Positions 1 to 64,000 of a DNA stretch of 64,000 nucleotides are shown here, piece by piece. Every line of letters starts with the position of its first letter. Position 1 is the stretch's first letter. Under the pieces are notes generated by a model. The model was not told the DNA's origin, ran no database searches, and worked only from the letters and a program-made list of their open reading frames with translations. Source of the DNA: Chlorobiaceae bacterium (lineage in GTDB: Bacteria; Bacteroidota; Chlorobiia; Chlorobiales; Chlorobiaceae); assembly GCA_013335115.1 (NCBI GenBank), contig JAAXWQ010000002.1, forward strand, positions 62,001 to 126,000, written 5' to 3'. The translations under genes were made by a program, and so were the position numbers.

Positions 1-427
1 GCTCCTTCTTGACGCGGTCCTCCTTTCCGTTGCGGACGAAATAGTTGTTGATCGCGGCACGAAGCGCCTTGTCACCGAGCACCGAGCAGTGGATCTTGTG
101 GTCCGGCAGTCCGCCGAGCTCCCTGGCCACATCCTTCGGGGAGACGTTGAAGGCCTGGTCGAGGGTCATCCCCTTGACCATCTCCGACAGGATCGAGGTG
201 CTGGCAATGGCGCTGGCGCAGCCGTAGGTCTTCCACTGGCAATCGGTGATGACCTCCGTCTCCCTGTCGACCATGATGGCTACCAGCATCTGGTCGCCGC
301 ACTGCAGGTTGCCCTCCATACCGACGCCGTCGAAGCTGTCGGGGTTGTCGCCCTGCATAATGTTCTTCGGTTTCTCGAAATGCTCCTTGAGCTTCTCCGT
401 ATATGCCCATTCACCTGGCTGAAGCAT
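1..427 (-). CDS. nifU: NifU-type Fe-S cluster assembly scaffold (3' end cut by window edge)
   Basis: NifU is a scaffold on which NifS-derived sulfur and iron are built into Fe-S clusters before transfer to nitrogenase and other targets. The 142 visible residues form the NifU N-terminal scaffold domain with its three cluster-binding cysteines: C43 in QCGD (with D45), C70 in YGCASAIAS, and C114 in HCSVLG. The start ATG at 427 is preceded by a strong AAAGGAGGA ribosome binding site. It lies 17 bases inside the 3' end of nifS, so the two are translationally coupled. The frame is open to base 1, so the gene continues outside the window. Whether it carries the central ferredoxin-like and C-terminal Nfu domains of full-length NifU cannot be seen. 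Confidence 0.9.
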   Translation of the reverse strand, partial: MLQPGEWAYTEKLKEHFEKPKNIMQGDNPDSFDGVGMEGNLQCGDQMLVAIMVDRETEVITDCQWKTYGCASAIASTSILSEMVKGMTLDQAFNVSPKDVARELGGLPDHKIHCSVLGDKALRAAINNYFVRNGKEDRVKKE

Positions 428-1613
428 GGACTCCTCCTTTGATATAAGCTGTTGACATGTTCCTGATACGTTCGATGACCCCGGGGAGCACGTCGAGCAG
501 GTATTCTACCTCCTCGAGGGTGTTCTGGCGGCCAAGGCTGATCCTGATCGAACCGTGTGCGCGCTCGGCGTCGACACCTGTGGCGAGCAGCACGTGCGAA
601 GGGTCGAGCGAACCGGAGGCGCAGGCCGAACCGGTCGACACGGCGAGACCTGCAAGGTCGAGGTAGAGCAGGATCGCTTCGCCTTCCGCGCCCGGGAAAG
701 AGACGTTGAGCGTGTTGGCGAGCGAGTCGGTCGGGTGGCCGTTGAACAGCGCCTCGTCGATCCTCTCCCCGATGCCCCTCCTCAGGATATCCTTGAGTCC
801 CTGCAGGCGCGCCTCTTCCGCTGCCATTTCGGCGGCACGCATGTCGACCGCCATGCCGAGGCCCATGATGCCGAGCGTATTCTCGGTACCCGCCCGGCGG
901 CCGCGTTCCTGGTGCCCCCCCCGGATGAAGGGGCAGTAGGGAATGCCCTTGCGGACATAGAGGGCGCCGATGCCTTTCGGTCCGTAGATCTTGTGGCCTG
1001 AGACGGTCAGGAAATCGACGCCGAGCTCATCGACGTCCACCGGGACCTTACCGAACGCCTGGACGGCATCGGTATGCATGAGCGCGCCGTATCGATGGGC
1101 CAGCCCCGAAATCGCCGGGATGTCCTGGAGTGTGCCGATCTCGTTGTTGGCCATCATCACCGAAACGAGCCCCACGCTGGTTGATTTCAGGATCTCCTCG
1201 AGTTGCTGCAGGTCGACCTTGCCATAGGCGTCCACATCGAGGTATCGCACATCGACGCCGCGGTGGGTCAGACACTGTGACGTCTCCAGCACGCAAGGGT
1301 GTTCGATGCTGCTGGTGACGATCGTCTGGCGCATGCCCGGGATGCACTGTGTGGTATGGCAGACGAAAAGGGAGAGCACCGTATTGTTGGCTTCAGATCC
1401 GCTTCCCGTGAAAACGATCTCGCTTTCGTCGGCGCCCATGCACCGGGCGACCCGATTGCGGGCATCCTCGACATTCGCGCGAGCCTCACGACCGAAAGCG
1501 TGCATGCTCGACGGATTGCCGTACATCTCCATCGCCGCCGCCATCTCCTTCTTCACCTCCGGATGAAGCGGAGTCGTGGCGTTGTTATCGAAATATATCT
1601 GTCTCGCTGCCAT
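411..1613 (-). CDS. nifS: Cysteine desulfurase NifS
   Basis: This PLP-dependent enzyme takes sulfur from cysteine, carries it as a persulfide, and gives it to the NifU scaffold encoded next door. The 400-residue length fits group I NifS/IscS. Visible landmarks are the PLP-binding lysine K208 in SGHKIYGPKG, H105 in SSIEHP, D182 in HTDAVQ, and the active-site cysteine C331 in the flexible loop STGSACASG. The ATG at 1613 opens a protein starting MAARQIYFDNNATTP, typical of the family. It is the first gene of a nifS-nifU unit. A perfect IscR-like palindrome lies about 105 bases upstream, which suggests control by an Rrf2-family Fe-S sensor. The Nif-type name is chosen from the NifU partner; a general housekeeping role is equally possible. 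Confidence 0.93.
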   Translation of the reverse strand: MAARQIYFDNNATTPLHPEVKKEMAAAMEMYGNPSSMHAFGREARANVEDARNRVARCMGADESEIVFTGSGSEANNTVLSLFVCHTTQCIPGMRQTIVTSSIEHPCVLETSQCLTHRGVDVRYLDVDAYGKVDLQQLEEILKSTSVGLVSVMMANNEIGTLQDIPAISGLAHRYGALMHTDAVQAFGKVPVDVDELGVDFLTVSGHKIYGPKGIGALYVRKGIPYCPFIRGGHQERGRRAGTENTLGIMGLGMAVDMRAAEMAAEEARLQGLKDILRRGIGERIDEALFNGHPTDSLANTLNVSFPGAEGEAILLYLDLAGLAVSTGSACASGSLDPSHVLLATGVDAERAHGSIRISLGRQNTLEEVEYLLDVLPGVIERIRNMSTAYIKGGVHASAR

Positions 1614-1719
1614 AACTGGTTGGTGAATTTCGGTGGTTCTTTCTGCAAGCAGGGGAATATAAGGTTATTCCACCTGAACAACCATCCCAAATGATGGGCC
1701 CATCTCACGCCTTAATTGT

Positions 1720-1732
1720 GACTAATTTAGTC
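1720..1732. promoter_or_regulatory. IscR/Rrf2-type operator candidate upstream of nifS
   Basis: The 13-base perfect palindrome GACTAATTTAGTC fits the core of the known type 1 IscR site (GACT-R-WWW-Y-AGTC). It lies 107 bases upstream of the nifS start in an otherwise A+T-rich stretch. The outer flanks of the classical E. coli site are not conserved here. A second palindrome, GATGGGCCCATC at 1693-1704, lies closer to the gene and has no known assignment. The regulator itself is not in the window. Confidence 0.55.
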
Positions 1733-1831
1733 TTATTTATCAAAAAAGACAAGAGGCATGTCTCATCTTTTATCGAAATCTACATCGGTATCGATTTCGA
1801 TGGCGGTTTGGATAACCATGATGACACTCGA

Positions 1832-2236
1832 TCAGAAAATACGAGAGAACAGCATGATGGCCAGGAGGAGGATGATGAGCGAGGAGAAGATCAGCAGCTT
1901 GCGGCGCCCACCACTGCCGCCAGCCCGAGGGGCAGCATCCTGCGTGGAGGTGGAACCGGAATGCCTGGATTCGGGCAGCAGGAGCTCCTTGCGGCAACTT
2001 GCCAGTAGCGACTCGTCACCCACGCCGAGTTCGGTGGCATATTTCCGCAGGTAGGAGAACACATAGATCGGCGGCAGGTAGGAGAAGTCGCCGGTTTCAA
2101 GCCGTTCGATATGGAATGCGCCGATATTTACCATCCGGGCGATATCTTCGACCGAAAGGCCCCGCCCGACCCTCTCGTTCTTCAGGGCAAGGGTCAGTTG
2201 TACCAGCGGTCCTCCTGAGGGGGTTTCATCTGCCAT
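1832..2236 (-). CDS. RodZ-like helix-turn-helix protein with C-terminal membrane anchor
   Basis: A 134-residue protein. Residues about 11-75 form a Cro/RodZ-type helix-turn-helix (HTH_25 family): LTLALKNERVGRGLSVEDIA, then a second half with YLPPIYVFSYLRKYA, the usual RodZ signature. A polar Gly/Ser-rich linker and basic patch (GGRRK) follow, then one hydrophobic segment at about 112-131 that would anchor the protein with the HTH in the cytoplasm. RodZ links MreB to the cell wall; the periplasmic RodZ domain (DUF4115) is missing here, so this is a short relative. The gene stands alone, 121 bases below the stop of the lipoprotein gene and about 220 bases above nifS. Its target is unknown. Confidence 0.7.
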   Translation of the reverse strand: MADETPSGGPLVQLTLALKNERVGRGLSVEDIARMVNIGAFHIERLETGDFSYLPPIYVFSYLRKYATELGVGDESLLASCRKELLLPESRHSGSTSTQDAAPRAGGSGGRRKLLIFSSLIILLLAIMLFSRIF

Positions 2237-2357
2237 GGAGCATGACCAGATTAACGTGGCGACAACAACAAGTAACTATATCACAATTTAGAAAAAAAAT
2301 AAATCACATCAACAAGCTCAGGCAACAAGCATTCAGGCGTCAGCACACGGCGAACAA

Positions 2358-4421
2358 TCAATCGATGCCGTAAGAGCTCAGGTACATCCATGCGCCATCC
2401 TGCTCCCCGGCAAGTGCCTTGATGCTTCCCGAGCCTGAAGCATCGATTTTCAACCGGTCCGCGAGCCTCGACGTCATTCCTGCCGCCTCCTCTTTGGAGA
2501 GCGGCCTCCAGAAGAGGAACACCCGCCCGGAGGGGTGGTACATCTTGTACACCCTCGCAAGTTCCGGCCGCGCCGCATCGAAAAATGCGATCCCGGGCGC
2601 CTTGCCCGCAACCGGCAACTGGCCGGCATAGACGACCGCCTCCCTGGCGGATCCTATGAGGGAAACGCGGTGCCGCACCCCGAGCATCCCATCGAGGCCG
2701 AGAAGGTGGAACGGCGCGGGTGCATCCGACTCGAAAATCAGGTGGCTGTAGCCCGACAAGCGGTCGTTCATGGGTTTGAGCAGGGTCTCGGTCAACCAGA
2801 TGCGTTGCGGATCCGTGCGCAAACTATACCTGGCAGCGTTTGTGCCGGAGGCGAGGGTATGGCTGAGCAGCTGCAGCTGCGAGCGGACCTGCTCCCGGTA
2901 GACCGGAGTGGAAAAGATCTGCATCTCCCGGGAGCTGACGAGCATGCCGGTGGCCAGGCTGTCCCTGACGAAAAGCCTTACCAGTGCCTGGTCGGGACGA
3001 AGGCTCTTCTGGAGCGTCATCATGGTCACCGGGGTGAGCCGTAACGTCGAGGCCGCCCCCTTGTCGATGGCTACCGCCTCGTTCGACAGCTCGAAGAGGC
3101 GGCCCCGCTTCCGGGCGATCGCCTTGTCGGCAGGGACGGAATATTCGAATCCGGCGCCCTCTTCGGTCATATTGATCTTCCGCTGGAGCAGGCCCGAGAT
3201 ATCCCGGGTGGTCCTGACGATCTCATTGCGCAGGGCTTCGTGGCCAGCCGGCAAGGTAAAGTTCCCGATACCCGCGTGAAGGTCGCGCTGCAACTCGAGC
3301 AACTTCGCCTGCTCGCTCGCCTCGAAAAGCTCGAAGTACCGGCCGTTGACGATCAGAAGCTCTTCGAGGTTGCCGACTGCCTCCCGCTCGAGGCGGGCAA
3401 GATCGCGCGCCGTGGCGGGAATACCGTAATTCTGGCCGATCTGCAGGCCGATCTTCAACGCTTCGATACGCTCGTTGTCCTGGAGCCCGGGGCTCATGCC
3501 GAGCCGGTAGACCGCCGCCATGCGGGCGTAGGGCATGTTCCGCTGCGAGAAATACTCCATCGTGCTCCGGTAAGTGTCCGGCTTTTGGACGATGACCTCG
3601 TTGGATTCGTACTGAAGGATCTGGTCGAGTCTCGAAAAGCGGGCCTCCTGGGCGATGGCGAGGGCGCGGAACAGCAGGAAGCTGGCGTTGGGGCGCTGCT
3701 TTTCAAGCTGAAGGAGGCTCTTTGCGGCAATTCGCAGGGCCTTGATCCGGAGCTCGGGAGGGGCAAGCATCGTCATCACCTTTCCAGAAACCGCCGCAAT
3801 CTTGCCGGCATAGGCGTCGGGCTTGTCGAGCCCCAGGTCTCCGCGGGCGACGGAACAGTCCAGAAGGCCGGAGAGGGCGGCGATGCGGACGGCGGGATCG
3901 TCCGAAGCGGCAAGTTCAGCGCAGGTGCGCGCTGCACCGGCGAAATCCCCTGCCTTGAACGAGAACTCCGACTGCCACAACCGCTGCCATGCGTCGGGGC
4001 GTGATATCCGGCCGATCGCAGAGGCTGCCTGGCCAAATTCACCGAGCTCTGCATGCATCCTGGCGTGCCGGATGCGCAAACCGGTCCGTACCGAATCGGG
4101 AAGCATGCTTCCGGCATGGTTTTCAAGCGTTCCGAAGGTATGGAAGGCGGCATCGTACTCGCCGGCAAGGAACTCGATGCGGCTCTTCTGGAGCAGGGCT
4201 TCGACGGCCTGCCGGGAAAAGCCCTTGAGGGTATCGGCGGCAAGTGCCCTGTTGTACGCATCAAGGGCCGCAGGATATTTGTTCTGGCGTGAAAGCCGGG
4301 CGGCCTCCTCGTAGAGCGCCCCGGGGTCGACGCGGCCCTGCGAGGGGCTGCATGAGGAGAGCAAGGCTGCCAGGACGGCGAAAAGCAGGAAAAGGGGGAC
4401 GAAAGGGCGGTGAGGTCTCAT
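2358..4421 (-). CDS. TPR lipoprotein with CHAT-like C-terminal region
   Basis: A 687-residue exported protein. It starts with a lipoprotein signal peptide ending in LLSSC (lipid-modified C24). Helical repeats of TPR character follow, such as residues 35-65 with YEEAARLSRQNKYPAALDAY. The C-terminal part from about 470 resembles the fold-defining stretch of CHAT domains (caspase-like): predicted strands, then YSHLIFESDAPAPFHLLGLDGM and RVSLIGSAREAVVYA. CHAT proteases have a catalytic His-Cys pair; I see no cysteine and no matching histidine here, so it would be an inactive relative. It is divergent from the CNNM gene across a 223-base gap. The TPR and lipoprotein parts are read directly; the CHAT link is inference from local similarity only. 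Confidence 0.6.
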   Translation of the reverse strand: MRPHRPFVPLFLLFAVLAALLSSCSPSQGRVDPGALYEEAARLSRQNKYPAALDAYNRALAADTLKGFSRQAVEALLQKSRIEFLAGEYDAAFHTFGTLENHAGSMLPDSVRTGLRIRHARMHAELGEFGQAASAIGRISRPDAWQRLWQSEFSFKAGDFAGAARTCAELAASDDPAVRIAALSGLLDCSVARGDLGLDKPDAYAGKIAAVSGKVMTMLAPPELRIKALRIAAKSLLQLEKQRPNASFLLFRALAIAQEARFSRLDQILQYESNEVIVQKPDTYRSTMEYFSQRNMPYARMAAVYRLGMSPGLQDNERIEALKIGLQIGQNYGIPATARDLARLEREAVGNLEELLIVNGRYFELFEASEQAKLLELQRDLHAGIGNFTLPAGHEALRNEIVRTTRDISGLLQRKINMTEEGAGFEYSVPADKAIARKRGRLFELSNEAVAIDKGAASTLRLTPVTMMTLQKSLRPDQALVRLFVRDSLATGMLVSSREMQIFSTPVYREQVRSQLQLLSHTLASGTNAARYSLRTDPQRIWLTETLLKPMNDRLSGYSHLIFESDAPAPFHLLGLDGMLGVRHRVSLIGSAREAVVYAGQLPVAGKAPGIAFFDAARPELARVYKMYHPSGRVFLFWRPLSKEEAAGMTSRLADRLKIDASGSGSIKALAGEQDGAWMYLSSYGID

Positions 4422-4644
4422 CGATAACCTTTGCTGGGTTGACGGGTCGTTCCCGTGATTTTAGGTATAAAATCGGCTAACGGCAAGCAAACGGATTATT
4501 TAGGGCATCTTTTCCACCAACTTCACCGGCTGCCTGAACGTTCTCGGCCAGGCACGATTAATCCTTTTTTTGCATTATCTTGGGTGAAATCAAGCCATTG
4601 AAGATCAACGTGACCTTTTCCAACAGGGCAGCCTCAACCAAAAC

Positions 4645-5997
4645 ATGAATCCCGACAGTAGCCCGGTACTGGTCATCGCGCTCCTCATCCTTGCCGGCGG
4701 CCTCCTCTCCATGGCGGAATTCGCCATCATCTCCTCAAGGCCTACCCGACTTCATGAGCTGAAAGCAGCAGGCTACCAGGCCGCGGGCCTGGTGCTCGGC
4801 CTGCTCGACAATCCTGGCCGATTCCTTTCAGCAATCCAGTCAATGATCACCCTCGTCATGATCCTGACCGGGGCTTACTGCGGCCTGGCCTTCTCGCCAC
4901 CCCTTGCTCGACTGCTTGAAACCGTTCCCGAACTCACGCGTTACAGCCCGGGAATCGCCTTCACCCTCGTCGCCCTCCTTGCCACCTTCGTCTCCCTGGT
5001 GGCCGGCAAGCTCGTCCCCAAAAAGATCGCCCTGCAGCATCCCGAAGCGATTGCCGTGAGGATCGCCCCGTTCATGGACCTGCTTGCGCGCCTCGCCTCC
5101 CCGATGCTCGGCCTCGTCAACAGTTCGACCGCCGTGATGCTGAAAATGCTCGGGGTCGACCCGTCCGAGGCCCCGATGGTCAGCGACGAGGATGTAATGC
5201 TGATGATCAGGCAGGGAGCCAAGAAGGGCGTTTTCGAGTCGGTCGAGTACGACATGATCTCGCGCATCTTCCGCATGAGCGACAAGCGCGCCAGCTCAAT
5301 CATGACGCCACGCAACGAGATCGAGTGGCTCGACCTCGAAGAGCCGGAGGAGAAGCTCATCGCCAGGATCAAGGCCAGCGGCCGGTCGCAATTCCCCGTA
5401 GCCGACGGCAGGCTCGATCAGGTCTGCGGCGTCGTGCGGGCGCTGGACCTCGTCAGCCTGCTGCTCGCCAGGCCCGGAAGCGTGAAAGAGTCCATCAGGG
5501 CGGCGATGAAAACCCCGCTCTTCGTTCCGGAATCGGTTCCTGCGTTCCATGTGCTCGAAGTCTTCAGGAAGAACCGGACGCACCTGGCGCTCGTCATCGA
5601 CGAGCATGGATCGGTGCAGGGGGCGATCACCCTGACCGACGTGCTGGAGAGCATCGTCGGGGACGTGCCTGCCGACGACCCCGAAGTAGGCCGGAAAATC
5701 GTGCAAAGGAGCCGCCGGACATGGATCGTGGACGGCATGCTCCCGGTCGACGAATTCGCCTCAGCGTTCGGCCTCGACATCGAAACCTTTCGAGGCGAAG
5801 ACGAACCGCGGTACGACACGATGGGAGGATTCATGATGCACCGGCTCGGCGAGGTGCCGTCGGTGTCGGACAGCATCGAATGGAACGGCATCCAGTTCAA
5901 GGTGATCAAGATGGATGGCCAGAGGGTGGCACGGCTACTGATTGAGCTTACCGAAGCGTCTGCAGCAAGGATAACGGCAAAACAGGAGGAACGATGA
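4645..5997 (+). CDS. CNNM/CorC-HlyC family transporter (DUF21-CBS-CBS-CorC)
   Basis: A 450-residue membrane protein in the bacterial CNNM/CorC group, implicated in Mg2+/Co2+ handling. Domain order is classical. A DUF21 (CNNM) domain with about four hydrophobic segments covers residues 1-190, including SMAEFAIISS and AGKLVPKKIALQHPE. Next come two CBS motifs, starting near MTPRNEIEWLDLEEP and near MKTPLFVPESVPAFHVLEVF. A C-terminal CorC_HlyC domain follows, with YDTMGGFMMHRLGEVP. The ATG at 4645 gives a protein starting MNPDSSPVLV; no strong ribosome binding site is visible. The stop overlaps the next start (ATGA), so it is coupled to the peroxiredoxin gene. The transported ion cannot be read from sequence. 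Confidence 0.85.
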   Translation: MNPDSSPVLVIALLILAGGLLSMAEFAIISSRPTRLHELKAAGYQAAGLVLGLLDNPGRFLSAIQSMITLVMILTGAYCGLAFSPPLARLLETVPELTRYSPGIAFTLVALLATFVSLVAGKLVPKKIALQHPEAIAVRIAPFMDLLARLASPMLGLVNSSTAVMLKMLGVDPSEAPMVSDEDVMLMIRQGAKKGVFESVEYDMISRIFRMSDKRASSIMTPRNEIEWLDLEEPEEKLIARIKASGRSQFPVADGRLDQVCGVVRALDLVSLLLARPGSVKESIRAAMKTPLFVPESVPAFHVLEVFRKNRTHLALVIDEHGSVQGAITLTDVLESIVGDVPADDPEVGRKIVQRSRRTWIVDGMLPVDEFASAFGLDIETFRGEDEPRYDTMGGFMMHRLGEVPSVSDSIEWNGIQFKVIKMDGQRVARLLIELTEASAARITAKQEER

Positions 5998-6440
5998 TAC
6001 AGGAAGGACATAAGGCCCCGGAATTCACCCTTCCCGACAGCGAAGGGAACTTGGTATCCCTGTCGGATTTCGCCGGCAGGAAAGTACTGCTGATCTTCTA
6101 TCCCGGCGACGATACACCGGTCTGCACGGCACAGCTTTGCGACTACCGCAACAACGTGACGGAGTTCACCAGGCGGGGCATCACGGTCCTCGGGATCAGC
6201 GCCGACCGCCCCGACTCCCACCGCCGATTCGCCGAAAAGCACTCGCTCCCGTTCCAACTCCTGAGCGACGAGGCCAAATCGACCGCAAAGGCCTACGATA
6301 CCCTTGGCTTCCTGGGCATGTCCCAACGCGCCTACGTGCTGATCGACGAAGAAGGAACCGTGCTGCTCGCCTACAGCGACTTCCTGCCGATCACCTACCA
6401 GCCCATGAAGGACCTGCTTGCCCGCATCGACGCCTCCTGA
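5994..6440 (+). CDS. Thioredoxin-dependent peroxiredoxin (BCP/AhpC-TSA type)
   Basis: This protein reduces hydrogen peroxide and organic hydroperoxides with thioredoxin-supplied electrons. It has 148 residues, normal for the bacterioferritin-comigratory (BCP/PrxQ) class. The peroxidatic cysteine is C44 in [10 protein letters not shown], and C49 five residues later is the usual PrxQ resolving cysteine. [11 protein letters not shown] is the family active-site signature. It starts inside the stop of the CNNM gene (4-base overlap), indicating one transcript. For an obligately anaerobic phototroph this gives protection during transient oxygen exposure, an inference from the family. Confidence 0.9.
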
Positions 6441-6537
6441 CAGGCGGGGAACCAGAATGCCGGACAAAGCCGGGCACGGGGAATCCGGATCTTTTTTCGT
6501 AAATTCGCACGTTTTAACAACGCAAACGACTCTCTCC

Positions 6538-6960
6538 ATGGAAAGAACCCTTACTATCCTCAAGCCCGACTGCGTGCGCAAGCAGCTCATCGGCGCCGTC
6601 ACTGACAAGATCGAGCGCGCCGGCTTCCGCATCGTGGCGATGAAAAAGACCCGCCTCACCAAAGAGACCGCCGGCGCATTCTACGCCGTGCACCAGGATC
6701 GCCCGTTCTACGGCGAATTGGTCGACTTCATGTCTTCCGGCCCGTGCGTCCCCATGATCCTCGAGAAGGAGAATGCCGTCGCAGACTTCCGGACACTCAT
6801 CGGTGCCACCGACCCGGCACAGGCAGACGCCGGCACCATCCGCCAGCTCTATGCCGACAGCAAGGGTGAAAACATCATCCACGGCTCAGACTCGGCTGAA
6901 AACGCCGCTATCGAAGGCGGATTTTTCTTCGCCGCAGAAGAGGTCGTCAGGGCCAACTGA
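6538..6960 (+). CDS. ndk: Nucleoside diphosphate kinase
   Basis: Transfers the gamma phosphate of ATP to other nucleoside diphosphates through a phosphohistidine. The 140-residue protein starts [11 protein letters not shown]. The NDK active site is visible as [13 protein letters not shown], with the phosphorylated histidine in NIIHGSD. The frame is open upstream of this ATG, but family alignment to the standard MERTL/MERTF N terminus fixes the start at 6538. It follows the peroxiredoxin by 97 bases and is closed by the hairpin at 6986-7018. Confidence 0.95.
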
Positions 6961-6978
6961 CCGAACCGGTCCGATCGT

Positions 6979-7018
6979 AAAAAAAGCTGCCTCCGTGTCG
7001 AACGGAGGCAGCTTTTTT
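6979..7018. terminator. Bidirectional intrinsic terminator between ndk and the AI-2E permease
   Basis: A perfect 10-bp stem (GCTGCCTCCG / CGGAGGCAGC, 6986-6995 and 7003-7012) with a 7-base loop. It is followed by six T on the plus strand and preceded by seven A, which become T on the minus strand. It can therefore end both converging transcripts. Confidence 0.92.
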
Positions 7019-7043
7019 CGTTGGGGGCGAAACCGTGACAACG

Positions 7044-8138
7044 CTATGGCCCGGTGTTCCCGGGCTTACCCTGCCTGATATCGATAAGGTTCTCCCTGAA
7101 GGTCTCCCCGTAGATCTCCCACACGGTGACGAACAGTGCCGCGATGACGGGGCCGATGATGAAGCCGAACACCCCGAACATCCCGATGCCGCCGAGCGTG
7201 CCAAAAAAGATGAAGAGCTCGTGCATCTGCGTGTCGCGCCCGACCAGGATCGGCCTCAGGATGTTGTCCACCTGGCCGACGACGAGGCTGCAGAAAAGCG
7301 CCAGCCCGGCAGCCTGGAGGTACATGCCCGACATGGCAAGCCCGATGACGGCGGGGACCCAGATGATCGGGGAGCCGATGAGCGGCATGATCGACAGGAC
7401 GGCCATGACCGTGCCCCAGAAAACGGCCCGGTCGATGCCGACGACCTGGAACGCCAGGCCGGCGAGCGTGCCCTGCAGCAGGGCGATGACCAGCGTCCCC
7501 TTGAGCGTGGCCCTGGTCACCGACAGGAACTTGTCGAGGAGCCGATTCTGGTCGGGTTCGTTCAGCGGCACCGAGGCGAGGATCTTCTCCATGAGGAGAT
7601 GGCCATCCTTCATGAAGAAGAACATGGAGTAGCAGAAGATGAAGAAGAGGAGCAGGTCGTAGACGGCCGTGTAGGTAAAGGCAGACACGCTGTCGAAAAG
7701 CGCCGCTCCGATCCGGCCAAGGTATTCTGCTGCTTTCTGGAGGATGAGGTCGCTGGAAAACTCAATGTCCTGGTAGAAGGGCAGGCGCGACAGCAGTCCG
7801 TTGAGCTGCGCAGGTTCCTTGAGCTGTTCGCGGATGATTGGAATGGCGGTGCTGCTGAGCGAGACGGCCTGCATGGCGACAACGGCAACCAACCCCGCGA
7901 GGGGCAGGATCACGATGAGGAGGAATACCACCAGGGTCAACCCTGCGCTCAGGCCGCGCCGCTCACCCCACAGGCGCTGGAAACGGTTGAAAATCGGCAC
8001 CATGAGCCCGGCGAAGATCCCCGCCAAGAGGATGGTCAGCAAAAACCGGCGGATCATGGCAAGGAACAGGGCTGAGATAAGCAGCGCGGCGACAAGCACC
8101 ACGATCCGGTTGATGTTCAGGGTATTCTTCTCGTTCAT
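7044..8138 (-). CDS. AI-2E family transporter (PerM/YdgG type permease)
   Basis: A 364-residue polytopic membrane protein of the AI-2E/PerM family. There are hydrophobic helices near residues 10-50, 65-95, 155-185 and a dense block from about 215 to 350. Family hallmarks are a pair of N-terminal helices, a soluble helical middle (about 100-150), and the glycine-rich C-terminal block FIFFGTLGGIGMFGVFGFIIGPVIAALF. I chose MNEKNTLNINRIVV at 8138; the frame is open 20 codons further but that extension is polar and atypical. It converges with ndk and shares its terminator. Members have been linked to autoinducer-2 export or Na+/H+ antiport; the substrate here is unknown. Confidence 0.85.
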   Translation of the reverse strand: MNEKNTLNINRIVVLVAALLISALFLAMIRRFLLTILLAGIFAGLMVPIFNRFQRLWGERRGLSAGLTLVVFLLIVILPLAGLVAVVAMQAVSLSSTAIPIIREQLKEPAQLNGLLSRLPFYQDIEFSSDLILQKAAEYLGRIGAALFDSVSAFTYTAVYDLLLFFIFCYSMFFFMKDGHLLMEKILASVPLNEPDQNRLLDKFLSVTRATLKGTLVIALLQGTLAGLAFQVVGIDRAVFWGTVMAVLSIMPLIGSPIIWVPAVIGLAMSGMYLQAAGLALFCSLVVGQVDNILRPILVGRDTQMHELFIFFGTLGGIGMFGVFGFIIGPVIAALFVTVWEIYGETFRENLIDIRQGKPGNTGP

Positions 8139-8187
8139 CGATTCACAGGTTCGTTCACTCCGCCTCTCATAATAAAACTCCCCCCCA

Positions 8188-8230
8188 TCCATTATCAACT
8201 ATCCATTATCCATTATCCATTATCCATTAT
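8188..8230. repeat. Tandem heptamer repeat CCATTAT
   Basis: Four perfect head-to-tail copies of CCATTAT (8203-8230) and a fifth copy 15 bases earlier (8188-8194) lie in the 146-base spacer between rsmE and the permease gene. They resemble short tandem heptamers that vary in copy number between strains. No coding function or regulatory site is evident. Confidence 0.8.
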
Positions 8231-8284
8231 CAAATCCTCTTCCAATGTACACAGCAGCCGTCCTTCAGCAAAACAACTGCGGCC

Positions 8285-9031
8285 CTAAAGCCACTGAGCT
8301 GCGTCGGCCTCCATGAGGAGCCGGGAGCGAACCAGCGCCACGGCGAAGATGCCCGCCGTCTCGGCCCTGAGGATCGTAGCGCCGAAGGTGACCGGCTGGA
8401 ACCCGGCAGCCTCAGCTCCGGCGACCTCCTCCGGCGTGAAGCCTCCCTCGCCGCCGACAAGGAACAGGATGCGTTTGCCGGCAGGATCGAACCCCGGCAT
8501 CCGCCGCTCCGATTCCCAGGGCATCAGCCGCAGGTCATAGCCGGCAAGATGCTGCACTTCGCCGAGCGGCATCGGCTCCGACACTTCGGGAAGGTAGTGC
8601 CTCCGGCACTGGCGGGCGGCCGCATGCACCACGCTCCGCCAACGCTCCGCTTTGCGATTGAACTTCTCCTCCGCCGGGGTCGATACCGTCCGGCGGGTGG
8701 TCATCGGGATGATCCGGTCGACGCCGAGCTCGGTCGCCTTCTCCAGGAAGAGGTCGAACCGGTGGGGCGACTTGAGCAGTGAGATGGCGACCGTTACGCT
8801 CGTTTCAGGCCGGGGGACGCGACTGACCTGTGAGACCGTCCCTTCGAGCGAACGCTTGCCGATGGCGTCCACCTTCAGCTGTGCCGCCAGCCCTGCCCCA
8901 TCCGTAATGGCGATGCTGTCGCCGACCCTGCTCCTGAGCACCCTGGAGAGGTGGTGGAACTCGTCGCCGTCGATGACGGCGCGTCCACGCTCAAGGTCAA
9001 GCTGAACCGGGGAAACATAGAAAAGGTCCAT
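8285..9031 (-). CDS. rsmE: 16S rRNA (uracil1498-N3)-methyltransferase RsmE
   Basis: A SPOUT-family enzyme that methylates N3 of U1498 in 16S rRNA using S-adenosylmethionine. The 248-residue length is standard. A PUA-like N-terminal domain (residues 1-70, including EFHHLSRVLRSRVGD) precedes the knotted methyltransferase domain. Its SAM-binding stretches are visible: ILFLVGGEGGFTPEEV and TFGATILRAETAGI. It is the last gene of a tight five-gene run, starting 5 bases after the comF stop. Confidence 0.93.
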   Translation of the reverse strand: MDLFYVSPVQLDLERGRAVIDGDEFHHLSRVLRSRVGDSIAITDGAGLAAQLKVDAIGKRSLEGTVSQVSRVPRPETSVTVAISLLKSPHRFDLFLEKATELGVDRIIPMTTRRTVSTPAEEKFNRKAERWRSVVHAAARQCRRHYLPEVSEPMPLGEVQHLAGYDLRLMPWESERRMPGFDPAGKRILFLVGGEGGFTPEEVAGAEAAGFQPVTFGATILRAETAGIFAVALVRSRLLMEADAAQWL

Positions 9032-9036
9032 GGGCG

Positions 9037-9726
9037 CTATATTTTTTCAGTGAGGGCGACGGCGGCGAACGAAACCAACGAAGCTCCGCATCCCCGGAGC
9101 ACGCCGGCGGCAGCCGTCATGGTCGCACCGGTGGTCACGACGTCGTCCACGACCAGCACACGCGGCGGGCAGGGCTGGCTGCCCGGCCCGAACGCCCCAT
9201 GGAGGTTCAGCCTTCGGGCCGACGAGGTGAGGCCGGTCTGGGTGTCGGTGTACCTCCTGCGGACGATCACCTTCGGCAGGAGGGGTATGCCGAGCACTTC
9301 GGCGACGCCCTCCGCAATCTTCCCTGCCTGGTTGTAGGTACGCTCGACCAGCTTGAGCCGATGGAGGGGCACCGGAACGATGCCGTCGAAGCCTGTCGGG
9401 CCCGAGGAGGCGACCAGCTCCCCGAGCTTCCGCCCGAAAAGTCGCCCGAGCGGAAAGATCCCTTCGTACTTCAGGGAGTGCATCGCGTCATGCAGCCGAC
9501 CGGATCCACGGTACGGGTAGAGGCACCATGCCCCGGCGGGAACGTCCTCCTGCCCGAAGTGATCCCGAACGACCCGCTTGAGCGCATCACCACCGGCCGC
9601 AGTGCCGGGATAGGGGGAGAACCCGTCCAGGCAGGAGCCGCAGACAAGCTGCTCTCCGGTACGGAGCAGAGCGCGGCATGCCACGCAGACTTCAGGATAG
9701 AGGATATGCCGAAGCCCTTCAATCAT
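9037..9726 (-). CDS. comF: ComF family phosphoribosyltransferase-like protein
   Basis: A 229-residue ComF protein, a relative of phosphoribosyltransferases involved in DNA uptake in naturally competent bacteria. The N terminus carries a double-zinc-ribbon pattern (CVAC ... CGSC, residues about 13-33). The C-terminal half has the PRPP-binding signature VLVVDDVVTTGAT. The start chosen, MIEGLRHILYPEVC at 9726, places the first cysteine pair at the usual position and overlaps the stop of the ROK kinase gene by 8 bases. The frame is open 30 codons further, but that extension is low-complexity. Whether this organism uses it for competence is not shown here. Confidence 0.88.
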   Translation of the reverse strand: MIEGLRHILYPEVCVACRALLRTGEQLVCGSCLDGFSPYPGTAAGGDALKRVVRDHFGQEDVPAGAWCLYPYRGSGRLHDAMHSLKYEGIFPLGRLFGRKLGELVASSGPTGFDGIVPVPLHRLKLVERTYNQAGKIAEGVAEVLGIPLLPKVIVRRRYTDTQTGLTSSARRLNLHGAFGPGSQPCPPRVLVVDDVVTTGATMTAAAGVLRGCGASLVSFAAVALTEKI

Positions 9727-10729
9727 CGCTGCGGAGGGGGTGCCCCGAGGCGAAGCAGAGCGCGGCGACGCCGCACACCCCGGCCGTGTTGCCGAGCTTC
9801 GCCGGCACGATTTCAAGACCTTCGTGCATCGACGGCAGGGTCGAGCGGTGCAGCTGCATCAGGGCCGGCTCGAAAATGAGCTGGCCGGCCGCCGCGATAC
9901 CGCCGCCGATAACGAACTTGCGGATGTCCATGAGCGCGACGATGTTGGCCAGGCCGACACCGAGGATTGAACCGACCCGCTGCCACAGGCGAAGGGCGAC
10001 GGGATCCCCCTCCTTGGCGGCCCGTTCCATGTGCCGGGGAGAGACCTTCGAGAGGTCGAGGCTGCAAAGCTCCATGAGGCGCGGCGAGGAGTCCTGGCCC
10101 TGCAGCATGCTGCACGCGAGTTCCACAATCCGCTGCTTGCCGATCAGGCTCTCAAGGGTGCCGCGAATGCCGGCGTGCACGCTGTCGCCTTCGAAATCGA
10201 TGATCATGAACCCGATCTCCCCCGCCGTGCCGTTCGGACCGCGGTAGAGCTTCCGGTCGAGGATGATGCCGCCGCCGACCCCCGTGCCGAGCGTCACCAT
10301 CATGAAGTCCCGGAACGAGTTGCCGCCACCAAACACAGCCTCTCCGTATGCGGCTGCGTTGGCGTCGTTTTCGATCAGGATGGGGACGGACATGCCGTGG
10401 GACTGTTCGAGCCTCGCCTGGAGGGCGTCCCTGAGTGGGTACCGGCCCCAGCCGGGCAGGTTTGGCGGGTAGCTGAGCAGGCCCTTCGACGAGTCGACCG
10501 CGCCAGGTGCGCCAACGCCGATGCCGGCGAAAGTGCTGGATTCGAGTTTTTCCGACCCTTGCTGGAAAAGCTCGGCAGCCAGGAGCGCCAGCTGCCCGAC
10601 GACGCCTTCCGGTCCTCCCTCGACGTCGGTGGGTTGGGACTCCTCGAACAGGACCCCCTCGGCCTCGTCGACAACCGCCGCCTTGATGTTCGTTCCGCCG
10701 AGATCGATGCCGATGGCCCAGGAAGGCAT
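9719..10729 (-). CDS. ROK family sugar kinase / glucokinase-like
   Basis: A 336-residue protein of the ROK (repressor, ORF, kinase) family. It has no N-terminal HTH, so it is a kinase rather than a repressor. The phosphate-binding motif IGIDLGGTNIKAAV opens the protein, ENDANAAAYGEA holds the catalytic aspartate, and TLGTGVGGGIILDRKLYRG is the second nucleotide-binding loop. The usual ROK zinc site (C-G-C-G-x-x-G-C) is absent. The matching stretch reads VHAGIRGTLESLIG, with no cysteines, so it either works without structural zinc or has shifted function. It lies 12 bases after lpxA and overlaps comF. Glucose is the likeliest substrate but this is inferred. Confidence 0.85.
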   Translation of the reverse strand: MPSWAIGIDLGGTNIKAAVVDEAEGVLFEESQPTDVEGGPEGVVGQLALLAAELFQQGSEKLESSTFAGIGVGAPGAVDSSKGLLSYPPNLPGWGRYPLRDALQARLEQSHGMSVPILIENDANAAAYGEAVFGGGNSFRDFMMVTLGTGVGGGIILDRKLYRGPNGTAGEIGFMIIDFEGDSVHAGIRGTLESLIGKQRIVELACSMLQGQDSSPRLMELCSLDLSKVSPRHMERAAKEGDPVALRLWQRVGSILGVGLANIVALMDIRKFVIGGGIAAAGQLIFEPALMQLHRSTLPSMHEGLEIVPAKLGNTAGVCGVAALCFASGHPLRSDD

Positions 10730-10741
10730 GTGTTCAGGTAT

Positions 10742-11539
10742 TTACGATTTGAAGGGCTTGATGAACTTCCTGTTATACTTACCGGATTCGAAGAACTCGA
10801 GGATCTCCTGCACCTCCGGGGTTTGGGGAAGGTCGCGCCTGACCGTGTCGAGCGCATTGTTCAGCAGCAGCCCGGACTGGAACAGCAGGCGGTAGACATC
10901 GCGGATATTGCCGAGCTGTTCCGGGTTGAAGCCCCTGCGCTTCAGGCCGATAAGGTTGAGGCCTTCGTAACGGAACGAGGAGTGCCCGCCGGCCATGACG
11001 AAGGGAGGCACGTCGAGGGCTGCCCGAGAGATGCCGCCGACCATGGAGTAACGCCCGATACGGACGAACTGGTGCACGCCGGCAAGGCCGCCGACCACGA
11101 CGAAATCGCCGACCTCGCAGTGTCCGCCGAACTGCACCGAGTTGGCGATGACGACGTTGTTGCCGATGATGCAGTCGTGGCCCGCATGGACATAAGCCAT
11201 GATGAGGCAGTCGGAACCGACGACGGTCTGCCCGCTGGCCTTGGTACCGCGGTTCAGGGTCACGCACTCGCGGATCACGGTACGGTCGCCGACATGGAGG
11301 TAGGTCTTCTCGCCGGCATATTTCAGGTCCTGCGGGGCGGTCGACAGCACCGCGCCGGTGGAAATCCGGCATTCGTTGCCGATGCGCGCACCGTCGGCGA
11401 GATGGACGTGGGGCCCGACGACCGTACCGTCGCCGATGACGACATCATCCTCGATCACCGTATAGGGACCGACCACCACACCTTGACCGAGCTTTGCTCC
11501 CGAGCCGATGACGGCCGTCGCATGAATACTGCTGCTCAT
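10742..11539 (-). CDS. lpxA: Acyl-ACP--UDP-N-acetylglucosamine O-acyltransferase LpxA
   Basis: Catalyses the first step of lipid A synthesis, moving a 3-hydroxyacyl chain from acyl carrier protein to UDP-GlcNAc. It has 265 residues. Hexapeptide repeats of the left-handed beta-helix run through the first two thirds, for example VIEDDVVIGDGTVVGP and CIIGNNVVIANSVQFGGH. The catalytic histidine is H121 in YVHAGHDCIIGN, matching H125 of E. coli. The C-terminal helical part (LKRRGFNPEQLGNIRDVYRL) is characteristic of LpxA rather than LpxD. It starts 7 bases after the DUF2723 gene. Confidence 0.95.
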   Translation of the reverse strand: MSSSIHATAVIGSGAKLGQGVVVGPYTVIEDDVVIGDGTVVGPHVHLADGARIGNECRISTGAVLSTAPQDLKYAGEKTYLHVGDRTVIRECVTLNRGTKASGQTVVGSDCLIMAYVHAGHDCIIGNNVVIANSVQFGGHCEVGDFVVVGGLAGVHQFVRIGRYSMVGGISRAALDVPPFVMAGGHSSFRYEGLNLIGLKRRGFNPEQLGNIRDVYRLLFQSGLLLNNALDTVRRDLPQTPEVQEILEFFESGKYNRKFIKPFKS

Positions 11540-11546
11540 AAACTTC

Positions 11547-14189
11547 TCACTCTTGCTTTAAGGAATCGAGCTTCCCTCCCGCTTCGGGAAGCGCCCGCCT
11601 GAGGCGATCGGCAATCGCTTCCGCATCCCTGTCCCTACCTACGGCCCTGTAGGCCCGGGCAAGGTTGAAGAAGATAGCCGGATCGCGCCGTTCGTCGCCC
11701 TGGCTCGCCAGAAGCTCCAGATATTTAATATACGGATAAGCTTTCTGCTTTGCACCCTGCCCGGCGTAGATCGACACGGCTGAAGCCGCGAGCGATGGGG
11801 TGGCCGGGTAACGGTCCAGCGGAAAGAGGCTGGCTGCGCGGTCGAGCACCTCCACGGCAAGCGGGCCCCGCTGCCTCGTCACCGGTTGCCCACCGGGGCC
11901 GGATACCGTCAGCGACCTCTCGGGTGCAGAGGCGAGATCCAGGGCCAGGCGCACGAAAAGGGGCGGGTAGTTGCCGGCCAGGTCGCGCCCGGTCTGTTCG
12001 ATGTAGACCTTCCGGTTGCCGAGGTTCCGGTAGCGGTAAACCCCGAAGAGGTTTCCGTAGAGCCTGCCGGCGTCAACGAAGCTCATGGGCGACGCGCTGC
12101 GGAGCGGCACCACCTTGTAAACCATGCCGTCGAGCCGGAGGTTCTTGTCGAGGCCGATCATCCCTTCCGGATCCACGGTAAGCGCAAAACAGATCGGTCG
12201 GCGACCGTAGTTGCCGGCGACGATCTCGAACACGGCGATGTCCTGCGGACGCAGGTAGCCCTGCCCCTTGTAGTTGAGCCCGGGCACGAGCCGCCACCGC
12301 AGGGAGTCGTCGGGCGCTGACGGCAGCGACGATCCGGAGCGCCTGGCATCCTCGACGAGCCGCCGCTGTTCGATGCCGGCCGGCAGGGCGACGTCGAGGG
12401 AGTCGATCGGCTCGTAGGTGATGGAGGCGAGCTCCTCGTCGTTGAAGCTGAAATCGATCGGCCGGGCGCCCCTCGGGCTCTCGTGCTTCAGCTGCAGCAG
12501 GTACCAGCCGGTGTTGGCGAGGCTGAGGTTGACCACCCTGACGTCGGTGCGGATACGCTCGACCTCCTGGAGGTACCAGAGCGGGAAGGTGTCGTTGTCG
12601 CCGTTGGTAAAGAGGATGGCATCCTTCTCACAGCTCTGCAGGATGTTCCAGGCCCAGTCCCAGGGCACGTAGTTACCTGAACGGTCGTGGGTCCGGTAGT
12701 TGGCCTGCACCATCCGGCCATCCACCAGCAGCAGGCCGGCAACAAGCGCCGCGGCAGCGAAGAGCGCCCGTTTTTTCTCATCGCCGGATTTCGCGAGCCC
12801 TGCCGCCCACGCCAGCAGCCACTCCATGCCGATACCGATCCATATGGCGAACGCGAAGAAGCTACCGACGTAGCTGTAGTCTCGCTCGCGGGGCTGCGGC
12901 TCAGTCTGGTTGAGGTAGATCACCAGCACCACGCCGGTCATGGCGAACAGGGCCGCGACCACCGAGGCCATCTTCCAGTTCCGCCGGAAATGGGACGCCA
13001 TCCCGCCGATGCCCGCCAGGAACGGCAGGCCCCAGAGCACGCCCCAGTCAACCAGGGCACCCTCCATGTCGTGCTGGCGGCCGATGAACTGCCAGCCGAG
13101 GTAGCGGAGGTACATGTGATCGAGCTGGTAGTTCAGGAAGTAGTCGATATCGCCCGAATAGCGGTCGTAGAAATAGCGGTGGAGCGGTTCCGGGGACCAC
13201 ATCCTCGGCCAGAGCGGCCATTCGCCGTACTGTTCGCGGTTGACGTAGGAGAAGAACGAGGCGATCGTCGAAGGATCGTTCTCGTTGATCGGCGGCCCGG
13301 CGTGGGCGCGCACGAAGATCAGCATGTAGGTGGTGTAGCCGAGCACCAGGAGCAACACCGACAGGAGACCGGTGTTCAGCAGGGCCATCCGGTTCCGGTG
13401 CGAATAATAAATACCGAGCGACAGCAGCACCACCAGGGCGAGCAGCCCCCACCATGAGGTCATGACCATCAGGACGGGAAGCTCCTTGATGATCACCCTG
13501 TAGATCAGGAAGAAGAGGGCGAGGCTGGCCAGCAGCATCAGGCCGAAGGAGCGCGGCGTGACCTCGTATTTCTTGAAGTAGTAGACCAGCACCACCGAAA
13601 AGAGCGCCAGCAGGCAGAGCAGGTGCACGCCGATCGACAGGCCTATCATGTACATCACGGCCAGCAGCCAGCGTTCGCTGCCCGGTGCCGGGTCCTCCTC
13701 GTACCAGCAGAGGATCATCCAGATGACCGTGGCGGTGAAAAACGAAGATGCGGCCCAGAGGCCGGTTTCGACCGCGTTGAACCAGAAGCTTTCGGAGAAT
13801 GCGAGGGCCAGGGCGCCCACCGCCGCGCCGCCATATGCGGAGATCTTTTCAGGAAGGTTCCAGAGGTCGGGGTTCGTCCCCCGGCTGGAGATGATAAGGC
13901 GGACCGTGATCAGGTAGGTGAGCATGACCGTCGCCGAACTCTCCAGGGTGCTGACGAAGTTGATGCGCGCACCGATGTCGTGGAAAAAGGGCAACATGGA
14001 GAAAATGTGGCCGATCAGCAGGAAAAAAGGAGCCCCCGGGGGGTGCGGGATGCCGAGCGTCCGGGAGGTGGCGATCACTTCGCCGCAATCCCAGAACGAC
14101 AGCGTCGGCGCCATGGTCGCCAGGTAGACGGCCTCGGCGGCCAGGAACATGATGAGGGCGACGACCCTGTTGAGCTTTCGGTGTTTCAT
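11547..14189 (-). CDS. DUF2723 (TMEM260-like) multispanning membrane protein
   Basis: An 880-residue protein. About twelve hydrophobic helices fill the first 480 residues, and a mostly soluble region with a TPR-like end follows. The N terminus carries the DUF2723 pattern: LATMAPTLSFWDCGEVIATSRTLGIPHPPGAPFF, here quoted only as the key residues FWDCGE and HPPG. The conserved acidic pair in FWDCGEV in the first loop recalls GT-C glycosyltransferases, and the eukaryotic relative TMEM260 is an O-mannosyltransferase. A sugar-transferase role is plausible but unproved. The start MKHRKLNRVVALI at 14189 is taken because the upstream 22 codons do not look like a signal. It heads the run DUF2723-lpxA-ROK-comF-rsmE. 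Confidence 0.8.
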   Translation of the reverse strand: MKHRKLNRVVALIMFLAAEAVYLATMAPTLSFWDCGEVIATSRTLGIPHPPGAPFFLLIGHIFSMLPFFHDIGARINFVSTLESSATVMLTYLITVRLIISSRGTNPDLWNLPEKISAYGGAAVGALALAFSESFWFNAVETGLWAASSFFTATVIWMILCWYEEDPAPGSERWLLAVMYMIGLSIGVHLLCLLALFSVVLVYYFKKYEVTPRSFGLMLLASLALFFLIYRVIIKELPVLMVMTSWWGLLALVVLLSLGIYYSHRNRMALLNTGLLSVLLLVLGYTTYMLIFVRAHAGPPINENDPSTIASFFSYVNREQYGEWPLWPRMWSPEPLHRYFYDRYSGDIDYFLNYQLDHMYLRYLGWQFIGRQHDMEGALVDWGVLWGLPFLAGIGGMASHFRRNWKMASVVAALFAMTGVVLVIYLNQTEPQPRERDYSYVGSFFAFAIWIGIGMEWLLAWAAGLAKSGDEKKRALFAAAALVAGLLLVDGRMVQANYRTHDRSGNYVPWDWAWNILQSCEKDAILFTNGDNDTFPLWYLQEVERIRTDVRVVNLSLANTGWYLLQLKHESPRGARPIDFSFNDEELASITYEPIDSLDVALPAGIEQRRLVEDARRSGSSLPSAPDDSLRWRLVPGLNYKGQGYLRPQDIAVFEIVAGNYGRRPICFALTVDPEGMIGLDKNLRLDGMVYKVVPLRSASPMSFVDAGRLYGNLFGVYRYRNLGNRKVYIEQTGRDLAGNYPPLFVRLALDLASAPERSLTVSGPGGQPVTRQRGPLAVEVLDRAASLFPLDRYPATPSLAASAVSIYAGQGAKQKAYPYIKYLELLASQGDERRDPAIFFNLARAYRAVGRDRDAEAIADRLRRALPEAGGKLDSLKQE

Positions 14190-14360
14190 GCGGTAGCAAC
14201 GGTTCTTGGGCCTGTGGAAACGCGCGGGAATATAAGCATTTCCCGCATGAAGCATGCCCTACGATGCATAGGGGACGTCCCCTGCCTCGGCATGATGATC
14301 AGGCCGGTGGCGTTTTTCAATCATGAAAGCTCCTGTTGAATTCATCTGTTGCCAAACCCG

Positions 14361-17342
14361 CTACCCTGGTTCGATGATCTCAATATATGTCGTATAGACC
14401 TGCTTCAGCTTCCCCTCCTCATCTTTCTGGGGCATGGCGGCGACTTTGAACCATTGCCGCTGCTGGCCGGCGGGCTGCTCGACACCCATGACAACCCCGC
14501 TGACCGGTTGATTCGTTCGCAAGGCGAGCAGCAGGGGATGCTCTTCGACAGGGAAATCCGAGCCGTCTCCCCTGACCAGCTTCCATCGAAGTTCTGCCAA
14601 AGCCTTGCCCTGGAGTTCTTCCATGGACATCTTGGTAATCCGCTCCGCCTCACGATTAACCATGACGGTTTTCCCTTCCGCATCATGCAGCATCACGCCG
14701 ACAGGCATGGCTTCAAACAAACAACGAAAATTCTCCTCACTTCCACGGAGGCTCTGCTCGTATTTCTTGGCAATGCTGACGTCCGTAAAGGTGATGACCA
14801 CACCGTCAATGCGGTTTTCCTGGGTACGATAGGGCATGATCTTCACGTTATACCAGCGCCCGTCACTTGTTGCCGCCTGCTTTTCACTATACACGAGGGA
14901 GTGAAGCACCTCGCGGGCATCATCCGCCAGTGCAGGGTAATTAAGGTCAGTCACGATATCGGTAATAGGCCGCCCGATGTCACTGGCAATGAGTTTGATG
15001 AGGGTCGCCGTACGCGTCGTGAAGCGGCGCACGTTGAGTTCATCGTCGAGAAACAGTGTTGCGATATCGGTACTGTTCAACAGGTTTTTCATGTCATTGT
15101 TGACCTGCGAAAGGTCACTCACCTTTGACTGCAGCTCCTGATTCACCGTCTGCAACTCTTCATTCAGCGACTGCATCTCCTCCTTGGAGGTGGTAAGTTC
15201 CTCGTTGGTACTCTGCAGTTCCTCATTTGCCGACTGCATCTCTTCATTCGTGGACTTGAGTTCCTCCTGGGAGGTTTGCATCTCTTCACGAATGGTGAGA
15301 AGCTCATCCTTGGCCTGCTTGAGCTCATCCTGTAGCGATGCAAGCCGGCTATCATCTTTGCCTGCAGGGGTCGCTTGAGCGTGCGGTGGAGCGGAAGATT
15401 TCTTGGCAAGGTCAGAAAAAACAATCATGACCAGGCCTTTCATGAAGTCAGGCTCATCAAAAAGGTTAACCGTCACGTCGACCAGCTGTGTTCCGCCGTT
15501 GGTCCCGATGGTCAACCCCGTTTTGGTCATCTCGGTCTTCTGGCGGATCGCACTGTTGAACAGGATATTCAGGTCGTAGCGAAGGCCTTCACGCGCCATG
15601 GCAAAAATATTCAGGCTGGCTTTTCCGGCTGCAGGCTCGAGGTACTTGCCGGTTCGACCGCTGATATAGATGATATCTCCCTTCTCATTCGTAACCACCG
15701 CGGCCGGAGCAAACCTCTTGAGCAGGATTTGATCGATAATCCCCTGGAGGTTTTGCTCTGATATCGTCATTTTGACCGGCCTGTCCGAACCCTCGGTGAG
15801 CCCCGCCTTCAAGGGATGGATAAACGCTGCGGGAAAATCGATAGGCTCCTGCCTGATTCCCTGATAAATCTTCCGGAAGAGGCGCTGCTTGTTGTCAATC
15901 GTCTCAAACAGATGCCCGTTTGGACCAACCGTCTCGGCACTTCCGAGAAAGAGTGCACCGCCGGAATTAAGGCTGTAATGAAACAGGGGAAACAGCTTTT
16001 TCTGCAGTTCCTGCTCCATATAGATCAACAGATTGCGGCACACCAGGATATCAAGCTTGGTGAACGGCGGATCCATGATCACATTATGGGGGGCGAAAAC
16101 TATGGTCTCCCTGATCTCCCGGCTTATCCGGTAACTCCGATCATCTTTCTCAAAATACTTTTTCAGGCGCTCGGGGGAAACGTCGGCCGTGATGTTTAAA
16201 GGATAGGTACCTAAGCGAGCCTTCTCGATGGCATCCTTGTCAAGGTCGGTGGCAAATATCTGGAGTTTGAAATTTCCGGCCGGCTTGAGGCTTGCGATGA
16301 CATCCCTGAAGACCATGGCGAGCGAATAGGCCTCCTCTCCTGTGGAACATCCGACAACCCAGGCCCGCAAGACACCGCCGCCCGACCGAGCAGCGAGAAT
16401 CTGGGGGATGATCTGGGTTTTCAGGGCATCCCATGCGTCAGGGTCCCGAAAGAAGCCGGTAACCCCGATCAGTAATTCTTTGAAAAGCAGCTCGATTTCT
16501 TGTGGATTGCCCTGGAGGTACCGGACATAGTCGGTGATTTTATCAATCTGATGAATGCCCATGCGCCGCTCGATGCGACGATAAATCGTGTTTTTCTTGT
16601 AGAGTGAGAAATCATGTCCGGTCTGGGCCCGCAACAGGATGACGACCTTTTCAAGTCCGGTGAGCGCCCTTTCCTCAAGTGTCTTGGGCCGTTTCGAACT
16701 GACCGGGAAATGTTTCAGGTAAGCGAAAATCTTTGCTGGGAGTTCCTCTACCGGAGCGACGACATCAGCCAGCCCTTCATCAATGGCGCTACGGGGCATG
16801 CCGTCAAATTTTGCGGATGCCGGGTCCTGGACAAACACACCGCCGCCTTTCTCCTTGATGGCACGTAAACCAAGCGTTCCATCGGAACCCATGCCCGAGA
16901 GTATCACGCCGATGGAATCTTGCTGGAGGTCATCGGCCATGGACCTGAAAAAGAAGTCGATGGGCAAGCGCAGGCCCCTTGGCTTGACCATATCAAGCAG
17001 ATGCAAAACGCCATGAAGAATGGTCATGTCCTGATTTGGCGGAATAAGGTAGACATGATCCGCCTCCACCTTCTGTCGATCAATAACCTGGGAGACCGGC
17101 ATCGTGGTAATGCGCTGCAGCAGTTCAACCATGATCCCCTTATGGGTCGGATCCATATGCTGGACGATCACAATGGCCATCCCGCAGTAAGGGGGGACAT
17201 TTTTCAGGAACAGTTCCAGCGCCTCAAGCCCTCCGGCTGAAGAACCAATGCCAATAACAGGAACAAACTGCCCCTGTGCCGGCCGGGAAGCCTTTTCTTC
17301 AAGCTCTTTTTTCGATCGACGGACGGGCGTTGCTTTCGTCAT
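14361..17342 (-). CDS. CheB-CheR fusion with coiled coil and PAS domains
   Basis: A 993-residue fusion. Residues about 25-205 are a CheB methylesterase domain with its full triad: serine in GIGSSAGG (34/35), H62 in VQHMDPTH, and D154 in GMGSDGTLG. Residues about 225-500 are a CheR methyltransferase; VVGCSTGEEAYSLAM is the SAM-binding loop. The CheB receiver domain is absent. A long coiled coil at about 670-745, built on repeated E-E-x-x-S-x-N-E-E-L, leads into two PAS domains (about 755-860 and 870-993). The second PAS is recognised by FEAMPVGVMLHDAEGKTVMV. No histidine kinase follows. The gene stands alone and no chemoreceptor or flagellar gene is nearby, so it probably serves signalling other than swimming. 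Confidence 0.9.
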   Translation of the reverse strand: MTKATPVRRSKKELEEKASRPAQGQFVPVIGIGSSAGGLEALELFLKNVPPYCGMAIVIVQHMDPTHKGIMVELLQRITTMPVSQVIDRQKVEADHVYLIPPNQDMTILHGVLHLLDMVKPRGLRLPIDFFFRSMADDLQQDSIGVILSGMGSDGTLGLRAIKEKGGGVFVQDPASAKFDGMPRSAIDEGLADVVAPVEELPAKIFAYLKHFPVSSKRPKTLEERALTGLEKVVILLRAQTGHDFSLYKKNTIYRRIERRMGIHQIDKITDYVRYLQGNPQEIELLFKELLIGVTGFFRDPDAWDALKTQIIPQILAARSGGGVLRAWVVGCSTGEEAYSLAMVFRDVIASLKPAGNFKLQIFATDLDKDAIEKARLGTYPLNITADVSPERLKKYFEKDDRSYRISREIRETIVFAPHNVIMDPPFTKLDILVCRNLLIYMEQELQKKLFPLFHYSLNSGGALFLGSAETVGPNGHLFETIDNKQRLFRKIYQGIRQEPIDFPAAFIHPLKAGLTEGSDRPVKMTISEQNLQGIIDQILLKRFAPAAVVTNEKGDIIYISGRTGKYLEPAAGKASLNIFAMAREGLRYDLNILFNSAIRQKTEMTKTGLTIGTNGGTQLVDVTVNLFDEPDFMKGLVMIVFSDLAKKSSAPPHAQATPAGKDDSRLASLQDELKQAKDELLTIREEMQTSQEELKSTNEEMQSANEELQSTNEELTTSKEEMQSLNEELQTVNQELQSKVSDLSQVNNDMKNLLNSTDIATLFLDDELNVRRFTTRTATLIKLIASDIGRPITDIVTDLNYPALADDAREVLHSLVYSEKQAATSDGRWYNVKIMPYRTQENRIDGVVITFTDVSIAKKYEQSLRGSEENFRCLFEAMPVGVMLHDAEGKTVMVNREAERITKMSMEELQGKALAELRWKLVRGDGSDFPVEEHPLLLALRTNQPVSGVVMGVEQPAGQQRQWFKVAAMPQKDEEGKLKQVYTTYIEIIEPG

Positions 17343-17524
17343 GTGAGCGATGTTGATGATTGGATGATACGCTGCGACAAGGTATGATCAGGAAACGGCA
17401 TGATTAATATACAACACAGCGGCCCACCTCCATCGCCCTCCTAACCTGGCAGAAAAACCCATACGATTGCCGGCAAGTCCGACAGACTGCCCGGGAAACG
17501 ACAACGGAGGGACCTCCCCTACCG

Positions 17525-18652
17525 CTACCCGTGCATGAATTCACCGGCCACCTCGTCGGCAAACAGGAACCCTTCTTCCGTCAGGGTGACCTGTTCGCCA
17601 GTGAGGCTGATCCAGCCTTTTTCGAGGAACCCGGCGAGGAGGGCGTCGAAGCGCTGCGGCTCCGACGCATGTCCCTGGCGCAGGAAATCCAGCAGCAGGG
17701 CTCGGTTGATCCGCAGGGAGAGGAACACCTCCTCGTCGAATCGCTGCCTCGGGGTAAGCACCTCCCGAAAATCCACGGCGTGTCCGGGATCTGCCAGGTA
17801 GCGGGTCAGGCTGCCTGCGTTGGAGAACCTGGCCTCCACGCCGCCATCCACCATGAAGCTGTGCGCCGAAGGCCCGAAACCGAGGTAGGGCTCCCGCATC
17901 CAGCTCGCGAGGTTGTAGCGGGAGTGGAACCCCTCCAGCGCATAGTTCGAAACCTCATAATGCCGGTAGCCGGCGCCAGTGAGCATGCGCCGCGCCAGGC
18001 CGTACATGGCCGCCTGGACCTCTTCGCCCGGCAGCTCGACCCTGCCCTGACGGACATCCCGCCAGAGGCGCGTCTTCTCCTCAAGGGTCAGCATATAGGC
18101 CGAAACGTGCGGCACCCCGAGCCCCATGGCGACGGCAAGGTCCCCTTCCCAGTCGTCGAGCCCCTCACCTTCGGCGCCGCACATCAGGTCGATGGCAACG
18201 GAGTCGAAGCGTTCGAGGGCCTCCGAGACCGTCCTTGTCGAATCGGCCGCGGTATGCGCCCGGCCGAGCGCCCGCAGCTTCCTGTCGCTGAAGGACTGCA
18301 CCCCAATGCTCAGGCGGTTCACCCCCGCATCGCGCAATTCCGCGAGCGCCACAGGATCGAGGTCCTCCGGGTTGGCTTCGAGGGTGATCTCGGCATCGGG
18401 ATCGATGGATGCGAGGCCGGCCAGCTGTGAAAGCCAGCCGGAGATGCTGGCGACGGGAGCGATCGAGGGAGTGCCGCCCCCGAAATGGATCGCCTTGATC
18501 TGCCGGCCCCTGAGCATATCCGCCTTTGCCCGGGTCTCTTCGGCAAGGGCGTCGAAAAAGGCGCCGAGGTGCTCCTTCCGGGTAACCAGGAAAAAATCGC
18601 AGTAGCGGCAGCGGGTTCGGCAAAAGGGGATATGGATGTAGAGCGAGAGCAT
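17525..18652 (-). CDS. hemW: Radical SAM HemW-like protein (heme chaperone / HemN family)
   Basis: A 375-residue radical SAM protein. The start MLSLYIHIPFC at 18652 places the 4Fe-4S motif CRTRCRYCDF (C-x3-C-x2-C) right at the N terminus, as in HemW. GGGTPS, EANPEDL and RLSIGVQSF are the further family blocks, and the C-terminal HemN_C domain contains EVSNYAL and NLASWMREPYLGFGPSAHSF. HemW binds heme and is thought to load it into proteins; it lacks the extra N-terminal cysteine of true HemN. It begins 8 bases after the gmhB stop, the third gene of glgA-gmhB-hemW. An older label would be oxygen-independent coproporphyrinogen oxidase, which I judge less likely. Confidence 0.85.
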   Translation of the reverse strand: MLSLYIHIPFCRTRCRYCDFFLVTRKEHLGAFFDALAEETRAKADMLRGRQIKAIHFGGGTPSIAPVASISGWLSQLAGLASIDPDAEITLEANPEDLDPVALAELRDAGVNRLSIGVQSFSDRKLRALGRAHTAADSTRTVSEALERFDSVAIDLMCGAEGEGLDDWEGDLAVAMGLGVPHVSAYMLTLEEKTRLWRDVRQGRVELPGEEVQAAMYGLARRMLTGAGYRHYEVSNYALEGFHSRYNLASWMREPYLGFGPSAHSFMVDGGVEARFSNAGSLTRYLADPGHAVDFREVLTPRQRFDEEVFLSLRINRALLLDFLRQGHASEPQRFDALLAGFLEKGWISLTGEQVTLTEEGFLFADEVAGEFMHG

Positions 18653-18660
18653 GGCCGCCT

Positions 18661-19257
18661 TCAGCGGTTTACCGACGGAAGGATGTAGCCGGTGACGGCC
18701 TGGTAAAGGTCGTCGGCGACATGTTCCGGCATGACGCCCTGCCGGAGGCAAAGCTCCTCCTCGTTGTGGCCGGTGCGTACCAGGATCGGCCGCAGACCGG
18801 CTCGAAGGCCGCATTCGACGTCGATGACCTTGTCGCCGATGAAGAATGAGCTCCCGAGGTCGACCTCGAACCCTTCGGCCCTGAAATCCTCGATGGCCTG
18901 TTCGACCATGCGGGGCGAGGGTTTCCGGCAGTCGATAAAGTGGTCGTATTCGGGATGGGGGTATTTTGGATGCGAAGGACAGTAGTAGCAGCGGTCGAAA
19001 TAGGTCTCCTTCAGCGAGAGCAGTTCGTTGAGGTACAGGTTGACGTCTTCGACCTGGCCGGGGGTGACGATGCCGCGGGCGATACCGGCCTGGTTCGTGA
19101 TGATCACGATCCTGAAACCTGCCGCCCGGGCGGTAGCGATCGCCTCGTCGGCCCTCTCGATCAGCACGAAATCCTCACGCGTGGCGACGTAGGTACCGAG
19201 GTCCTTGTTGATCGTTCCGTCCCTGTCGAGGAACAGCACCCTGATACGGTCACGCAT
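18661..19257 (-). CDS. gmhB: HAD phosphatase, D-glycero-D-manno-heptose 1,7-bisphosphate 7-phosphatase type
   Basis: A 198-residue HAD-IIIA phosphatase of the GmhB/HisB-N family. The nucleophile and acid-base pair are D11 and D13 in FLDRDGTINKDL. Motif II lies in IVIITNQAGIARG, and motif III is in KPSPRM and FFIGDKVIDVECG. The zinc loop is present: CYYCPSHP, then a cysteine in DCRKP. GmhB makes ADP-heptose precursors for the LPS core. ATG 19257 is preferred because GGGTGATC stands at ribosome-binding distance; a GTG at 19266 overlapping the glgA stop would add three residues. Specificity (heptose or another sugar phosphate) is by family only. Confidence 0.8.
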   Translation of the reverse strand: MRDRIRVLFLDRDGTINKDLGTYVATREDFVLIERADEAIATARAAGFRIVIITNQAGIARGIVTPGQVEDVNLYLNELLSLKETYFDRCYYCPSHPKYPHPEYDHFIDCRKPSPRMVEQAIEDFRAEGFEVDLGSSFFIGDKVIDVECGLRAGLRPILVRTGHNEEELCLRQGVMPEHVADDLYQAVTGYILPSVNR

Positions 19258-19262
19258 AAAGA

Positions 19263-20729
19263 TCACCCGAGGATTTCACGGTACAGCTCGCCGTACTCCT
19301 CGGCGGATGCCTTCCATGAGAAGTCGCGCCCCATTCCTTCAAGCAGCAGCCGGCTCCACCGTTCGTGGTCGGCATGAAGGACCAGGGCCTCGGTCAGCTT
19401 CGCAAGCAGGGCATCGGGGGTGTACTCGTGGAAGAGGAACCCGGTCCCGTTTTCCCCGTCAACCTCCTCGATGGTATCGACGATGCCGCCACCGGCATAG
19501 GCCACCGGCACGGTGCCGTAAGCCATGGCGAACATCTGGGCCATCCCGCACGCCTCGATACGGGAGGGAAGGACGAGGATATCGACGCCGGCGATCATCT
19601 GGTGGAAGAAGCCGTCCGTGAACTCGGTCCTGACAGCCATCTTTTCGGGGTTTTCCGAGGCTGCGTCGAGCAGCGCCTGCTCGACCGCCTTGTCGCCGGA
19701 AGCAAAGACCACGAGGTTGATGTCGAGTTCGAGCAGTTTGCCAAGGCTCCCGCTGAGGAGCTCCGCCCCCTGGAAGGCATCGAGGTTCGCCATGACGCCG
19801 ACGAGCGGCTTCTCCTCGTCGAACGGCAGGTCGAGCTCGTCCATGAGCACCTTCTTGTCCTCAACCTTGATCTCGGGCTGTTCGGCGCCGTACCGCTTCT
19901 TGATGAGCTTGTCGACCGTCGGGTTCCAATGGCGGGTGTCGATCCCGTTACGGATGCCGTGGAACCGGTCGCCCCGCTCCCGGAGCAGCGCATCGAGCCC
20001 GAAGGAGGCCTGGCTGTCGCCGGCAATCTGCCGCGCATAGGTTTTGGACGTGGTGGTGACCAGGTCGGCATGCCTGATGCCGGTAGCCAGCAGGTTGACC
20101 TCGTCGCCCTGCGTCACGAGACCTTCGACCACATCGTCCGGCAGGTACTTCTGGAAGACCTTCGTCTGGAACATGCCCTGGCGGTAGATATTGTGGATGG
20201 TCTGGACCACCTTGACCTTCTTGAAGAAATCGTGGTGGGCGTAGCGGGTCTTGGCAAGCAACGGCACCAGGCCTGCATGCCAGTCGTGGCAGTGGATGAT
20301 ATCCGGTTGCCAACCAAGGCGCACAAGGGTTTCGAGCACGCCGACGCTGAAGAAGATCAGCTTTTCGGCACTCCCCTTGTGGTCTCCCCCGAGCTGGATA
20401 TCGGAGAAAAGTCCGTTTCGCTTGAAGTATTTCTCGTTATAGAGAAAATAGGTCTGGATCTTGCTTGACGGAAGGGCGGTGACCTTCACATGCAGCATAT
20501 CGCTCTTCTCCTTCAGCGGGACCTCGATGTCGGATAGGCGGAGGACATCGTGCAGGCGGAACTTCCTGTCGTTGATGATGCCGTACTTGGGCATCATGAT
20601 CCGGGCTTCGAAGCCCTCTTCCTCGAGAGCCTGCGGAAACGAAGCCATGTAGTCGGCCAGCGAACTGACCCTTATAAAAGGAGAAACTTCGCCAGAGACA
20701 TAAAGAACCTTGAAATTTCGTCTGGCCAT
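19263..20729 (-). CDS. glgA: Glycogen/starch synthase, Chlorobi-Bacteroidetes type
   Basis: A 488-residue GT5-family enzyme that extends alpha-1,4-glucan from a nucleotide-glucose, probably ADP-glucose. The N-terminal Rossmann half carries PDIIHCHDWHAGLVPLL and TIHNIYRQG; the C-terminal half carries LPSRIEACGMAQMFAMAYGTVPVAYAGGG. The usual K-T-G-G-L substrate loop of bacterial GlgA reads FIRVSSLADYM here, and the second loop reads YAGGGIVDTIEEV. From memory, this divergent pattern is shared by Chlorobi and Bacteroidetes synthases, so it is a lineage feature rather than damage. Green sulfur bacteria store glycogen. It is the first gene of glgA-gmhB-hemW. Confidence 0.88.
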   Translation of the reverse strand: MARRNFKVLYVSGEVSPFIRVSSLADYMASFPQALEEEGFEARIMMPKYGIINDRKFRLHDVLRLSDIEVPLKEKSDMLHVKVTALPSSKIQTYFLYNEKYFKRNGLFSDIQLGGDHKGSAEKLIFFSVGVLETLVRLGWQPDIIHCHDWHAGLVPLLAKTRYAHHDFFKKVKVVQTIHNIYRQGMFQTKVFQKYLPDDVVEGLVTQGDEVNLLATGIRHADLVTTTSKTYARQIAGDSQASFGLDALLRERGDRFHGIRNGIDTRHWNPTVDKLIKKRYGAEQPEIKVEDKKVLMDELDLPFDEEKPLVGVMANLDAFQGAELLSGSLGKLLELDINLVVFASGDKAVEQALLDAASENPEKMAVRTEFTDGFFHQMIAGVDILVLPSRIEACGMAQMFAMAYGTVPVAYAGGGIVDTIEEVDGENGTGFLFHEYTPDALLAKLTEALVLHADHERWSRLLLEGMGRDFSWKASAEEYGELYREILG

Positions 20730-20868
20730 CTATCGCGCGGTGGATCTATGTTTTTTTTTCAACAAAAGGCTTTCATAGAATAACATCAGTTTTTAATTTA
20801 AGAATTTTCACGCTGAGAAACAATTTAGCGGCCCCCCTATCCTGCAACATATCGGAGGGAGACAATTC

Positions 20869-22668
20869 GTGAAACGATTTCCCGGCCTGAAAGCACTGGC
20901 AGTCCTCTGCATCCCGTTGTTCTTCAGTGCCTGCGCCGTCGACCGGCCACCAACCGGCGGACTACCTGACAATTCACCACTCGCCGTAACCGCATCAAGC
21001 CCGGAACCCGGCACCGTCAACATCTCGCCAACGACGATCCGCCTTGAGTTCAACCGTTTCGTCACTACTGCAGCGTTGACCAAAGCGATCTTCTTCTCCC
21101 CGTCCATCAGGAACTACCAGGTCACGATGCGCGGCAAAGAGGCTGAAATCCGCCTCTACTCGCCGCTGAAACCAGGCCGCACCTACACGCTTACCCTGAA
21201 GAAATCCCTGAAAAGCTATTACGGATCAGAGCTCGCCACGAGCTGGTCACTGCCGTTTTCGACCGGCCCGTCGATCGACACGGGAACACTTGAAGGAATG
21301 GTCTGGACCCGCCTGCTCGCCCCGGCGTCGAACGTCACGGTCCTGGCCTACGGGCCGGGTTCGTCGGGAACCGCACTGCCGGACAGCCTGCCAGCCGCGC
21401 CCGATTACCTGACGCAGACCGATGCAGCCGGCAATTTCAGGTTCGAAAGCCTCGCCCGGGGCAACTATCGCGTCCTCGCCCTGCGGGACGTGAACAACAA
21501 CCTCCGGTTCGACCGCGGCAAGGATGAGTTCGGGGCCCCCAGCGTCCCGCACCTCGCCACCGGAACGAAGGGCATCGCATTCAGGCTGGCCGAAGGGGAC
21601 ACCTCTGCCGTTGCAATCAAGGCGGTACGGCCGGCCAATGCCCGTGAAATCGAGGTCGCCTTCAACAGGAGCCTCCCTTCGCGGCTGATCGGGCCGGAAT
21701 CCTTCACCATCTCCGAAAAATCGAAAGGCACCCCGCTCCCGGTACTCGGATGCTTCACCACGGACCGCGCCGAATGGTCCTCATCTTTCAGGGTCCTGAC
21801 CGGACCCATGAACGATAAATCATCCTACTCCATCTCCCTGGCCGGACCACTGGGCCTTCCCCGGTCCAAGGTCCCGGCACTGACGTTCATGGGCGGGATG
21901 CATGACGTGACCTGGCCGGGCCTGAGTGTCGCCATCGTCCCGCCGGACAAGGCCATCAACACCATCCCCGAGCTGGTGCGCCCCGGAACCGGCCCCTGCG
22001 TCGAGCTGCAGTTCAACCTGCCGGTCGAGGAGGCCTCGGTCCTGAAGGCCGTATCCCTGTCGGCAAGCCAGAATACCGGGGAGCGGCAAGTACCGGTAAC
22101 GGTTTCGAGATATGACAGCCGGACCTGGACCGTCAGGGACGTCCCCGGGTTCGAACCCGGCGCCGACTACGTGCTCAGGGTCCGCCCATCCCTGGTCGTT
22201 TCACCGACCGGGGCGAAGTCAATGGATTCGCTCGTCGTGTCGAGGTTCACCACCGCAGGAACCGACCAGTATGGCGAAATCACCGTCACCGGTTCGACCG
22301 AAGCGCCGGAACTGCTCATCGAGGCCCGCCGCGAAGGGACCTCGGCCGCGTACCGGGCCATCGCCCGTCCGGCTGCCACCGGCGGCTTCAGCCACACGTT
22401 CCGCAACCTGCCCCCCGGCAACTACACCGTGTTCGCGTTTGTGGCCAAGCCCGGTCAGCCGCTGAACCCCGAAACCCGTTGGGAACCCGGCTCGATCGAC
22501 CCGTTCCGCACCAGCGTCCCTTTCGCTGCGGTTGCGGCCAACGTGAGGCCGGCATGGACGACGGCATCGACACTGCCCGACATCACCGCCAGGCAACAGG
22601 AACCCGGAGCTGCCCCGGCCAGGCCCGCGATAAACGCAAAACCGGTAAAGAAAAAAAACAGACATTGA
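20869..22668 (+). CDS. Lipoprotein with Ig-like (Big_5) domain
   Basis: A 599-residue exported lipoprotein. The signal peptide ends at LFFSAC (C22). Residues about 38-135 form a Big_5-type Ig-like domain: a proline-rich entry (SSPEPGTVNISPTTIRLEFNR), then TYTLTLKKSLKSYYG. A carboxypeptidase-regulatory-like beta domain follows near 140-215 with DAAGNFRFESLARGNYRVLAL. A second such unit is near 485-520 (FSHTFRNLPPGNYTVFAF). The C terminus is basic. The start is GTG at 20869, supported by GGAGGGAGAC just upstream. The gene ends 17 bases before the bchJ start, so the two may be co-transcribed. Homologues are common in Bacteroidetes/Chlorobi; the function is unknown. Confidence 0.75.
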   Translation: MKRFPGLKALAVLCIPLFFSACAVDRPPTGGLPDNSPLAVTASSPEPGTVNISPTTIRLEFNRFVTTAALTKAIFFSPSIRNYQVTMRGKEAEIRLYSPLKPGRTYTLTLKKSLKSYYGSELATSWSLPFSTGPSIDTGTLEGMVWTRLLAPASNVTVLAYGPGSSGTALPDSLPAAPDYLTQTDAAGNFRFESLARGNYRVLALRDVNNNLRFDRGKDEFGAPSVPHLATGTKGIAFRLAEGDTSAVAIKAVRPANAREIEVAFNRSLPSRLIGPESFTISEKSKGTPLPVLGCFTTDRAEWSSSFRVLTGPMNDKSSYSISLAGPLGLPRSKVPALTFMGGMHDVTWPGLSVAIVPPDKAINTIPELVRPGTGPCVELQFNLPVEEASVLKAVSLSASQNTGERQVPVTVSRYDSRTWTVRDVPGFEPGADYVLRVRPSLVVSPTGAKSMDSLVVSRFTTAGTDQYGEITVTGSTEAPELLIEARREGTSAAYRAIARPAATGGFSHTFRNLPPGNYTVFAFVAKPGQPLNPETRWEPGSIDPFRTSVPFAAVAANVRPAWTTASTLPDITARQQEPGAAPARPAINAKPVKKKNRH

Positions 22669-22685
22669 ACACACCAAACCAGATC

Positions 22686-23258
22686 ATGAGCACACCATCC
22701 CGAATAGGCCCCAACTCCATCATACAGACCGTCGGCGCCCTTGAAACGGCCTACGGCAGGCAACGCACCGAAGAGCTGCTCACCTCCATCGGCCAGGGCC
22801 ACTGGATCGGCAACCTCCCTTCGGAGATGGTCGAGGAATCGAAGTTCCACGCCCTCGTCACCGCGCTCGAAAAGGAGATCGGTGAATCGGCCACGGCCGG
22901 AATCCTGAAGGAGTCGGGAGAACGGACGGCAAAATACCTGCTCAGGGTGCGCATTCCCGGCGCGTTCCAGAAGATCGTCAAACTCCTTCCTTCCGGCCTG
23001 GCATTCAAGGCCTTCCTGTTCGCGATCAGCAAGAACGCCTGGACCTTCGCAGGCAGCGGCGAATTCGGCTACGCCTCCAAGCCCTACCCCAACATCACGG
23101 TCAGGGTCACCTACCCGTCGCATCCGGTGGTCGGGAACTTCTACCTCGGCACGTTCACCGCACTGCTCCGTGAACTGGTCGACAAGGAGACCACCATCAG
23201 GCCGGATATCCGCAAGGAGGGCAGCGCCATCGTCTGCAAGTACGCCTGCGCCTTCTGA
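22686..23258 (+). CDS. bchJ: BchJ-type 4VR (V4R) protein of bacteriochlorophyll synthesis
   Basis: A 190-residue protein of the four-vinyl-reductase (4VR/V4R) family. It starts at ATG 22686 (MSTPSRIGPNSIIQTVGALE). Recognisable BchJ segments are SIGQGHWIGNLPSEMVEE near the N terminus, RVRIPGAFQKIVKLLPSGLAFKAFL in the middle, and NFYLGTFTALLREL near the end. A cysteine-containing tail (IVCKYACAF) ends it, as V4R domains often carry a C-terminal ligand cysteine. BchJ was once assigned as the 8-vinyl reductase of chlorophyll synthesis; work in Chlorobaculum gave that activity to BciA and left BchJ with an accessory, possibly channelling role. A long perfect hairpin closes the unit. Confidence 0.85.
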   Translation: MSTPSRIGPNSIIQTVGALETAYGRQRTEELLTSIGQGHWIGNLPSEMVEESKFHALVTALEKEIGESATAGILKESGERTAKYLLRVRIPGAFQKIVKLLPSGLAFKAFLFAISKNAWTFAGSGEFGYASKPYPNITVRVTYPSHPVVGNFYLGTFTALLRELVDKETTIRPDIRKEGSAIVCKYACAF

Positions 23259-23277
23259 CCCCTCCCATATGATCGTC

Positions 23278-23320
23278 CATAAAACACAAATCGGGCCAAC
23301 GGCCCGATTTGTGTTTTATG
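23278..23320. terminator. Perfect 20-bp hairpin between bchJ and the converging Met-rich gene
   Basis: An inverted repeat of 20 perfect base pairs with a 3-base loop (AAC): arms 23278-23297 and 23301-23320. The inner half is G+C-rich (TCGGGCC/GGCCCGA), and the outer half gives a T-rich end on both strands (GTGTTTTATG). It can end both converging transcripts, although the run of T is part of the stem. Confidence 0.85.
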
Positions 23321-23338
23321 CCTCAGGAATGGAACCGG

Positions 23339-23683
23339 TCACTTCTTCGGCGGTGCACATGGCATCGGCTGTGACATGCAGGGCATCGGTACACTCGTCA
23401 TCTTGACCATAGCTGAATCAAGCGCCTCAATCAGTTTGGCCTTGTCGGCAAGGATGACCTTCTTTTCGCTGCCCGTAACGCCTTCATCGAGCTGCTGCTG
23501 CAATTTCATCACCTGTAGCATGACCGGCATCGCATCCATCATCGGGCACATCGAACCCATCGTTCCGTCACAGATCATCATCTGCTGCTTCGGAAGTTGT
23601 TCTTTGGGCGTAGCCTTTTGCTTCGCCTGAGCAGCAGTTCCGAAAACCATAAATCCAACCAGGACAACGAAAAACTTCTTCAT
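23339..23683 (-). CDS. Small secreted Met/Cys-rich protein
   Basis: A 114-residue protein of no family I can name. The start MKKFFVVLVGFMVFG at 23683 opens a clear Sec signal peptide cut near AQA-KQ. The mature part has two metal-ligand-rich blocks: MMICDGTMGSMCPMMDAMPVM near the middle (key residues: two Cys and many Met) and MPCMSQPMPCAPPKK at the C terminus. A charged helix lies between them (SEKKVILADKAKLIEALDSA). Met/Cys clusters of this type are common in periplasmic copper-binding proteins, so a metal-binding role is a fair inference. It is transcribed toward bchJ and shares the hairpin at 23278. Confidence 0.65.
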   Translation of the reverse strand: MKKFFVVLVGFMVFGTAAQAKQKATPKEQLPKQQMMICDGTMGSMCPMMDAMPVMLQVMKLQQQLDEGVTGSEKKVILADKAKLIEALDSAMVKMTSVPMPCMSQPMPCAPPKK

Positions 23684-23909
23684 GGCAACTCCTTTATAAG
23701 GTTCAGATAGTACGCAACGACAAGGGCATCCCGGTCCATTTTGAAAAAAATAAACAATTGTTATCACATTGCACGAACTGATTGACGAAAGCCATGTGCC
23801 GTGGTAATGACTGACCGGCTTCCGGCCTTTTCGGACCGCCCTGGCCGTAGGGTTCTACGGCTCTTTATGCAGGTCGACCATGTGCATGGGGCTAGTGCCG
23901 CACGCTCAG

Positions 23910-24662
23910 TTATCGATTCCGGGTCTTCGACAGGAGCCTGAGTATTTCGATGTAGAGCCAGACGAGCGTCACCATCAGACCGAAGGCTCCGTACCACTCC
24001 ATGTATTTGGGTGCGCCCTGCAGGGCCCCCTGCTCGATGAAATCGAAATCGAGCACGAGGTTCATGGCGGCGACGCCGACCACGATGAGGCTGAAGATGA
24101 TGCCTGCCATGCCGCTGTCGTGGATCAGGGGCAGGTTGATGCCGAAGAACGAGAGCCCGAAGCTGAGCAGGTAGTAGATTCCGATGGCTCCGGTGGCCGA
24201 GATGACCATGCGACGGAAGTTGCCGGTCACCCTGATGAGCCCCGACTGGTAGGTAGCCAGCAGCGCCGCGAAGGTCCCGAAGGTGAGCATGGTCGCGGTG
24301 CTGACGATGCCGGGGTAGCTCCGCTCCATGAAGGCCGAGATGCCTCCAAGCGCCAGCCCCTCGAAGACGGCATAGGGCAGGGCAAGCTTCGGTGCGAGCT
24401 GCCGCTTGAAGACGATGACGAGGGAGAGCACGAAGCCGCCGATCATGCCGGTGTAGAAAAGGGGTGCGACCCCGGAAAAACCCGTCGAGAGGCTGCGGTA
24501 CCAGATGAATGCACCAGAAGCAACCACCGTGAGCAACATCAGCGCCACCTTGTTGACCGTCCCCTGGATGGTCATCCTCCCGCCCTGCTCCACGGCCATT
24601 CCGAGCCCTTTAAAGAGGTTCTCCTTCAGCGCGGGATTCCCAGACCTGGTCATCATTGCCAT
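23910..24662 (-). CDS. Bax inhibitor-1/YccA family membrane protein
   Basis: A 250-residue polytopic protein of the BI-1-like YccA/YetJ group, with about seven hydrophobic helices between residues 35 and 240. Typical segments are YTGMIGGFVLSLVIVFKRQL, ALPYAVFEGLALGGISAFME and the C-terminal acidic loop NLVLDFDFIEQGA. The last of these carries the aspartates that form the pH-sensing pair in YetJ. ATG 24662 is preceded by AGGAG at good spacing. The gene follows bchL but is separated from it by the terminator at 24774. YetJ leaks calcium; the role here is unknown. Confidence 0.85.
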   Translation of the reverse strand: MAMMTRSGNPALKENLFKGLGMAVEQGGRMTIQGTVNKVALMLLTVVASGAFIWYRSLSTGFSGVAPLFYTGMIGGFVLSLVIVFKRQLAPKLALPYAVFEGLALGGISAFMERSYPGIVSTATMLTFGTFAALLATYQSGLIRVTGNFRRMVISATGAIGIYYLLSFGLSFFGINLPLIHDSGMAGIIFSLIVVGVAAMNLVLDFDFIEQGALQGAPKYMEWYGAFGLMVTLVWLYIEILRLLSKTRNR

Positions 24663-24773
24663 ATAATCTCCTGTTGTCCTGTTTGTCATGCTTGCCGTCG
24701 ATTCCACGCAGATAAGGATATCCACGGGAAGAAGAGGGGGCGGGAACCGTGTCCCGTATGAAGAAGATACTAC

Positions 24774-24802
24774 AAAAAAAGGCGGAGTCGATGCTCCGCC
24801 TC
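24774..24802 (-). terminator. Intrinsic terminator after bchL
   Basis: On the minus strand GGCGGAG and CTCCGCC (24794-24800 and 24781-24787) pair around a 6-base loop, followed by seven T (24774-24780). It lies 25 bases past the bchL stop and ends the bchN-bchB-bchL transcript. Confidence 0.92.
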
Positions 24803-24826
24803 AAGTTCACGATGAGCAGGATCGGA

Positions 24827-25657
24827 TTACTGCCAGCCGCCGACCATATCGAAGATCTCGCGGTCGCCGATCGGCTTCGGCACCGAGGCGAGGGGCGTCT
24901 TGTAGAGTATCTGGTCTGCAATCTCGTTGTATGGCACCAGGCAATCGGCGAGGCCGGGCTCGCCCTTGTCCATGGCAAACAGGGTCTTGCCGGCGAAACG
25001 GCTCCTCCTGATAAGCTCGTGGTAAGGCACCTTGGCAAGCAGGCGCGTGCCGACCTGTTCGGCGAACTGGTCGAGCATGTTGGTGCCGCCACCCGTAGTA
25101 TAATCCACGCGGTTGGCCACGATGCCCATGAGCTGCACCTTGTAGCGCACGCTCTTCTGCTGGATGGCCATGCAGAGGCGGTTGGCCGCGAAGATGCTGT
25201 CGAAGTCGTTGGTGGCGATGATGATCGAGTAGTCGGCGTAGTTGAGCGGGGCGCTGAATCCACCGCAGACCACATCGCCGAGCACGTCGAACAGGATCAC
25301 GTCGTACTTGTCGTACAGGCCCATCTCCTGGAGCAGCGTGACCGACTCGCCAACCACGTAGCCACCGCAGCCGCTGCCGGCCGGGGGGCCGCCCGCCTCA
25401 AGGCCGTCGATGCCCGCGAACCCGGTCTCGACGATATCTTCGGGGGTTAGCTCCTCATGGTGAAAATCGACCTCTTCAAGGGCCTCAATGACGGTCTTCT
25501 GGAGCTTGCCGGTGATCGGGAAGGTGCTGTCGTGCTTCGGATCGCAGCCGATCTGGAGCACTTTCGCCCCCTTGAGGGCGAGCGCCGCCGAGATGTTGGC
25601 GCTGGTCGTGCTCTTGCCGATGCCACCCTTTCCGTATACGGCCAATACTAAGCTCAT
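24827..25657 (-). CDS. bchL: Light-independent protochlorophyllide reductase, iron-sulfur ATP-binding subunit
   Basis: The homodimeric reductase component that feeds electrons, with ATP hydrolysis, to the BchN-BchB catalytic component, like NifH in nitrogenase. It has 276 residues. The P-loop is [16 protein letters not shown] near the N terminus. The two cysteines binding the intersubunit 4Fe-4S cluster are in [12 protein letters not shown] and [23 protein letters not shown] is the NifH/BchL switch segment. It is the last gene of bchN-bchB-bchL, 53 bases after bchB. BchL rather than the chlorin-reductase BchX is chosen because of its BchN/BchB partners and sequence. Confidence 0.96.
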
Positions 25658-25710
25658 GATGAAATCCGGTTCAAATAGGTTGTTGTTGTACTTTCTGGCA
25701 CTCAGGCACC

Positions 25711-27315
25711 TTATCCGCCAAGGTGTTCTTTCGCCTTGCGGAACACGTCGGCCGAAATAACCGGCTCGCCGATGCCACGGGCGAAGTTTTCGGTGTTCTT
25801 GCGCACCTTTTTGCGCACGAAGAAGGGCACCTTGCCCAGCATCTTCTCGGCGTCTGCGGTCCAGCCCATCTCTCCGTCGGGCGAAGGTTCGAACGTAGGC
25901 TCGCCATCTTCCGGAGGCGATGCGGCCTCGGCGTCGTGGGACATGCCCGTGCCGTTCGAAGAAGCTGCGGAAGCATCATCCTCGTATTCAAGGCCTGCGC
26001 CGCCAAAGAAGTCGATCAGGTGCTTCTCGAGGCCCAGCTTGGCCGAGGTGTAGACCCTGTCGGCCATGACGTCGGCTCCGTCGAAGCCGAAGAAGGGGTA
26101 GTAGCCGAGCAGGTGGTTCTCGATGTGCGTCGGGGGGGAGATGACCATGCAGGGCACGTCGAGCTTGCGGCAGCTGTGGCGCTCCATCTGGGTGCCGCAG
26201 ACCAGTTCCGGCATTTCGTCTTCGATGAACTTCGAGATCTCCTGAAACTTGTCGGTCACCATGAGCTCGCCCGGCAGGTAGCCTTCGAGTTGCCTGCGGA
26301 CCCAGTCGGCCTGCCTCGGCAGGTAGGTGCCGGCGCCGATGATCTGCATGCCGAGCTCGTCCTTGAGGAACTTCGTCACGCCGACCACCTGGGTGGCGTC
26401 GCCGAAGACGAAGGCTCGCTTATTGCTGAAACTCTCCATGTCGGCCGTCCTTGCGAACCATGGCACCCCGCTCGGGGCGCTCTGGCCGTCGAGCGAGAAG
26501 TCGCGGAGATCGGGCATCGACATCGGAGCCGCGCCGCGTTCGGCGGCGATGCGGTTGACCTCATCGATGATCGCCTTCAGCCAGCGCATCGTGGCCTGAA
26601 CGCCGATCGGCGCATCCGTCACGGCCGGCATGCCGAACTTCTCCTTGAGGTAATCCGATGCCTGGAGGCCGATCTCACGATAGGGGGCAATGTTGAGCCA
26701 TGCAGCCGGCAGCTTCTTCAGGTCGTCGATGCCCGCGCCCCAGGGAGCCACGACGTTGACCTCGACGCCGAGCGTCTTCAGCATGCGACGGAGGCTGGTA
26801 AGGTTCGCCTTGAGGTGGAAGCCCAGCGAGGTGAAGCCGAGCAGGTTGACCGACGGCTTTTCAGTCTTCGGGCACTCGGCGGCGTAACGCTTCACCAGCT
26901 CGGTAAAGAGTCCTTCGGCGGCTTCGTTCTCACTCACCCTGAATGGGTTGACCGCGTAGACCATGATTTTTTCTTCCGACACTCCCGAGGAGCGGGCCAT
27001 CTGGCCGAGATCCTCCTGGAGCAACGCTGTACTGCAGCTCGGGGCGACCACGATCAGTTCCGGCTTGTAGTGCTCCTCGACCTGCCTGACGGTGCCGGGA
27101 AGGCGCGAGGTGCCACGGGCGAGGTCCTGGCCCCGGACCACGCTGATGGAGAGCTTCGGGAACTCGGGCGTGCGCTCGAGCATGGTATAAGTGGCCGTGA
27201 TGTAGTCGTCGCCCTGCGGCGCGTGGTAGACCGTGTGGACCCCCCTCATGCTGTTGGCCACCCTGCTCACGCCGTGGAGCGCCGTCCCTTCATACAGCCA
27301 GAAAGCTAAACGCAT
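25711..27315 (-). CDS. bchB: Light-independent protochlorophyllide reductase subunit B
   Basis: A 534-residue catalytic subunit that, with BchN, binds protochlorophyllide and reduces ring D. The N terminus [20 protein letters not shown] is typical. D36 (in [10 protein letters not shown]) matches the aspartate that replaces a cysteine ligand of the 4Fe-4S cluster in Rhodobacter BchB, and [12 protein letters not shown] holds a further cluster cysteine. After an acidic linker (about 425-485) comes the small C-terminal PCP_red domain with [20 protein letters not shown]. It lies between bchN (28-base gap) and bchL. Confidence 0.96.
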
Positions 27316-27343
27316 GGTTCTTCGTTGGTTTTCGTCTATTGAT

Positions 27344-28606
27344 TTATTTCGCTGCCGGCATCACGCCTTCAAGCCATACTGAATCGTCGAACTCCGGCAG
27401 GCTTTGGCGGCGCAGGAGCGGCGAGACGAACATGTTGGCCAGGGTGAACACGCCGGACCAGCCGTGGATCGACATGAGCGTGAACTCCATGCTCCACTTC
27501 ACGATGAATCCGTTGCCCACGAACGGGTTGGCCGTCATGAGCGAGGTGACGATCATGTCGGGCCTCGTCGCCTTGATCTCTTCGAGCTGCCGGTGGAAGT
27601 TCGGCTGCTCGACCACCCTGATCCCGTCGAGCGCTTCGAGCTCGCGGGCGTGGAACTTCTTGTTGATGTAGGCGCTGCTGCACTCGACGACTTCGGCGCC
27701 CGCGTGCTTGAGGAAACGGGCGAGCGGCAGTTCCATCATGGTGTCCGCCGTCAGGAAGATCTTCTTGCCCTTCAACAGGTCGGTCTGCTTTTTGATCTTC
27801 TCCCAGGCGGCCTGTTCGCGATCGGCAAGGTCGATAGTGATGCCGAACATGGAGGCAAGGTCCTGCCAGAAGGCACGGGTGCCGTCGGGGCCGAACGGGA
27901 AGAGCGAGGTGAGCACCTGCGAGCCACGTTCGCGGTTCAGGCGCGAGCAGACGCGGGACAGGTAGGGCTGGATCGGCGCGAGCACCGTGTCGGGACCGAT
28001 CGCGGGAAGCTTGTCAAAACGGCTCTCGGGCAGGAACCCGCCGACGGGGATGCCGAGCTCTTCGGCTTCCGCCCTCAGGTCGTCGGCCGTGACGTCGTTG
28101 ACTGAACCCACGAACACCACCGACTTCTCGCCTGCCGGGGCTTCCGGGCAGAAGGGAATGAGCGCCTGGAGGACCGAATCCTCCGCCTGGGTGAAGTTGA
28201 ACACGAGGCCGCTGGCCGGCACGAAGAGCACCGGAGTCTGGTCGCTGCTGAGGTGATGAGCCAGGCCCTTGAAGTCTACCTTCATGACCTCGGGAGTGCA
28301 GGATGAGAGCAGGAAGATCACCGACGGGTTGTGGTCGCGCTTGATCTCCGCAATCACCTCTTCGAGCCTGGGTTCCGCCCTGGAAAGGTCACCCTCCTCG
28401 ATGAGCGCGATACCGAAACGCGGCTTGGCGAAGATCATCATACCAAGGGCGTTCTGGAGGAAATGGGCGCAGGTGTGGGTTCCGAGGATGAGGAAAAAGC
28501 TGTCCTGGATCTTCTGGTAGAGCCAGCCGACGCAGGCAAGGCCGCAGAAGCTGTGGGTTACGTTGTCCTCCTTGAGAATCTGGCAATCGCTTGAAACCGG
28601 CATCAT
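27344..28606 (-). CDS. bchN: Light-independent protochlorophyllide reductase subunit N
   Basis: A 420-residue partner of BchB, related to NifD. The three cysteines supplying the N-side ligands of the shared 4Fe-4S cluster are visible: [21 protein letters not shown] and [10 protein letters not shown]. It is the first gene of bchN-bchB-bchL. The start is ATG 28606, with a second ATG one codon on (28603) that cannot be excluded. The 172-base gap to purA must hold the operon promoter unless transcription reads through from engB-purA. I found no certain promoter there. Confidence 0.96.
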
Positions 28607-28778
28607 GTCGTTAATTCCTTAAGTGTGGTGCTCAGGTCGCCCCTATATTGAGAACCCGAAGATAAAAATAATTTTCATTTATCCGGCGCGGCAATGCCGG
28701 CACGTACTGACGCCACCTTGTCCCAGAGCGACGCACCACCGTGATCTCAAGCCGGGCCATGGCCGGGCGAGTCAGGTA

Positions 28779-30676
<1,898 letters not shown>

Positions 30677-30868
30677 GCAGGGGGATCCTCATAAAATAAT
30701 CACGCCGCGACAATCGCGGCGTCCTGAAAAACGAAGCTAAGCAACCTTGCCCGAAAAACCCAAAGATTTGGGTTCGGGTCGAAATCCTGCTGACTTTGCC
30801 TGGCGGGAATCACTCCGGATTACTTCGCTTACGAAACAGCGTCTCCCCGTCTACGTCGGAGAGATGGC
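30677..30868. other. Non-coding spacer with several hairpins and a repeated motif
   Basis: No gene is visible in these 192 bases. They hold a perfect 9-bp hairpin ACGCCGCGA/TCGCGGCGT with a CAA loop (30702-30722) that could end the upstream small gene on the minus strand. A compound hairpin lies at 30750-30778 (CCCG, AACCCAAA / TTTGGGTT, CGGG), and a short TCTCC/GGAGA stem near 30842-30861. The segment from 30735 matches another at 32201 in 24 of 30 bases, which suggests a dispersed repeat. Confidence 0.5.
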
Positions 30869-31117
30869 TTAACTGACAGACAGATGATCCGTCTCTTTCG
30901 TCGCATCTTCAATCACCCTCAGTCCACAAAACACCTCCAGGTCGCCCACACGTTTCGGCCCAACCGCTTTGTTCCTGAAATTATCCCTGATCTTCATCAT
31001 GAGCTCAGGATGAACCGTCACCGATGAAGGATTGTCGACGGTACGACATCCCAAAAAAACAGCGGCCATTATTTTTTCCCTGAAATAATCATCGCCCACC
31101 ACATACGTCCTTGCCAT
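30869..31117 (-). CDS. Small hypothetical protein
   Basis: An 82-residue soluble protein that I do not recognise. It begins MARTYVVGDDYFREKIMAAV and contains two cysteines (FLGCRTVDN and EVFCGLRVIED). There is no signal peptide or membrane segment. Purine-rich bases (GGGAGGGAAA) stand directly before the ATG, supporting translation. It is isolated between a hairpin-rich spacer and the VOC gene, both in the same direction. Confidence 0.5.
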   Translation of the reverse strand: MARTYVVGDDYFREKIMAAVFLGCRTVDNPSSVTVHPELMMKIRDNFRNKAVGPKRVGDLEVFCGLRVIEDATKETDHLSVS

Positions 31118-31230
31118 TTCCCTCCCTGTTTGCGTTTGCTGAATATACCCATTTCACGAGCTAATCATCCTCATGCTCTCAGGTACCACAGCTTCCCATC
31201 GCACAGGCTGCACGCATCGAACGGGCGGGC

Positions 31231-31716
31231 TCAACCGCGGCGTGCCGCCTCGATTGCCGCAATGTCGATCTTTTTCATCCCCATCATCGCATCGAACGAA
31301 CGCTTGGCAGCTTCAGGGTCGGGGTCGATCACCGCTTTGGTCAGCGCAACCGGCGTAATCTGCCATGACAATCCCCACTTATCCTTGCACCACCCGCACA
31401 CACGCTCCTGGCCGCCATTGCCGACGATCGCGTTCCAGTATCGATCGGTTTCAGCCTGGTCGGTGGTTGCGACCTGAAACGAGAAAGACTCATTGTGCTT
31501 GAACTCCGCGCCTCCGTTGAGCCCGAGGCAGGGAATTCCCATCACCAGAAACTCGACCGTCAGCACATCCCCCTTCTTCCCGGCCGGATAATCTCCCGGT
31601 GCGAGGTGCACCGCGCCAACGGATGAATCAGGAAAGGTCTTCGCATAAAATCGCGCCGCTTCCTCGGCATCACCTTCGTACCAAAGGCAAATCGTCATCT
31701 TGGCTTGCTTTTCCAT
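31231..31716 (-). CDS. VOC family protein (PhnB/YjdN-like)
   Basis: A 161-residue vicinal-oxygen-chelate superfamily protein of the PhnB/YjdN group, often mislabelled 3-demethylubiquinone methyltransferase. Family blocks are TICLWYEGDAEEAARFYAKTF at the N terminus, CLGLNGGAEFKHNESFSFQV in the middle, and CGWCKDKWGLSWQITP toward the end, followed by a C-terminal MMGMKKIDIAAIEAA. The start is ATG 31716, which has GGAGGGAGAT immediately upstream; an ATG four codons earlier would destroy that site. The substrate is unknown. It stands alone. Confidence 0.82.
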   Translation of the reverse strand: MEKQAKMTICLWYEGDAEEAARFYAKTFPDSSVGAVHLAPGDYPAGKKGDVLTVEFLVMGIPCLGLNGGAEFKHNESFSFQVATTDQAETDRYWNAIVGNGGQERVCGWCKDKWGLSWQITPVALTKAVIDPDPEAAKRSFDAMMGMKKIDIAAIEAARRG

Positions 31717-31728
31717 ATCTCCCTCCAT

Positions 31729-32315
31729 GATTTACCGTGCCAGCCATGCCTGAGATACTCATGAACAGAGTATCCTGTCAGGAAATTCCTCACAAACTTC
31801 GGGGACGTTCCTGAAATCATTAACTTCGGTCAGCAAAAAGAGGAAACATCCCCGCATTCATGCAGAAACCAACGGGCCTAACGCCTTAAAAGGCTCGACG
31901 TGCCGAGAGTCAATAACGCCAGCAGGGTCCGAATCTTCCGGGAAACCTCCGCATGGCATGCGTTACGTCGGCATCATCTGGCCAAGCAGTACGACAATCA
32001 TGCCTCGTGCCTCGTGCCGCCCGACATCCCGAGGCCGACCGAGTGGATGCGTTATGGATTCAGGCAAAAGCTAACATTTTCATGAAGCCCTGAATAAGTT
32101 TGTGCAACCAGTCAGGAACGTCCCCCTATATTCGAGCGCCACGGAACTGCTGTTCAGCAGGGGGCAAAACGGCCAGGTCGGTATCATGCGGCCAAGATGC
32201 AGCTGAATTACCTTGCCCTAACAACCCAAATGTTTAAATTTTAGTACATAGAGCCCGACGGCGTGCTCTGCAGAGCAGTGCTGTAATGCTTGAAAGAACC
32301 CTATTTCCTTACCTG
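31729..32315. other. 587-base gene-free spacer with transposon-like inverted repeats
   Basis: No convincing gene is present on either strand. The spacer holds a perfect 14-base inverted repeat, GGGGACGTTCCTGA at 31801-31814 and its complement at 32112-32125. A further 9-base pair, CACAAACTT (31791-31799) and AAGTTTGTG (32096-32104), is offset around the same segment. A motif at 32201-32230 recurs at 30735. The enclosed 300 bases look like decayed mobile DNA. The cysS promoter must lie in the last part. Confidence 0.6.
31801..32125. repeat. Inverted-repeat-bounded segment (MITE-like)
   Basis: Terminal 14-base perfect inverted repeats enclose about 297 bases without a usable reading frame. Size, termini and lack of coding fit a miniature non-autonomous element or a REP-type element left by a relative of IS200/RAYT transposases. 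No clear target duplication is seen next to the ends, so the boundaries are uncertain. Confidence 0.4.
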
Positions 32316-33770
32316 ATGTCATCCCTGCATATATATAACTCACTGAGCCGAAACAAGGAACTGTTCGAACCGATCGTGCCCGGGGTCGTCAGCATGTACG
32401 TCTGCGGTCCGACGGTCTACGGCCATGCCCACCTCGGCCATGCCAAGAGCTACGTTTCGTTTGACGTTGTGGTGCGCTGGCTGCGGCATCTGGGCTACAA
32501 GGTCCGGTATGTGCAGAACATCACGGACGTGGGGCACCTGACCGACGACGCCGATGAGGGGGAGGACAAGATCCAGAAGCAGGCACGGGTCGAAATGGTC
32601 GACCCCATGGAGATTGCGCAGTCCTACACCCGGAGCTACTTCGAGGATATGGACCGCCTTGGAGTACTGCGCCCGAATATCGCACCGACCGCGACCGGCC
32701 ACATTCCTGAGCAGATAGAGATCATCGAAAGACTGGTCGGCAAGGGCCACGCCTACGAGTCGAACGGCAATGTCTATTTCTCCGTCGGGTCATTCCCCAG
32801 CTACGGACGCCTCTCGGGCAGGACCGACCAGGCATCGCTGCAGGCCGGTGGTCGCGTCGAACAGCGTTCCGAGAAGCGGAGCCCGTCGGATTTCGCTTTA
32901 TGGAAACGAGCCGAGCCCGGCCACATCATGAAGTGGCCGTCTCCCTGGGGTGTCGGCTACCCCGGCTGGCATGTGGAGTGCTCAGCCATGGCGATGAAGT
33001 ACCTCGGCGAGACTATCGACATCCATGGCGGCGGCATGGAGAACAAGTTTCCGCACCACGAGTGTGAGATTGCGCAGGCAGAGGCGGCCACCGGCAAACC
33101 GTTCGTGCGGTTTTGGATGCACAACAACATGGTGACGGTAGACGGCGTCAAGATGGGCAAATCGCTCGGGAACTTCGTCACCCTGAAGGAGCTGTTCAGG
33201 AGTTTCGACCCGATGGTGATCAGGTTTTTCATCCTGCAGTCGCACTACCGCTCTCCGCTCGATTTTTCGCACAGCGCCATCAGCGCATCGCAGTCCGGGC
33301 TGGAAAAACTCCACGACACCATGCGGAGGTTGCTTGATGCGAAACCGGGAAGCGGGACGCTCAATGTTTCCTCCTTCGTGCGCAAGACCGAAGAAGCGTT
33401 GAACGACGACTTCAACACGCCCGTAGCGATCTCGGTGATCTTCGAGTTCTCGAAGTCGTTGAACGGTGCGATGGACCGGCAAGAGGGTATCTCGACCGAA
33501 GCTGCAGGCGAGGCGATCGCCTATCTCGAGGAATTCGCCGGCAAGGTGCTCGGGATCATGAAAAGCCGTGAGGAACTGGCGGCAAGCGAGGCCGGCGACG
33601 GCGGGGAGACCCTTGCGGAGGTGATGTCCGTGTTGCTTGAACTGCGGAAGGAGGCCCGGACCCGCAAGGATTTCGCCATGAGCGACACCATCCGGGACCT
33701 GCTGCTCGCCAAAGGCATCGAGCTGAAGGATACCCGGGAGGGCTCGACCTGGTCAAAGAAGAAGGGGTAG
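32316..33770 (+). CDS. cysS: Cysteinyl-tRNA synthetase
   Basis: A 484-residue class I synthetase that charges tRNA-Cys. The HIGH-type motif is HLGH in [15 protein letters not shown], and KMSKS appears as KMGKS in [13 protein letters not shown]. Zinc ligands are the cysteine in YVCGPTVYG, the cysteine in [10 protein letters not shown] and the HHEC pair after GMENKFP. ATG 32316 ([15 protein letters not shown]) matches the family start; a start 10 codons upstream is possible but less typical. It converges on manC with only four bases between the two stops. Confidence 0.95.
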
Positions 33771-33774
33771 TGCT

Positions 33775-34887
33775 TTACAGATACTCGTCGAGGCCTTCAC
33801 GCCTGAGGATATCCACGGCTTTGCGGATGTCGAGCGATGAGCCGGCACCGCAGATGAGGAGGGCGTCGGGGGTGTCGACCACGATTAGGTCCCTGACGCC
33901 GATGGCCACCACAGCCTTCTCCTCCGGCTTCCTGATGTAGACGTTCTCCGAATCGATCCGGACCACCTCCGGGCTGCCGTCATCATTGCCCTCGTCGCCT
34001 GCCACCTTGACGACTTCGTCCCAACACCCCAGGTCGGTCCATCCGAACTCCCCGACCAGCATGAAGACCTTTTCAGCCTTTTCCATGATCCCGTAATCCA
34101 CCGAGATGGGGTGAATCCAGCTGTAGACATCCTCGATAACCGACGATTCCCTGTCGGTACCGAGGAAGGCATGAAGCGTCGCCATGTCCTTGTGCAGGTC
34201 TGGCATGGAGCGGGCGAACTCGTGGTCTATGGTATCCACATGCCAGATGAACACGCCGCTGTTCCACCAGAAATCGCGACTATCGAGGAATTGGTGGGCG
34301 GTGGCAAGGTCCGGCTTTTCGGCGAAGGTCTTGACCCGGAACTGCTGGATCTCAGGATAAAGCGACTCCTCGTCCTCGACCATGACCGAAGCTTCGGCCT
34401 GGATATAGCCGTACCTGGTTTCCGGTCGGTCAGGCTGGATGCCGATGGTCACCAGCCCACGCTTCTCACGGGCAAGGGCCACCCCTTTCCTTATGGTCTT
34501 ACGGAACTGGAGGACGTCAAACACGAGATGGTCGGATGGAATCACTACGGTCACCGCTTCGGGGTCCCGCTTCCTGATGACGGTCGTAGCCAGCGCAATG
34601 CAGGGCGCAGTGTCGCGCACCGCCGGTTCGACGATGATGTTGCTTTGGTCGAAATCAGGAAGGTACTCGAGGATCAGGCGGGCGTGCTGGTGGGCGGTAA
34701 CGATGAAAATGTTCTGAGGAATGACCTCCCCGGCTATCCTGTCGAACGTGTCCCTGAGCATGGTGGCACCGTCCAGGAGCTTGAGGAACTGCTTCGGCAT
34801 CCTCTTGCGTGAAAGTGGCCAGAGGTTGCTGCCGATCCCTCCGGCCATGATGACTGCATAAACGTGATGGTCGGGAATCCTGGTCAT
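33775..34887 (-). CDS. manC: Mannose-1-phosphate guanylyltransferase (short form, no isomerase domain)
   Basis: Makes GDP-mannose from mannose 1-phosphate and GTP for surface polysaccharides. It has 370 residues. The nucleotide-binding motif appears as VIMAGGIGSNLWPLSR with MPKQFLKL after it, and IPSDHLV, FAEKPD and WWNSGVFIWHVD are further catalytic blocks. The usual G-T-R-L reads GSNL; the T-R to S-N change is unusual because the arginine often contacts the phosphate. The C-terminal cupin (phosphomannose isomerase) domain of bifunctional enzymes is absent. It stands alone, converging with cysS. The symbol is by family. Confidence 0.85.
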   Translation of the reverse strand: MTRIPDHHVYAVIMAGGIGSNLWPLSRKRMPKQFLKLLDGATMLRDTFDRIAGEVIPQNIFIVTAHQHARLILEYLPDFDQSNIIVEPAVRDTAPCIALATTVIRKRDPEAVTVVIPSDHLVFDVLQFRKTIRKGVALAREKRGLVTIGIQPDRPETRYGYIQAEASVMVEDEESLYPEIQQFRVKTFAEKPDLATAHQFLDSRDFWWNSGVFIWHVDTIDHEFARSMPDLHKDMATLHAFLGTDRESSVIEDVYSWIHPISVDYGIMEKAEKVFMLVGEFGWTDLGCWDEVVKVAGDEGNDDGSPEVVRIDSENVYIRKPEEKAVVAIGVRDLIVVDTPDALLICGAGSSLDIRKAVDILRREGLDEYL

Positions 34888-35068
34888 ATGCTACGCTATC
34901 CTGTGCTCTTTCGTGTCGGGGGTTCGAAGATCAGCTATAATTTACAACATTTTCTGTTCAATGAACCAGGCCGTGAGGCCGACAGGAGGAACATTTGCCA
35001 ATGGCGGCAAAATATCGTTTTTTCCTGTTGTCGTCTTTATTCCGTGACCGAACCCCAACCTACCTGAC

Positions 35069-35722
35069 ATGCAGAACGAGCTGAAGCTGATAAAGGACCT
35101 TTGCCGCGACCATGTAATTCCGGCGGCCGGCGAGATGTTTGAGAAGCTCGTCTGCTATACCAGGCTGCTCGAGGAATGGAACACGAAAGTGAACCTGATC
35201 AGCCGTAAAGAGGATGCCCCGGTCATCGTGAGGCATGTATTCCACTCGCTGCTGGTCTGCAAGGCGCACGACTTCCGGACCGGGGAAAAGGTACTCGACC
35301 TTGGAACCGGGGGCGGGCTTCCGGGAATCCCCCTGGCCATACTCTTCCCTGGAACATCGTTCCTGCTCGTCGATTCGACCGGCAAGAAGATCGCCGCATG
35401 CAAGGCGATGGCGAAGGAGCTGGGACTGAAGAACGTCATGTCGCTTCACACGCGCGTTGAAGAGCTGAAGGGGCTGACCTTCGACACGGTCCTCAGCCGA
35501 CAGGTCGCCCCGCTCGAGGAACTGGGCGGCTACGTGTCGAAACTGCTGAAAAGGGATGGGGTACTGATCTGCCTGAAAGGTGGAGACCTCGACAAGGAGG
35601 TCGGCGATGCGGTGACGTCAAGGGAGAAGCACCAGGGCTTTCCTGCTTCGGTGGATCTCCTGCCTATTGGCGACATCAGCCCACTCTTCACCGAAAAGCA
35701 GATAGTCATCGCACGCTGGTGA
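35069..35722 (+). CDS. rsmG: 16S rRNA (guanine527-N7)-methyltransferase RsmG
   Basis: A 217-residue SAM-dependent enzyme that methylates N7 of G527 in 16S rRNA. The SAM loop is [38 protein letters not shown] and [12 protein letters not shown] are characteristic of GidB/RsmG. The start [11 protein letters not shown] at 35069 is supported by family length. It converges on rplQ. Its stop codon lies inside an inverted repeat at 35701-35750. Confidence 0.93.
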
Positions 35723-35750
35723 AAAGCTCACCCTGCATACGATGACTATC
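35701..35750. terminator. Nested inverted repeat spanning the end of rsmG
   Basis: Outer arms GATAGTCATCG (35701-35711) and CGATGACTATC (35740-35750) are perfectly complementary over 11 bases. Inside them GGTGA/TCACC (35718-35722 and 35728-35732) pair again. The structure sits where rsmG and the rplQ end of the ribosomal cluster converge. T-runs are weak, so a terminator or mRNA-end stabiliser role is inferred. Confidence 0.45.
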
Positions 35751-35786
35751 GGTTTCTTATGAGCCACGTCGGGCTCCGGAGAGTGG

Positions 35787-36290
35787 TTACTCTGCGGTCT
35801 CCGCAGACGCTTCAGGCTGTGCGGCCGAAGCCGGAGCCTCAGGTGCCGCAGCAATCTCTTCGGCCTTCCTGGAACCCTTGACGCGCTTTGAACGATCCTG
35901 CTTTGCGCTCTTCTGCTTTGCGGACGGGGCCTCGGCATAATCGACCAGCTCGATCACGGCCATCTTGGCGGCATCGCCGAAACGCGGAGCAAGCTTGATG
36001 ATGCGGGTGTAACCGCCGTTACGGTTGCCGATGCGTCCCACGATCTCTTCGAAAAGGGTGCGCACGGCCTCTTTGTCGCGCAGGGCGCTGAAGATCTCTC
36101 GCTGCGCATGGAGCGTGCCTTTCCGTGCCTTGGTGATGATCTTCTCAACAACCTTACGGGTCTCTTTTGCCTTTGCCTCGGTGGTCTCGATACGCTTGTA
36201 CATCAGCAACTGGGTCGAAAGATTCGACAAGGTTGCTTTCCTGTGGGCGGCCGTCCTCCCAAGTTTTCTTGCTGGCTTAACTTTACGCAT
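35787..36290 (-). CDS. rplQ: 50S ribosomal protein L17
   Basis: L17 lies near the peptide exit tunnel. The family core is residues 1-118 ([19 protein letters not shown] at the N terminus, [17 protein letters not shown] later). Here a 49-residue tail follows, first rich in Lys/Gln/Ser and then in Ala/Glu/Pro, longer than the roughly 120-residue norm. Such low-complexity tails are known in several phyla and are not a frameshift. It is the last gene of the cluster, after rpoA. Confidence 0.95.
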
Positions 36291-36337
36291 GTCTTGTTTC
36301 TGCTCTTATCGATTTCAATAAAACAAATTGGCTGATC

Positions 36338-37324
36338 TCAACCTTTCATCTGGTACCTGGTGATATCCATACCGAACTTGAGGTTGAACTTCTCAAGCTG
36401 TTCCTTCAGTTCCGTCAGCGATTTCTTGCCAAAGTTCTTGTAGTTCAGCAACTCATCCTCCCGTCTGGAGACCAGGTCGCCAAGTGTGTCGATTTCAGCA
36501 AGCCTCAGGCAGTTGTGCGAACGCACCGAGAGGTCGAGGTCTTCGATCTTGGTCTGGAAAAGCTTGCGCATGCTCTCGAACTCGTCGTCAAGCTGCTTGT
36601 ACTCCTCTTCGGAGAACTCTTCCTCGGTCGGGGAGAATTCGGCGAAAAAGGTAAAGTGCTCGTTGATGATCCTGCCGGCAAGGCTGATGGAGTCGTCAGG
36701 GGTGATCGACCCGTCGGTCTCGACGTCCAGCACCATCTTCTCGTAGTCGGTACGCTGGCCGACGCGGGTGTTCTCGACGGTGAACTTCACGTTCTTGATC
36801 GGCGTAAAGATCGAGTCGACTGCGATGAAGCCGATCGGCATACCCTCGCTGCGGTTTTCTTCAGCCGGTACGTAGCCTCGGCCCCTGCCGATGTAGAGAT
36901 CGATGTTCAATGTGGCACCCGCATTGATCGTCGCGATATGCAGATCCTTGTTCAGGACCTCGAACTCGCCTTCCTGGGCCACGATGTCGCCGGCGGTAAG
37001 GTCCTTCGGGCCAGAGATGGTCAGGGAGGTCTTGCAGCTGCGCTTGCAGTTCGACTTGAAACGAACCTTCTTCAGGTTCAGCACGATCTCGGGGACATCC
37101 TCGCGAACGCCGTCGATCGTCGAAAACTCATGAAATACGCCATCGATCTTGATCCCGCTGATGGCGGTACCGGGGAGAGAGGCCAAAAGAACCCGTCTCA
37201 TCGCGTTACCAAGCGTCACTCCATAACCACGCTCGAGCGGCTGGGCGACGAAACGCCCGAAGCTGCCGGTATGGGTTGCTTCATCTACCTCTATCTTTGC
37301 AGGCATCTGCATCTGATATATCAT
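36338..37324 (-). CDS. rpoA: DNA-directed RNA polymerase alpha subunit
   Basis: A 328-residue subunit that nucleates polymerase assembly and contacts activators and UP elements. The N-terminal dimerisation domain includes [20 protein letters not shown]. An acidic linker (about 215-250) precedes the C-terminal domain [22 protein letters not shown], which keeps the DNA-contacting arginine and asparagine of VRSxNCL. It lies between rpsD and rplQ, the normal alpha-operon order. Confidence 0.97.
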
Positions 37325-37355
37325 AGTCTTGGTACCTTAAGTATTCTCAAAAATA

Positions 37356-37967
37356 TCACTTGGAGTACAACTCGACGACCAGCTGCTCGTTGTAGGGCTC
37401 CTGGATAGCCTCGCGCTCGGGGATTGCCAGGAAAACAGCCTTCTTGTTGGCCTTGTCGACCTGGATCCAGGCGGGGATCCTGGCATCCGTAGCCTTGTTC
37501 AGCGAATCGGAAACCGCGTCGAGGTTGCGGCTCTTCTGCCTGAACTCGATGAGGTCGCCGGGAGAAACCAGGTAAGACGGAATATTCACCTTCTTGCCGT
37601 TGATCAGCAGGTGACCGTGCGTCACGAGCTGCCTTGCACCGGCGCGGGAAGGAGAGAATCCGCAGCGATACACCACATTGTCGAAACGCCTTTCAAGGAG
37701 CCTCACCAGGTTGTCGCCGGTGACGCCACGCTGGGCGACAGCCTTCCTGTAATAGGTACGGAACTGCTTTTCGAGAATACCGTAGAGGTATTTCATCTTC
37801 TGCTTCTCACGAAGCTGAAGGGCGTATTCCGAAACCTTGCCCTTGCGGGACTGTCCGTGCTCACCGGGAGCATACGGGCGCCTTTCGAGATATTTTTCAG
37901 CTTTCGCAGAAAGAGCGATCCCTAACCTGCGAGAAACCTTGGTGATTGAGCCTCTGAATCGTGCCAT
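37356..37967 (-). CDS. rpsD: 30S ribosomal protein S4
   Basis: A 203-residue primary 16S rRNA-binding protein. The S4 domain with [23 protein letters not shown] is intact. The N-terminal zinc cysteines of some S4 forms are absent ([19 protein letters not shown]), so this is the zinc-free type. S4 is the autogenous repressor of the alpha operon in E. coli; I see no clear equivalent leader structure here. Confidence 0.96.
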
Positions 37968-38004
37968 AGCAATTGCTTCGATTGATAATTCTTGATGATA
38001 TCCG

Positions 38005-38388
38005 TCAGACCCTTCTGCGCTTGGGCGGCCGGCAACCGTTGTGCGGAAGCGGGGTGATGTCCTTGATGGTCTTCACTTCGAGGCCGACACCCTGGAGCGC
38101 CCTGATGGCGGCGTCGCGGCCGGCACCGGGGCCCTTGATGAACACGTCGACATGGCGCATGCCAAGGTCGAATGCTTCCTTGGCGGCCGCTTCGGAGGTC
38201 ACCTGCGAAGCGTAGGGAGTATTTTTCTTGGAACCCTTAAAGCCGTTCTTGCCGGCACTGGACCATGAAACCGTGTTGCCCAGCGTATCGGTGATCGTCA
38301 CCATGACGTTGTTGAACGACGCCTTGATGTGGACGGTACCTTCAGGCGTAACCTTTACTTTCTTTTTTTTCCTGCTCGCTGTTGCCAT
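38005..38388 (-). CDS. rpsK: 30S ribosomal protein S11
   Basis: A 127-residue platform protein of the small subunit. It has a basic N terminus ([12 protein letters not shown]), then [19 protein letters not shown] and the typical C terminus [17 protein letters not shown]. It sits between rpsM and rpsD in normal order, with gaps of 50 and 37 bases. Confidence 0.97.
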
Positions 38389-38438
38389 GAGTCTGTCGCT
38401 ATTTAGTCTCTCTTATTTGCTGAATTACTCGGTTCACA

Positions 38439-38816
38439 CTACTTCTTTGTAGCCTTCTTCTTGCCGGCGACCGTCTTGCGCTTGCCCTTCCTGGTACGTG
38501 CGTTCGTCGAGGTACGCTGGCCGCGGACCGGGAGCGATCTCCGGTGTCGGAGGCCCCTGTAGCAACCGATATCCATCAGGCGCTTGATGGCAAGCTGCTG
38601 CTCGCCACGGGCCTGGCCTTCGACCGTGTAGTCGCTGCCAACGATCTCCCTGATAGCATGCGACTCTTCATCGCTGAGTTCGGACACCTTCTTGTTCGGG
38701 GCGATTCCTGCCCTCAGGAGGATGGTTTCAGCGGACTTTCTCCCGATACCATAAACATACGTCAGTGCGATGACGGCATGCTTGTTCAATGGCAAATTTA
38801 CACCAGCTAACCTCAT
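38439..38816 (-). CDS. rpsM: 30S ribosomal protein S13
   Basis: A 125-residue head protein that contacts the P-site tRNA and L5. Landmarks are [25 protein letters not shown] at the N terminus, [18 protein letters not shown], and a lysine-rich tail reaching the tRNA. It follows rpmJ by 34 bases. Confidence 0.97.
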
Positions 38817-38850
38817 ATGTTTTTCTCAAGTCTGTTGTTTGTTCCGAAGA

Positions 38851-38967
38851 TCACCCCTGGCGCTGCTTGTGGCTTGGATTCACCTTGCAGATCACAAATC
38901 TTTTCCCTTTGCGCTTGATAATCCTGCAGTGCTCGCAACGTTTTTTGATAGAAGAAAATATTTTCAT
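38851..38967 (-). CDS. rpmJ: 50S ribosomal protein L36 (zinc-binding form)
   Basis: A 38-residue protein, translated by hand from 38967 to 38851. It begins [14 protein letters not shown] and ends NPSHKQRQG. The four zinc ligands C11, C14, C27 and H33 are all present, so it is the zinc-ribbon form. It lies between infA and rpsM, the standard position at the start of the alpha gene group. Confidence 0.95.
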
Positions 38968-39077
38968 GGTAAACCCCACACGCTATGATTGTCCGGTCAG
39001 TCCAAAATATGAAAAGGCATGTAATGTAATAAATACCTTCTTAATAATCAACCGGAAGATGGATATTATTTCTCGTT

Positions 39078-39296
39078 CTACTTGTACCTGTACGTAATTC
39101 TTCCCTTCGAAAGGTCATACGGTGAAATCTGCACTTTGACCTTGTCGCCTGGCAAGATTCGGATGTAGTGCATCCTGATCTTGCCGGAGACGTGCGCCAG
39201 TACCTCCAGCCCGTTTTCGAGCTTCACCCGGAACTGGGCGTTGGGCAGCGCTTCCAGGATTTCGCCTTCTACCTCGATTGATTCTTCCTTGGCCAA
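39078..39296 (-). CDS. infA: Translation initiation factor IF-1
   Basis: A 72-residue OB-fold protein that binds the A site of the 30S subunit during initiation. Family residues are visible: [23 protein letters not shown] and [21 protein letters not shown]. It follows map by 31 bases and precedes rpmJ by 110 bases. Confidence 0.96.
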
Positions 39297-39327
39297 TGTA
39301 GCTCTCCGCTTTGCTGGTTTTATTAAT

Positions 39328-40119
39328 TCAGGCCCGGCCCGACGGCGAAAGGGTCAGCACCTCGGCGGCGCCCTCCCCGACGGCGATGGTATGTTCAAAA
39401 TGCGCTGACGGTTTGCCGTCTTCCGTGACGGCGACCCATGCGCCCCGTTTGCTTACCGCACGCCGTGACCGACCGAGGGCGATCATGGGCTCGATGGCGA
39501 GCGTCATCCCTGCTCGCAACCGGACGCCGGTATGCCGCCGTCCATAATTCGGAACAGCGGGGTCCTCGTGCAACTCGCTGCCAATACCGTGACCGACCAT
39601 GTTCTCGATTACGCTGTACCCGAACGAACGAGCATGCTCCTCGATGGCTGCCGAAACATCCCCGAGCCTGTTGCCGGCAATCGCCTGGGCGATTCCCCGA
39701 TACAGGCACTCCTCGGTGACTTCGACCAATTTCCTTACTTCGGAAGCAACTTCGCCAAGCATGAAGGTCCTGGCTGCATCGCCGTGGTACCCGCCCATGT
39801 AGACGCCGCAATCGACCGAGACAATGTCGCCATCGCGGACGATGCGCTTGTCGCTCGGCACGCCGTGGACGACCTCCTCGTTAAGCGACACACAGAGCGT
39901 CGCGGGATACGGGGTGACGCCGACCTCGCCTTTCGGAACATAATTAAGGAAACTCGGTATGCCGTGGTTGTCACGGATGAACTGCTCGGCTAGCTCGTCA
40001 AGGCGTTTTGTCGACATCCCCGGTACGATCTCCTCGCCGATCATGTCAAGCGTCCTGGCCACCATGGCTCCGGACTCCCGCATCAATTCGATTTCCCGCC
40101 CGCTCTTGATCGTGATCAT
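39328..40119 (-). CDS. map: Methionine aminopeptidase (type I)
   Basis: A 263-residue M24 metallopeptidase that removes the initiator methionine. The metal ligands can be placed: aspartates in [17 protein letters not shown], the histidine in [18 protein letters not shown], and glutamates in LAIEPMIAL and HFEHTIAV. The family start [17 protein letters not shown] is present. It lies between secY and infA, a common arrangement for nascent-chain processing genes. Confidence 0.95.
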
Positions 40120-40131
40120 GCAGTCACCCGC

Positions 40132-41460
40132 TTAGCCCTGACGGCCCCTGGTCTTGGCAGTCTTCATGAATCCGTCGTAATGGCGCATCATGAGATGGCT
40201 TTCGACCTGCTGCAGCGTATCGAGGCCGACGCTGACGATGATGAGGAGGCTGGTGCCTCCGAAGAACTGGGCAAATCCTGGCGTCACGTTCCCGAACTTG
40301 GTCAGGAAGGTCGGCAGGATGGCGATGACGGCCAGCGAGATCGCGCCCGGAAGCGTGATACGCGTCAGGATGTTGTCAATAAAATCGGCCGTGCTCTTTC
40401 CGGGCCTGATGCCGGGAATAAAGCCCCCCTGGCGCCGCATGGTGTCGGCTACTTCCTTCGGGTTGAATGCGATGGCCGTATAGAAATAGGTAAAGAAGAC
40501 GATCATCGATCCGAAGATGAGTGCGTACCACCAAGAGTCGTAGGCGAGCGCCCCGGCAATCTTCTGCATCACCTCGTTCTCCGGGAAAAAGGAGAGGAAG
40601 GTGGAGGGCAGGAACATGATGGATTGGGCGAAGATGATCGGCATGACGCCGGCGGTGTTGATCCGCATCGGGATGTACTGGGTGCCTCCTCCATAGACCT
40701 TGCGGCCAACGACGCGCTTGGCATGCTGGACAGGTATCCTGCGGGTTCCGACAGTGAGGATGATGACGACGGCGACGATGGCTGCCATGACCGCCATGAT
40801 GATGAGCTCGACGATCCAGTTCTTGCTGCCGAGGGAGACCGACTGGAGTTCGGCGACGAGCGACTGCGGAAAACGGGCAAGGATACCGATCATGATGATC
40901 AGGGAAATGCCGTTGCCGATGCCGCGTTCAGTGATCCGTTCACCAAGCCACATGACGAAAACAGTACTCGCGGTCAGGATGAGGATGGTCGACAGGACGA
41001 AGAAAAAGCCGGGTTCGGGAACCACGACCCTTCCGAAGGACGATGGGCTTGCCAGGCTGACACTCACGCCCCATGCCTGCAGGGCCGCCACGAGGATGGT
41101 TCCGTAGCGGGTATACTGGTTGATTTTCTGGCGCCCCTCCTCGCCCTCTTTCTGGAGCTTCTGCACGTACGGGGTAACCGCACCGAGCAACTGGACGATG
41201 ATGGAGGCCGAGATGTAGGGCATGATGCCCAGTGAAAAAATGGAGGCGCGTGCAAACGCGCCACCGACGAACAGGTCAAAAAGGCCGAAAAGGTCATTCG
41301 CATGGGATGATTTCGCACCTGCCACAGCCGCAGCATCGACGCCGGGAATGGAGATGTGCGACCCAATCCTGTAAATGAACAGAAGCAGGAGGGTATAAAG
41401 GATCCGCTGCCGTAACTCCGGGATTTTATTGATATTCCTGATACTCTCTGTAAGCTTCAT
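40132..41460 (-). CDS. secY: Protein translocase subunit SecY
   Basis: The channel-forming subunit of the Sec translocon, 442 residues with about ten membrane helices. Family blocks include RIGSHISIPGVDAAAV near the N terminus, GIMPYISASIIVQLLGAVTP and the cytoplasmic loop KEGEEGRQKINQYTRYGT. The C-terminal half has TAIAFNPKEVADTMRRQGGFIPGIRPG. It is placed after rplO as in the spc operon. Confidence 0.96.
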   Translation of the reverse strand: MKLTESIRNINKIPELRQRILYTLLLLFIYRIGSHISIPGVDAAAVAGAKSSHANDLFGLFDLFVGGAFARASIFSLGIMPYISASIIVQLLGAVTPYVQKLQKEGEEGRQKINQYTRYGTILVAALQAWGVSVSLASPSSFGRVVVPEPGFFFVLSTILILTASTVFVMWLGERITERGIGNGISLIIMIGILARFPQSLVAELQSVSLGSKNWIVELIIMAVMAAIVAVVIILTVGTRRIPVQHAKRVVGRKVYGGGTQYIPMRINTAGVMPIIFAQSIMFLPSTFLSFFPENEVMQKIAGALAYDSWWYALIFGSMIVFFTYFYTAIAFNPKEVADTMRRQGGFIPGIRPGKSTADFIDNILTRITLPGAISLAVIAILPTFLTKFGNVTPGFAQFFGGTSLLIIVSVGLDTLQQVESHLMMRHYDGFMKTAKTRGRQG

Positions 41461-41475
41461 AACAGCTCGGTTCCT

Positions 41476-42033
41476 TTACGGCTTGACCTTTCTTTTCCTG
41501 ACGACCTTCACCACTTTTGCTTTCTCTTTGAGCAGGGCCTCTTCGAGGGGCAGGCCATTGACCTTGGAGGCCTCTTCGAGGGTACGGAACGCCTTGACGG
41601 TCTTGCCGCCGGCCTTCACGATCTTCTCTTCGGCGCTCTTGCTGAAGAAGTGGGCGGTGATGTTCACGGCTGATGAGAGGTCACCGTTGCCGAGTACCTT
41701 GAAGTACTCTTTGTTGCTCGCGTTGCAGAGGTGCTTGAGGTCGATGATACCGATCTCGTTGCCAACCAGCCCCTTTTCGATCCACTCCTGGATCTGTGCG
41801 ACGTTGACACTGGCCACCTGCTTCCTGTTGGGAGCGGTGAAGCCGAATTTGGGGAGGCGCCTGTAGATCGGCATCTGGCCGCCTTCAATGACCGGACGCT
41901 GATAACCGCTCCTCGCCTGCTGTCCCTTGTTACCCTTGCCGGCAGTGGTGCCGTTGCCTGAACCGGGGCCGCGACCGACCCTCTTCCTGTTTTTGACTGC
42001 ACCCTTGGCAGGACGAAGTGAACTTAAATCCAT
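41476..42033 (-). CDS. rplO: 50S ribosomal protein L15
   Basis: A 185-residue late-assembly protein. The glycine-rich N terminus binds 23S rRNA (SLRPAKGAVKNRKRVGRGPGSGNG), and the globular part follows with RRLPKFGFTAPNRKQVASVN. A C-terminal basic extension, ending RKRKVKP, makes it longer than the roughly 145-residue E. coli form. Confidence 0.96.
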   Translation of the reverse strand: MDLSSLRPAKGAVKNRKRVGRGPGSGNGTTAGKGNKGQQARSGYQRPVIEGGQMPIYRRLPKFGFTAPNRKQVASVNVAQIQEWIEKGLVGNEIGIIDLKHLCNASNKEYFKVLGNGDLSSAVNITAHFFSKSAEEKIVKAGGKTVKAFRTLEEASKVNGLPLEEALLKEKAKVVKVVRKRKVKP

Positions 42034-42067
42034 GTTTAGATTCCCGACTTGCTTTGATGAATACTTG

Positions 42068-42253
42068 TTACTGCTCGTCTACCTTCACAAGGTGCTGGAC
42101 GACACGGATCTGGCCCCTGGTGCAGGCATTGTCCTTTATTTCAACCTTGTGGTTAGGCCGGCCGAGGCCGAGAGCCTTGATCGTCGCCTTCTGCTTCTTG
42201 GTGCCGCCAATCACGCTGCGCACCTGCGTAACCTTAATCGTTTTCTCGCTCAT
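42068..42253 (-). CDS. rpmD: 50S ribosomal protein L30
   Basis: A 61-residue protein, MSEKTIKVTQVRSVIGGTKK at the N terminus and the L30 signature ATIKALGLGRPNHKVEIKDN. The ATG at 42253 is used; an upstream ATG three codons earlier is less typical. It lies between rpsE and rplO as in most bacteria. Confidence 0.95.
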   Translation of the reverse strand: MSEKTIKVTQVRSVIGGTKKQKATIKALGLGRPNHKVEIKDNACTRGQIRVVQHLVKVDEQ

Positions 42254-42270
42254 TATCACCATTCTCCTGT

Positions 42271-42789
42271 TTAGCTTTCAAAGACCTCTTTCAGGCTCTT
42301 AGAGCGGCGCTCTGCGACATCGTTCGCATCGGAAATGCTCTGGAGACCGAGTATTGCTGCCTTGACCACGTTGTGCGGGTTCGAGGAGCCGAGTGACTTG
42401 GTGAGGATGTCGTGGATGCCAGCCATCTCAAGCACGGCCCTGACCGCGCCACCAGCGATGAGGCCGGTACCGGGGGTCGCGGGCTTCATCATGACTTTGG
42501 CGGAACCGTATTTGGCTACGATCTGGTGAGGAATGGTCCCCTTCACGATCGGCACCTTGATGACGTTCTTCTTGCCGTCCTCAACGCCCTTGGCGATGGC
42601 ATCCTGGACTTCGTTGGCTTTTCCAAGCCCGTATCCGACATGGCCATCCTTGTCGCCGACCACAACGATCGCGTTGAAGCCGAAGCGCTTGCCGCCCTTG
42701 ACAACCTTCGCGGTCCTGTTGATGTGAACCAGCTTCTCTTTCAGATTCAACTCACCGGGCTTGATACTCCTGGCAGATTTTTTCGACAT
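42271..42789 (-). CDS. rpsE: 30S ribosomal protein S5
   Basis: A 172-residue protein important for decoding accuracy. [34 protein letters not shown] is the double-stranded RNA-binding part, of which [11 protein letters not shown] is the core. [22 protein letters not shown] and the [15 protein letters not shown] block are also typical. It has normal length and order. Confidence 0.96.
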
Positions 42790-42809
42790 TACTCTCTCGT
42801 TGTAAAGTT

Positions 42810-43169
42810 TTAAAATATCAGTCCTGCTTCACGGGCACCGTCGGCCAGGGCCTTGATGCGACCGTGATACCGGAATCCGTTCCTGTCGAACACGACAGCA
42901 GTGATGCCTTGGGCAAGTGCCTTCTCGGCAAGCTGCTTGCCGATCATGGCGCTCTTTTCACACTTGGTCCCGGTGAAGCCGGCGACCTCCTTCGACATGG
43001 TCGATGCCGCAAGGATGGTCTTGCCATTGTTATCATCGATCAACTGTGCGTAGATCTGGGACAGGCTCCGGTAAACGCAAAGCCTCGGCCTTGCTTCGGT
43101 GCCGAACACGCTGGCCCTGCTCCGTGCCTTGATTTTCTGCCTGTGTGCAGCCTTATCGATTTGGCTCAT
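42810..43169 (-). CDS. rplR: 50S ribosomal protein L18
   Basis: A 119-residue 5S rRNA-binding protein. Recognised by [19 protein letters not shown], the [13 protein letters not shown] block and the C-terminal [23 protein letters not shown]. It lies between rplF and rpsE. Confidence 0.96.
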
Positions 43170-43225
43170 TATCTCTAACCCTCTATATGTTTATTACCTG
43201 ACTTTTATTCCCTTTGGCCCGCCGG

Positions 43226-43765
43226 TTACTTTCCGGCAGCCTTGCCTTCCTTGCGGCGGATGACCTCGCCTTCGTACTTGATACCCTTGCCGCGGTAAGG
43301 CTCAGGCTTCCTGAACGAGCGGATCTTTGCCGCAATCTGGCCGACGAGAGCCTTGTCGATGCCGCTGATGAGCACGGTCACCGGATCCGGCACCTCGATC
43401 TTGATCTCGGAAGGAGCCTGGAAGTAAATCATGTGCGAGTATCCGAGGGTCAGCGCGAGCAGGTCGCCCTTGAGCTCTGCGCGGTAACCGACACCGGTGA
43501 TCTCGAGCTTGCGGGTGAATCCCTTGGTGACACCCTCGACCATATTGCTGACCAGCATGCGGTACAGGCCGTGCATCGCACGTGAACGCTTGCTGTCATC
43601 GATCCTCTGGACTGCCACGTTTCCGTCATTGACCGAGATGGTCACTTCGTCGCACATCGCCTGGGACAGGGAACCTTTCGGACCCGTCACGCTGATCACG
43701 TTATCCTTGATCTCGAGCTTAGCCTGGCCAGCGAGGCTGACCGGCATTTTTCCAATTCTTGACAT
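43226..43765 (-). CDS. rplF: 50S ribosomal protein L6
   Basis: A 179-residue protein at the base of the L7/L12 stalk. It has two repeated alpha/beta domains and the family signature PEPYRGKGIKYEGEVIRRKEGKAAGK at the C terminus (core PYKGKGI-type motif PYRGKGI). The start MSRIGKMPVSLAGQAK is typical. Confidence 0.96.
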   Translation of the reverse strand: MSRIGKMPVSLAGQAKLEIKDNVISVTGPKGSLSQAMCDEVTISVNDGNVAVQRIDDSKRSRAMHGLYRMLVSNMVEGVTKGFTRKLEITGVGYRAELKGDLLALTLGYSHMIYFQAPSEIKIEVPDPVTVLISGIDKALVGQIAAKIRSFRKPEPYRGKGIKYEGEVIRRKEGKAAGK

Positions 43766-43788
43766 GGTAAACTGATGCGCTTATGAAA

Positions 43789-44184
43789 TTAATAAATACG
43801 GAACAGGACTTCACCGCCGACATTCTGGTCACGAGCCTCCTTGTCGGTCAGGATGCCTTTCGAAGTCGAAAGGATGAACAGGCCGAGTCCGCCGAGGTAC
43901 CGCTTGATATCCTTGCCGTCGTAGATCCTGCGACCGGGCTTGCTGACCCTGGTGATCTCCTTGATGGAGTGCCGTCCGTCCGCAGTGTACTTCAGGTCGA
44001 CGCGGATGAAAGGAAACTGCTCGGAGGTGATCACCGTGTAGTTCTTGATGTACCCTTTATCGAGGAGCAGTTTGGAGATGTTCTCCCTGAGCTTGGAATA
44101 AGGAATATCGGTCGTCTTGTTTTTTGCAGTACCCGCGTTTCTGATACGGGTAATGAAATCGGCTATGGAATCCGTTACAGGCAT
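43789..44184 (-). CDS. rpsH: 30S ribosomal protein S8
   Basis: A 131-residue primary 16S rRNA binder and, in E. coli, the translational repressor of the spc operon. Blocks are [19 protein letters not shown] and the C-terminal [14 protein letters not shown] with [20 protein letters not shown]. It lies between rpsN and rplF. Confidence 0.96.
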
Positions 44185-44247
44185 GGCTAACAGTTGGTTA
44201 CATTCGTAAATGAACAGACATCTATATTATCGTCCCGGGAACGCGGC

Positions 44248-44517
44248 TTACCAGCTCGCCTTCCTGACGCCAGGTAGCTTGCCTTCGAGGGCGAGCTTGC
44301 GGAACATGTGGCGGCAGAGGCCGAACTTTTCGTAGTTCCCACGACCGCGGCCGGTCAGGACGCAACGGTTGCGGACCCTGGTCGCAGAGCTGTCGCGAGG
44401 AAGCTCCTGAAGCGCGGCGTAATCACCGGCCTTCTTCAGCTCTTCCCTCTTTGCTGCGTACTTCTCGACGAGCTTCTTCCTCTTCTCGTTTCGTGCAATA
44501 ATGCTTTTCCTTGCCAT
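44248..44517 (-). CDS. rpsN: 30S ribosomal protein S14 (zinc-free form)
   Basis: An 89-residue protein starting [19 protein letters not shown]. The length and the absence of paired CxxC motifs mark the long zinc-independent type, while [24 protein letters not shown] is the family signature region. The frame stays open upstream, but the family start is at 44517, 22 bases after the rplE stop. Confidence 0.95.
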
Positions 44518-44539
44518 CTTGGTCAGTAGATAAAGGTGA

Positions 44540-45127
44540 TTAGTTCTTCTTTTTGAACGGCATGCCGAGCAGGGTGAGAAGCTCGAAGGCCTCCTCGTCC
44601 GTCTGGGCAGACGTGACAAAGCTGATATCCATGCCATTGATCCTCGGAACCTTGTCGATGTCGATTTCCGGGAAAATGATCTGCTCCCTGATGCCGGCGT
44701 TGTAGTTGCCGCGGCCGTCGAAGCTCGTGTCGCTCAGGCCCTTGAAATCCCTGATCCTCGGCACGGCGAGGGAAACGAAGCGGTCCATGAACTCGAACAT
44801 GATCCTGCTACGGAGGGTCACCCGGCAACCGATCGCCTGGCCTTCGCGGAGCTTGAAGTTCGAGATGGCCTTCTTGGCCTTGCGGACCTGGGGCTTCTGG
44901 CCGGTGATCTGGCCAAGCTCCTGCATCGCCTGCTCGAGCAGCTTCGGTTCGGCAGCTGCCTCGCCGACGCCGATGTTCACCGAGATCTTTTCGAGCCGGG
45001 GAACCATCATGATGTTCTTGTATTTGAAGCGCTCCATGAGTTTCGGGACGACCTCCTCCCGATAATAGACTTCAAGGCGTGCAGGCATTGCGGGCTCCTG
45101 CGGGGCAGTTTCGACTTTTTTCGACAT
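44540..45127 (-). CDS. rplE: 50S ribosomal protein L5
   Basis: A 195-residue central-protuberance protein that contacts 5S rRNA and P-site tRNA. Core blocks are [39 protein letters not shown] and FPEIDIDKV. The first 13 residues ([13 protein letters not shown]) precede [17 protein letters not shown], where most L5 proteins begin, so a start at that internal methionine is possible. The gap to rplX is 61 bases. Confidence 0.95.
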
Positions 45128-45188
45128 CTTATTCTTTATCGTTTTTCCAGGGTGGTCTTGGTCACCCTGCCATTATTAACAAATGCTG

Positions 45189-45431
45189 TCAGCTCTTCTT
45201 GACGTTCGACGCGTGGATCGGGAACTCACGCTCGATAATCGTGCCCTGCGGGCTCGCCTGCGTCGGGCGCATATGGCGCTTCCTGATGTTCACTCCCTCG
45301 ACGATGACGCGGCCTTTCTGCGGCAGGACCTTGAGGACCTTGCCGGACTTGCCTTTATCGTTACCGCTGATCACGACGACAGAATCATTCTTCTTGACGT
45401 GGAGCTTGATCTTTTTGATACCTGTTTTCAT
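45189..45431 (-). CDS. rplX: 50S ribosomal protein L24
   Basis: An 80-residue KOW-domain protein that starts 50S assembly. The motif is [29 protein letters not shown]. It is the first protein gene after the embedded tRNA-Gly; its ATG lies 32 bases from the tRNA 3' end. Confidence 0.96.
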
Positions 45432-45463
45432 GGTGGACCTGTGTGATATTATTCATATTCCAG

Positions 45464-45536
45464 AGCGGGAGACGGGACTCGAACCCGCGACCAACAGCTT
45501 GGAAGGCTGTGACTCTACCAGCTGAGTTACTCCCGC
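45464..45536 (-). tRNA. tRNA-Gly (anticodon TCC) embedded in the spc operon
   Basis: On the minus strand the 73 bases fold as a full cloverleaf. The acceptor is GCGGGAG/CTCCCGC with discriminator T, the D-arm contains CAGCTGGTAGAG, the anticodon loop is CTTCCAA with anticodon TCC, and the T-arm is GCGGGTTCGAGTCCCGT. CCA is not encoded. It starts 12 bases after the rplN stop and ends 32 bases before rplX, in the same direction, with no terminator or evident promoter between. It is therefore probably processed out of the ribosomal-protein transcript. Confidence 0.95.
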
Positions 45537-45548
45537 TTGTCCCGCCCC

Positions 45549-45917
45549 TCAGAGAACTTCGGGTGCGAGAGAAACGATTTTCATATACCTCTTGTCGCGC
45601 AACTCGCGTGCCACGGGCCCGAAGATACGGGTACCCCTTGGCTCGCCCTGGGCGTTCAGGAGGACGACGGCATTCTCGTCGAACCTGATGTAGGAACCGT
45701 CTTTGCGCTTCTGCTCTTTCACGCAGCGGACGACGACGGCCTTGCAGACATCTTTCTTCTTCACGATGCCGCCGGGAACCGCAGCCTTGACCGATACCAT
45801 GATCTGGTCGCCAAGCGCGGCATAACGCCTTCCGGTGCCGCCGAACACGTGGATACAACGAACTTTCTTGGCTCCGCTATTATCGGCAACTGCCAGATTA
45901 GTCTCTTTCTGGATCAT
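45549..45917 (-). CDS. rplN: 50S ribosomal protein L14
   Basis: A 122-residue protein at the subunit interface. It begins [39 protein letters not shown] and [26 protein letters not shown] are the family blocks. It ends only 12 bases before the tRNA-Gly. Confidence 0.97.
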
Positions 45918-45951
45918 CCTGCATTAACCTCTTTAAAGTGATGGTAAACCC

Positions 45952-46251
45952 TTACTTGGCTTTTTCAACGATTTCCACAAGCCTGCAGCTCTTGCGCTTG
46001 CTGAGCGGCCTGCACTCGGTCACGCGGACCAGATCGCCCAAGCCGGCTTCGTTCTTTTCGTCGTGAGCCATGAGTCGGGTGGTCTTCTTGAAGTACTTCT
46101 TGTACACAGGATGCTGCACCCTGCGCTCGATGACGACGATGATACCCTTATCCATGCTGTCGCTGACGACTTTGCCCAACCAGCTCTTCTTCCTGCCTCT
46201 CGCTTCAGATCCGTTTGACATTGCTGCGTTGCCCATTTGTTTTTCTTCCAT
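45952..46251 (-). CDS. rpsQ: 30S ribosomal protein S17
   Basis: A 99-residue OB-fold primary rRNA binder. The core begins at [21 protein letters not shown] and ends [22 protein letters not shown]. An N-terminal stretch of about 18 residues ([17 protein letters not shown]) is extra compared with E. coli; starts at M6 or M11 cannot be excluded. Confidence 0.93.
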
Positions 46252-46288
46252 GTTGAAACCAGTTATTGATAGAGTTCCTGGCCTCTTT

Positions 46289-46495
46289 TCAGGCCTGGCT
46301 GTTTTCCACCAGCTCCATCTTCCTGAGCTGGGTCTTCATCCTGGCGATATCACGCCTGGAGTTGCGGAAAACCATCGGATTCTGCGGCAATTCGATTGCC
46401 TTGTAAAAGTTGATGTCTGCCAGCCTGTTCTGCAGCTCCTCGATCTTGACGACGAGCTCCTGCTTGTTCATGGCCGCAATTTCGTGTTTTTTCAT
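46289..46495 (-). CDS. rpmC: 50S ribosomal protein L29
   Basis: A 68-residue two-helix protein at the exit tunnel, a docking site for trigger factor and SRP. It is recognised by [22 protein letters not shown] and [17 protein letters not shown]. It lies between rplP and rpsQ in standard order. Confidence 0.94.
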
Positions 46496-46516
46496 GATTC
46501 GCGTTCCTTTTGGTCT

Positions 46517-46936
46517 TTATCCTTCGTAATCCGGCCTGACGATGAAGCGGGTCTTGATCGGCAGCTTCTTGGCTGCGAGCCTGAAGGCTTCCACCGCGAC
46601 TTCGCGCGGTACGCCGTCGGCTTCGAACATGATGCGTCCCGGCTTGACGACAGCAACCCAGAACTCGGGAGAACCCTTACCAGAACCCATTCGGGTTTCG
46701 GCCGGCTTCTTCGACACGGGCTTGTCGGGGAAAATCCTGATCCAGATCTTTCCATCCCTCTTCATGTAGCGGTTCATCGCAACACGGGCTGCCTCGATCT
46801 GGCGGCTGGTGATCCAGGCCGGCTCGAGCGCCTTCAGGCCGAACGTACCGAAGTTCACGTCGGTACCACGACCGGCGTTCCCCTTCATGCGGCCCCGCTG
46901 CGACTTTCTATATTGAACCCTCTTTGGCATTAACAT
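46517..46936 (-). CDS. rplP: 50S ribosomal protein L16
   Basis: A 139-residue protein lining the A-site tRNA path. The blocks are [38 protein letters not shown] and [19 protein letters not shown] 46936 gives MLMPKRV; the second methionine (46930) is an equally possible start. Confidence 0.96.
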
Positions 46937-46983
46937 ACCGGCAACTCCATTCTTTTCAGATTATATGGTACACTTTGTGACGA

Positions 46984-47754
46984 TCAGCCGTTCTTCCCTG
47001 CAGGGCGACGACGACGATTTTTTCCGCCCCTGACATCGTCACGACGTCCCCTGGACCTTGCATCGCCACGGCGTTCCTGCATCCTCTTCTGTTCGTCCTC
47101 TTCAATAGCATCGAGCCTCTGGATGAGCACCTCGCCCTTGTAAACCCAAACCTTGATTCCGATTGCGCCGGCAATGGTGTGAGCCGTGACGCTTGCGTAA
47201 TCGACATTGGCGCGGATCGTGTGAAGCGGGATCTTTCCCTCTTTGTACTGTTCCGCCCTGGCGATTTCAGCACCGCCCAGACGTCCTGCACAGCGAATCC
47301 TCACGCCCTCGGCACCAGCCCTCATGGCCTGCTGGATCGCCATCTTCATGGCACGCCTGAAAGAGACACGGTTCTCGAGCTGGTAGGCGATGTTGTCACC
47401 GATCAGCTGCGCCTCGATCTCCGGCTTGATCACCTCGACGACGTCGATCTTCACTTCCTTGCCGGTGATGCGGGTCAGCTCCTGGGAAAGATTGTTGATC
47501 TCTTCGCCCTTGCGGCCGACGACGGCACCCGGACGTGCAGCGTAGATATTGATCTTGATATGCTTGGTCGTCCTTTCGATCACGATACGGGCAATACCGG
47601 CCTTCTCCCTCTTGAGCCTGGCCTGAACATAGTTGCGGATAACCTGATCCTGCTTGATCTTGTCGGCGATAACCGGTCCGTCATCGTACCAGCGGGAAGT
47701 CCAGTCCTTGATGATTCCCAGCCTGAATCCGGTTGGATTTACTTTCTGACCCAA
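46984..47754 (-). CDS. rpsC: 30S ribosomal protein S3
   Basis: A 256-residue protein at the mRNA entry site. The KH domain contains [17 protein letters not shown], and the C-terminal domain has [27 protein letters not shown]. An Arg/Gly-rich tail of about 30 residues (ending [10 protein letters not shown]) extends it beyond the E. coli length. Confidence 0.96.
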
Positions 47755-47769
47755 TGCTATCTCCTTAGT

Positions 47770-48129
47770 TTATTTGGTTACCGGTTTTTTCGCCTTGTCC
47801 ACGACGATGGTCAGGTGGTTGGACCGCTTGCGGACCCTGTACGCACGACCCATCGGGGCAGGCAGCAGCCTCTTGAGGGAAGGCCCCTCGTCGACGAAGA
47901 TTTCCTTCACGACGAGCTCGTTGTCGTTCACCCTTTCTTCAGGGTTCAGCTGCGTATAGTTTGCCACTGCCGATTTGAGCGTAACCATCATATTGCGGGC
48001 TGCGCTTTTGGTGGAGTTCAGGAGGATGGCTTTCGCCTGGTCGACCTGCTTTCCACGAACAAGGCCGGCAACGAGCCGCATTTTGCGGGGCGACGTCGGT
48101 GTATGCCGTAAAATTGCTTTAGCTTGCAT
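47770..48129 (-). CDS. rplV: 50S ribosomal protein L22
   Basis: A 119-residue protein whose beta hairpin lines the exit tunnel. Visible blocks are [20 protein letters not shown] and [22 protein letters not shown], the latter being the tunnel loop and its flanks. It lies between rpsS and rpsC. Confidence 0.96.
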
Positions 48130-48158
48130 GATATCTCTTACCTTTCCGCGTTATCAGA

Positions 48159-48455
48159 TTATTTTTTCCTGGGTGCCGAACCGCCCTTCTCAGCCTTGCC
48201 GCCCGCATGACCGCGGAACGTCCTCGTCGGAGCGAACTCACCAAGCTTGTGACCCACCATGTTTTCGCTGACATAGACGGGCACATGGGTCTTGCCGTTG
48301 TGGACAGCAACCGTATGGCCGACGAAATCCGGGGATATCATGGAGCTGCGCGACCAGGTCTTGACCACCTTCTTCTCGCCCTTGCTGTTCATGTCAAGGA
48401 TCCGCTTCTCAAGTTTGAGTTCGATGAACGGGCCCTTTTTCAGTGATCTTGGCAT
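48159..48455 (-). CDS. rpsS: 30S ribosomal protein S19
   Basis: A 98-residue head protein. It is recognised by [41 protein letters not shown] and the end block [18 protein letters not shown]. Normal length and order. Confidence 0.97.
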
Positions 48456-48488
48456 AATACTCTCTGCTTATATTTGGTTTCCACAAAG

Positions 48489-49328
48489 TTACTTGGAGTT
48501 CCTGCCGCGGACGATGAGCTTCGTCGAGGCTTTCTTCTTGTTCCTGGTCTTCAAGCCTTTCGCCAGCTGTCCCCAAGGAGACTTCGGATGCTTCCTGCCG
48601 CCACCGGACTTCGACTTGCCTTCACCACCACCCATCGGATGGTCGACCGGGTTCATGGCCATGCCTCGGGTCTGGGGCCGGATACCGAGCCAACGGCTTC
48701 GGCCGGCCTTGCCCAGGCTGATGTTCTCGTGCTCGGCATTGCCGATCACGCCGATGGTTGCGCGGCACTCGACACGTACCTTCCTGATTTCGCCCGACGG
48801 CATCTTCAGGGTTGCGTAGTTGCCTTCACGCGCGGCCAAAACCGCGAATGCGCCGGCGGACCTGACCATCTGGCCACCCTTACCGGCCTTCAGCTCGACA
48901 TTGTGCACGTCGGTACCGATCGGAATGTTCTTCAGGGGCATGGTGTTGCCTACCCTGATATCCACCTTCTCGCCGCTCTCGATGCGATCATCGACCTTCA
49001 GCCCTTTGGGAGCGAGAATATAACGTTTTTCTCCATCAAGATAACTAAGAAGTGCAATCCTGGCGGAACGGTTCGGGTCGTACTCGATTGCCGCGACTTT
49101 TGCAGGAACGCCGTCCTTGTTGCGCTTGAAATCGATAATCCTGTAGAACCTCTTGTGGCCGCCGCCCATGTGGCGGGAGGTCACACGGCCGTTGCTGTTA
49201 CGTCCGCCGGTCCTCTTGATCGGGACGAGCAGGCTCTTTTCGGGAGTGCTCTTGGTGATCTCCTCGAAGCCTGCATATGACGCGAACCTCGTGCCCGGGG
49301 TTACCGGGTCCATTTTCCTGATTGCCAT
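48489..49328 (-). CDS. rplB: 50S ribosomal protein L2
   Basis: A 279-residue protein essential for peptidyl-transferase assembly. Signature regions are [21 protein letters not shown] near the N terminus, and [32 protein letters not shown], whose core [13 protein letters not shown] holds the conserved functional histidine. Confidence 0.97.
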
Positions 49329-49352
49329 CGTAATTAATTATCTCTTCAGTTG

Positions 49353-49670
49353 TTAATCTTTCTTATCGCTTTTATCGCCAGCGCCGGCATAGTAGTCGAT
49401 GACCTGTCCGTTGCCGAGGGTCACGATCGCCTTCTTCCAGTCACTCTTCTTTCCGGCGATCAGTCCCTTGCGGGTGTGCTGCCTTTTGGACTTGCCGAGG
49501 CAGTTGACCGTGCGTATTGAAACGACGTCCACTCCGAACTTCGCCTCGACGGCCTTCTTTATATCGAACTTATCTGCGTCCGGCTTGACCTGGAACACAT
49601 ACTGGCCTTTCTGCTCGGTCAGCCTGGTGCTCTTTTCGGTCAGCAACGGCCACAACAACGGGTTTTTCAT
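49353..49670 (-). CDS. rplW: 50S ribosomal protein L23
   Basis: A 105-residue exit-tunnel protein, the main docking site for trigger factor. [24 protein letters not shown] and [25 protein letters not shown] are the family blocks. A short acidic/lysine tail (GDKSDKKD) is present. Confidence 0.95.
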
Positions 49671-49703
49671 TGCAATCTTCTCCTTTTTACTGGCAAACGG
49701 TAA

Positions 49704-50330
49704 TTACCCTAAGGTTTCTTCTATTTTCTGCAGCGCGGCCTTCTGGAAAAGCACGGCCTGGCTGTTGAGGATGTCGTAAGTCGATACGTTCTCGGCGACC
49801 ATGACGTTCAGCTTCTCGATATTCCTGCCCGAGGTGCTGACCACGGCATCGTATGCGGGCGTCAGCATCAGGGTTTTCCTGGTGGAAAGACCGAGATTCT
49901 TCAGCATGTCGGCGACCGGCCTGGTCTTGATGCCGTCCAGGCTGAAATCCTCGACGACCACGATCTGGCCGGCGAATGCCTTGGCGCTCAGTGCCGAACG
50001 GCGTGCAAGGAGCTTTACTTTTTTATTGACCTTCTGGTCGTAGGAGCGGGGCGTCGGGCCAAAGATGGTGCCGCCGCCGACCATCGTACCCGAACGGGTA
50101 GATCCCTGGCGGGCGTTGCCGGTGCCCTTCTGGCGCAACGGCTTCCTGCCGCCGCCGCGGACTTCCGCGCGGGTCTTGGACTTGTGCGTTCCCTGCCTGC
50201 GGTTTGCGAGAATGGCCTTGACGTCGAGGTACATGGCATGCTCGGAAACTTCAATCCCGAAAATCTCATCGTTCAGCGTCACAACCTCACCGGTCTCCGC
50301 ACCCTGTATATTGAGTACTTTTAATTCCAT
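49704..50330 (-). CDS. rplD: 50S ribosomal protein L4
   Basis: A 208-residue protein whose loop reaches the exit tunnel and which in E. coli represses the S10 operon. The start MELKVLNIQGAETG at 50330 follows family form. The loop region AEVRGGGRKPLRQKGTGNARQGS is intact, as is MVGGGTIFGPTPRSYDQKVNKKVK. Confidence 0.95.
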   Translation of the reverse strand: MELKVLNIQGAETGEVVTLNDEIFGIEVSEHAMYLDVKAILANRRQGTHKSKTRAEVRGGGRKPLRQKGTGNARQGSTRSGTMVGGGTIFGPTPRSYDQKVNKKVKLLARRSALSAKAFAGQIVVVEDFSLDGIKTRPVADMLKNLGLSTRKTLMLTPAYDAVVSTSGRNIEKLNVMVAENVSTYDILNSQAVLFQKAALQKIEETLG

Positions 50331-50349
50331 AGTTCCGTGCACCCAGCGT

Positions 50350-50979
50350 TTACTTTGTTTTTGAGACAATCTTTACATAGGAATTCTTCGGACCCGGCAC
50401 GGCACCCTTCACGACAATGAGATTCGATTCCGGCATGATCCTGACGATTTCAAGATTCTGTGCCGTTATGTTCTCGCCGCCCATTCGGCCGGCCATCCTG
50501 GTACCCTTGAAGGTACGGGAGGGATCGGACGATCCGCCAACCGAGCCCGGGGCGCGAAGCCTGTCGGACTGGCCGTGCGTCCTGGAACCACCACCGAAAT
50601 TGTGACGCTTCACAACACCGGCAAAACCCTTGCCCTTGGAGACGCCAAGCACATCGATCTTCTCGCCTTCGGTGAAGACATCGACGCCGACCGTCTTGCC
50701 GGCCTCGAACTCACCCTTGAGCAGATCCTTGCTGACCTCGGCCAGGATATACCCCGGAGTAACGCCAGCTTTCTTGTAGTGCCCGGCCATCGGTTTGGTG
50801 ACCTTCTTCTCGTCACGCTCGCCGAAACCAAGCTGATAGGCTTCATAGCCGTCTTTTTCCGTGCTCTTTACCTGAGTTACATAACACGGTCCGGCCTGAA
50901 TCACCGTGCAGGGAACAGCTTCCCGCTTGTCGTTGTACAGACGGGTCATGCCGATTTTTTTCCCGAGGATCGCACCCAT
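50350..50979 (-). CDS. rplC: 50S ribosomal protein L3
   Basis: A 209-residue assembly-initiating protein. [23 protein letters not shown] opens it; the signature [21 protein letters not shown] and [16 protein letters not shown] follow. The glutamine in HGQSD is the site methylated in some bacteria by PrmB. Confidence 0.96.
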
Positions 50980-51002
50980 ATCCGATTACCTTTTCTATTT
51001 CG

Positions 51003-51314
51003 TTAAGACTTAATTTCTACATCAACGCCACTCGGAAGCTCAAGCTTCATCAGCATATCAATGGTCCTGGCCGTCGGGTTGACGATTTCGATCAACCGTT
51101 TGTGCGATGAGAATGCGAACTGCTCACGAGACTTCTTGTCCACGTGAGGAGAGCGGTTGACCGTATACACATTCGTTTTCGTGGGCAGCGGAATGGGGCC
51201 AAAGATGATGGCATCCGTCTGCTTGACCACTTCTATAATCTTCAAAGCCCATTTATCGACGAGGCTATGGTCGTAGGACTTGAGCTTAATCCTGATCTTT
51301 TGCTGAACAGCCAC
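51003..51314 (-). CDS. rpsJ: 30S ribosomal protein S10
   Basis: A 103-residue protein of the 30S head, which also acts with NusB in antitermination. [23 protein letters not shown] and [25 protein letters not shown] are diagnostic. It starts 77 bases after tuf, joining the str and S10 gene groups. Confidence 0.97.
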
Positions 51315-51391
51315 TGGTCTATCCCTGTTTCGATGGTTTCAATAAAAAAGGGGCGAGAGCGTTGCCTCGCCCCGGGATGACAATCAACCGA

Positions 51392-52573
51392 TTATTCGAC
51401 GATCTTGGTTACAGAACCTGCACCGACCGTACGACCACCTTCGCGGATAGCGAAGCGGAGGCTCTCCTCCATGGCGATCGGGGCGATCAGCTCGACATCG
51501 ACCGAAAGGTTGTCGCCAGGCATGACCATCTCGACACCTTCAGGAAGGGTCACCGAACCGGTAACGTCGGTGGTCCTGAAGTAGAACTGCGGACGATAGC
51601 CGTTGAAGAACGGGGTGTGACGACCACCCTCTTCCTTCTTCAGGATGTAGACCTCAGCCTTGAACTTGGTGTGCGGGGTGATGGAACCCGGCTTGGAGAT
51701 AACCATGCCGCGCTCGAGCTCGGTCTTGTCCACACCGCGGAGGAGCAGACCGGCGTTGTCACCTGCCTGGCCTTCGTCGAGGAGCTTGTTGAACATTTCG
51801 ATACCGGTAACGACCGACTTGCGGGTCGGTTTGATACCGACGATCTCGACTTCCTCGCCAACCTTGACATGACCCCTCTCGATACGGCCGGTACCAACGG
51901 TGCCACGGCCAGAGATGGAGAAGACGTCTTCGACCGGCATCAGGAACGGCTTGTCAACGTCGCGGACAGGCTGCGGGATGTAGTTGTCGACAGCATCCAT
52001 GAGTTCCATGATCGCTTTTTCGCCTTCTGCATCGCCTTCGAGGGCCTTGAGTGCGGAACCTTTGATGATCGGAATATCGTCGCCAGGAAAACCGTACTCG
52101 GTGAGGAGCTCACGGAGTTCCATTTCGACCAGCTCGAGGAGTTCCGGATCAGCGATGTCGACCTTGTTCAGGAACACGACCAGGGCAGGAACGTTCACCT
52201 GACGGGCAAGCAGGATGTGCTCACGGGTCTGGGGCATCGGGCCGTCAGTACCGGCAACGACGAGGATAGCGCCGTCCATCTGGGCAGCACCGGTGATCAT
52301 GTTCTTGATGTAGTCAGCGTGGCCGGGGCAGTCGATGTGCGCATAGTGGCGCGCCTTGGTCTGGTACTCGACGTGTGCCGTCGAGATGGTAATACCGCGC
52401 TCCCTCTCTTCCGGAGCCTTGTCGATATCGCCGAATTCACGGAAGGAGGCCATACCCTGCTTTGCGAGAACGCTGGTGATCGCAGCGGTAAGGGTGGTCT
52501 TGCCGTGGTCGACGTGACCGATGGTACCAATATTTACGTGGGGTTTATCCCTCTTGTATGACTCTTTAGCCAT
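51392..52573 (-). CDS. tuf: Elongation factor Tu
   Basis: A 393-residue GTPase that delivers aminoacyl-tRNA. G1 is [16 protein letters not shown]3 is DCPGHADY, G4 is NKVD, and G5 lies at GSALKAL. The domain 2 and 3 blocks [13 protein letters not shown] and [13 protein letters not shown] are intact. It lies 52 bases after fusA. Confidence 0.98.
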
Positions 52574-52625
52574 AGCTATTCTCCCTGTCTGTTTCTGTTA
52601 AGTGATGCGGTGATGAAAAACCTTC

Positions 52626-54740
52626 TTATTCTGAATCCTTGCCAACCCTCTTCTCCTGCAGGCCCTCGGCTATGCTGCGAGGAACCTCGCGGTAGCTTTC
52701 GAACTCCATGGAGTAGTTCGCACGGCCCTGGGTCATGGAACGGAGGTCCGTCGAGTAGCCGAACATAGCGGAAAGCGGCACCTTCGCGTTCACGAACTGC
52801 GCGCCTGCGCGCTGGCCCATGCCCTCGATGTGGCCCCTGCGGCCTGAAAGGTCGCCCATGACGTCGCCAAGGTACTCTTCCGGGGTGATGACCTCGACCT
52901 TCATGATCGGCTCGAGCAGCACCGGGTTCGCCTTCTTGGCAGCACCCTTGAAGCCGATGGAACCGGCAATCTTGAAGGCCATTTCCGAGGAGTCGACCTC
53001 GTGGTACTTACCATCGATAAGCGTAACCTTGATGTCCTGCATCGGGAATCCTGCCACGACGCCATCCTTCATGGCGCCCTGGATACCGGCATTGACCGCC
53101 GGGATGTACTCCCTCGGGATCACGCCGCCCTTGATGCCATCGACGAACTCGTAGCCCTTGCCCTCTTCGAGAGGCTCGACCCTGAGGACGACCAGACCGA
53201 ACTGTCCCTTACCGCCGGACTGGCGGACGAACTTTCCTTCGAACTCGACCGTTCCGCGAATGGTTTCGCGATAGGCGACCTGCGGCTGGCCGACGTTCGC
53301 CTCGACCTTGAACTCGCGCTTCAGGCGGTCGACAAGGATTTCGAGGTGAAGCTCGCCCATACCCGCGATCAGCGTCTGGCCGGTTTCCTCGTCGGTCTTC
53401 ACGCGGAAGGTCGGATCCTCCTCGGCAAGCTTGGCAAGAGAGATGCCCAGCTTGTCGGAGTCGGCCTTCGTCTTCGGCTCGACCGCAATTTCGATGACCG
53501 GCTCAGGGAAGACCATCTTCTCGAGCACGATCGGATTGTTTTCATCGCACAGCGTGTCGCCGGTCCTCACATCCTTGAGGCCCACGGCCGCGGCGATATC
53601 ACCGGCATACACGCAGTCACGCTCTTCGCGCTTGTTCGAGTGCATCTGCAGCACGCGGCCGACGCGCTCCTTCTTGCCGGTAACAGAATTGAGGACATAG
53701 CTGCCGGCATTGAGCACGCCGGAGTAAACCCTGAAGAACGTGAGTTTGCCGACGAAGGGGTCGGTAGCAATCTTGAATGCGAGGCCGGCAAACGGCTCCT
53801 CATCCTTCGGCTGACGGACGACCGCCTCTTCGGTCCTCGGGTGATGGCCCTCGACGGAGCCTACATCGACCGGGGATGCAAGGTATTCGATGACGGAATC
53901 CAGCATGAACTGCACACCCTTGTTCTTGAAGGAAGAGCCGCAAAGCACCGGGATGATGCTCACGCTGAGCGTCGCCTTGCGAAGCACGCTGCGAACCTCA
54001 GCCTCGGTGATATCCTCACCGTTGAGGTACTTCTCGAGCAGGGTGTCGTCGACTTCGGAAACAGCCTCGAGCATGTTGATGCGCCAGGTACGCGCCTCGT
54101 TTTCGAGATCGTGCGGGATTTCAACTTCAGTATAGGTGCTGCCGTCCTCTTTATCGTAGATGATGCCTTTCATCCTGATCAGGTCCACGAAGCCGGCGAA
54201 GATCTCGCCCTCGCCAATCGGGATCTGGAGCGGGACCGGGTTGGCGCCGAGGCGCTCCCTGATAGCCTTGACCGTATCGAAGAAGTCCGCGCCGACGCGG
54301 TCCATCTTGTTGACATACGCAATCCTCGGCACCCCGTACTTGTTGGCCTGGCGCCACACGGTTTCGGACTGGGGCTCGACGCCGCCCACAGCGCAGAACA
54401 GCGCAACCGCGCCGTCAAGCACCCTGAGGGAGCGCTCCACCTCGACCGTAAAGTCGACGTGGCCGGGCGTATCGATAATATTGATCCTGTGGTTCAACCC
54501 GGCAAAGTTGCCGAACTTCGGGGTCCAGAAACAGGTGGTCGCTGCCGACGTGATCGTAATGCCGCGCTCCTTCTCCTGCTCCATCCAGTCCATGGTAGCA
54601 CCGCCCTCATGGACCTCGCCCATCTTGTGCAAGCGACCGGTATAATAGAGAATCCTCTCCGTCGTCGTGGTCTTGCCCGCATCGATGTGGGCCATAATCC
54701 CGATATTCCTGACTTTATCTAACGCAACCTGCCGTGTCAT
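52626..54740 (-). CDS. fusA: Elongation factor G
   Basis: A 704-residue translocase GTPase. The start [20 protein letters not shown] at 54740 is the family start although the frame is open much further upstream over rpsG. G1 is [14 protein letters not shown]3 is DTPGHVDF and G4 is NKMDR; the domain IV tip [10 protein letters not shown] is present. It follows rpsG by 34 bases. Confidence 0.97.
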
Positions 54741-54774
54741 GTTCACTCGTTTTAAATAATTCCTGCTAACAGAC

Positions 54775-55245
54775 TCAGAACCTGAAATGGGCGAATGCCT
54801 TGTTGGCCTCGGCCATGCGATGCACCTCGTCGCGTTTCTTGACCGAAGCGCCCTGTTCGGAAGCGGCATCGAGCAACTCGGCAGCCAGCCTTTCGGCCAT
54901 CGAACGGCCACCACGCTTGGTCGCATACTGCTTGATCCAGCGGAACGCCAGCGCTGTCCTCCTGGACGGCTGGACCTCCATCGGGATCTGGTAGGTAGCA
55001 CCACCAACCCTCTTGCTGCGGACCTCGACGACCGGGGCGACGTTGCCCATGGCCTTGCGGAACACCTCGAGCGCGTCCCCGCCCTCGACCTTGTTGGCGA
55101 TGATGTCGAACGCATCGTAAACGACCTTTGCAGCAACAGCCTTTTTGCCGTCGAGCATGATCGAGTTGATCAGACGGGCAACCGTCTCATCATTGTAGCG
55201 GAAATCAACTGCCTGCCCACCGTATCCGGAACCCTTCTTTCCCAT
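54775..55245 (-). CDS. rpsG: 30S ribosomal protein S7
   Basis: A 156-residue primary assembly protein of the 30S head. Blocks are [46 protein letters not shown] and the C terminus [16 protein letters not shown]7 is the translational repressor of the str operon in E. coli. Confidence 0.97.
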
Positions 55246-55270
55246 TATAAATCCGAGTTAAAAATTCAGT

Positions 55271-55669
55271 TTATTTTTTCTTTGCTGGTGCGGCGCCGGC
55301 CTTCGGCACCTTGGCGCCGTACTTAGAACGGCTCTGCTTGCGGTCGGCGACACCGGAGGTATCGAGCGAGCCGCGGACGATATGGTAGCGCACACCGGGA
55401 AGATCCTTCACCCTGCCGCCACGGATCAGCACGATGGAGTGCTCCTGGAGGTTGTGGCCTTCACCGGGGATATATGCGGTGACTTCGATCTTGTTCGACA
55501 GCCTGACACGGGCAACCTTGCGAAGCGCGGAGTTCGGCTTCTTGGGGGTTGTCGTGTAGACACGGGTGCACACACCCCTCTTCTGGGGACATTTTTCCAG
55601 TGCCGGGGAAGCGGTCTTGGACGCCTTCACACTTCTTCCGTGCCTGATAAGCTGCTGAATCGTCGGCAT
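55271..55669 (-). CDS. rpsL: 30S ribosomal protein S12
   Basis: A 132-residue decoding-centre protein. The start [19 protein letters not shown] at 55669 is taken. [21 protein letters not shown] carries the streptomycin-sensitivity lysine (PKKPNSA), and [28 protein letters not shown] carries the second resistance site and the usual beta-methylthio-aspartate position (GGRVKDLPG). It is the first gene of the cluster. Confidence 0.97.
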
Positions 55670-56014
55670 ACGATATACTCTCTTTCTTTTTCGTTTGAAA
55701 CTTCTGATGAAAAATTCATTCAGGAAAATCCGTAAGGACAGCCAAAGTACAAGATTTAACAAAAAAAACAAAACAGATAGGCGCGTTTTTTTGCTTCTCT
55801 TGCGTTTTCACCGATCCACCAGGAGAAAGTACCTTGCCCTTATTAATAATATATCTCCCATGGAGGGGAACATATCGGCCATCGCGTCGCCGCCCACTGA
55901 ACCGTAACACCGTGAAGCCTCAACTGAAAAAGAGGACCGGGGCACGCGGGAATGTCGCGGACATTCATAAATTCCCCTTTTCGGAAACCGGCAACTTGCC
56001 AGCACCCAAAGGTT
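55670..56014. other. 345-base divergent spacer between rpsL and the 138-residue gene
   Basis: No gene is supported. The part next to rpsL is A/T-rich with long A and T runs and should hold the promoter of the whole ribosomal cluster. The part next to the plus-strand gene has a perfect GAATGTC-GCG-GACATTC hairpin at 55950-55966 that could be an operator. Confidence 0.5.
55743..55773 (-). promoter_or_regulatory. Candidate promoter for the ribosomal-protein cluster
   Basis: On the minus strand TTTTG is followed after 19 bases by TACTTTG, about 75-80 bases ahead of the rpsL start. This resembles the -33 TTTG / -7 TAnnTTTG promoters of the related Bacteroidetes, one base short in the -7 element. 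It could equally be read as a weak sigma-70 site. It is a guess from position and pattern. Confidence 0.3.
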
Positions 56015-56431
56015 ATGCCCAACAATCAGGAAAGAAGCCCCGAAGCCGTAACGAAACTGACGATGCAGTTCCTGGCCGAAGCCCTCGGGCAGTGCCCGGC
56101 AGGACTGGAGAAAAGCACGGACAGGGACATCGTCTTCGCCGTGCTCGGCTTCCAGTACGGCGCCGTGCTGAGCGCCGCCTATGTCGCCGGGCTCGACGAG
56201 GCGGCAGCCACAGGCATCGCGGACGACGTCGTCGGAAGGATCAACGGCATGGACCGCCAGGCCGCCTCGAAATTCATCTCCGTCATGCCCATGCTCGCCG
56301 GAAAGAAGTACCCTCCGATCGGCATCGGCGCCAAAGCGATCATCAGCTTCTACAACGCCGCCGCCGAAGAAGGAAAGCTCGCCGCCGCAGCCTCACTGCG
56401 GGATATCCTGCGCCAGATCGACGAGGCATAA
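56015..56431 (+). CDS. Small hypothetical protein upstream of the abi cassette
   Basis: A 138-residue protein that I do not recognise. The start MPNNQERSPEAVTKLTMQF at 56015 is chosen because the upstream frame looks non-coding. It is alanine- and glycine-rich with amphipathic helices (GFQYGAVLSAAYVAGLDEAAATG, shown only as its two halves YGAVLSAAYVAG and LDEAAATG). It ends AAASLRDILRQIDEA. It has one cysteine (LGQCPAG), no clear membrane segment and no signal peptide. Its last 16 codons and 30 following bases are the first copy of an 82-bp direct repeat, so its 3' end looks like the insertion site of the abi cassette. Confidence 0.6.
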   Translation: MPNNQERSPEAVTKLTMQFLAEALGQCPAGLEKSTDRDIVFAVLGFQYGAVLSAAYVAGLDEAAATGIADDVVGRINGMDRQAASKFISVMPMLAGKKYPPIGIGAKAIISFYNAAAEEGKLAAAASLRDILRQIDEA

Positions 56432-56461
56432 GGGACATGACTGCCTCGCGTTGTCCATTAC
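56380..56461 (+). repeat. 82-bp direct repeat, copy 1 (att-like)
   Basis: The copy covers the last 16 codons and the stop of the 138-residue gene plus 30 bases beyond. It matches 57658-57739 in 81 of 82 bases (the only difference follows ACATGAC: T here, C there). The two copies are offset by 1278 bases and flank the abi gene. Confidence 0.95.
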
Positions 56462-56476
56462 GGTTGCCAGGTAGCG

Positions 56477-56556
56477 CTTGCAGGGACGAGGTCTTGGGTG
56501 GCGGTGCCATGGGACCCACGCTGCAAGTGAACTGACTCTGGACGAGGATTCGAGTC
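56477..56556 (+). other. Structured non-coding stretch inside the cassette
   Basis: CTTGCAG (56477-56483) pairs with CTGCAAG (56521-56527) around an inner TGGGT/ACCCA stem (56495-56499, 56514-56518). GACTC (56534-56538) can pair with GAGTC (56552-56556). The bases from 56540 also resemble a decayed tRNA or tmRNA 3' end (GGACGAGGATTCGAGTCCCG, then a TCCACAC-like end). It may be part of the cassette RNA or a scar of an older insertion. Confidence 0.35.
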
Positions 56557-56578
56557 CCGACATCCACACAAATCGACT

Positions 56579-56607
56579 TTGAGCCTTTGGTTTTTTATAT
56601 CTATATT
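56579..56607 (+). promoter_or_regulatory. Sigma-70 type promoter for the abi-associated small RNA
   Basis: TTGAGC (56579-56584), a 17-base spacer, then TATATT (56602-56607). Spacing is optimal and both hexamers are good matches. Transcription would begin near 56614, at the 5' edge of the small RNA. Confidence 0.65.
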
Positions 56608-56613
56608 AAACAC

Positions 56614-56665
56614 AACACGCTCACCCCGCTTCCCGTCAGATCAGCGCGCTCAGGGTGGGCTTTTT
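56614..56665 (+). ncRNA. Small RNA upstream of abiF (abiF-motif-like, ends in a terminator hairpin)
   Basis: A short transcript of about 50 bases is predicted between the promoter at 56579-56607 and a T-run. GCTCACCC (56619-56626) pairs with GGGTGGGC (56653-56660), with one G-U, followed by TTTTTGTTTTT. The 26-base loop contains AGCGCGCT and a CCGTCAGATCAG stretch that may form an inner helix or pseudoknot. A conserved structured RNA directly upstream of abiF genes is known (the abiF motif from comparative RNA searches). Position, size and the terminator-like 3' end fit it. Identity with that motif is inference. Confidence 0.65.
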
Positions 56666-56694
56666 GTTTTTATGCCATTCCAGCTATTCCCCAT

Positions 56695-57636
56695 ATGCCG
56701 GAATCCTATGCAAAGCCATCTCTGAGCCCTGAAGAACAAATACGGCTATTAAAAGGGCGCGGATTGAGTATTGAAAACGAAAAAAAAGCCCTTCACCTCC
56801 TCCGGCACATCAGTTATTACCGGCTAAGCGGCTATTGGTACCCTCTGCTGCAGGAACCAAAGCGCCTTCATCGATTCAAACAGACGGCATCTTTCAATAA
56901 TGCATTCACGCTGTACTGTTTCGACCGGGAGTTGCGACAATTAGTGCTGGGAGAGATCGAAAAGATAGAAGTCGCGGTCAGGGCACAGATGATCAATACC
57001 CTTTCACATGCATTCGGTCCACTCTGGTATACTGATGCAACGCGGTTTAGCAACCACCGTAACCGACACGACAAGATTTTGCGAAAACTGGCTGAAGACT
57101 TCATAATCAGCCAGGAAGAATTTATTGTGGCATTCAGAAGAAAATATGCCGATCCCTATCCCCCATGCTGGATAATCATGGAATTAGCATCCTTTGGACA
57201 GATTTCGACATTGTATTCCGATATGAAGGGTGGCAAAAGCAAACGGATAATTGCCAAACATTTCGGTCTCGACGACACCACCTTTGCGTCTTGGCTCCAC
57301 TGTATCGTGTATTTGCGAAACCTCTGCGCACACCACTCCCGATTCTGGAATCGTGAATTTGGCATCCGCCCTCAAATCCCTCGCAGCCCATTGCTATCAT
57401 GGCTTTCAGATGCACCAATAAAAGCCATAAACGGAGCTGACAAAGGAACATCGAATAGCAGGGCTTTTCACATGCTCTCCATACTGCTGTACTTTTTACA
57501 GACGGTAAACCCAAACAGCAGTTTCGGGCAGAAGTTTCTCAAACTCACCAGCAAGTATCCGAACATTGACCTTGACGCTATGGGGTTTCCGACAGCGTTT
57601 GAGCGTGAGGTTCTGTGGGGAAAAAAGCCCATATAA
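56695..57636 (+). CDS. AbiF/AbiD-family (Abi_2) abortive infection protein with HEPN motif
   Basis: A 313-residue protein of the Abi_2 family (AbiD/AbiF phage-resistance proteins). Family blocks are clear: HLLRHISYYRLSGYWYPL (35-51), FDRELRQLVLGEIEKIEVAVRAQM (76-99, quoted in parts as FDRELRQLV and EKIEVAVRA), and RNLCAHHSRFWNRE (208-221). The last holds the HEPN R-x4-H signature (R208, H213), the catalytic pair of HEPN ribonucleases. ATG 56695 is chosen because the upstream frame runs through the small-RNA terminator. By eye the gene is clearly richer in A+T than its neighbours, a sign of transfer. The 82-bp repeats flank it. By analogy it is an RNase toxin held in check by the small RNA. 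Confidence 0.88.
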   Translation: MPESYAKPSLSPEEQIRLLKGRGLSIENEKKALHLLRHISYYRLSGYWYPLLQEPKRLHRFKQTASFNNAFTLYCFDRELRQLVLGEIEKIEVAVRAQMINTLSHAFGPLWYTDATRFSNHRNRHDKILRKLAEDFIISQEEFIVAFRRKYADPYPPCWIIMELASFGQISTLYSDMKGGKSKRIIAKHFGLDDTTFASWLHCIVYLRNLCAHHSRFWNREFGIRPQIPRSPLLSWLSDAPIKAINGADKGTSNSRAFHMLSILLYFLQTVNPNSSFGQKFLKLTSKYPNIDLDAMGFPTAFEREVLWGKKPI

Positions 57637-57657
57637 AGGATCACATCCTGCGCATCC

Positions 57658-57739
57658 CGCCGCCGCAGCCTCACTGCGGGATATCCTGCGCCAGATCGAC
57701 GAGGCATAAGGGACATGACCGCCTCGCGTTGTCCATTAC
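57658..57739 (+). repeat. 82-bp direct repeat, copy 2 (att-like)
   Basis: It starts 21 bases after the abi stop and copies the tail of the 138-residue gene, including in-frame codons for AAASLRDILRQIDEA and the TAA stop. It lacks the rest of that gene, so it is not itself a gene. It matches 56380-56461 with one mismatch. Confidence 0.95.
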
Positions 57740-57788
57740 CCTCCATAACCATCCATGCCATCCGCCGAAGTTCCGGCAGGAATCCCGG

Positions 57789-59066
57789 TCAGCACACGTG
57801 CTGGGTGGCGATGGCGCGGGTGAGCTCGTGGATGACGGTGCCGGCAGCATAGCGCCCGGCGAGTTCGGCAGGGGCACCACGCAGGGTTCGTGAACGCCAG
57901 GCGGCGCGCAGGTTCCTGAACATTTCGGCTATGGCGGCGGCATCACCTGCGGGAGCAGTCGCGCCGCCGGCTTCGGCCACGAGCTTCGAGGCCGGGCCGT
58001 CGGGCAGCACAGCGCAAAGCGGCAGGCCCATGCCAAGGACGTCGACGAGGCGGTCGGGGATCGTGCATGCGTTGGGTACCGTACGGCCCATCAGGGCGCA
58101 GAAGAGGTCTGACTGGCGGCACTGCCCGAGCTGGTCGCCGATGCTCCCGGCGGAAATGGCCAGCATGGGTTTGAGGATGCCCTTGCCGGTGCTTCGGACC
58201 AATTCGTCGACACCTATGCCGAAGGGGACGAGTTCGACCTCGCCAGCTTTGATCCCGTCGGTTTTGACCCAGGCTTCCAGGCCGGCGATCGCCTCCTTGA
58301 GGTCGGCTTTCGGCAAGTCGTCGACGAGAAGGGCGATGCGCATGGCTCCTTCGCCCTCCCTGGAGTCGGGCTGGCGGAAGGCGCGGCGCGGCGCGTCGAA
58401 CGAGGGTGGGACGATGGTCATCGACCCATGGTCGAGGCGGCCGATATATTTTTTGAGGAAATACTCCTTCAGGGCCCGGGTCGTCGTGGTCATGGGCACG
58501 CCGGAGAGCACTATCCGCTCTTCAGCCTGGGCGGCGTGGGAAGAGGCGGACGCACCGGGCCCGGGCATGGCGGGGTCGAGCGGAGCGGTGATGTCGAGCA
58601 CGACCGTGAGATGGTGCTTTCCTGCCGTTTCGAGCGCGAGCATCAGTGGTTCGAGGGGAGGTCCCTGGGCATAGAGCATGTCGATCTCAGGATGCTCGGC
58701 AAGCAGCTTTTCGACCAGTACCGCCGCCTCTTTCTGCCATTCGGCGCCATCATGCCCGTCCCTGAACAGGCCCGCCAGGCGGGCGGCGATCGGGCGGAGG
58801 GCCGCAACCTCCCGACCATGCAGGAGGGCATTCAGCTCGGCAGCTTCGAGTTTCGATGCGTCGATCCCGGGACCGGTGCGATGCACCTCCAAAGCCCGCC
58901 CCGCAGCGGCGGGCAATGATGCCTCGAAGCCGGCGATGACGGGCGGGGCCACGACGACCGCTTCCCAGCCGATTCCGGGCAGGTTTGCGGCGATCTTCAA
59001 TACCCTCGATGCGTCGCCGTTGACGTATGGAGGGAAGTTTCGGGTCAGGATGAGGGCTTTTCTCAC
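57789..59066 (-). CDS. Glycosyltransferase-like protein (GT-B fold, GT4-like)
   Basis: A 425-residue protein with the N terminus of GT4 enzymes: RKALILTRNFPPYVNGDASRV and then a Rossmann segment (GWEAVVVAPP). A C-terminal nucleotide-sugar-like part ends with LVDVLGMGLPLCAVLPDGPASKLVAEAGG, where the usual E-x7-E catalytic pair is not clear. The sequence is therefore divergent and may be inactive or highly specialised. It starts 4 bases inside the end of the YfhO-like gene, so it is coupled to that gene in a polysaccharide cluster. Confidence 0.65.
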   Translation of the reverse strand: MRKALILTRNFPPYVNGDASRVLKIAANLPGIGWEAVVVAPPVIAGFEASLPAAAGRALEVHRTGPGIDASKLEAAELNALLHGREVAALRPIAARLAGLFRDGHDGAEWQKEAAVLVEKLLAEHPEIDMLYAQGPPLEPLMLALETAGKHHLTVVLDITAPLDPAMPGPGASASSHAAQAEERIVLSGVPMTTTTRALKEYFLKKYIGRLDHGSMTIVPPSFDAPRRAFRQPDSREGEGAMRIALLVDDLPKADLKEAIAGLEAWVKTDGIKAGEVELVPFGIGVDELVRSTGKGILKPMLAISAGSIGDQLGQCRQSDLFCALMGRTVPNACTIPDRLVDVLGMGLPLCAVLPDGPASKLVAEAGGATAPAGDAAAIAEMFRNLRAAWRSRTLRGAPAELAGRYAAGTVIHELTRAIATQHVC

Positions 59067-61447
59067 GTTACTGCTTTTTTTTTCTGTGTTGTACCCCGGC
59101 CGGCGAGGCGGGCCGACACGGCGCCTCCCGCGACCATGAGGAACGATGCGGCGATGGCCGCCATGGACAGTGCTCGCCCGGTTTCGAAACAGCTGCGGTC
59201 GTAGGTGAAGCGGACGTCGTGCTTACCTGCCTTGAGCTCGACGCCACGGATGACGCCATCGACCTTCACGGCATTGGCTTCACGTCCGTCGATGGTGAGC
59301 TTCCAGCGTTTCGGGTAGGAGACCTCGCTCAGGACGAGGAATGCATCGCTTTCCGCACTGACCTTCATGGAGATCGATTCAGGGGCCCTGGCGATCGACA
59401 GGAGGGTGCCGGAGGCATAGCGCCGGGTGCCCTGCCACGGCAGGCCTGTGGCCCAGGCTTCGCTCGGTGCCCCCCCGCCGGACATGACCGCATCGATGGC
59501 CGCTGCGTCGTCGGCGACCGACGTCACGGACGACGCGAACCAGGCGCGCGGCATGGTTCCCGAAAGTTCGTAGACCGCAACCGGCAGATCACCCGAGGAG
59601 GTCCGAAGCGTTCCGGCCATGGCCGGGGAGAGCTCCGGATAGTCGAGCGGCGCGGGCGAAATGACATAACGGACGTTGAGCATGCGCAGCACGCCGATGT
59701 TGGCAAGGTTCGAGCTCCGGGAGAGCAGCTCCTGGTAAGCGCCGAGCTTGGCCGCGTGGTAGCCGCCGACCGATTCGATGCCGGCGATGCCGAACTTGTT
59801 CTCCGAAAAAAGCGGGCCGACAGGGTAGATCCTGAAGACGCCGGCCTGCTTCGAGAGGAACCCGGTGACCTCGTCGCCTCCGAGGGCGCGCTCCACGACC
59901 GGGCGCGCGACGAGGGGGGACGGGCGCAGGGAACGGTCGTCCGGGAAGAGGATCTGGCGGTCGACCAGGAGGAGGTCTCCCGCAGAGAGGAGTACGAGGA
60001 GCAGGGCTGCCTGGCCGGAAGTGACGATCTTGCGTGCGGCCAGCCAGACCAGGCCTGCCGTCGCGGCAATGCCCATGGCAAGCATGAAGAGGCTGCCGCG
60101 CCAGAGGCTCCAGCGAAGGTTGTCGACCATCGAGGCGATCTCGGGGCTTTCAACCTGCACCAGGGGGAACCGTGAGCGCAGGAGTTGCTCGAGGGTGCCT
60201 TCGAGCGAGAGGAAAAGCACGGCGAGGATCCCGACGGCGACCGCTGCCGCGCGAAGCACTGGAGCGGTTTCGGCCGGCGGCTTGTCGACGAAAGCCTGCA
60301 GGCCGTAGCCGGAAAGTACCGCGAGGCAGAGCGACACGGCGACGAGCGCCATGGAGGGGACCCGGAAGCTTTTGAAGAGTGGCGCGAAGTGGTAGAAAAG
60401 ATCGTAGACCGGGCTGAACCAGCTGCCGAAGGAGATCAGCAGGAAAATGATGGCCGCTCCGGCGAAAAAGAGTACCTGTGGCTTGCGCCTGCCGGCGACG
60501 ATGCCGGCGACGGCGAAGAGGAGCACGACGATGCCCGCATAGTTCGGGAAGTCGGTGAAGGGCATGAAGCCCCAGTAGGTGGCACCACCGAAACCGAACG
60601 ATCCAGGCAGGATCCAGGTCAGCAGTTCGGCGGGATGCATGGACCACATGGTCGAATACCGGTAAGCCTCGCCAGCCTCACTGCCAGCGGCGCGGGCGGA
60701 GGCTGGAAGGTAGTCGAGCGCCGGAAGGTAGATCTGCATGGCAACGCCGAGGCCGAGCGCGAGGGCGGCAACGGCGAGGAGGCCAGCCCTCGTCGGGTTA
60801 CGGCCGGCCCTGGCCCCAGAGGCAAGCATGACCGCGAGGAAGGGGACGACGAGCATCCAGGTGTAGTACGCGATCTGCACGTGGGCGCGCTGGAGCTGGA
60901 GGCCGAGCACGAGGGCGAGGATTCCGGCGTCGGAGACCTTGCCGCGGCCGGCGAGGCCGAGTGCGGCCCAGAGCGCCCAGGGCATCCAGGCGACGGTCAT
61001 AAGCTGGCTGCCGTGGCCGAAGGCGAACATGGCCGTCATGAAAGGGTTGAGCATAAAGGCCGATCCGGCGAGGAAAGCCGGGGCGTCCTGCAGGCCGAGC
61101 CGCTTGCCGAGGGCATAGCCACCCATGCCGGCGAAGACAAGGTGCAGCCACTGGGTATGGACGCCATCAAGGCGGAGCAGGTCGAACAGCAGGTTCGGGA
61201 GGTAAAGGCCGCTGAGGTAGCTGAAGGCTTCGACGGTCGGCATGCCGGAAAAGCTCCAGGGCGCCCAGAGCGGATAGGCCCCGGTGCGCGCGCGCAGGGC
61301 GTCGAGCGCCCTGGACAGGGCCATCGGGGTGATGCTGTCCGGGGAGCCCGGCACGACCAGCAGAAGCAGGGCCTTGCCATAGAGCAGGGCCCCGAGGAGC
61401 ATGAGCAGGATCGTGGCGGCCAGGTATGGCCATGCGGCTTTCTTCAC
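59063..61447 (-). CDS. YfhO-like multispanning membrane protein (GT-C type)
   Basis: A 794-residue protein starting at GTG 61447 (then KKAAWPYLAATILLMLLGA). Many hydrophobic helices cover residues 5-480, with a soluble segment from about 500 to 745 (YVISPAPLDYPELSP, SEVSYPKRWKLTIDGREAN) and a last helix near 755-780. The second half ends in a beta-rich piece with GVELKAGKHDVRFTYDRS, typical of YfhO. YfhO-type proteins act in glycosylation of lipoteichoic or other surface polymers, using lipid-linked sugars. The start overlaps the flippase stop (GTGA). The frame remains open another 545 codons upstream, over the flippase gene and the end of the next glycosyltransferase gene; that is a composition artefact. 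Confidence 0.8.
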   Translation of the reverse strand: MKKAAWPYLAATILLMLLGALLYGKALLLLVVPGSPDSITPMALSRALDALRARTGAYPLWAPWSFSGMPTVEAFSYLSGLYLPNLLFDLLRLDGVHTQWLHLVFAGMGGYALGKRLGLQDAPAFLAGSAFMLNPFMTAMFAFGHGSQLMTVAWMPWALWAALGLAGRGKVSDAGILALVLGLQLQRAHVQIAYYTWMLVVPFLAVMLASGARAGRNPTRAGLLAVAALALGLGVAMQIYLPALDYLPASARAAGSEAGEAYRYSTMWSMHPAELLTWILPGSFGFGGATYWGFMPFTDFPNYAGIVVLLFAVAGIVAGRRKPQVLFFAGAAIIFLLISFGSWFSPVYDLFYHFAPLFKSFRVPSMALVAVSLCLAVLSGYGLQAFVDKPPAETAPVLRAAAVAVGILAVLFLSLEGTLEQLLRSRFPLVQVESPEIASMVDNLRWSLWRGSLFMLAMGIAATAGLVWLAARKIVTSGQAALLLVLLSAGDLLLVDRQILFPDDRSLRPSPLVARPVVERALGGDEVTGFLSKQAGVFRIYPVGPLFSENKFGIAGIESVGGYHAAKLGAYQELLSRSSNLANIGVLRMLNVRYVISPAPLDYPELSPAMAGTLRTSSGDLPVAVYELSGTMPRAWFASSVTSVADDAAAIDAVMSGGGAPSEAWATGLPWQGTRRYASGTLLSIARAPESISMKVSAESDAFLVLSEVSYPKRWKLTIDGREANAVKVDGVIRGVELKAGKHDVRFTYDRSCFETGRALSMAAIAASFLMVAGGAVSARLAGRGTTQKKKAVT

Positions 61448-62940
61448 GTGGCGTCGTTCGTTGATTGGTGGTTCCTGAACGGAATGATGCTGAAAATAAC
61501 CTCCAGCTCCTCCCGTTGCAACCGGAACATCCAGATGAGCATGGGGTAGATAAGCGACGCACCTGCCGCCCCGGCGGCAAGGGCCGGCAATGGAGGAAGT
61601 GCGGCAAGGAGCGAACGTGCGCCGAGGAGCGCGGATCCGGTAACTGCCGCTGCGAGCAGGGGTTTCCAGATTTTCGACCAGGCCATCCCGATACCGAGCA
61701 GGAGCCGCATCTCGGCGGCCCGGGCTGCCGAAAGGAGCAGGGTGACCGCGAAGGTTGAGAGTGCCGCACCATCGAGTCCGTAACGCGGGATGAGCAGCAG
61801 GTGCAGGCCAACCTGCAGGAAGAGCGCCACCGACTGGTTGACGAGGCTCAGCCGCTCGCCGCCGGCCATGGCCAGCACGGTGCTCCCGAGCCCGAACCAC
61901 GCCTGCAGGAGCGCCGAGGCGGCAAGGAGGACGAGCGCCGTCGAGCTTTCGGTGAATCCTGCGCCGAAGATGGAGAGCACCTCCTTCGGCAAGAGGGCGA
62001 GGACGAGCGCGGGGAGCAGCGCGATCGTCAGGACCCAGCGACTGACGAGCTCGTAGAGCTTCCGGATGCCGGCCTGGTCCCCCCGGGCGTGGCAGGCGGC
62101 GATCATGGGTGCGGCAATGCCGGAGAATGCGAGGAAGACCGAACGAAGCAGTCCGGCCGTGCGGGCTGCTGGGTGGTAGAGGCCGACCGTCTTCGGGTCG
62201 GTGAGCAGGCCCAGCATCATGATGTCGATCCAGTGCGAGAACATGCCGAAAAGCGACACGGCGAGCAGCGGCAGGGCGACGCGCATCATCCCCAGGTCTC
62301 GACGGGCGTGCAGGAGGTCGCCGGGCCCGACGCCGGTCGCCTTGCCGAAGGCTGGCAGGATCCAGGCGAAAGCAAGGAGTGCCGTCGGCACGAACGGCAC
62401 GACAAGGGCCGCTTCGACACCCGAAAAGGACCACGCCCCGATCATGAGCAGGAGCAGCGCCGTCGGGGCGAGGACCTGCGTCGCCAGCACCTTTGGCGCG
62501 AGCCTCATCGATGCCTGCACCGCATGGCCGGCGAGCAGGGTCGCGACCGAAACCGGTATTGCGGCGGCCGCGCTGCAGAGCGTCAGCCGCAGCAGCGCTC
62601 CCCCGTGCAGGGCGGAGGCGATCCTCCCCGAAAAGATGATGAGCAGCGCCGACACGACCAGCGCCGAGATGACGCCAGTCCTGAGGGCCGAAGCGACCGC
62701 GCGCCGCCGCTCCTCCCCTTCGTGCAGGCTGGCGAAACGCAAGAGGGCGGCATCGAGGCCAAGGGCCGCGACCACCTCGCCGACCTGCACGACCGAGACC
62801 ACGAGGGCGTAGATGCCGAGGGCTTCTGCACCGAGCAGGCGGGCGGCCGCGAGGCTGTAGCCGAATCTGGCAAGCTGGCCGAAAGCAAAGCCGGCCATCG
62901 AAATGCCCGCCTGGCGGGCGATGGTCACCTCCTGCTTCAT
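61444..62940 (-). CDS. Oligosaccharide flippase (Wzx/MATE-like, polysaccharide biosynthesis family)
   Basis: A 498-residue protein with about 14 hydrophobic helices, starting MKQEVTIARQAGISMAGFAFGQ at 62940. The pattern RFGYSLAAARLLGAEALGIYALV near the N terminus is the classic start of polysaccharide-export flippases (GxxAR-x-LG-x-x-x-x-G). LPALVLALLPKEVLSIFGAGFTESS in the second half is also typical. The start overlaps the stop of the upstream glycosyltransferase by 4 bases and the stop overlaps the YfhO start. It should flip lipid-linked oligosaccharide across the inner membrane. Confidence 0.85.
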   Translation of the reverse strand: MKQEVTIARQAGISMAGFAFGQLARFGYSLAAARLLGAEALGIYALVVSVVQVGEVVAALGLDAALLRFASLHEGEERRRAVASALRTGVISALVVSALLIIFSGRIASALHGGALLRLTLCSAAAAIPVSVATLLAGHAVQASMRLAPKVLATQVLAPTALLLLMIGAWSFSGVEAALVVPFVPTALLAFAWILPAFGKATGVGPGDLLHARRDLGMMRVALPLLAVSLFGMFSHWIDIMMLGLLTDPKTVGLYHPAARTAGLLRSVFLAFSGIAAPMIAACHARGDQAGIRKLYELVSRWVLTIALLPALVLALLPKEVLSIFGAGFTESSTALVLLAASALLQAWFGLGSTVLAMAGGERLSLVNQSVALFLQVGLHLLLIPRYGLDGAALSTFAVTLLLSAARAAEMRLLLGIGMAWSKIWKPLLAAAVTGSALLGARSLLAALPPLPALAAGAAGASLIYPMLIWMFRLQREELEVIFSIIPFRNHQSTNDAT

Positions 62941-64000
62941 GGACGCCCCTGATCGAGGGATTGACGGATCTCCCGAACCATGGCGGCAGCCAGGGCGTCC
63001 CACCCGTGCTCCCGGGCGAAAGCCTGGCGATCCTCCCTGCGGGTATCGGCCATCGCCTGCGGCACGAGCCGGACGAACTCATCCTCGCTCGACGCGACCG
63101 TCACCACCTGCCGCGCCCGGTCGAGTGCGCTGCAATAATCGATGGCGAGCACCGGCACGCCGGCCGCCGCATATTCGTAGAGCTTGTTTGGGTGCGAGGC
63201 CCGCTTCAGGTCGCTGCGTTCAAGCGGCATCAGGGCCAGGTCGAAGCGCTGCACCCATGCGGGCAGCACTTCGTAGTCCACCTTGCCCGCGCAATGGACG
63301 TTAGGCAGGGCGAGCAGGGATGCGTGCCGCTCCTTCCAGTCCCGCGCGTAGGCAGGGCCGACCAGGACGACGCTGCAATGGGGCCAGGCTTTCGCCACCT
63401 CCTCAACGAGACCGGCATCGATCCAATCGAGCGCACCGGCGTAGCCGAGGATGGGTTTCGGCAATGCGGCCAGCATATCCGGGAGTTCCTGGCGAAGCCG
63501 GGCGAAGTGCTCGAACTCCACACCGTTACCGAGCTCGACGCACCGCACCTCCTTTGCGGGCCGGAGCTTGTCGAGCAGCTCGGGGCTCACATAGAAAAGC
63601 AGCGCCGAGACGTCGAGGTAGCTGCGGAGCGAGTCTCGCAGCCAGCCGGGCGCACGGGTAAAGCCGAGGTGGTCGTCGTTGGCGTCGTAGAAGCGGAGCC
63701 GGCAGGGCATCGTGGCCGCCACGCTCCCCCAGAAGATGTTGCTCAGGCCGATGACGCGTTCGGGGGATGCATAGCCGAGCGCCCGCGTCCAGAACCCGAG
63801 GATGAGCCTCCCGGCGAGGCAGGCGAGCCAGCGCACCGGGGCGCTGTCGAAGAGCTGCACCATGCCGGCGGGAACCTCCTTGAGCCAGGGCACGGTCACG
63901 ACAGTGACGTTGCCCCGCTGCACGGGCAGCCAGTGCTGCTTCCTGCCCAGCGCGAGCGGCTCGACGAAGAGGATGCGCCACTCAGGCGGGAAGCGCCGCA
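62937..64000 (-). CDS. Glycosyltransferase, GT4-like (5' end beyond the window)
   Basis: At least 354 residues with no stop before the window end. A GTG at 63923 could start it, but in-frame codons upstream read FPPEWRILFVEPLALGRKQHW, which fits a glycosyltransferase N terminus, so the gene likely begins outside. The C-terminal half shows PKPILGYAGALDWIDAG, CAGKVDYEVLPAWVQRFD and the GT4 motif HPNKLYEYAAAGVPVLAIDY. It resembles enzymes that add sugars to surface polysaccharides. It is the first visible gene of the glycosyltransferase-flippase-YfhO-glycosyltransferase cluster. Confidence 0.8.
   Translation of the reverse strand, partial: RRFPPEWRILFVEPLALGRKQHWLPVQRGNVTVVTVPWLKEVPAGMVQLFDSAPVRWLACLAGRLILGFWTRALGYASPERVIGLSNIFWGSVAATMPCRLRFYDANDDHLGFTRAPGWLRDSLRSYLDVSALLFYVSPELLDKLRPAKEVRCVELGNGVEFEHFARLRQELPDMLAALPKPILGYAGALDWIDAGLVEEVAKAWPHCSVVLVGPAYARDWKERHASLLALPNVHCAGKVDYEVLPAWVQRFDLALMPLERSDLKRASHPNKLYEYAAAGVPVLAIDYCSALDRARQVVTVASSEDEFVRLVPQAMADTRREDRQAFAREHGWDALAAAMVREIRQSLDQGRP

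Follow-up and report, generated by a model that had tools for sequence, protein, structure and literature searches.

An apparently relocated tRNA-Gly(UCC) gene between rplN and rplX in Chlorobiales, and its probable excision from ribosomal-protein mRNA

Operons that mix tRNA genes with protein-coding genes are already known. In Salmonella and E. coli the tufB operon, thrU-tyrU-glyT-thrT-tufB, joins tRNAs to a translation protein and includes glyT, the orthologue of the tRNA-Gly(UCC) gene considered here; in that operon the tRNAs are grouped at the front and transcribed from a promoter of their own, whereas in the present locus glyT stands alone between two ribosomal-protein genes (PMC6134099). 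In Salmonella, glyT is predicted to encode the only tRNA that reads GGA, and the gene is probably essential (PMC6134099). In the secE operon, tRNA-Trp is found with rpmG and secE, likewise among translation and secretion genes and in the same conserved operon supercluster, but this is another tRNA in another place, outside the S10-spc array (PMC8046335). A parallel for the consequences comes from mitochondria, where tRNA excision parts the flanking mRNAs of a long transcript (PMC8437803, PMC5474008), as is predicted here. Mitochondrial punctuation is genome-wide, however, and uses RNase P and RNase Z, whereas the present case concerns a single bacterial site where excision is a prediction and no RNase Z was found.

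No earlier description of the rplN-tRNA-Gly-rplX version of a mixed operon was found in the open-access literature. Few bacterial gene orders are as well conserved as the S10-spc array. With an essential tRNA placed within the array, making that tRNA would unavoidably cleave the mRNA, and the locus is a natural experiment on internal processing: how much of it a ribosomal-protein operon can tolerate, or put to use.

The stretch of DNA analysed, here called the window, is 64,000 nucleotides long and comes from a Chlorobiaceae bacterium. On one strand it carries the order rpsC-rplP-rpmC-rpsQ-rplN-(tRNA)-rplX-rplE-rpsN-rpsH (Table 1). The rplN stop TGA occupies 45549-45551 and the rplX start ATG 45431-45429, both on the minus strand. 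The earlier note had put a tRNA-Gly(UCC) gene at this boundary with gaps of 12 and 32 nt, and the coordinates, ARAGORN and Rfam all agree with that placement. ARAGORN and Rfam RF00005 also give a canonical tRNA fold with a UCC anticodon. The gene does not encode CCA; its 3' end reads ...CTCCCGC-T, followed by CTGG. That the tRNA runs in the direction of rplN and rplX with no terminator of its own, as the same note had it, is borne out by the coordinates and by a scan that detected no terminator-like site in the 32-nt gap. By the E. coli convention rplN is the first gene of the spc operon. A cut at the tRNA would fall after rplN, one gene inside the spc block and not at the S10/spc border, so the proposed division into S10-side and spc-side messages is displaced by one gene.

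Table 1. The tRNA-Gly(UCC) gene and its neighbours (positions in the window)
Feature	Position	Strand	Basis
rplN (ribosomal protein L14)	45549..45917	-	ORF; Chlorobiaceae homologues at 92-100% identity
12-nt spacer, rplN stop to tRNA position 1	45537..45548	-	sequence; RNase P cut predicted at 3' edge
tRNA-Gly(UCC) gene	45464..45536	-	ARAGORN; Rfam RF00005, 68.2 bits, E 1e-12
32-nt spacer, tRNA to rplX	45432..45463	-	alignments; terminator scan
rplX (ribosomal protein L24)	45189..45431	-	ORF; homologues

Across the lineage the arrangement is fixed. A strong match to the tRNA was obtained in 85 of 98 genomes of the order, and rplN was likewise found in 85; since the 13 genomes without a tRNA match are the same ones that lack rplN, that stretch is most likely missing from them. 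Where both genes are present the tRNA directly follows rplN in 84 of 85 cases (44 inspected in sequence, rplX included, and the other 40 placed by their coordinates relative to rplN). The rplN-tRNA gap is 9-13 nt in Chlorobiaceae, which is also the range in the 40 coordinate-checked genomes. Spacer lengths and sequences vary widely between families. A second, named collection contributed 68 loci with the rplN-tRNA order, among them Chlorobaculum thiosulfatiphilum, Chlorobium ferrooxidans, Chlorobium phaeovibrioides and Ca. Thermochlorobacter aerophilum. No tRNA was present at rplN/rplX in 12 loci of that collection, mostly Ignavibacteria, nor in the rplN-rplX interval of the phylum outgroup genomes examined. 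The question whether other Chlorobi share the position is thereby answered for three families. One genome, G042, has a 163-nt rplN-tRNA spacer (locus L067) in which the intact copy is preceded by a second, tandem one that is truncated and degenerate and includes the upstream flank; this indicates local duplication and decay.

The sole exception in the order, G039 of family f4, points to the origin of the gene. There tRNA-Gly(UCC) is still part of a tufB-type cluster, and in most other Bacteroidota sampled it lies in a cluster of the form Thr(UGU)-Tyr-Gly(UCC)-Thr(GGU)-(tuf)-Trp, the layout already described for the tufB operon of Gammaproteobacteria (PMC6134099, PMC8046335). The cluster in the window's genome reads Thr(UGU)-Tyr-Thr(GGU)-Trp, with no Gly and with 18 nt between Tyr and Thr (L106, G000:C23:46831-47186), and the same Gly-less gap occurs in nine relatives from the three families. 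Against copies that still lie in the cluster, among them those of G039 and G052, the operon tRNA shows 92-99% identity, and its orthology to the cluster Gly gene holds, the cluster slot being empty where the spc copy exists. Because the cluster has been retained minus Gly in the window's genome and these nine relatives, a single move of the gene into the rplN/rplX boundary is most likely, and in the simplest history it took place before the three families split. Such a relocation would be a clean lineage marker, grouping three Chlorobiales families and leaving out a fourth. The Gly-less cluster of the window's genome also lacks tuf. G039 lacks tuf there too yet keeps Gly, so the loss of tuf may have preceded the departure of Gly.

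The operon copy appears to be the only one of its kind. The genome (2.1 Mb, 99.6% complete) has 43 tRNA genes in a set made up of Rfam tRNA matches plus retrieved sequence stretches, and their Gly anticodons are GCC (two genes), CCC (one) and UCC (one, the operon copy). With one UCC gene found among the 43, the suggestion that this is the sole tRNA-Gly(UCC) gene holds, which makes it the sole dedicated reader of GGA.

The transcription signals of this genome were modelled on its leading tRNAs, which have sigma-70-like TTGnnn-N15-19-TATATT sites upstream. A two-block promoter model was trained on 27 of them and scored by leave-one-out, with a median near 10; it is a small consensus model, and it gives low scores to a few of the other leading tRNAs as well. 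Over the 90 nt that precede tRNA-Gly(UCC) the best score is 2.5, against 1.8 (sd 3.0) in coding stretches of the operon, and no promoter-like site was detected. Among 18 Chlorobaculum genomes no upstream site exceeds 5.7, whereas a few Chlorobium genomes score 7-11 upstream of the tRNA, two of them 10.6-11.2. Synonymous positions at the 3' end of rplN are as variable as in the rest of the gene, with no excess conservation. A promoter hidden in the rplN 3' end was thus rejected for the window's genus by both the promoter model and the synonymous-site test. A Bacteroidetes-type TAnnTTTG motif was also sought upstream; it is absent in the window, and something like it is present in one sister-family genus. 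In Chlorobiaceae no terminator was found 3' of the tRNA. No Chlorobaculum transcript-start data were found in the open-access literature.

A different picture is seen in a genus of a sister family, g3 (loci L057, L070, L071 and L078). Sites of the form TTG-N16/17-TATYTT, with scores of 10.5-11.9, occur in its 77-82-nt spacers together with a leader hairpin whose stem sequences differ, and after the tRNA there is a long hairpin followed by T5. From these motifs the tRNA in g3 would seem to be a separate unit set within the operon. The mechanism is therefore not uniform, and a linkage to the mRNA cannot hold order-wide. Collinear genes with neither promoter nor terminator between them, the mark of a mixed tRNA-mRNA operon, are found in the window and its genus and not in g3. 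The view that the tRNA has no separate promoter and terminator accordingly stands for the window's genus (score 2.5, no terminator) and fails for g3, where both types of signal occur.

For the window's genus, the reading that is quite likely correct is that a relocated tRNA without signals of its own is made within the ribosomal-protein transcript and excised by RNase P and a 3' nuclease. An essential tRNA whose sole copy lies in an operon, with no identifiable promoter or terminator of its own, is most economically explained by co-transcription followed by excision; a transcript across the boundary, the cuts and the 3' route are what we infer from this. After moving from a tufB-type cluster to the rplN/rplX boundary in the ancestor of the three families, the tRNA would be transcribed as an internal piece of the ribosomal-protein message. 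RNase P would free its 5' end, 12 nt past the rplN stop. On the 3' side RNase E/G or another endonuclease would probably cut first, in the A+U-rich spacer, after which trimming would follow and the CCA enzyme would complete the CCA end. Given co-transcription, maturation of the tRNA entails a cut of the mRNA between rplN and rplX, so that each tRNA made would mean one such cut, and the supply of tRNA-Gly(UCC) would track ribosomal-protein transcription.

The window's genome has a gene for RNase P RNA (214.7 bits) and one for RNase E/G (573 bits). RNase Z (TIGR02651) has no match there and none above the curated cut-off in the 98 genomes of the order, while 14 of 14 control genomes match. Sub-threshold matches occur in about a third of the 98, and some of these may be divergent relatives. 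Since RNase Z was not found, tRNA punctuation would need a different 3' route. For RNase PH the window's genome has only weak matches, all within one 738-aa ORF that is probably PNPase. A C is present at position 74 in all 41 distinct tRNA genes checked in this genome, and CCA is encoded in 11 of the 41. The outgroup tRNAs sampled (L069-L093) also have C at position 74, so genomes that lack RNase Z are not alone in having this feature. RNA-seq of Propionibacterium acnes, a bacterium with no obvious RNase Z, placed the cleavage between the first and the second C of CCA (PMC3848588), a possible parallel, by analogy, for 3' maturation in Chlorobiales.

The 32-nt spacer downstream of the tRNA is A+U-rich, with a core, ATGAATAAYATCAYA / ATGAATAAYATCATA, that is conserved in alignments of Chlorobiaceae, and it holds an AGGT ribosome-binding-like site. 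By analogy with E. coli pre-tRNAs (PMC3985628) it is plausibly a region for RNase E; alternatively it simply belongs to the translation start of rplX. In most Chlorobiaceae the core includes a weak TATGA/TCATA inverted repeat. As a hairpin this was discarded: its five pairs are kept in most Chlorobiaceae and broken in several Chlorobaculum, and its predicted energy is weak. A short upstream ORF in the spacer (ATGAATAAT...) was also discarded, its ATG being absent from several genomes.

What excision would do to the message can be read in two ways, which are alternatives on the consequence and both lie inside the co-transcription and excision reading; the rival explanations are not all mutually exclusive. 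The first, which we consider moderately probable, is that the tRNA is co-transcribed and excised but merely hitch-hikes, its position having no regulatory role and the two mRNA halves behaving as if it were absent. The wide divergence of spacer lengths and sequences among families suits neutrality, as does the duplication and decay in G042. Conservation of the tRNA-rplX spacer within Chlorobiaceae counts the other way, indicating some selection on the junction, though perhaps only for rplX translation.

The second, put forward in the earlier note, is that obligatory excision acts as regulatory punctuation, setting a separate stability or stoichiometry for the messages that run through rplN and those that start from rplX. 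Li and Altman reportedly found in 2003 that RNase P cleavage affects polycistronic operon mRNAs in E. coli, and the position of the tRNA is fixed in three families. A conserved position alone, however, is no proof of regulation, since an essential gene with no copy left at its old site should remain where it is in any case, and in g3, where the tRNA has signals of its own, excision seems not to be obligatory. This reading is unlikely. A more specific form for Chlorobiaceae is improbable: tRNA maturation would be a built-in cut through which the supply of tRNA-Gly, and the capacity to process it, are tied to the relative amounts and lifetimes of the two mRNA halves, with an RNase Z-independent 3' cut beside the encoded C74.

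It is also rather improbable that the tRNA is made mostly from a promoter of its own in the rplN 3' end, with minor operon read-through and an operon mRNA that is rarely cut: the promoter-like sites and terminator-like hairpin of g3 and the two high-scoring Chlorobium genomes speak for it, but all 18 Chlorobaculum genomes and the window's genome score low, conservation at the rplN end is ordinary and Chlorobiaceae have no terminator past the tRNA.

Elsewhere in the array, a scan with the promoter model gave sites above 9 upstream of rpsL (55771, 55875), before rpsM (39051) and inside rplB (49044). The count is 10 against 3-7 by chance, only about twofold, and the sites are candidate promoters. 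A strong terminator-like hairpin followed by T6 lies between tuf and rpsJ at 51373-51350, just ahead of the S10 genes; it could be a terminator or an attenuator.
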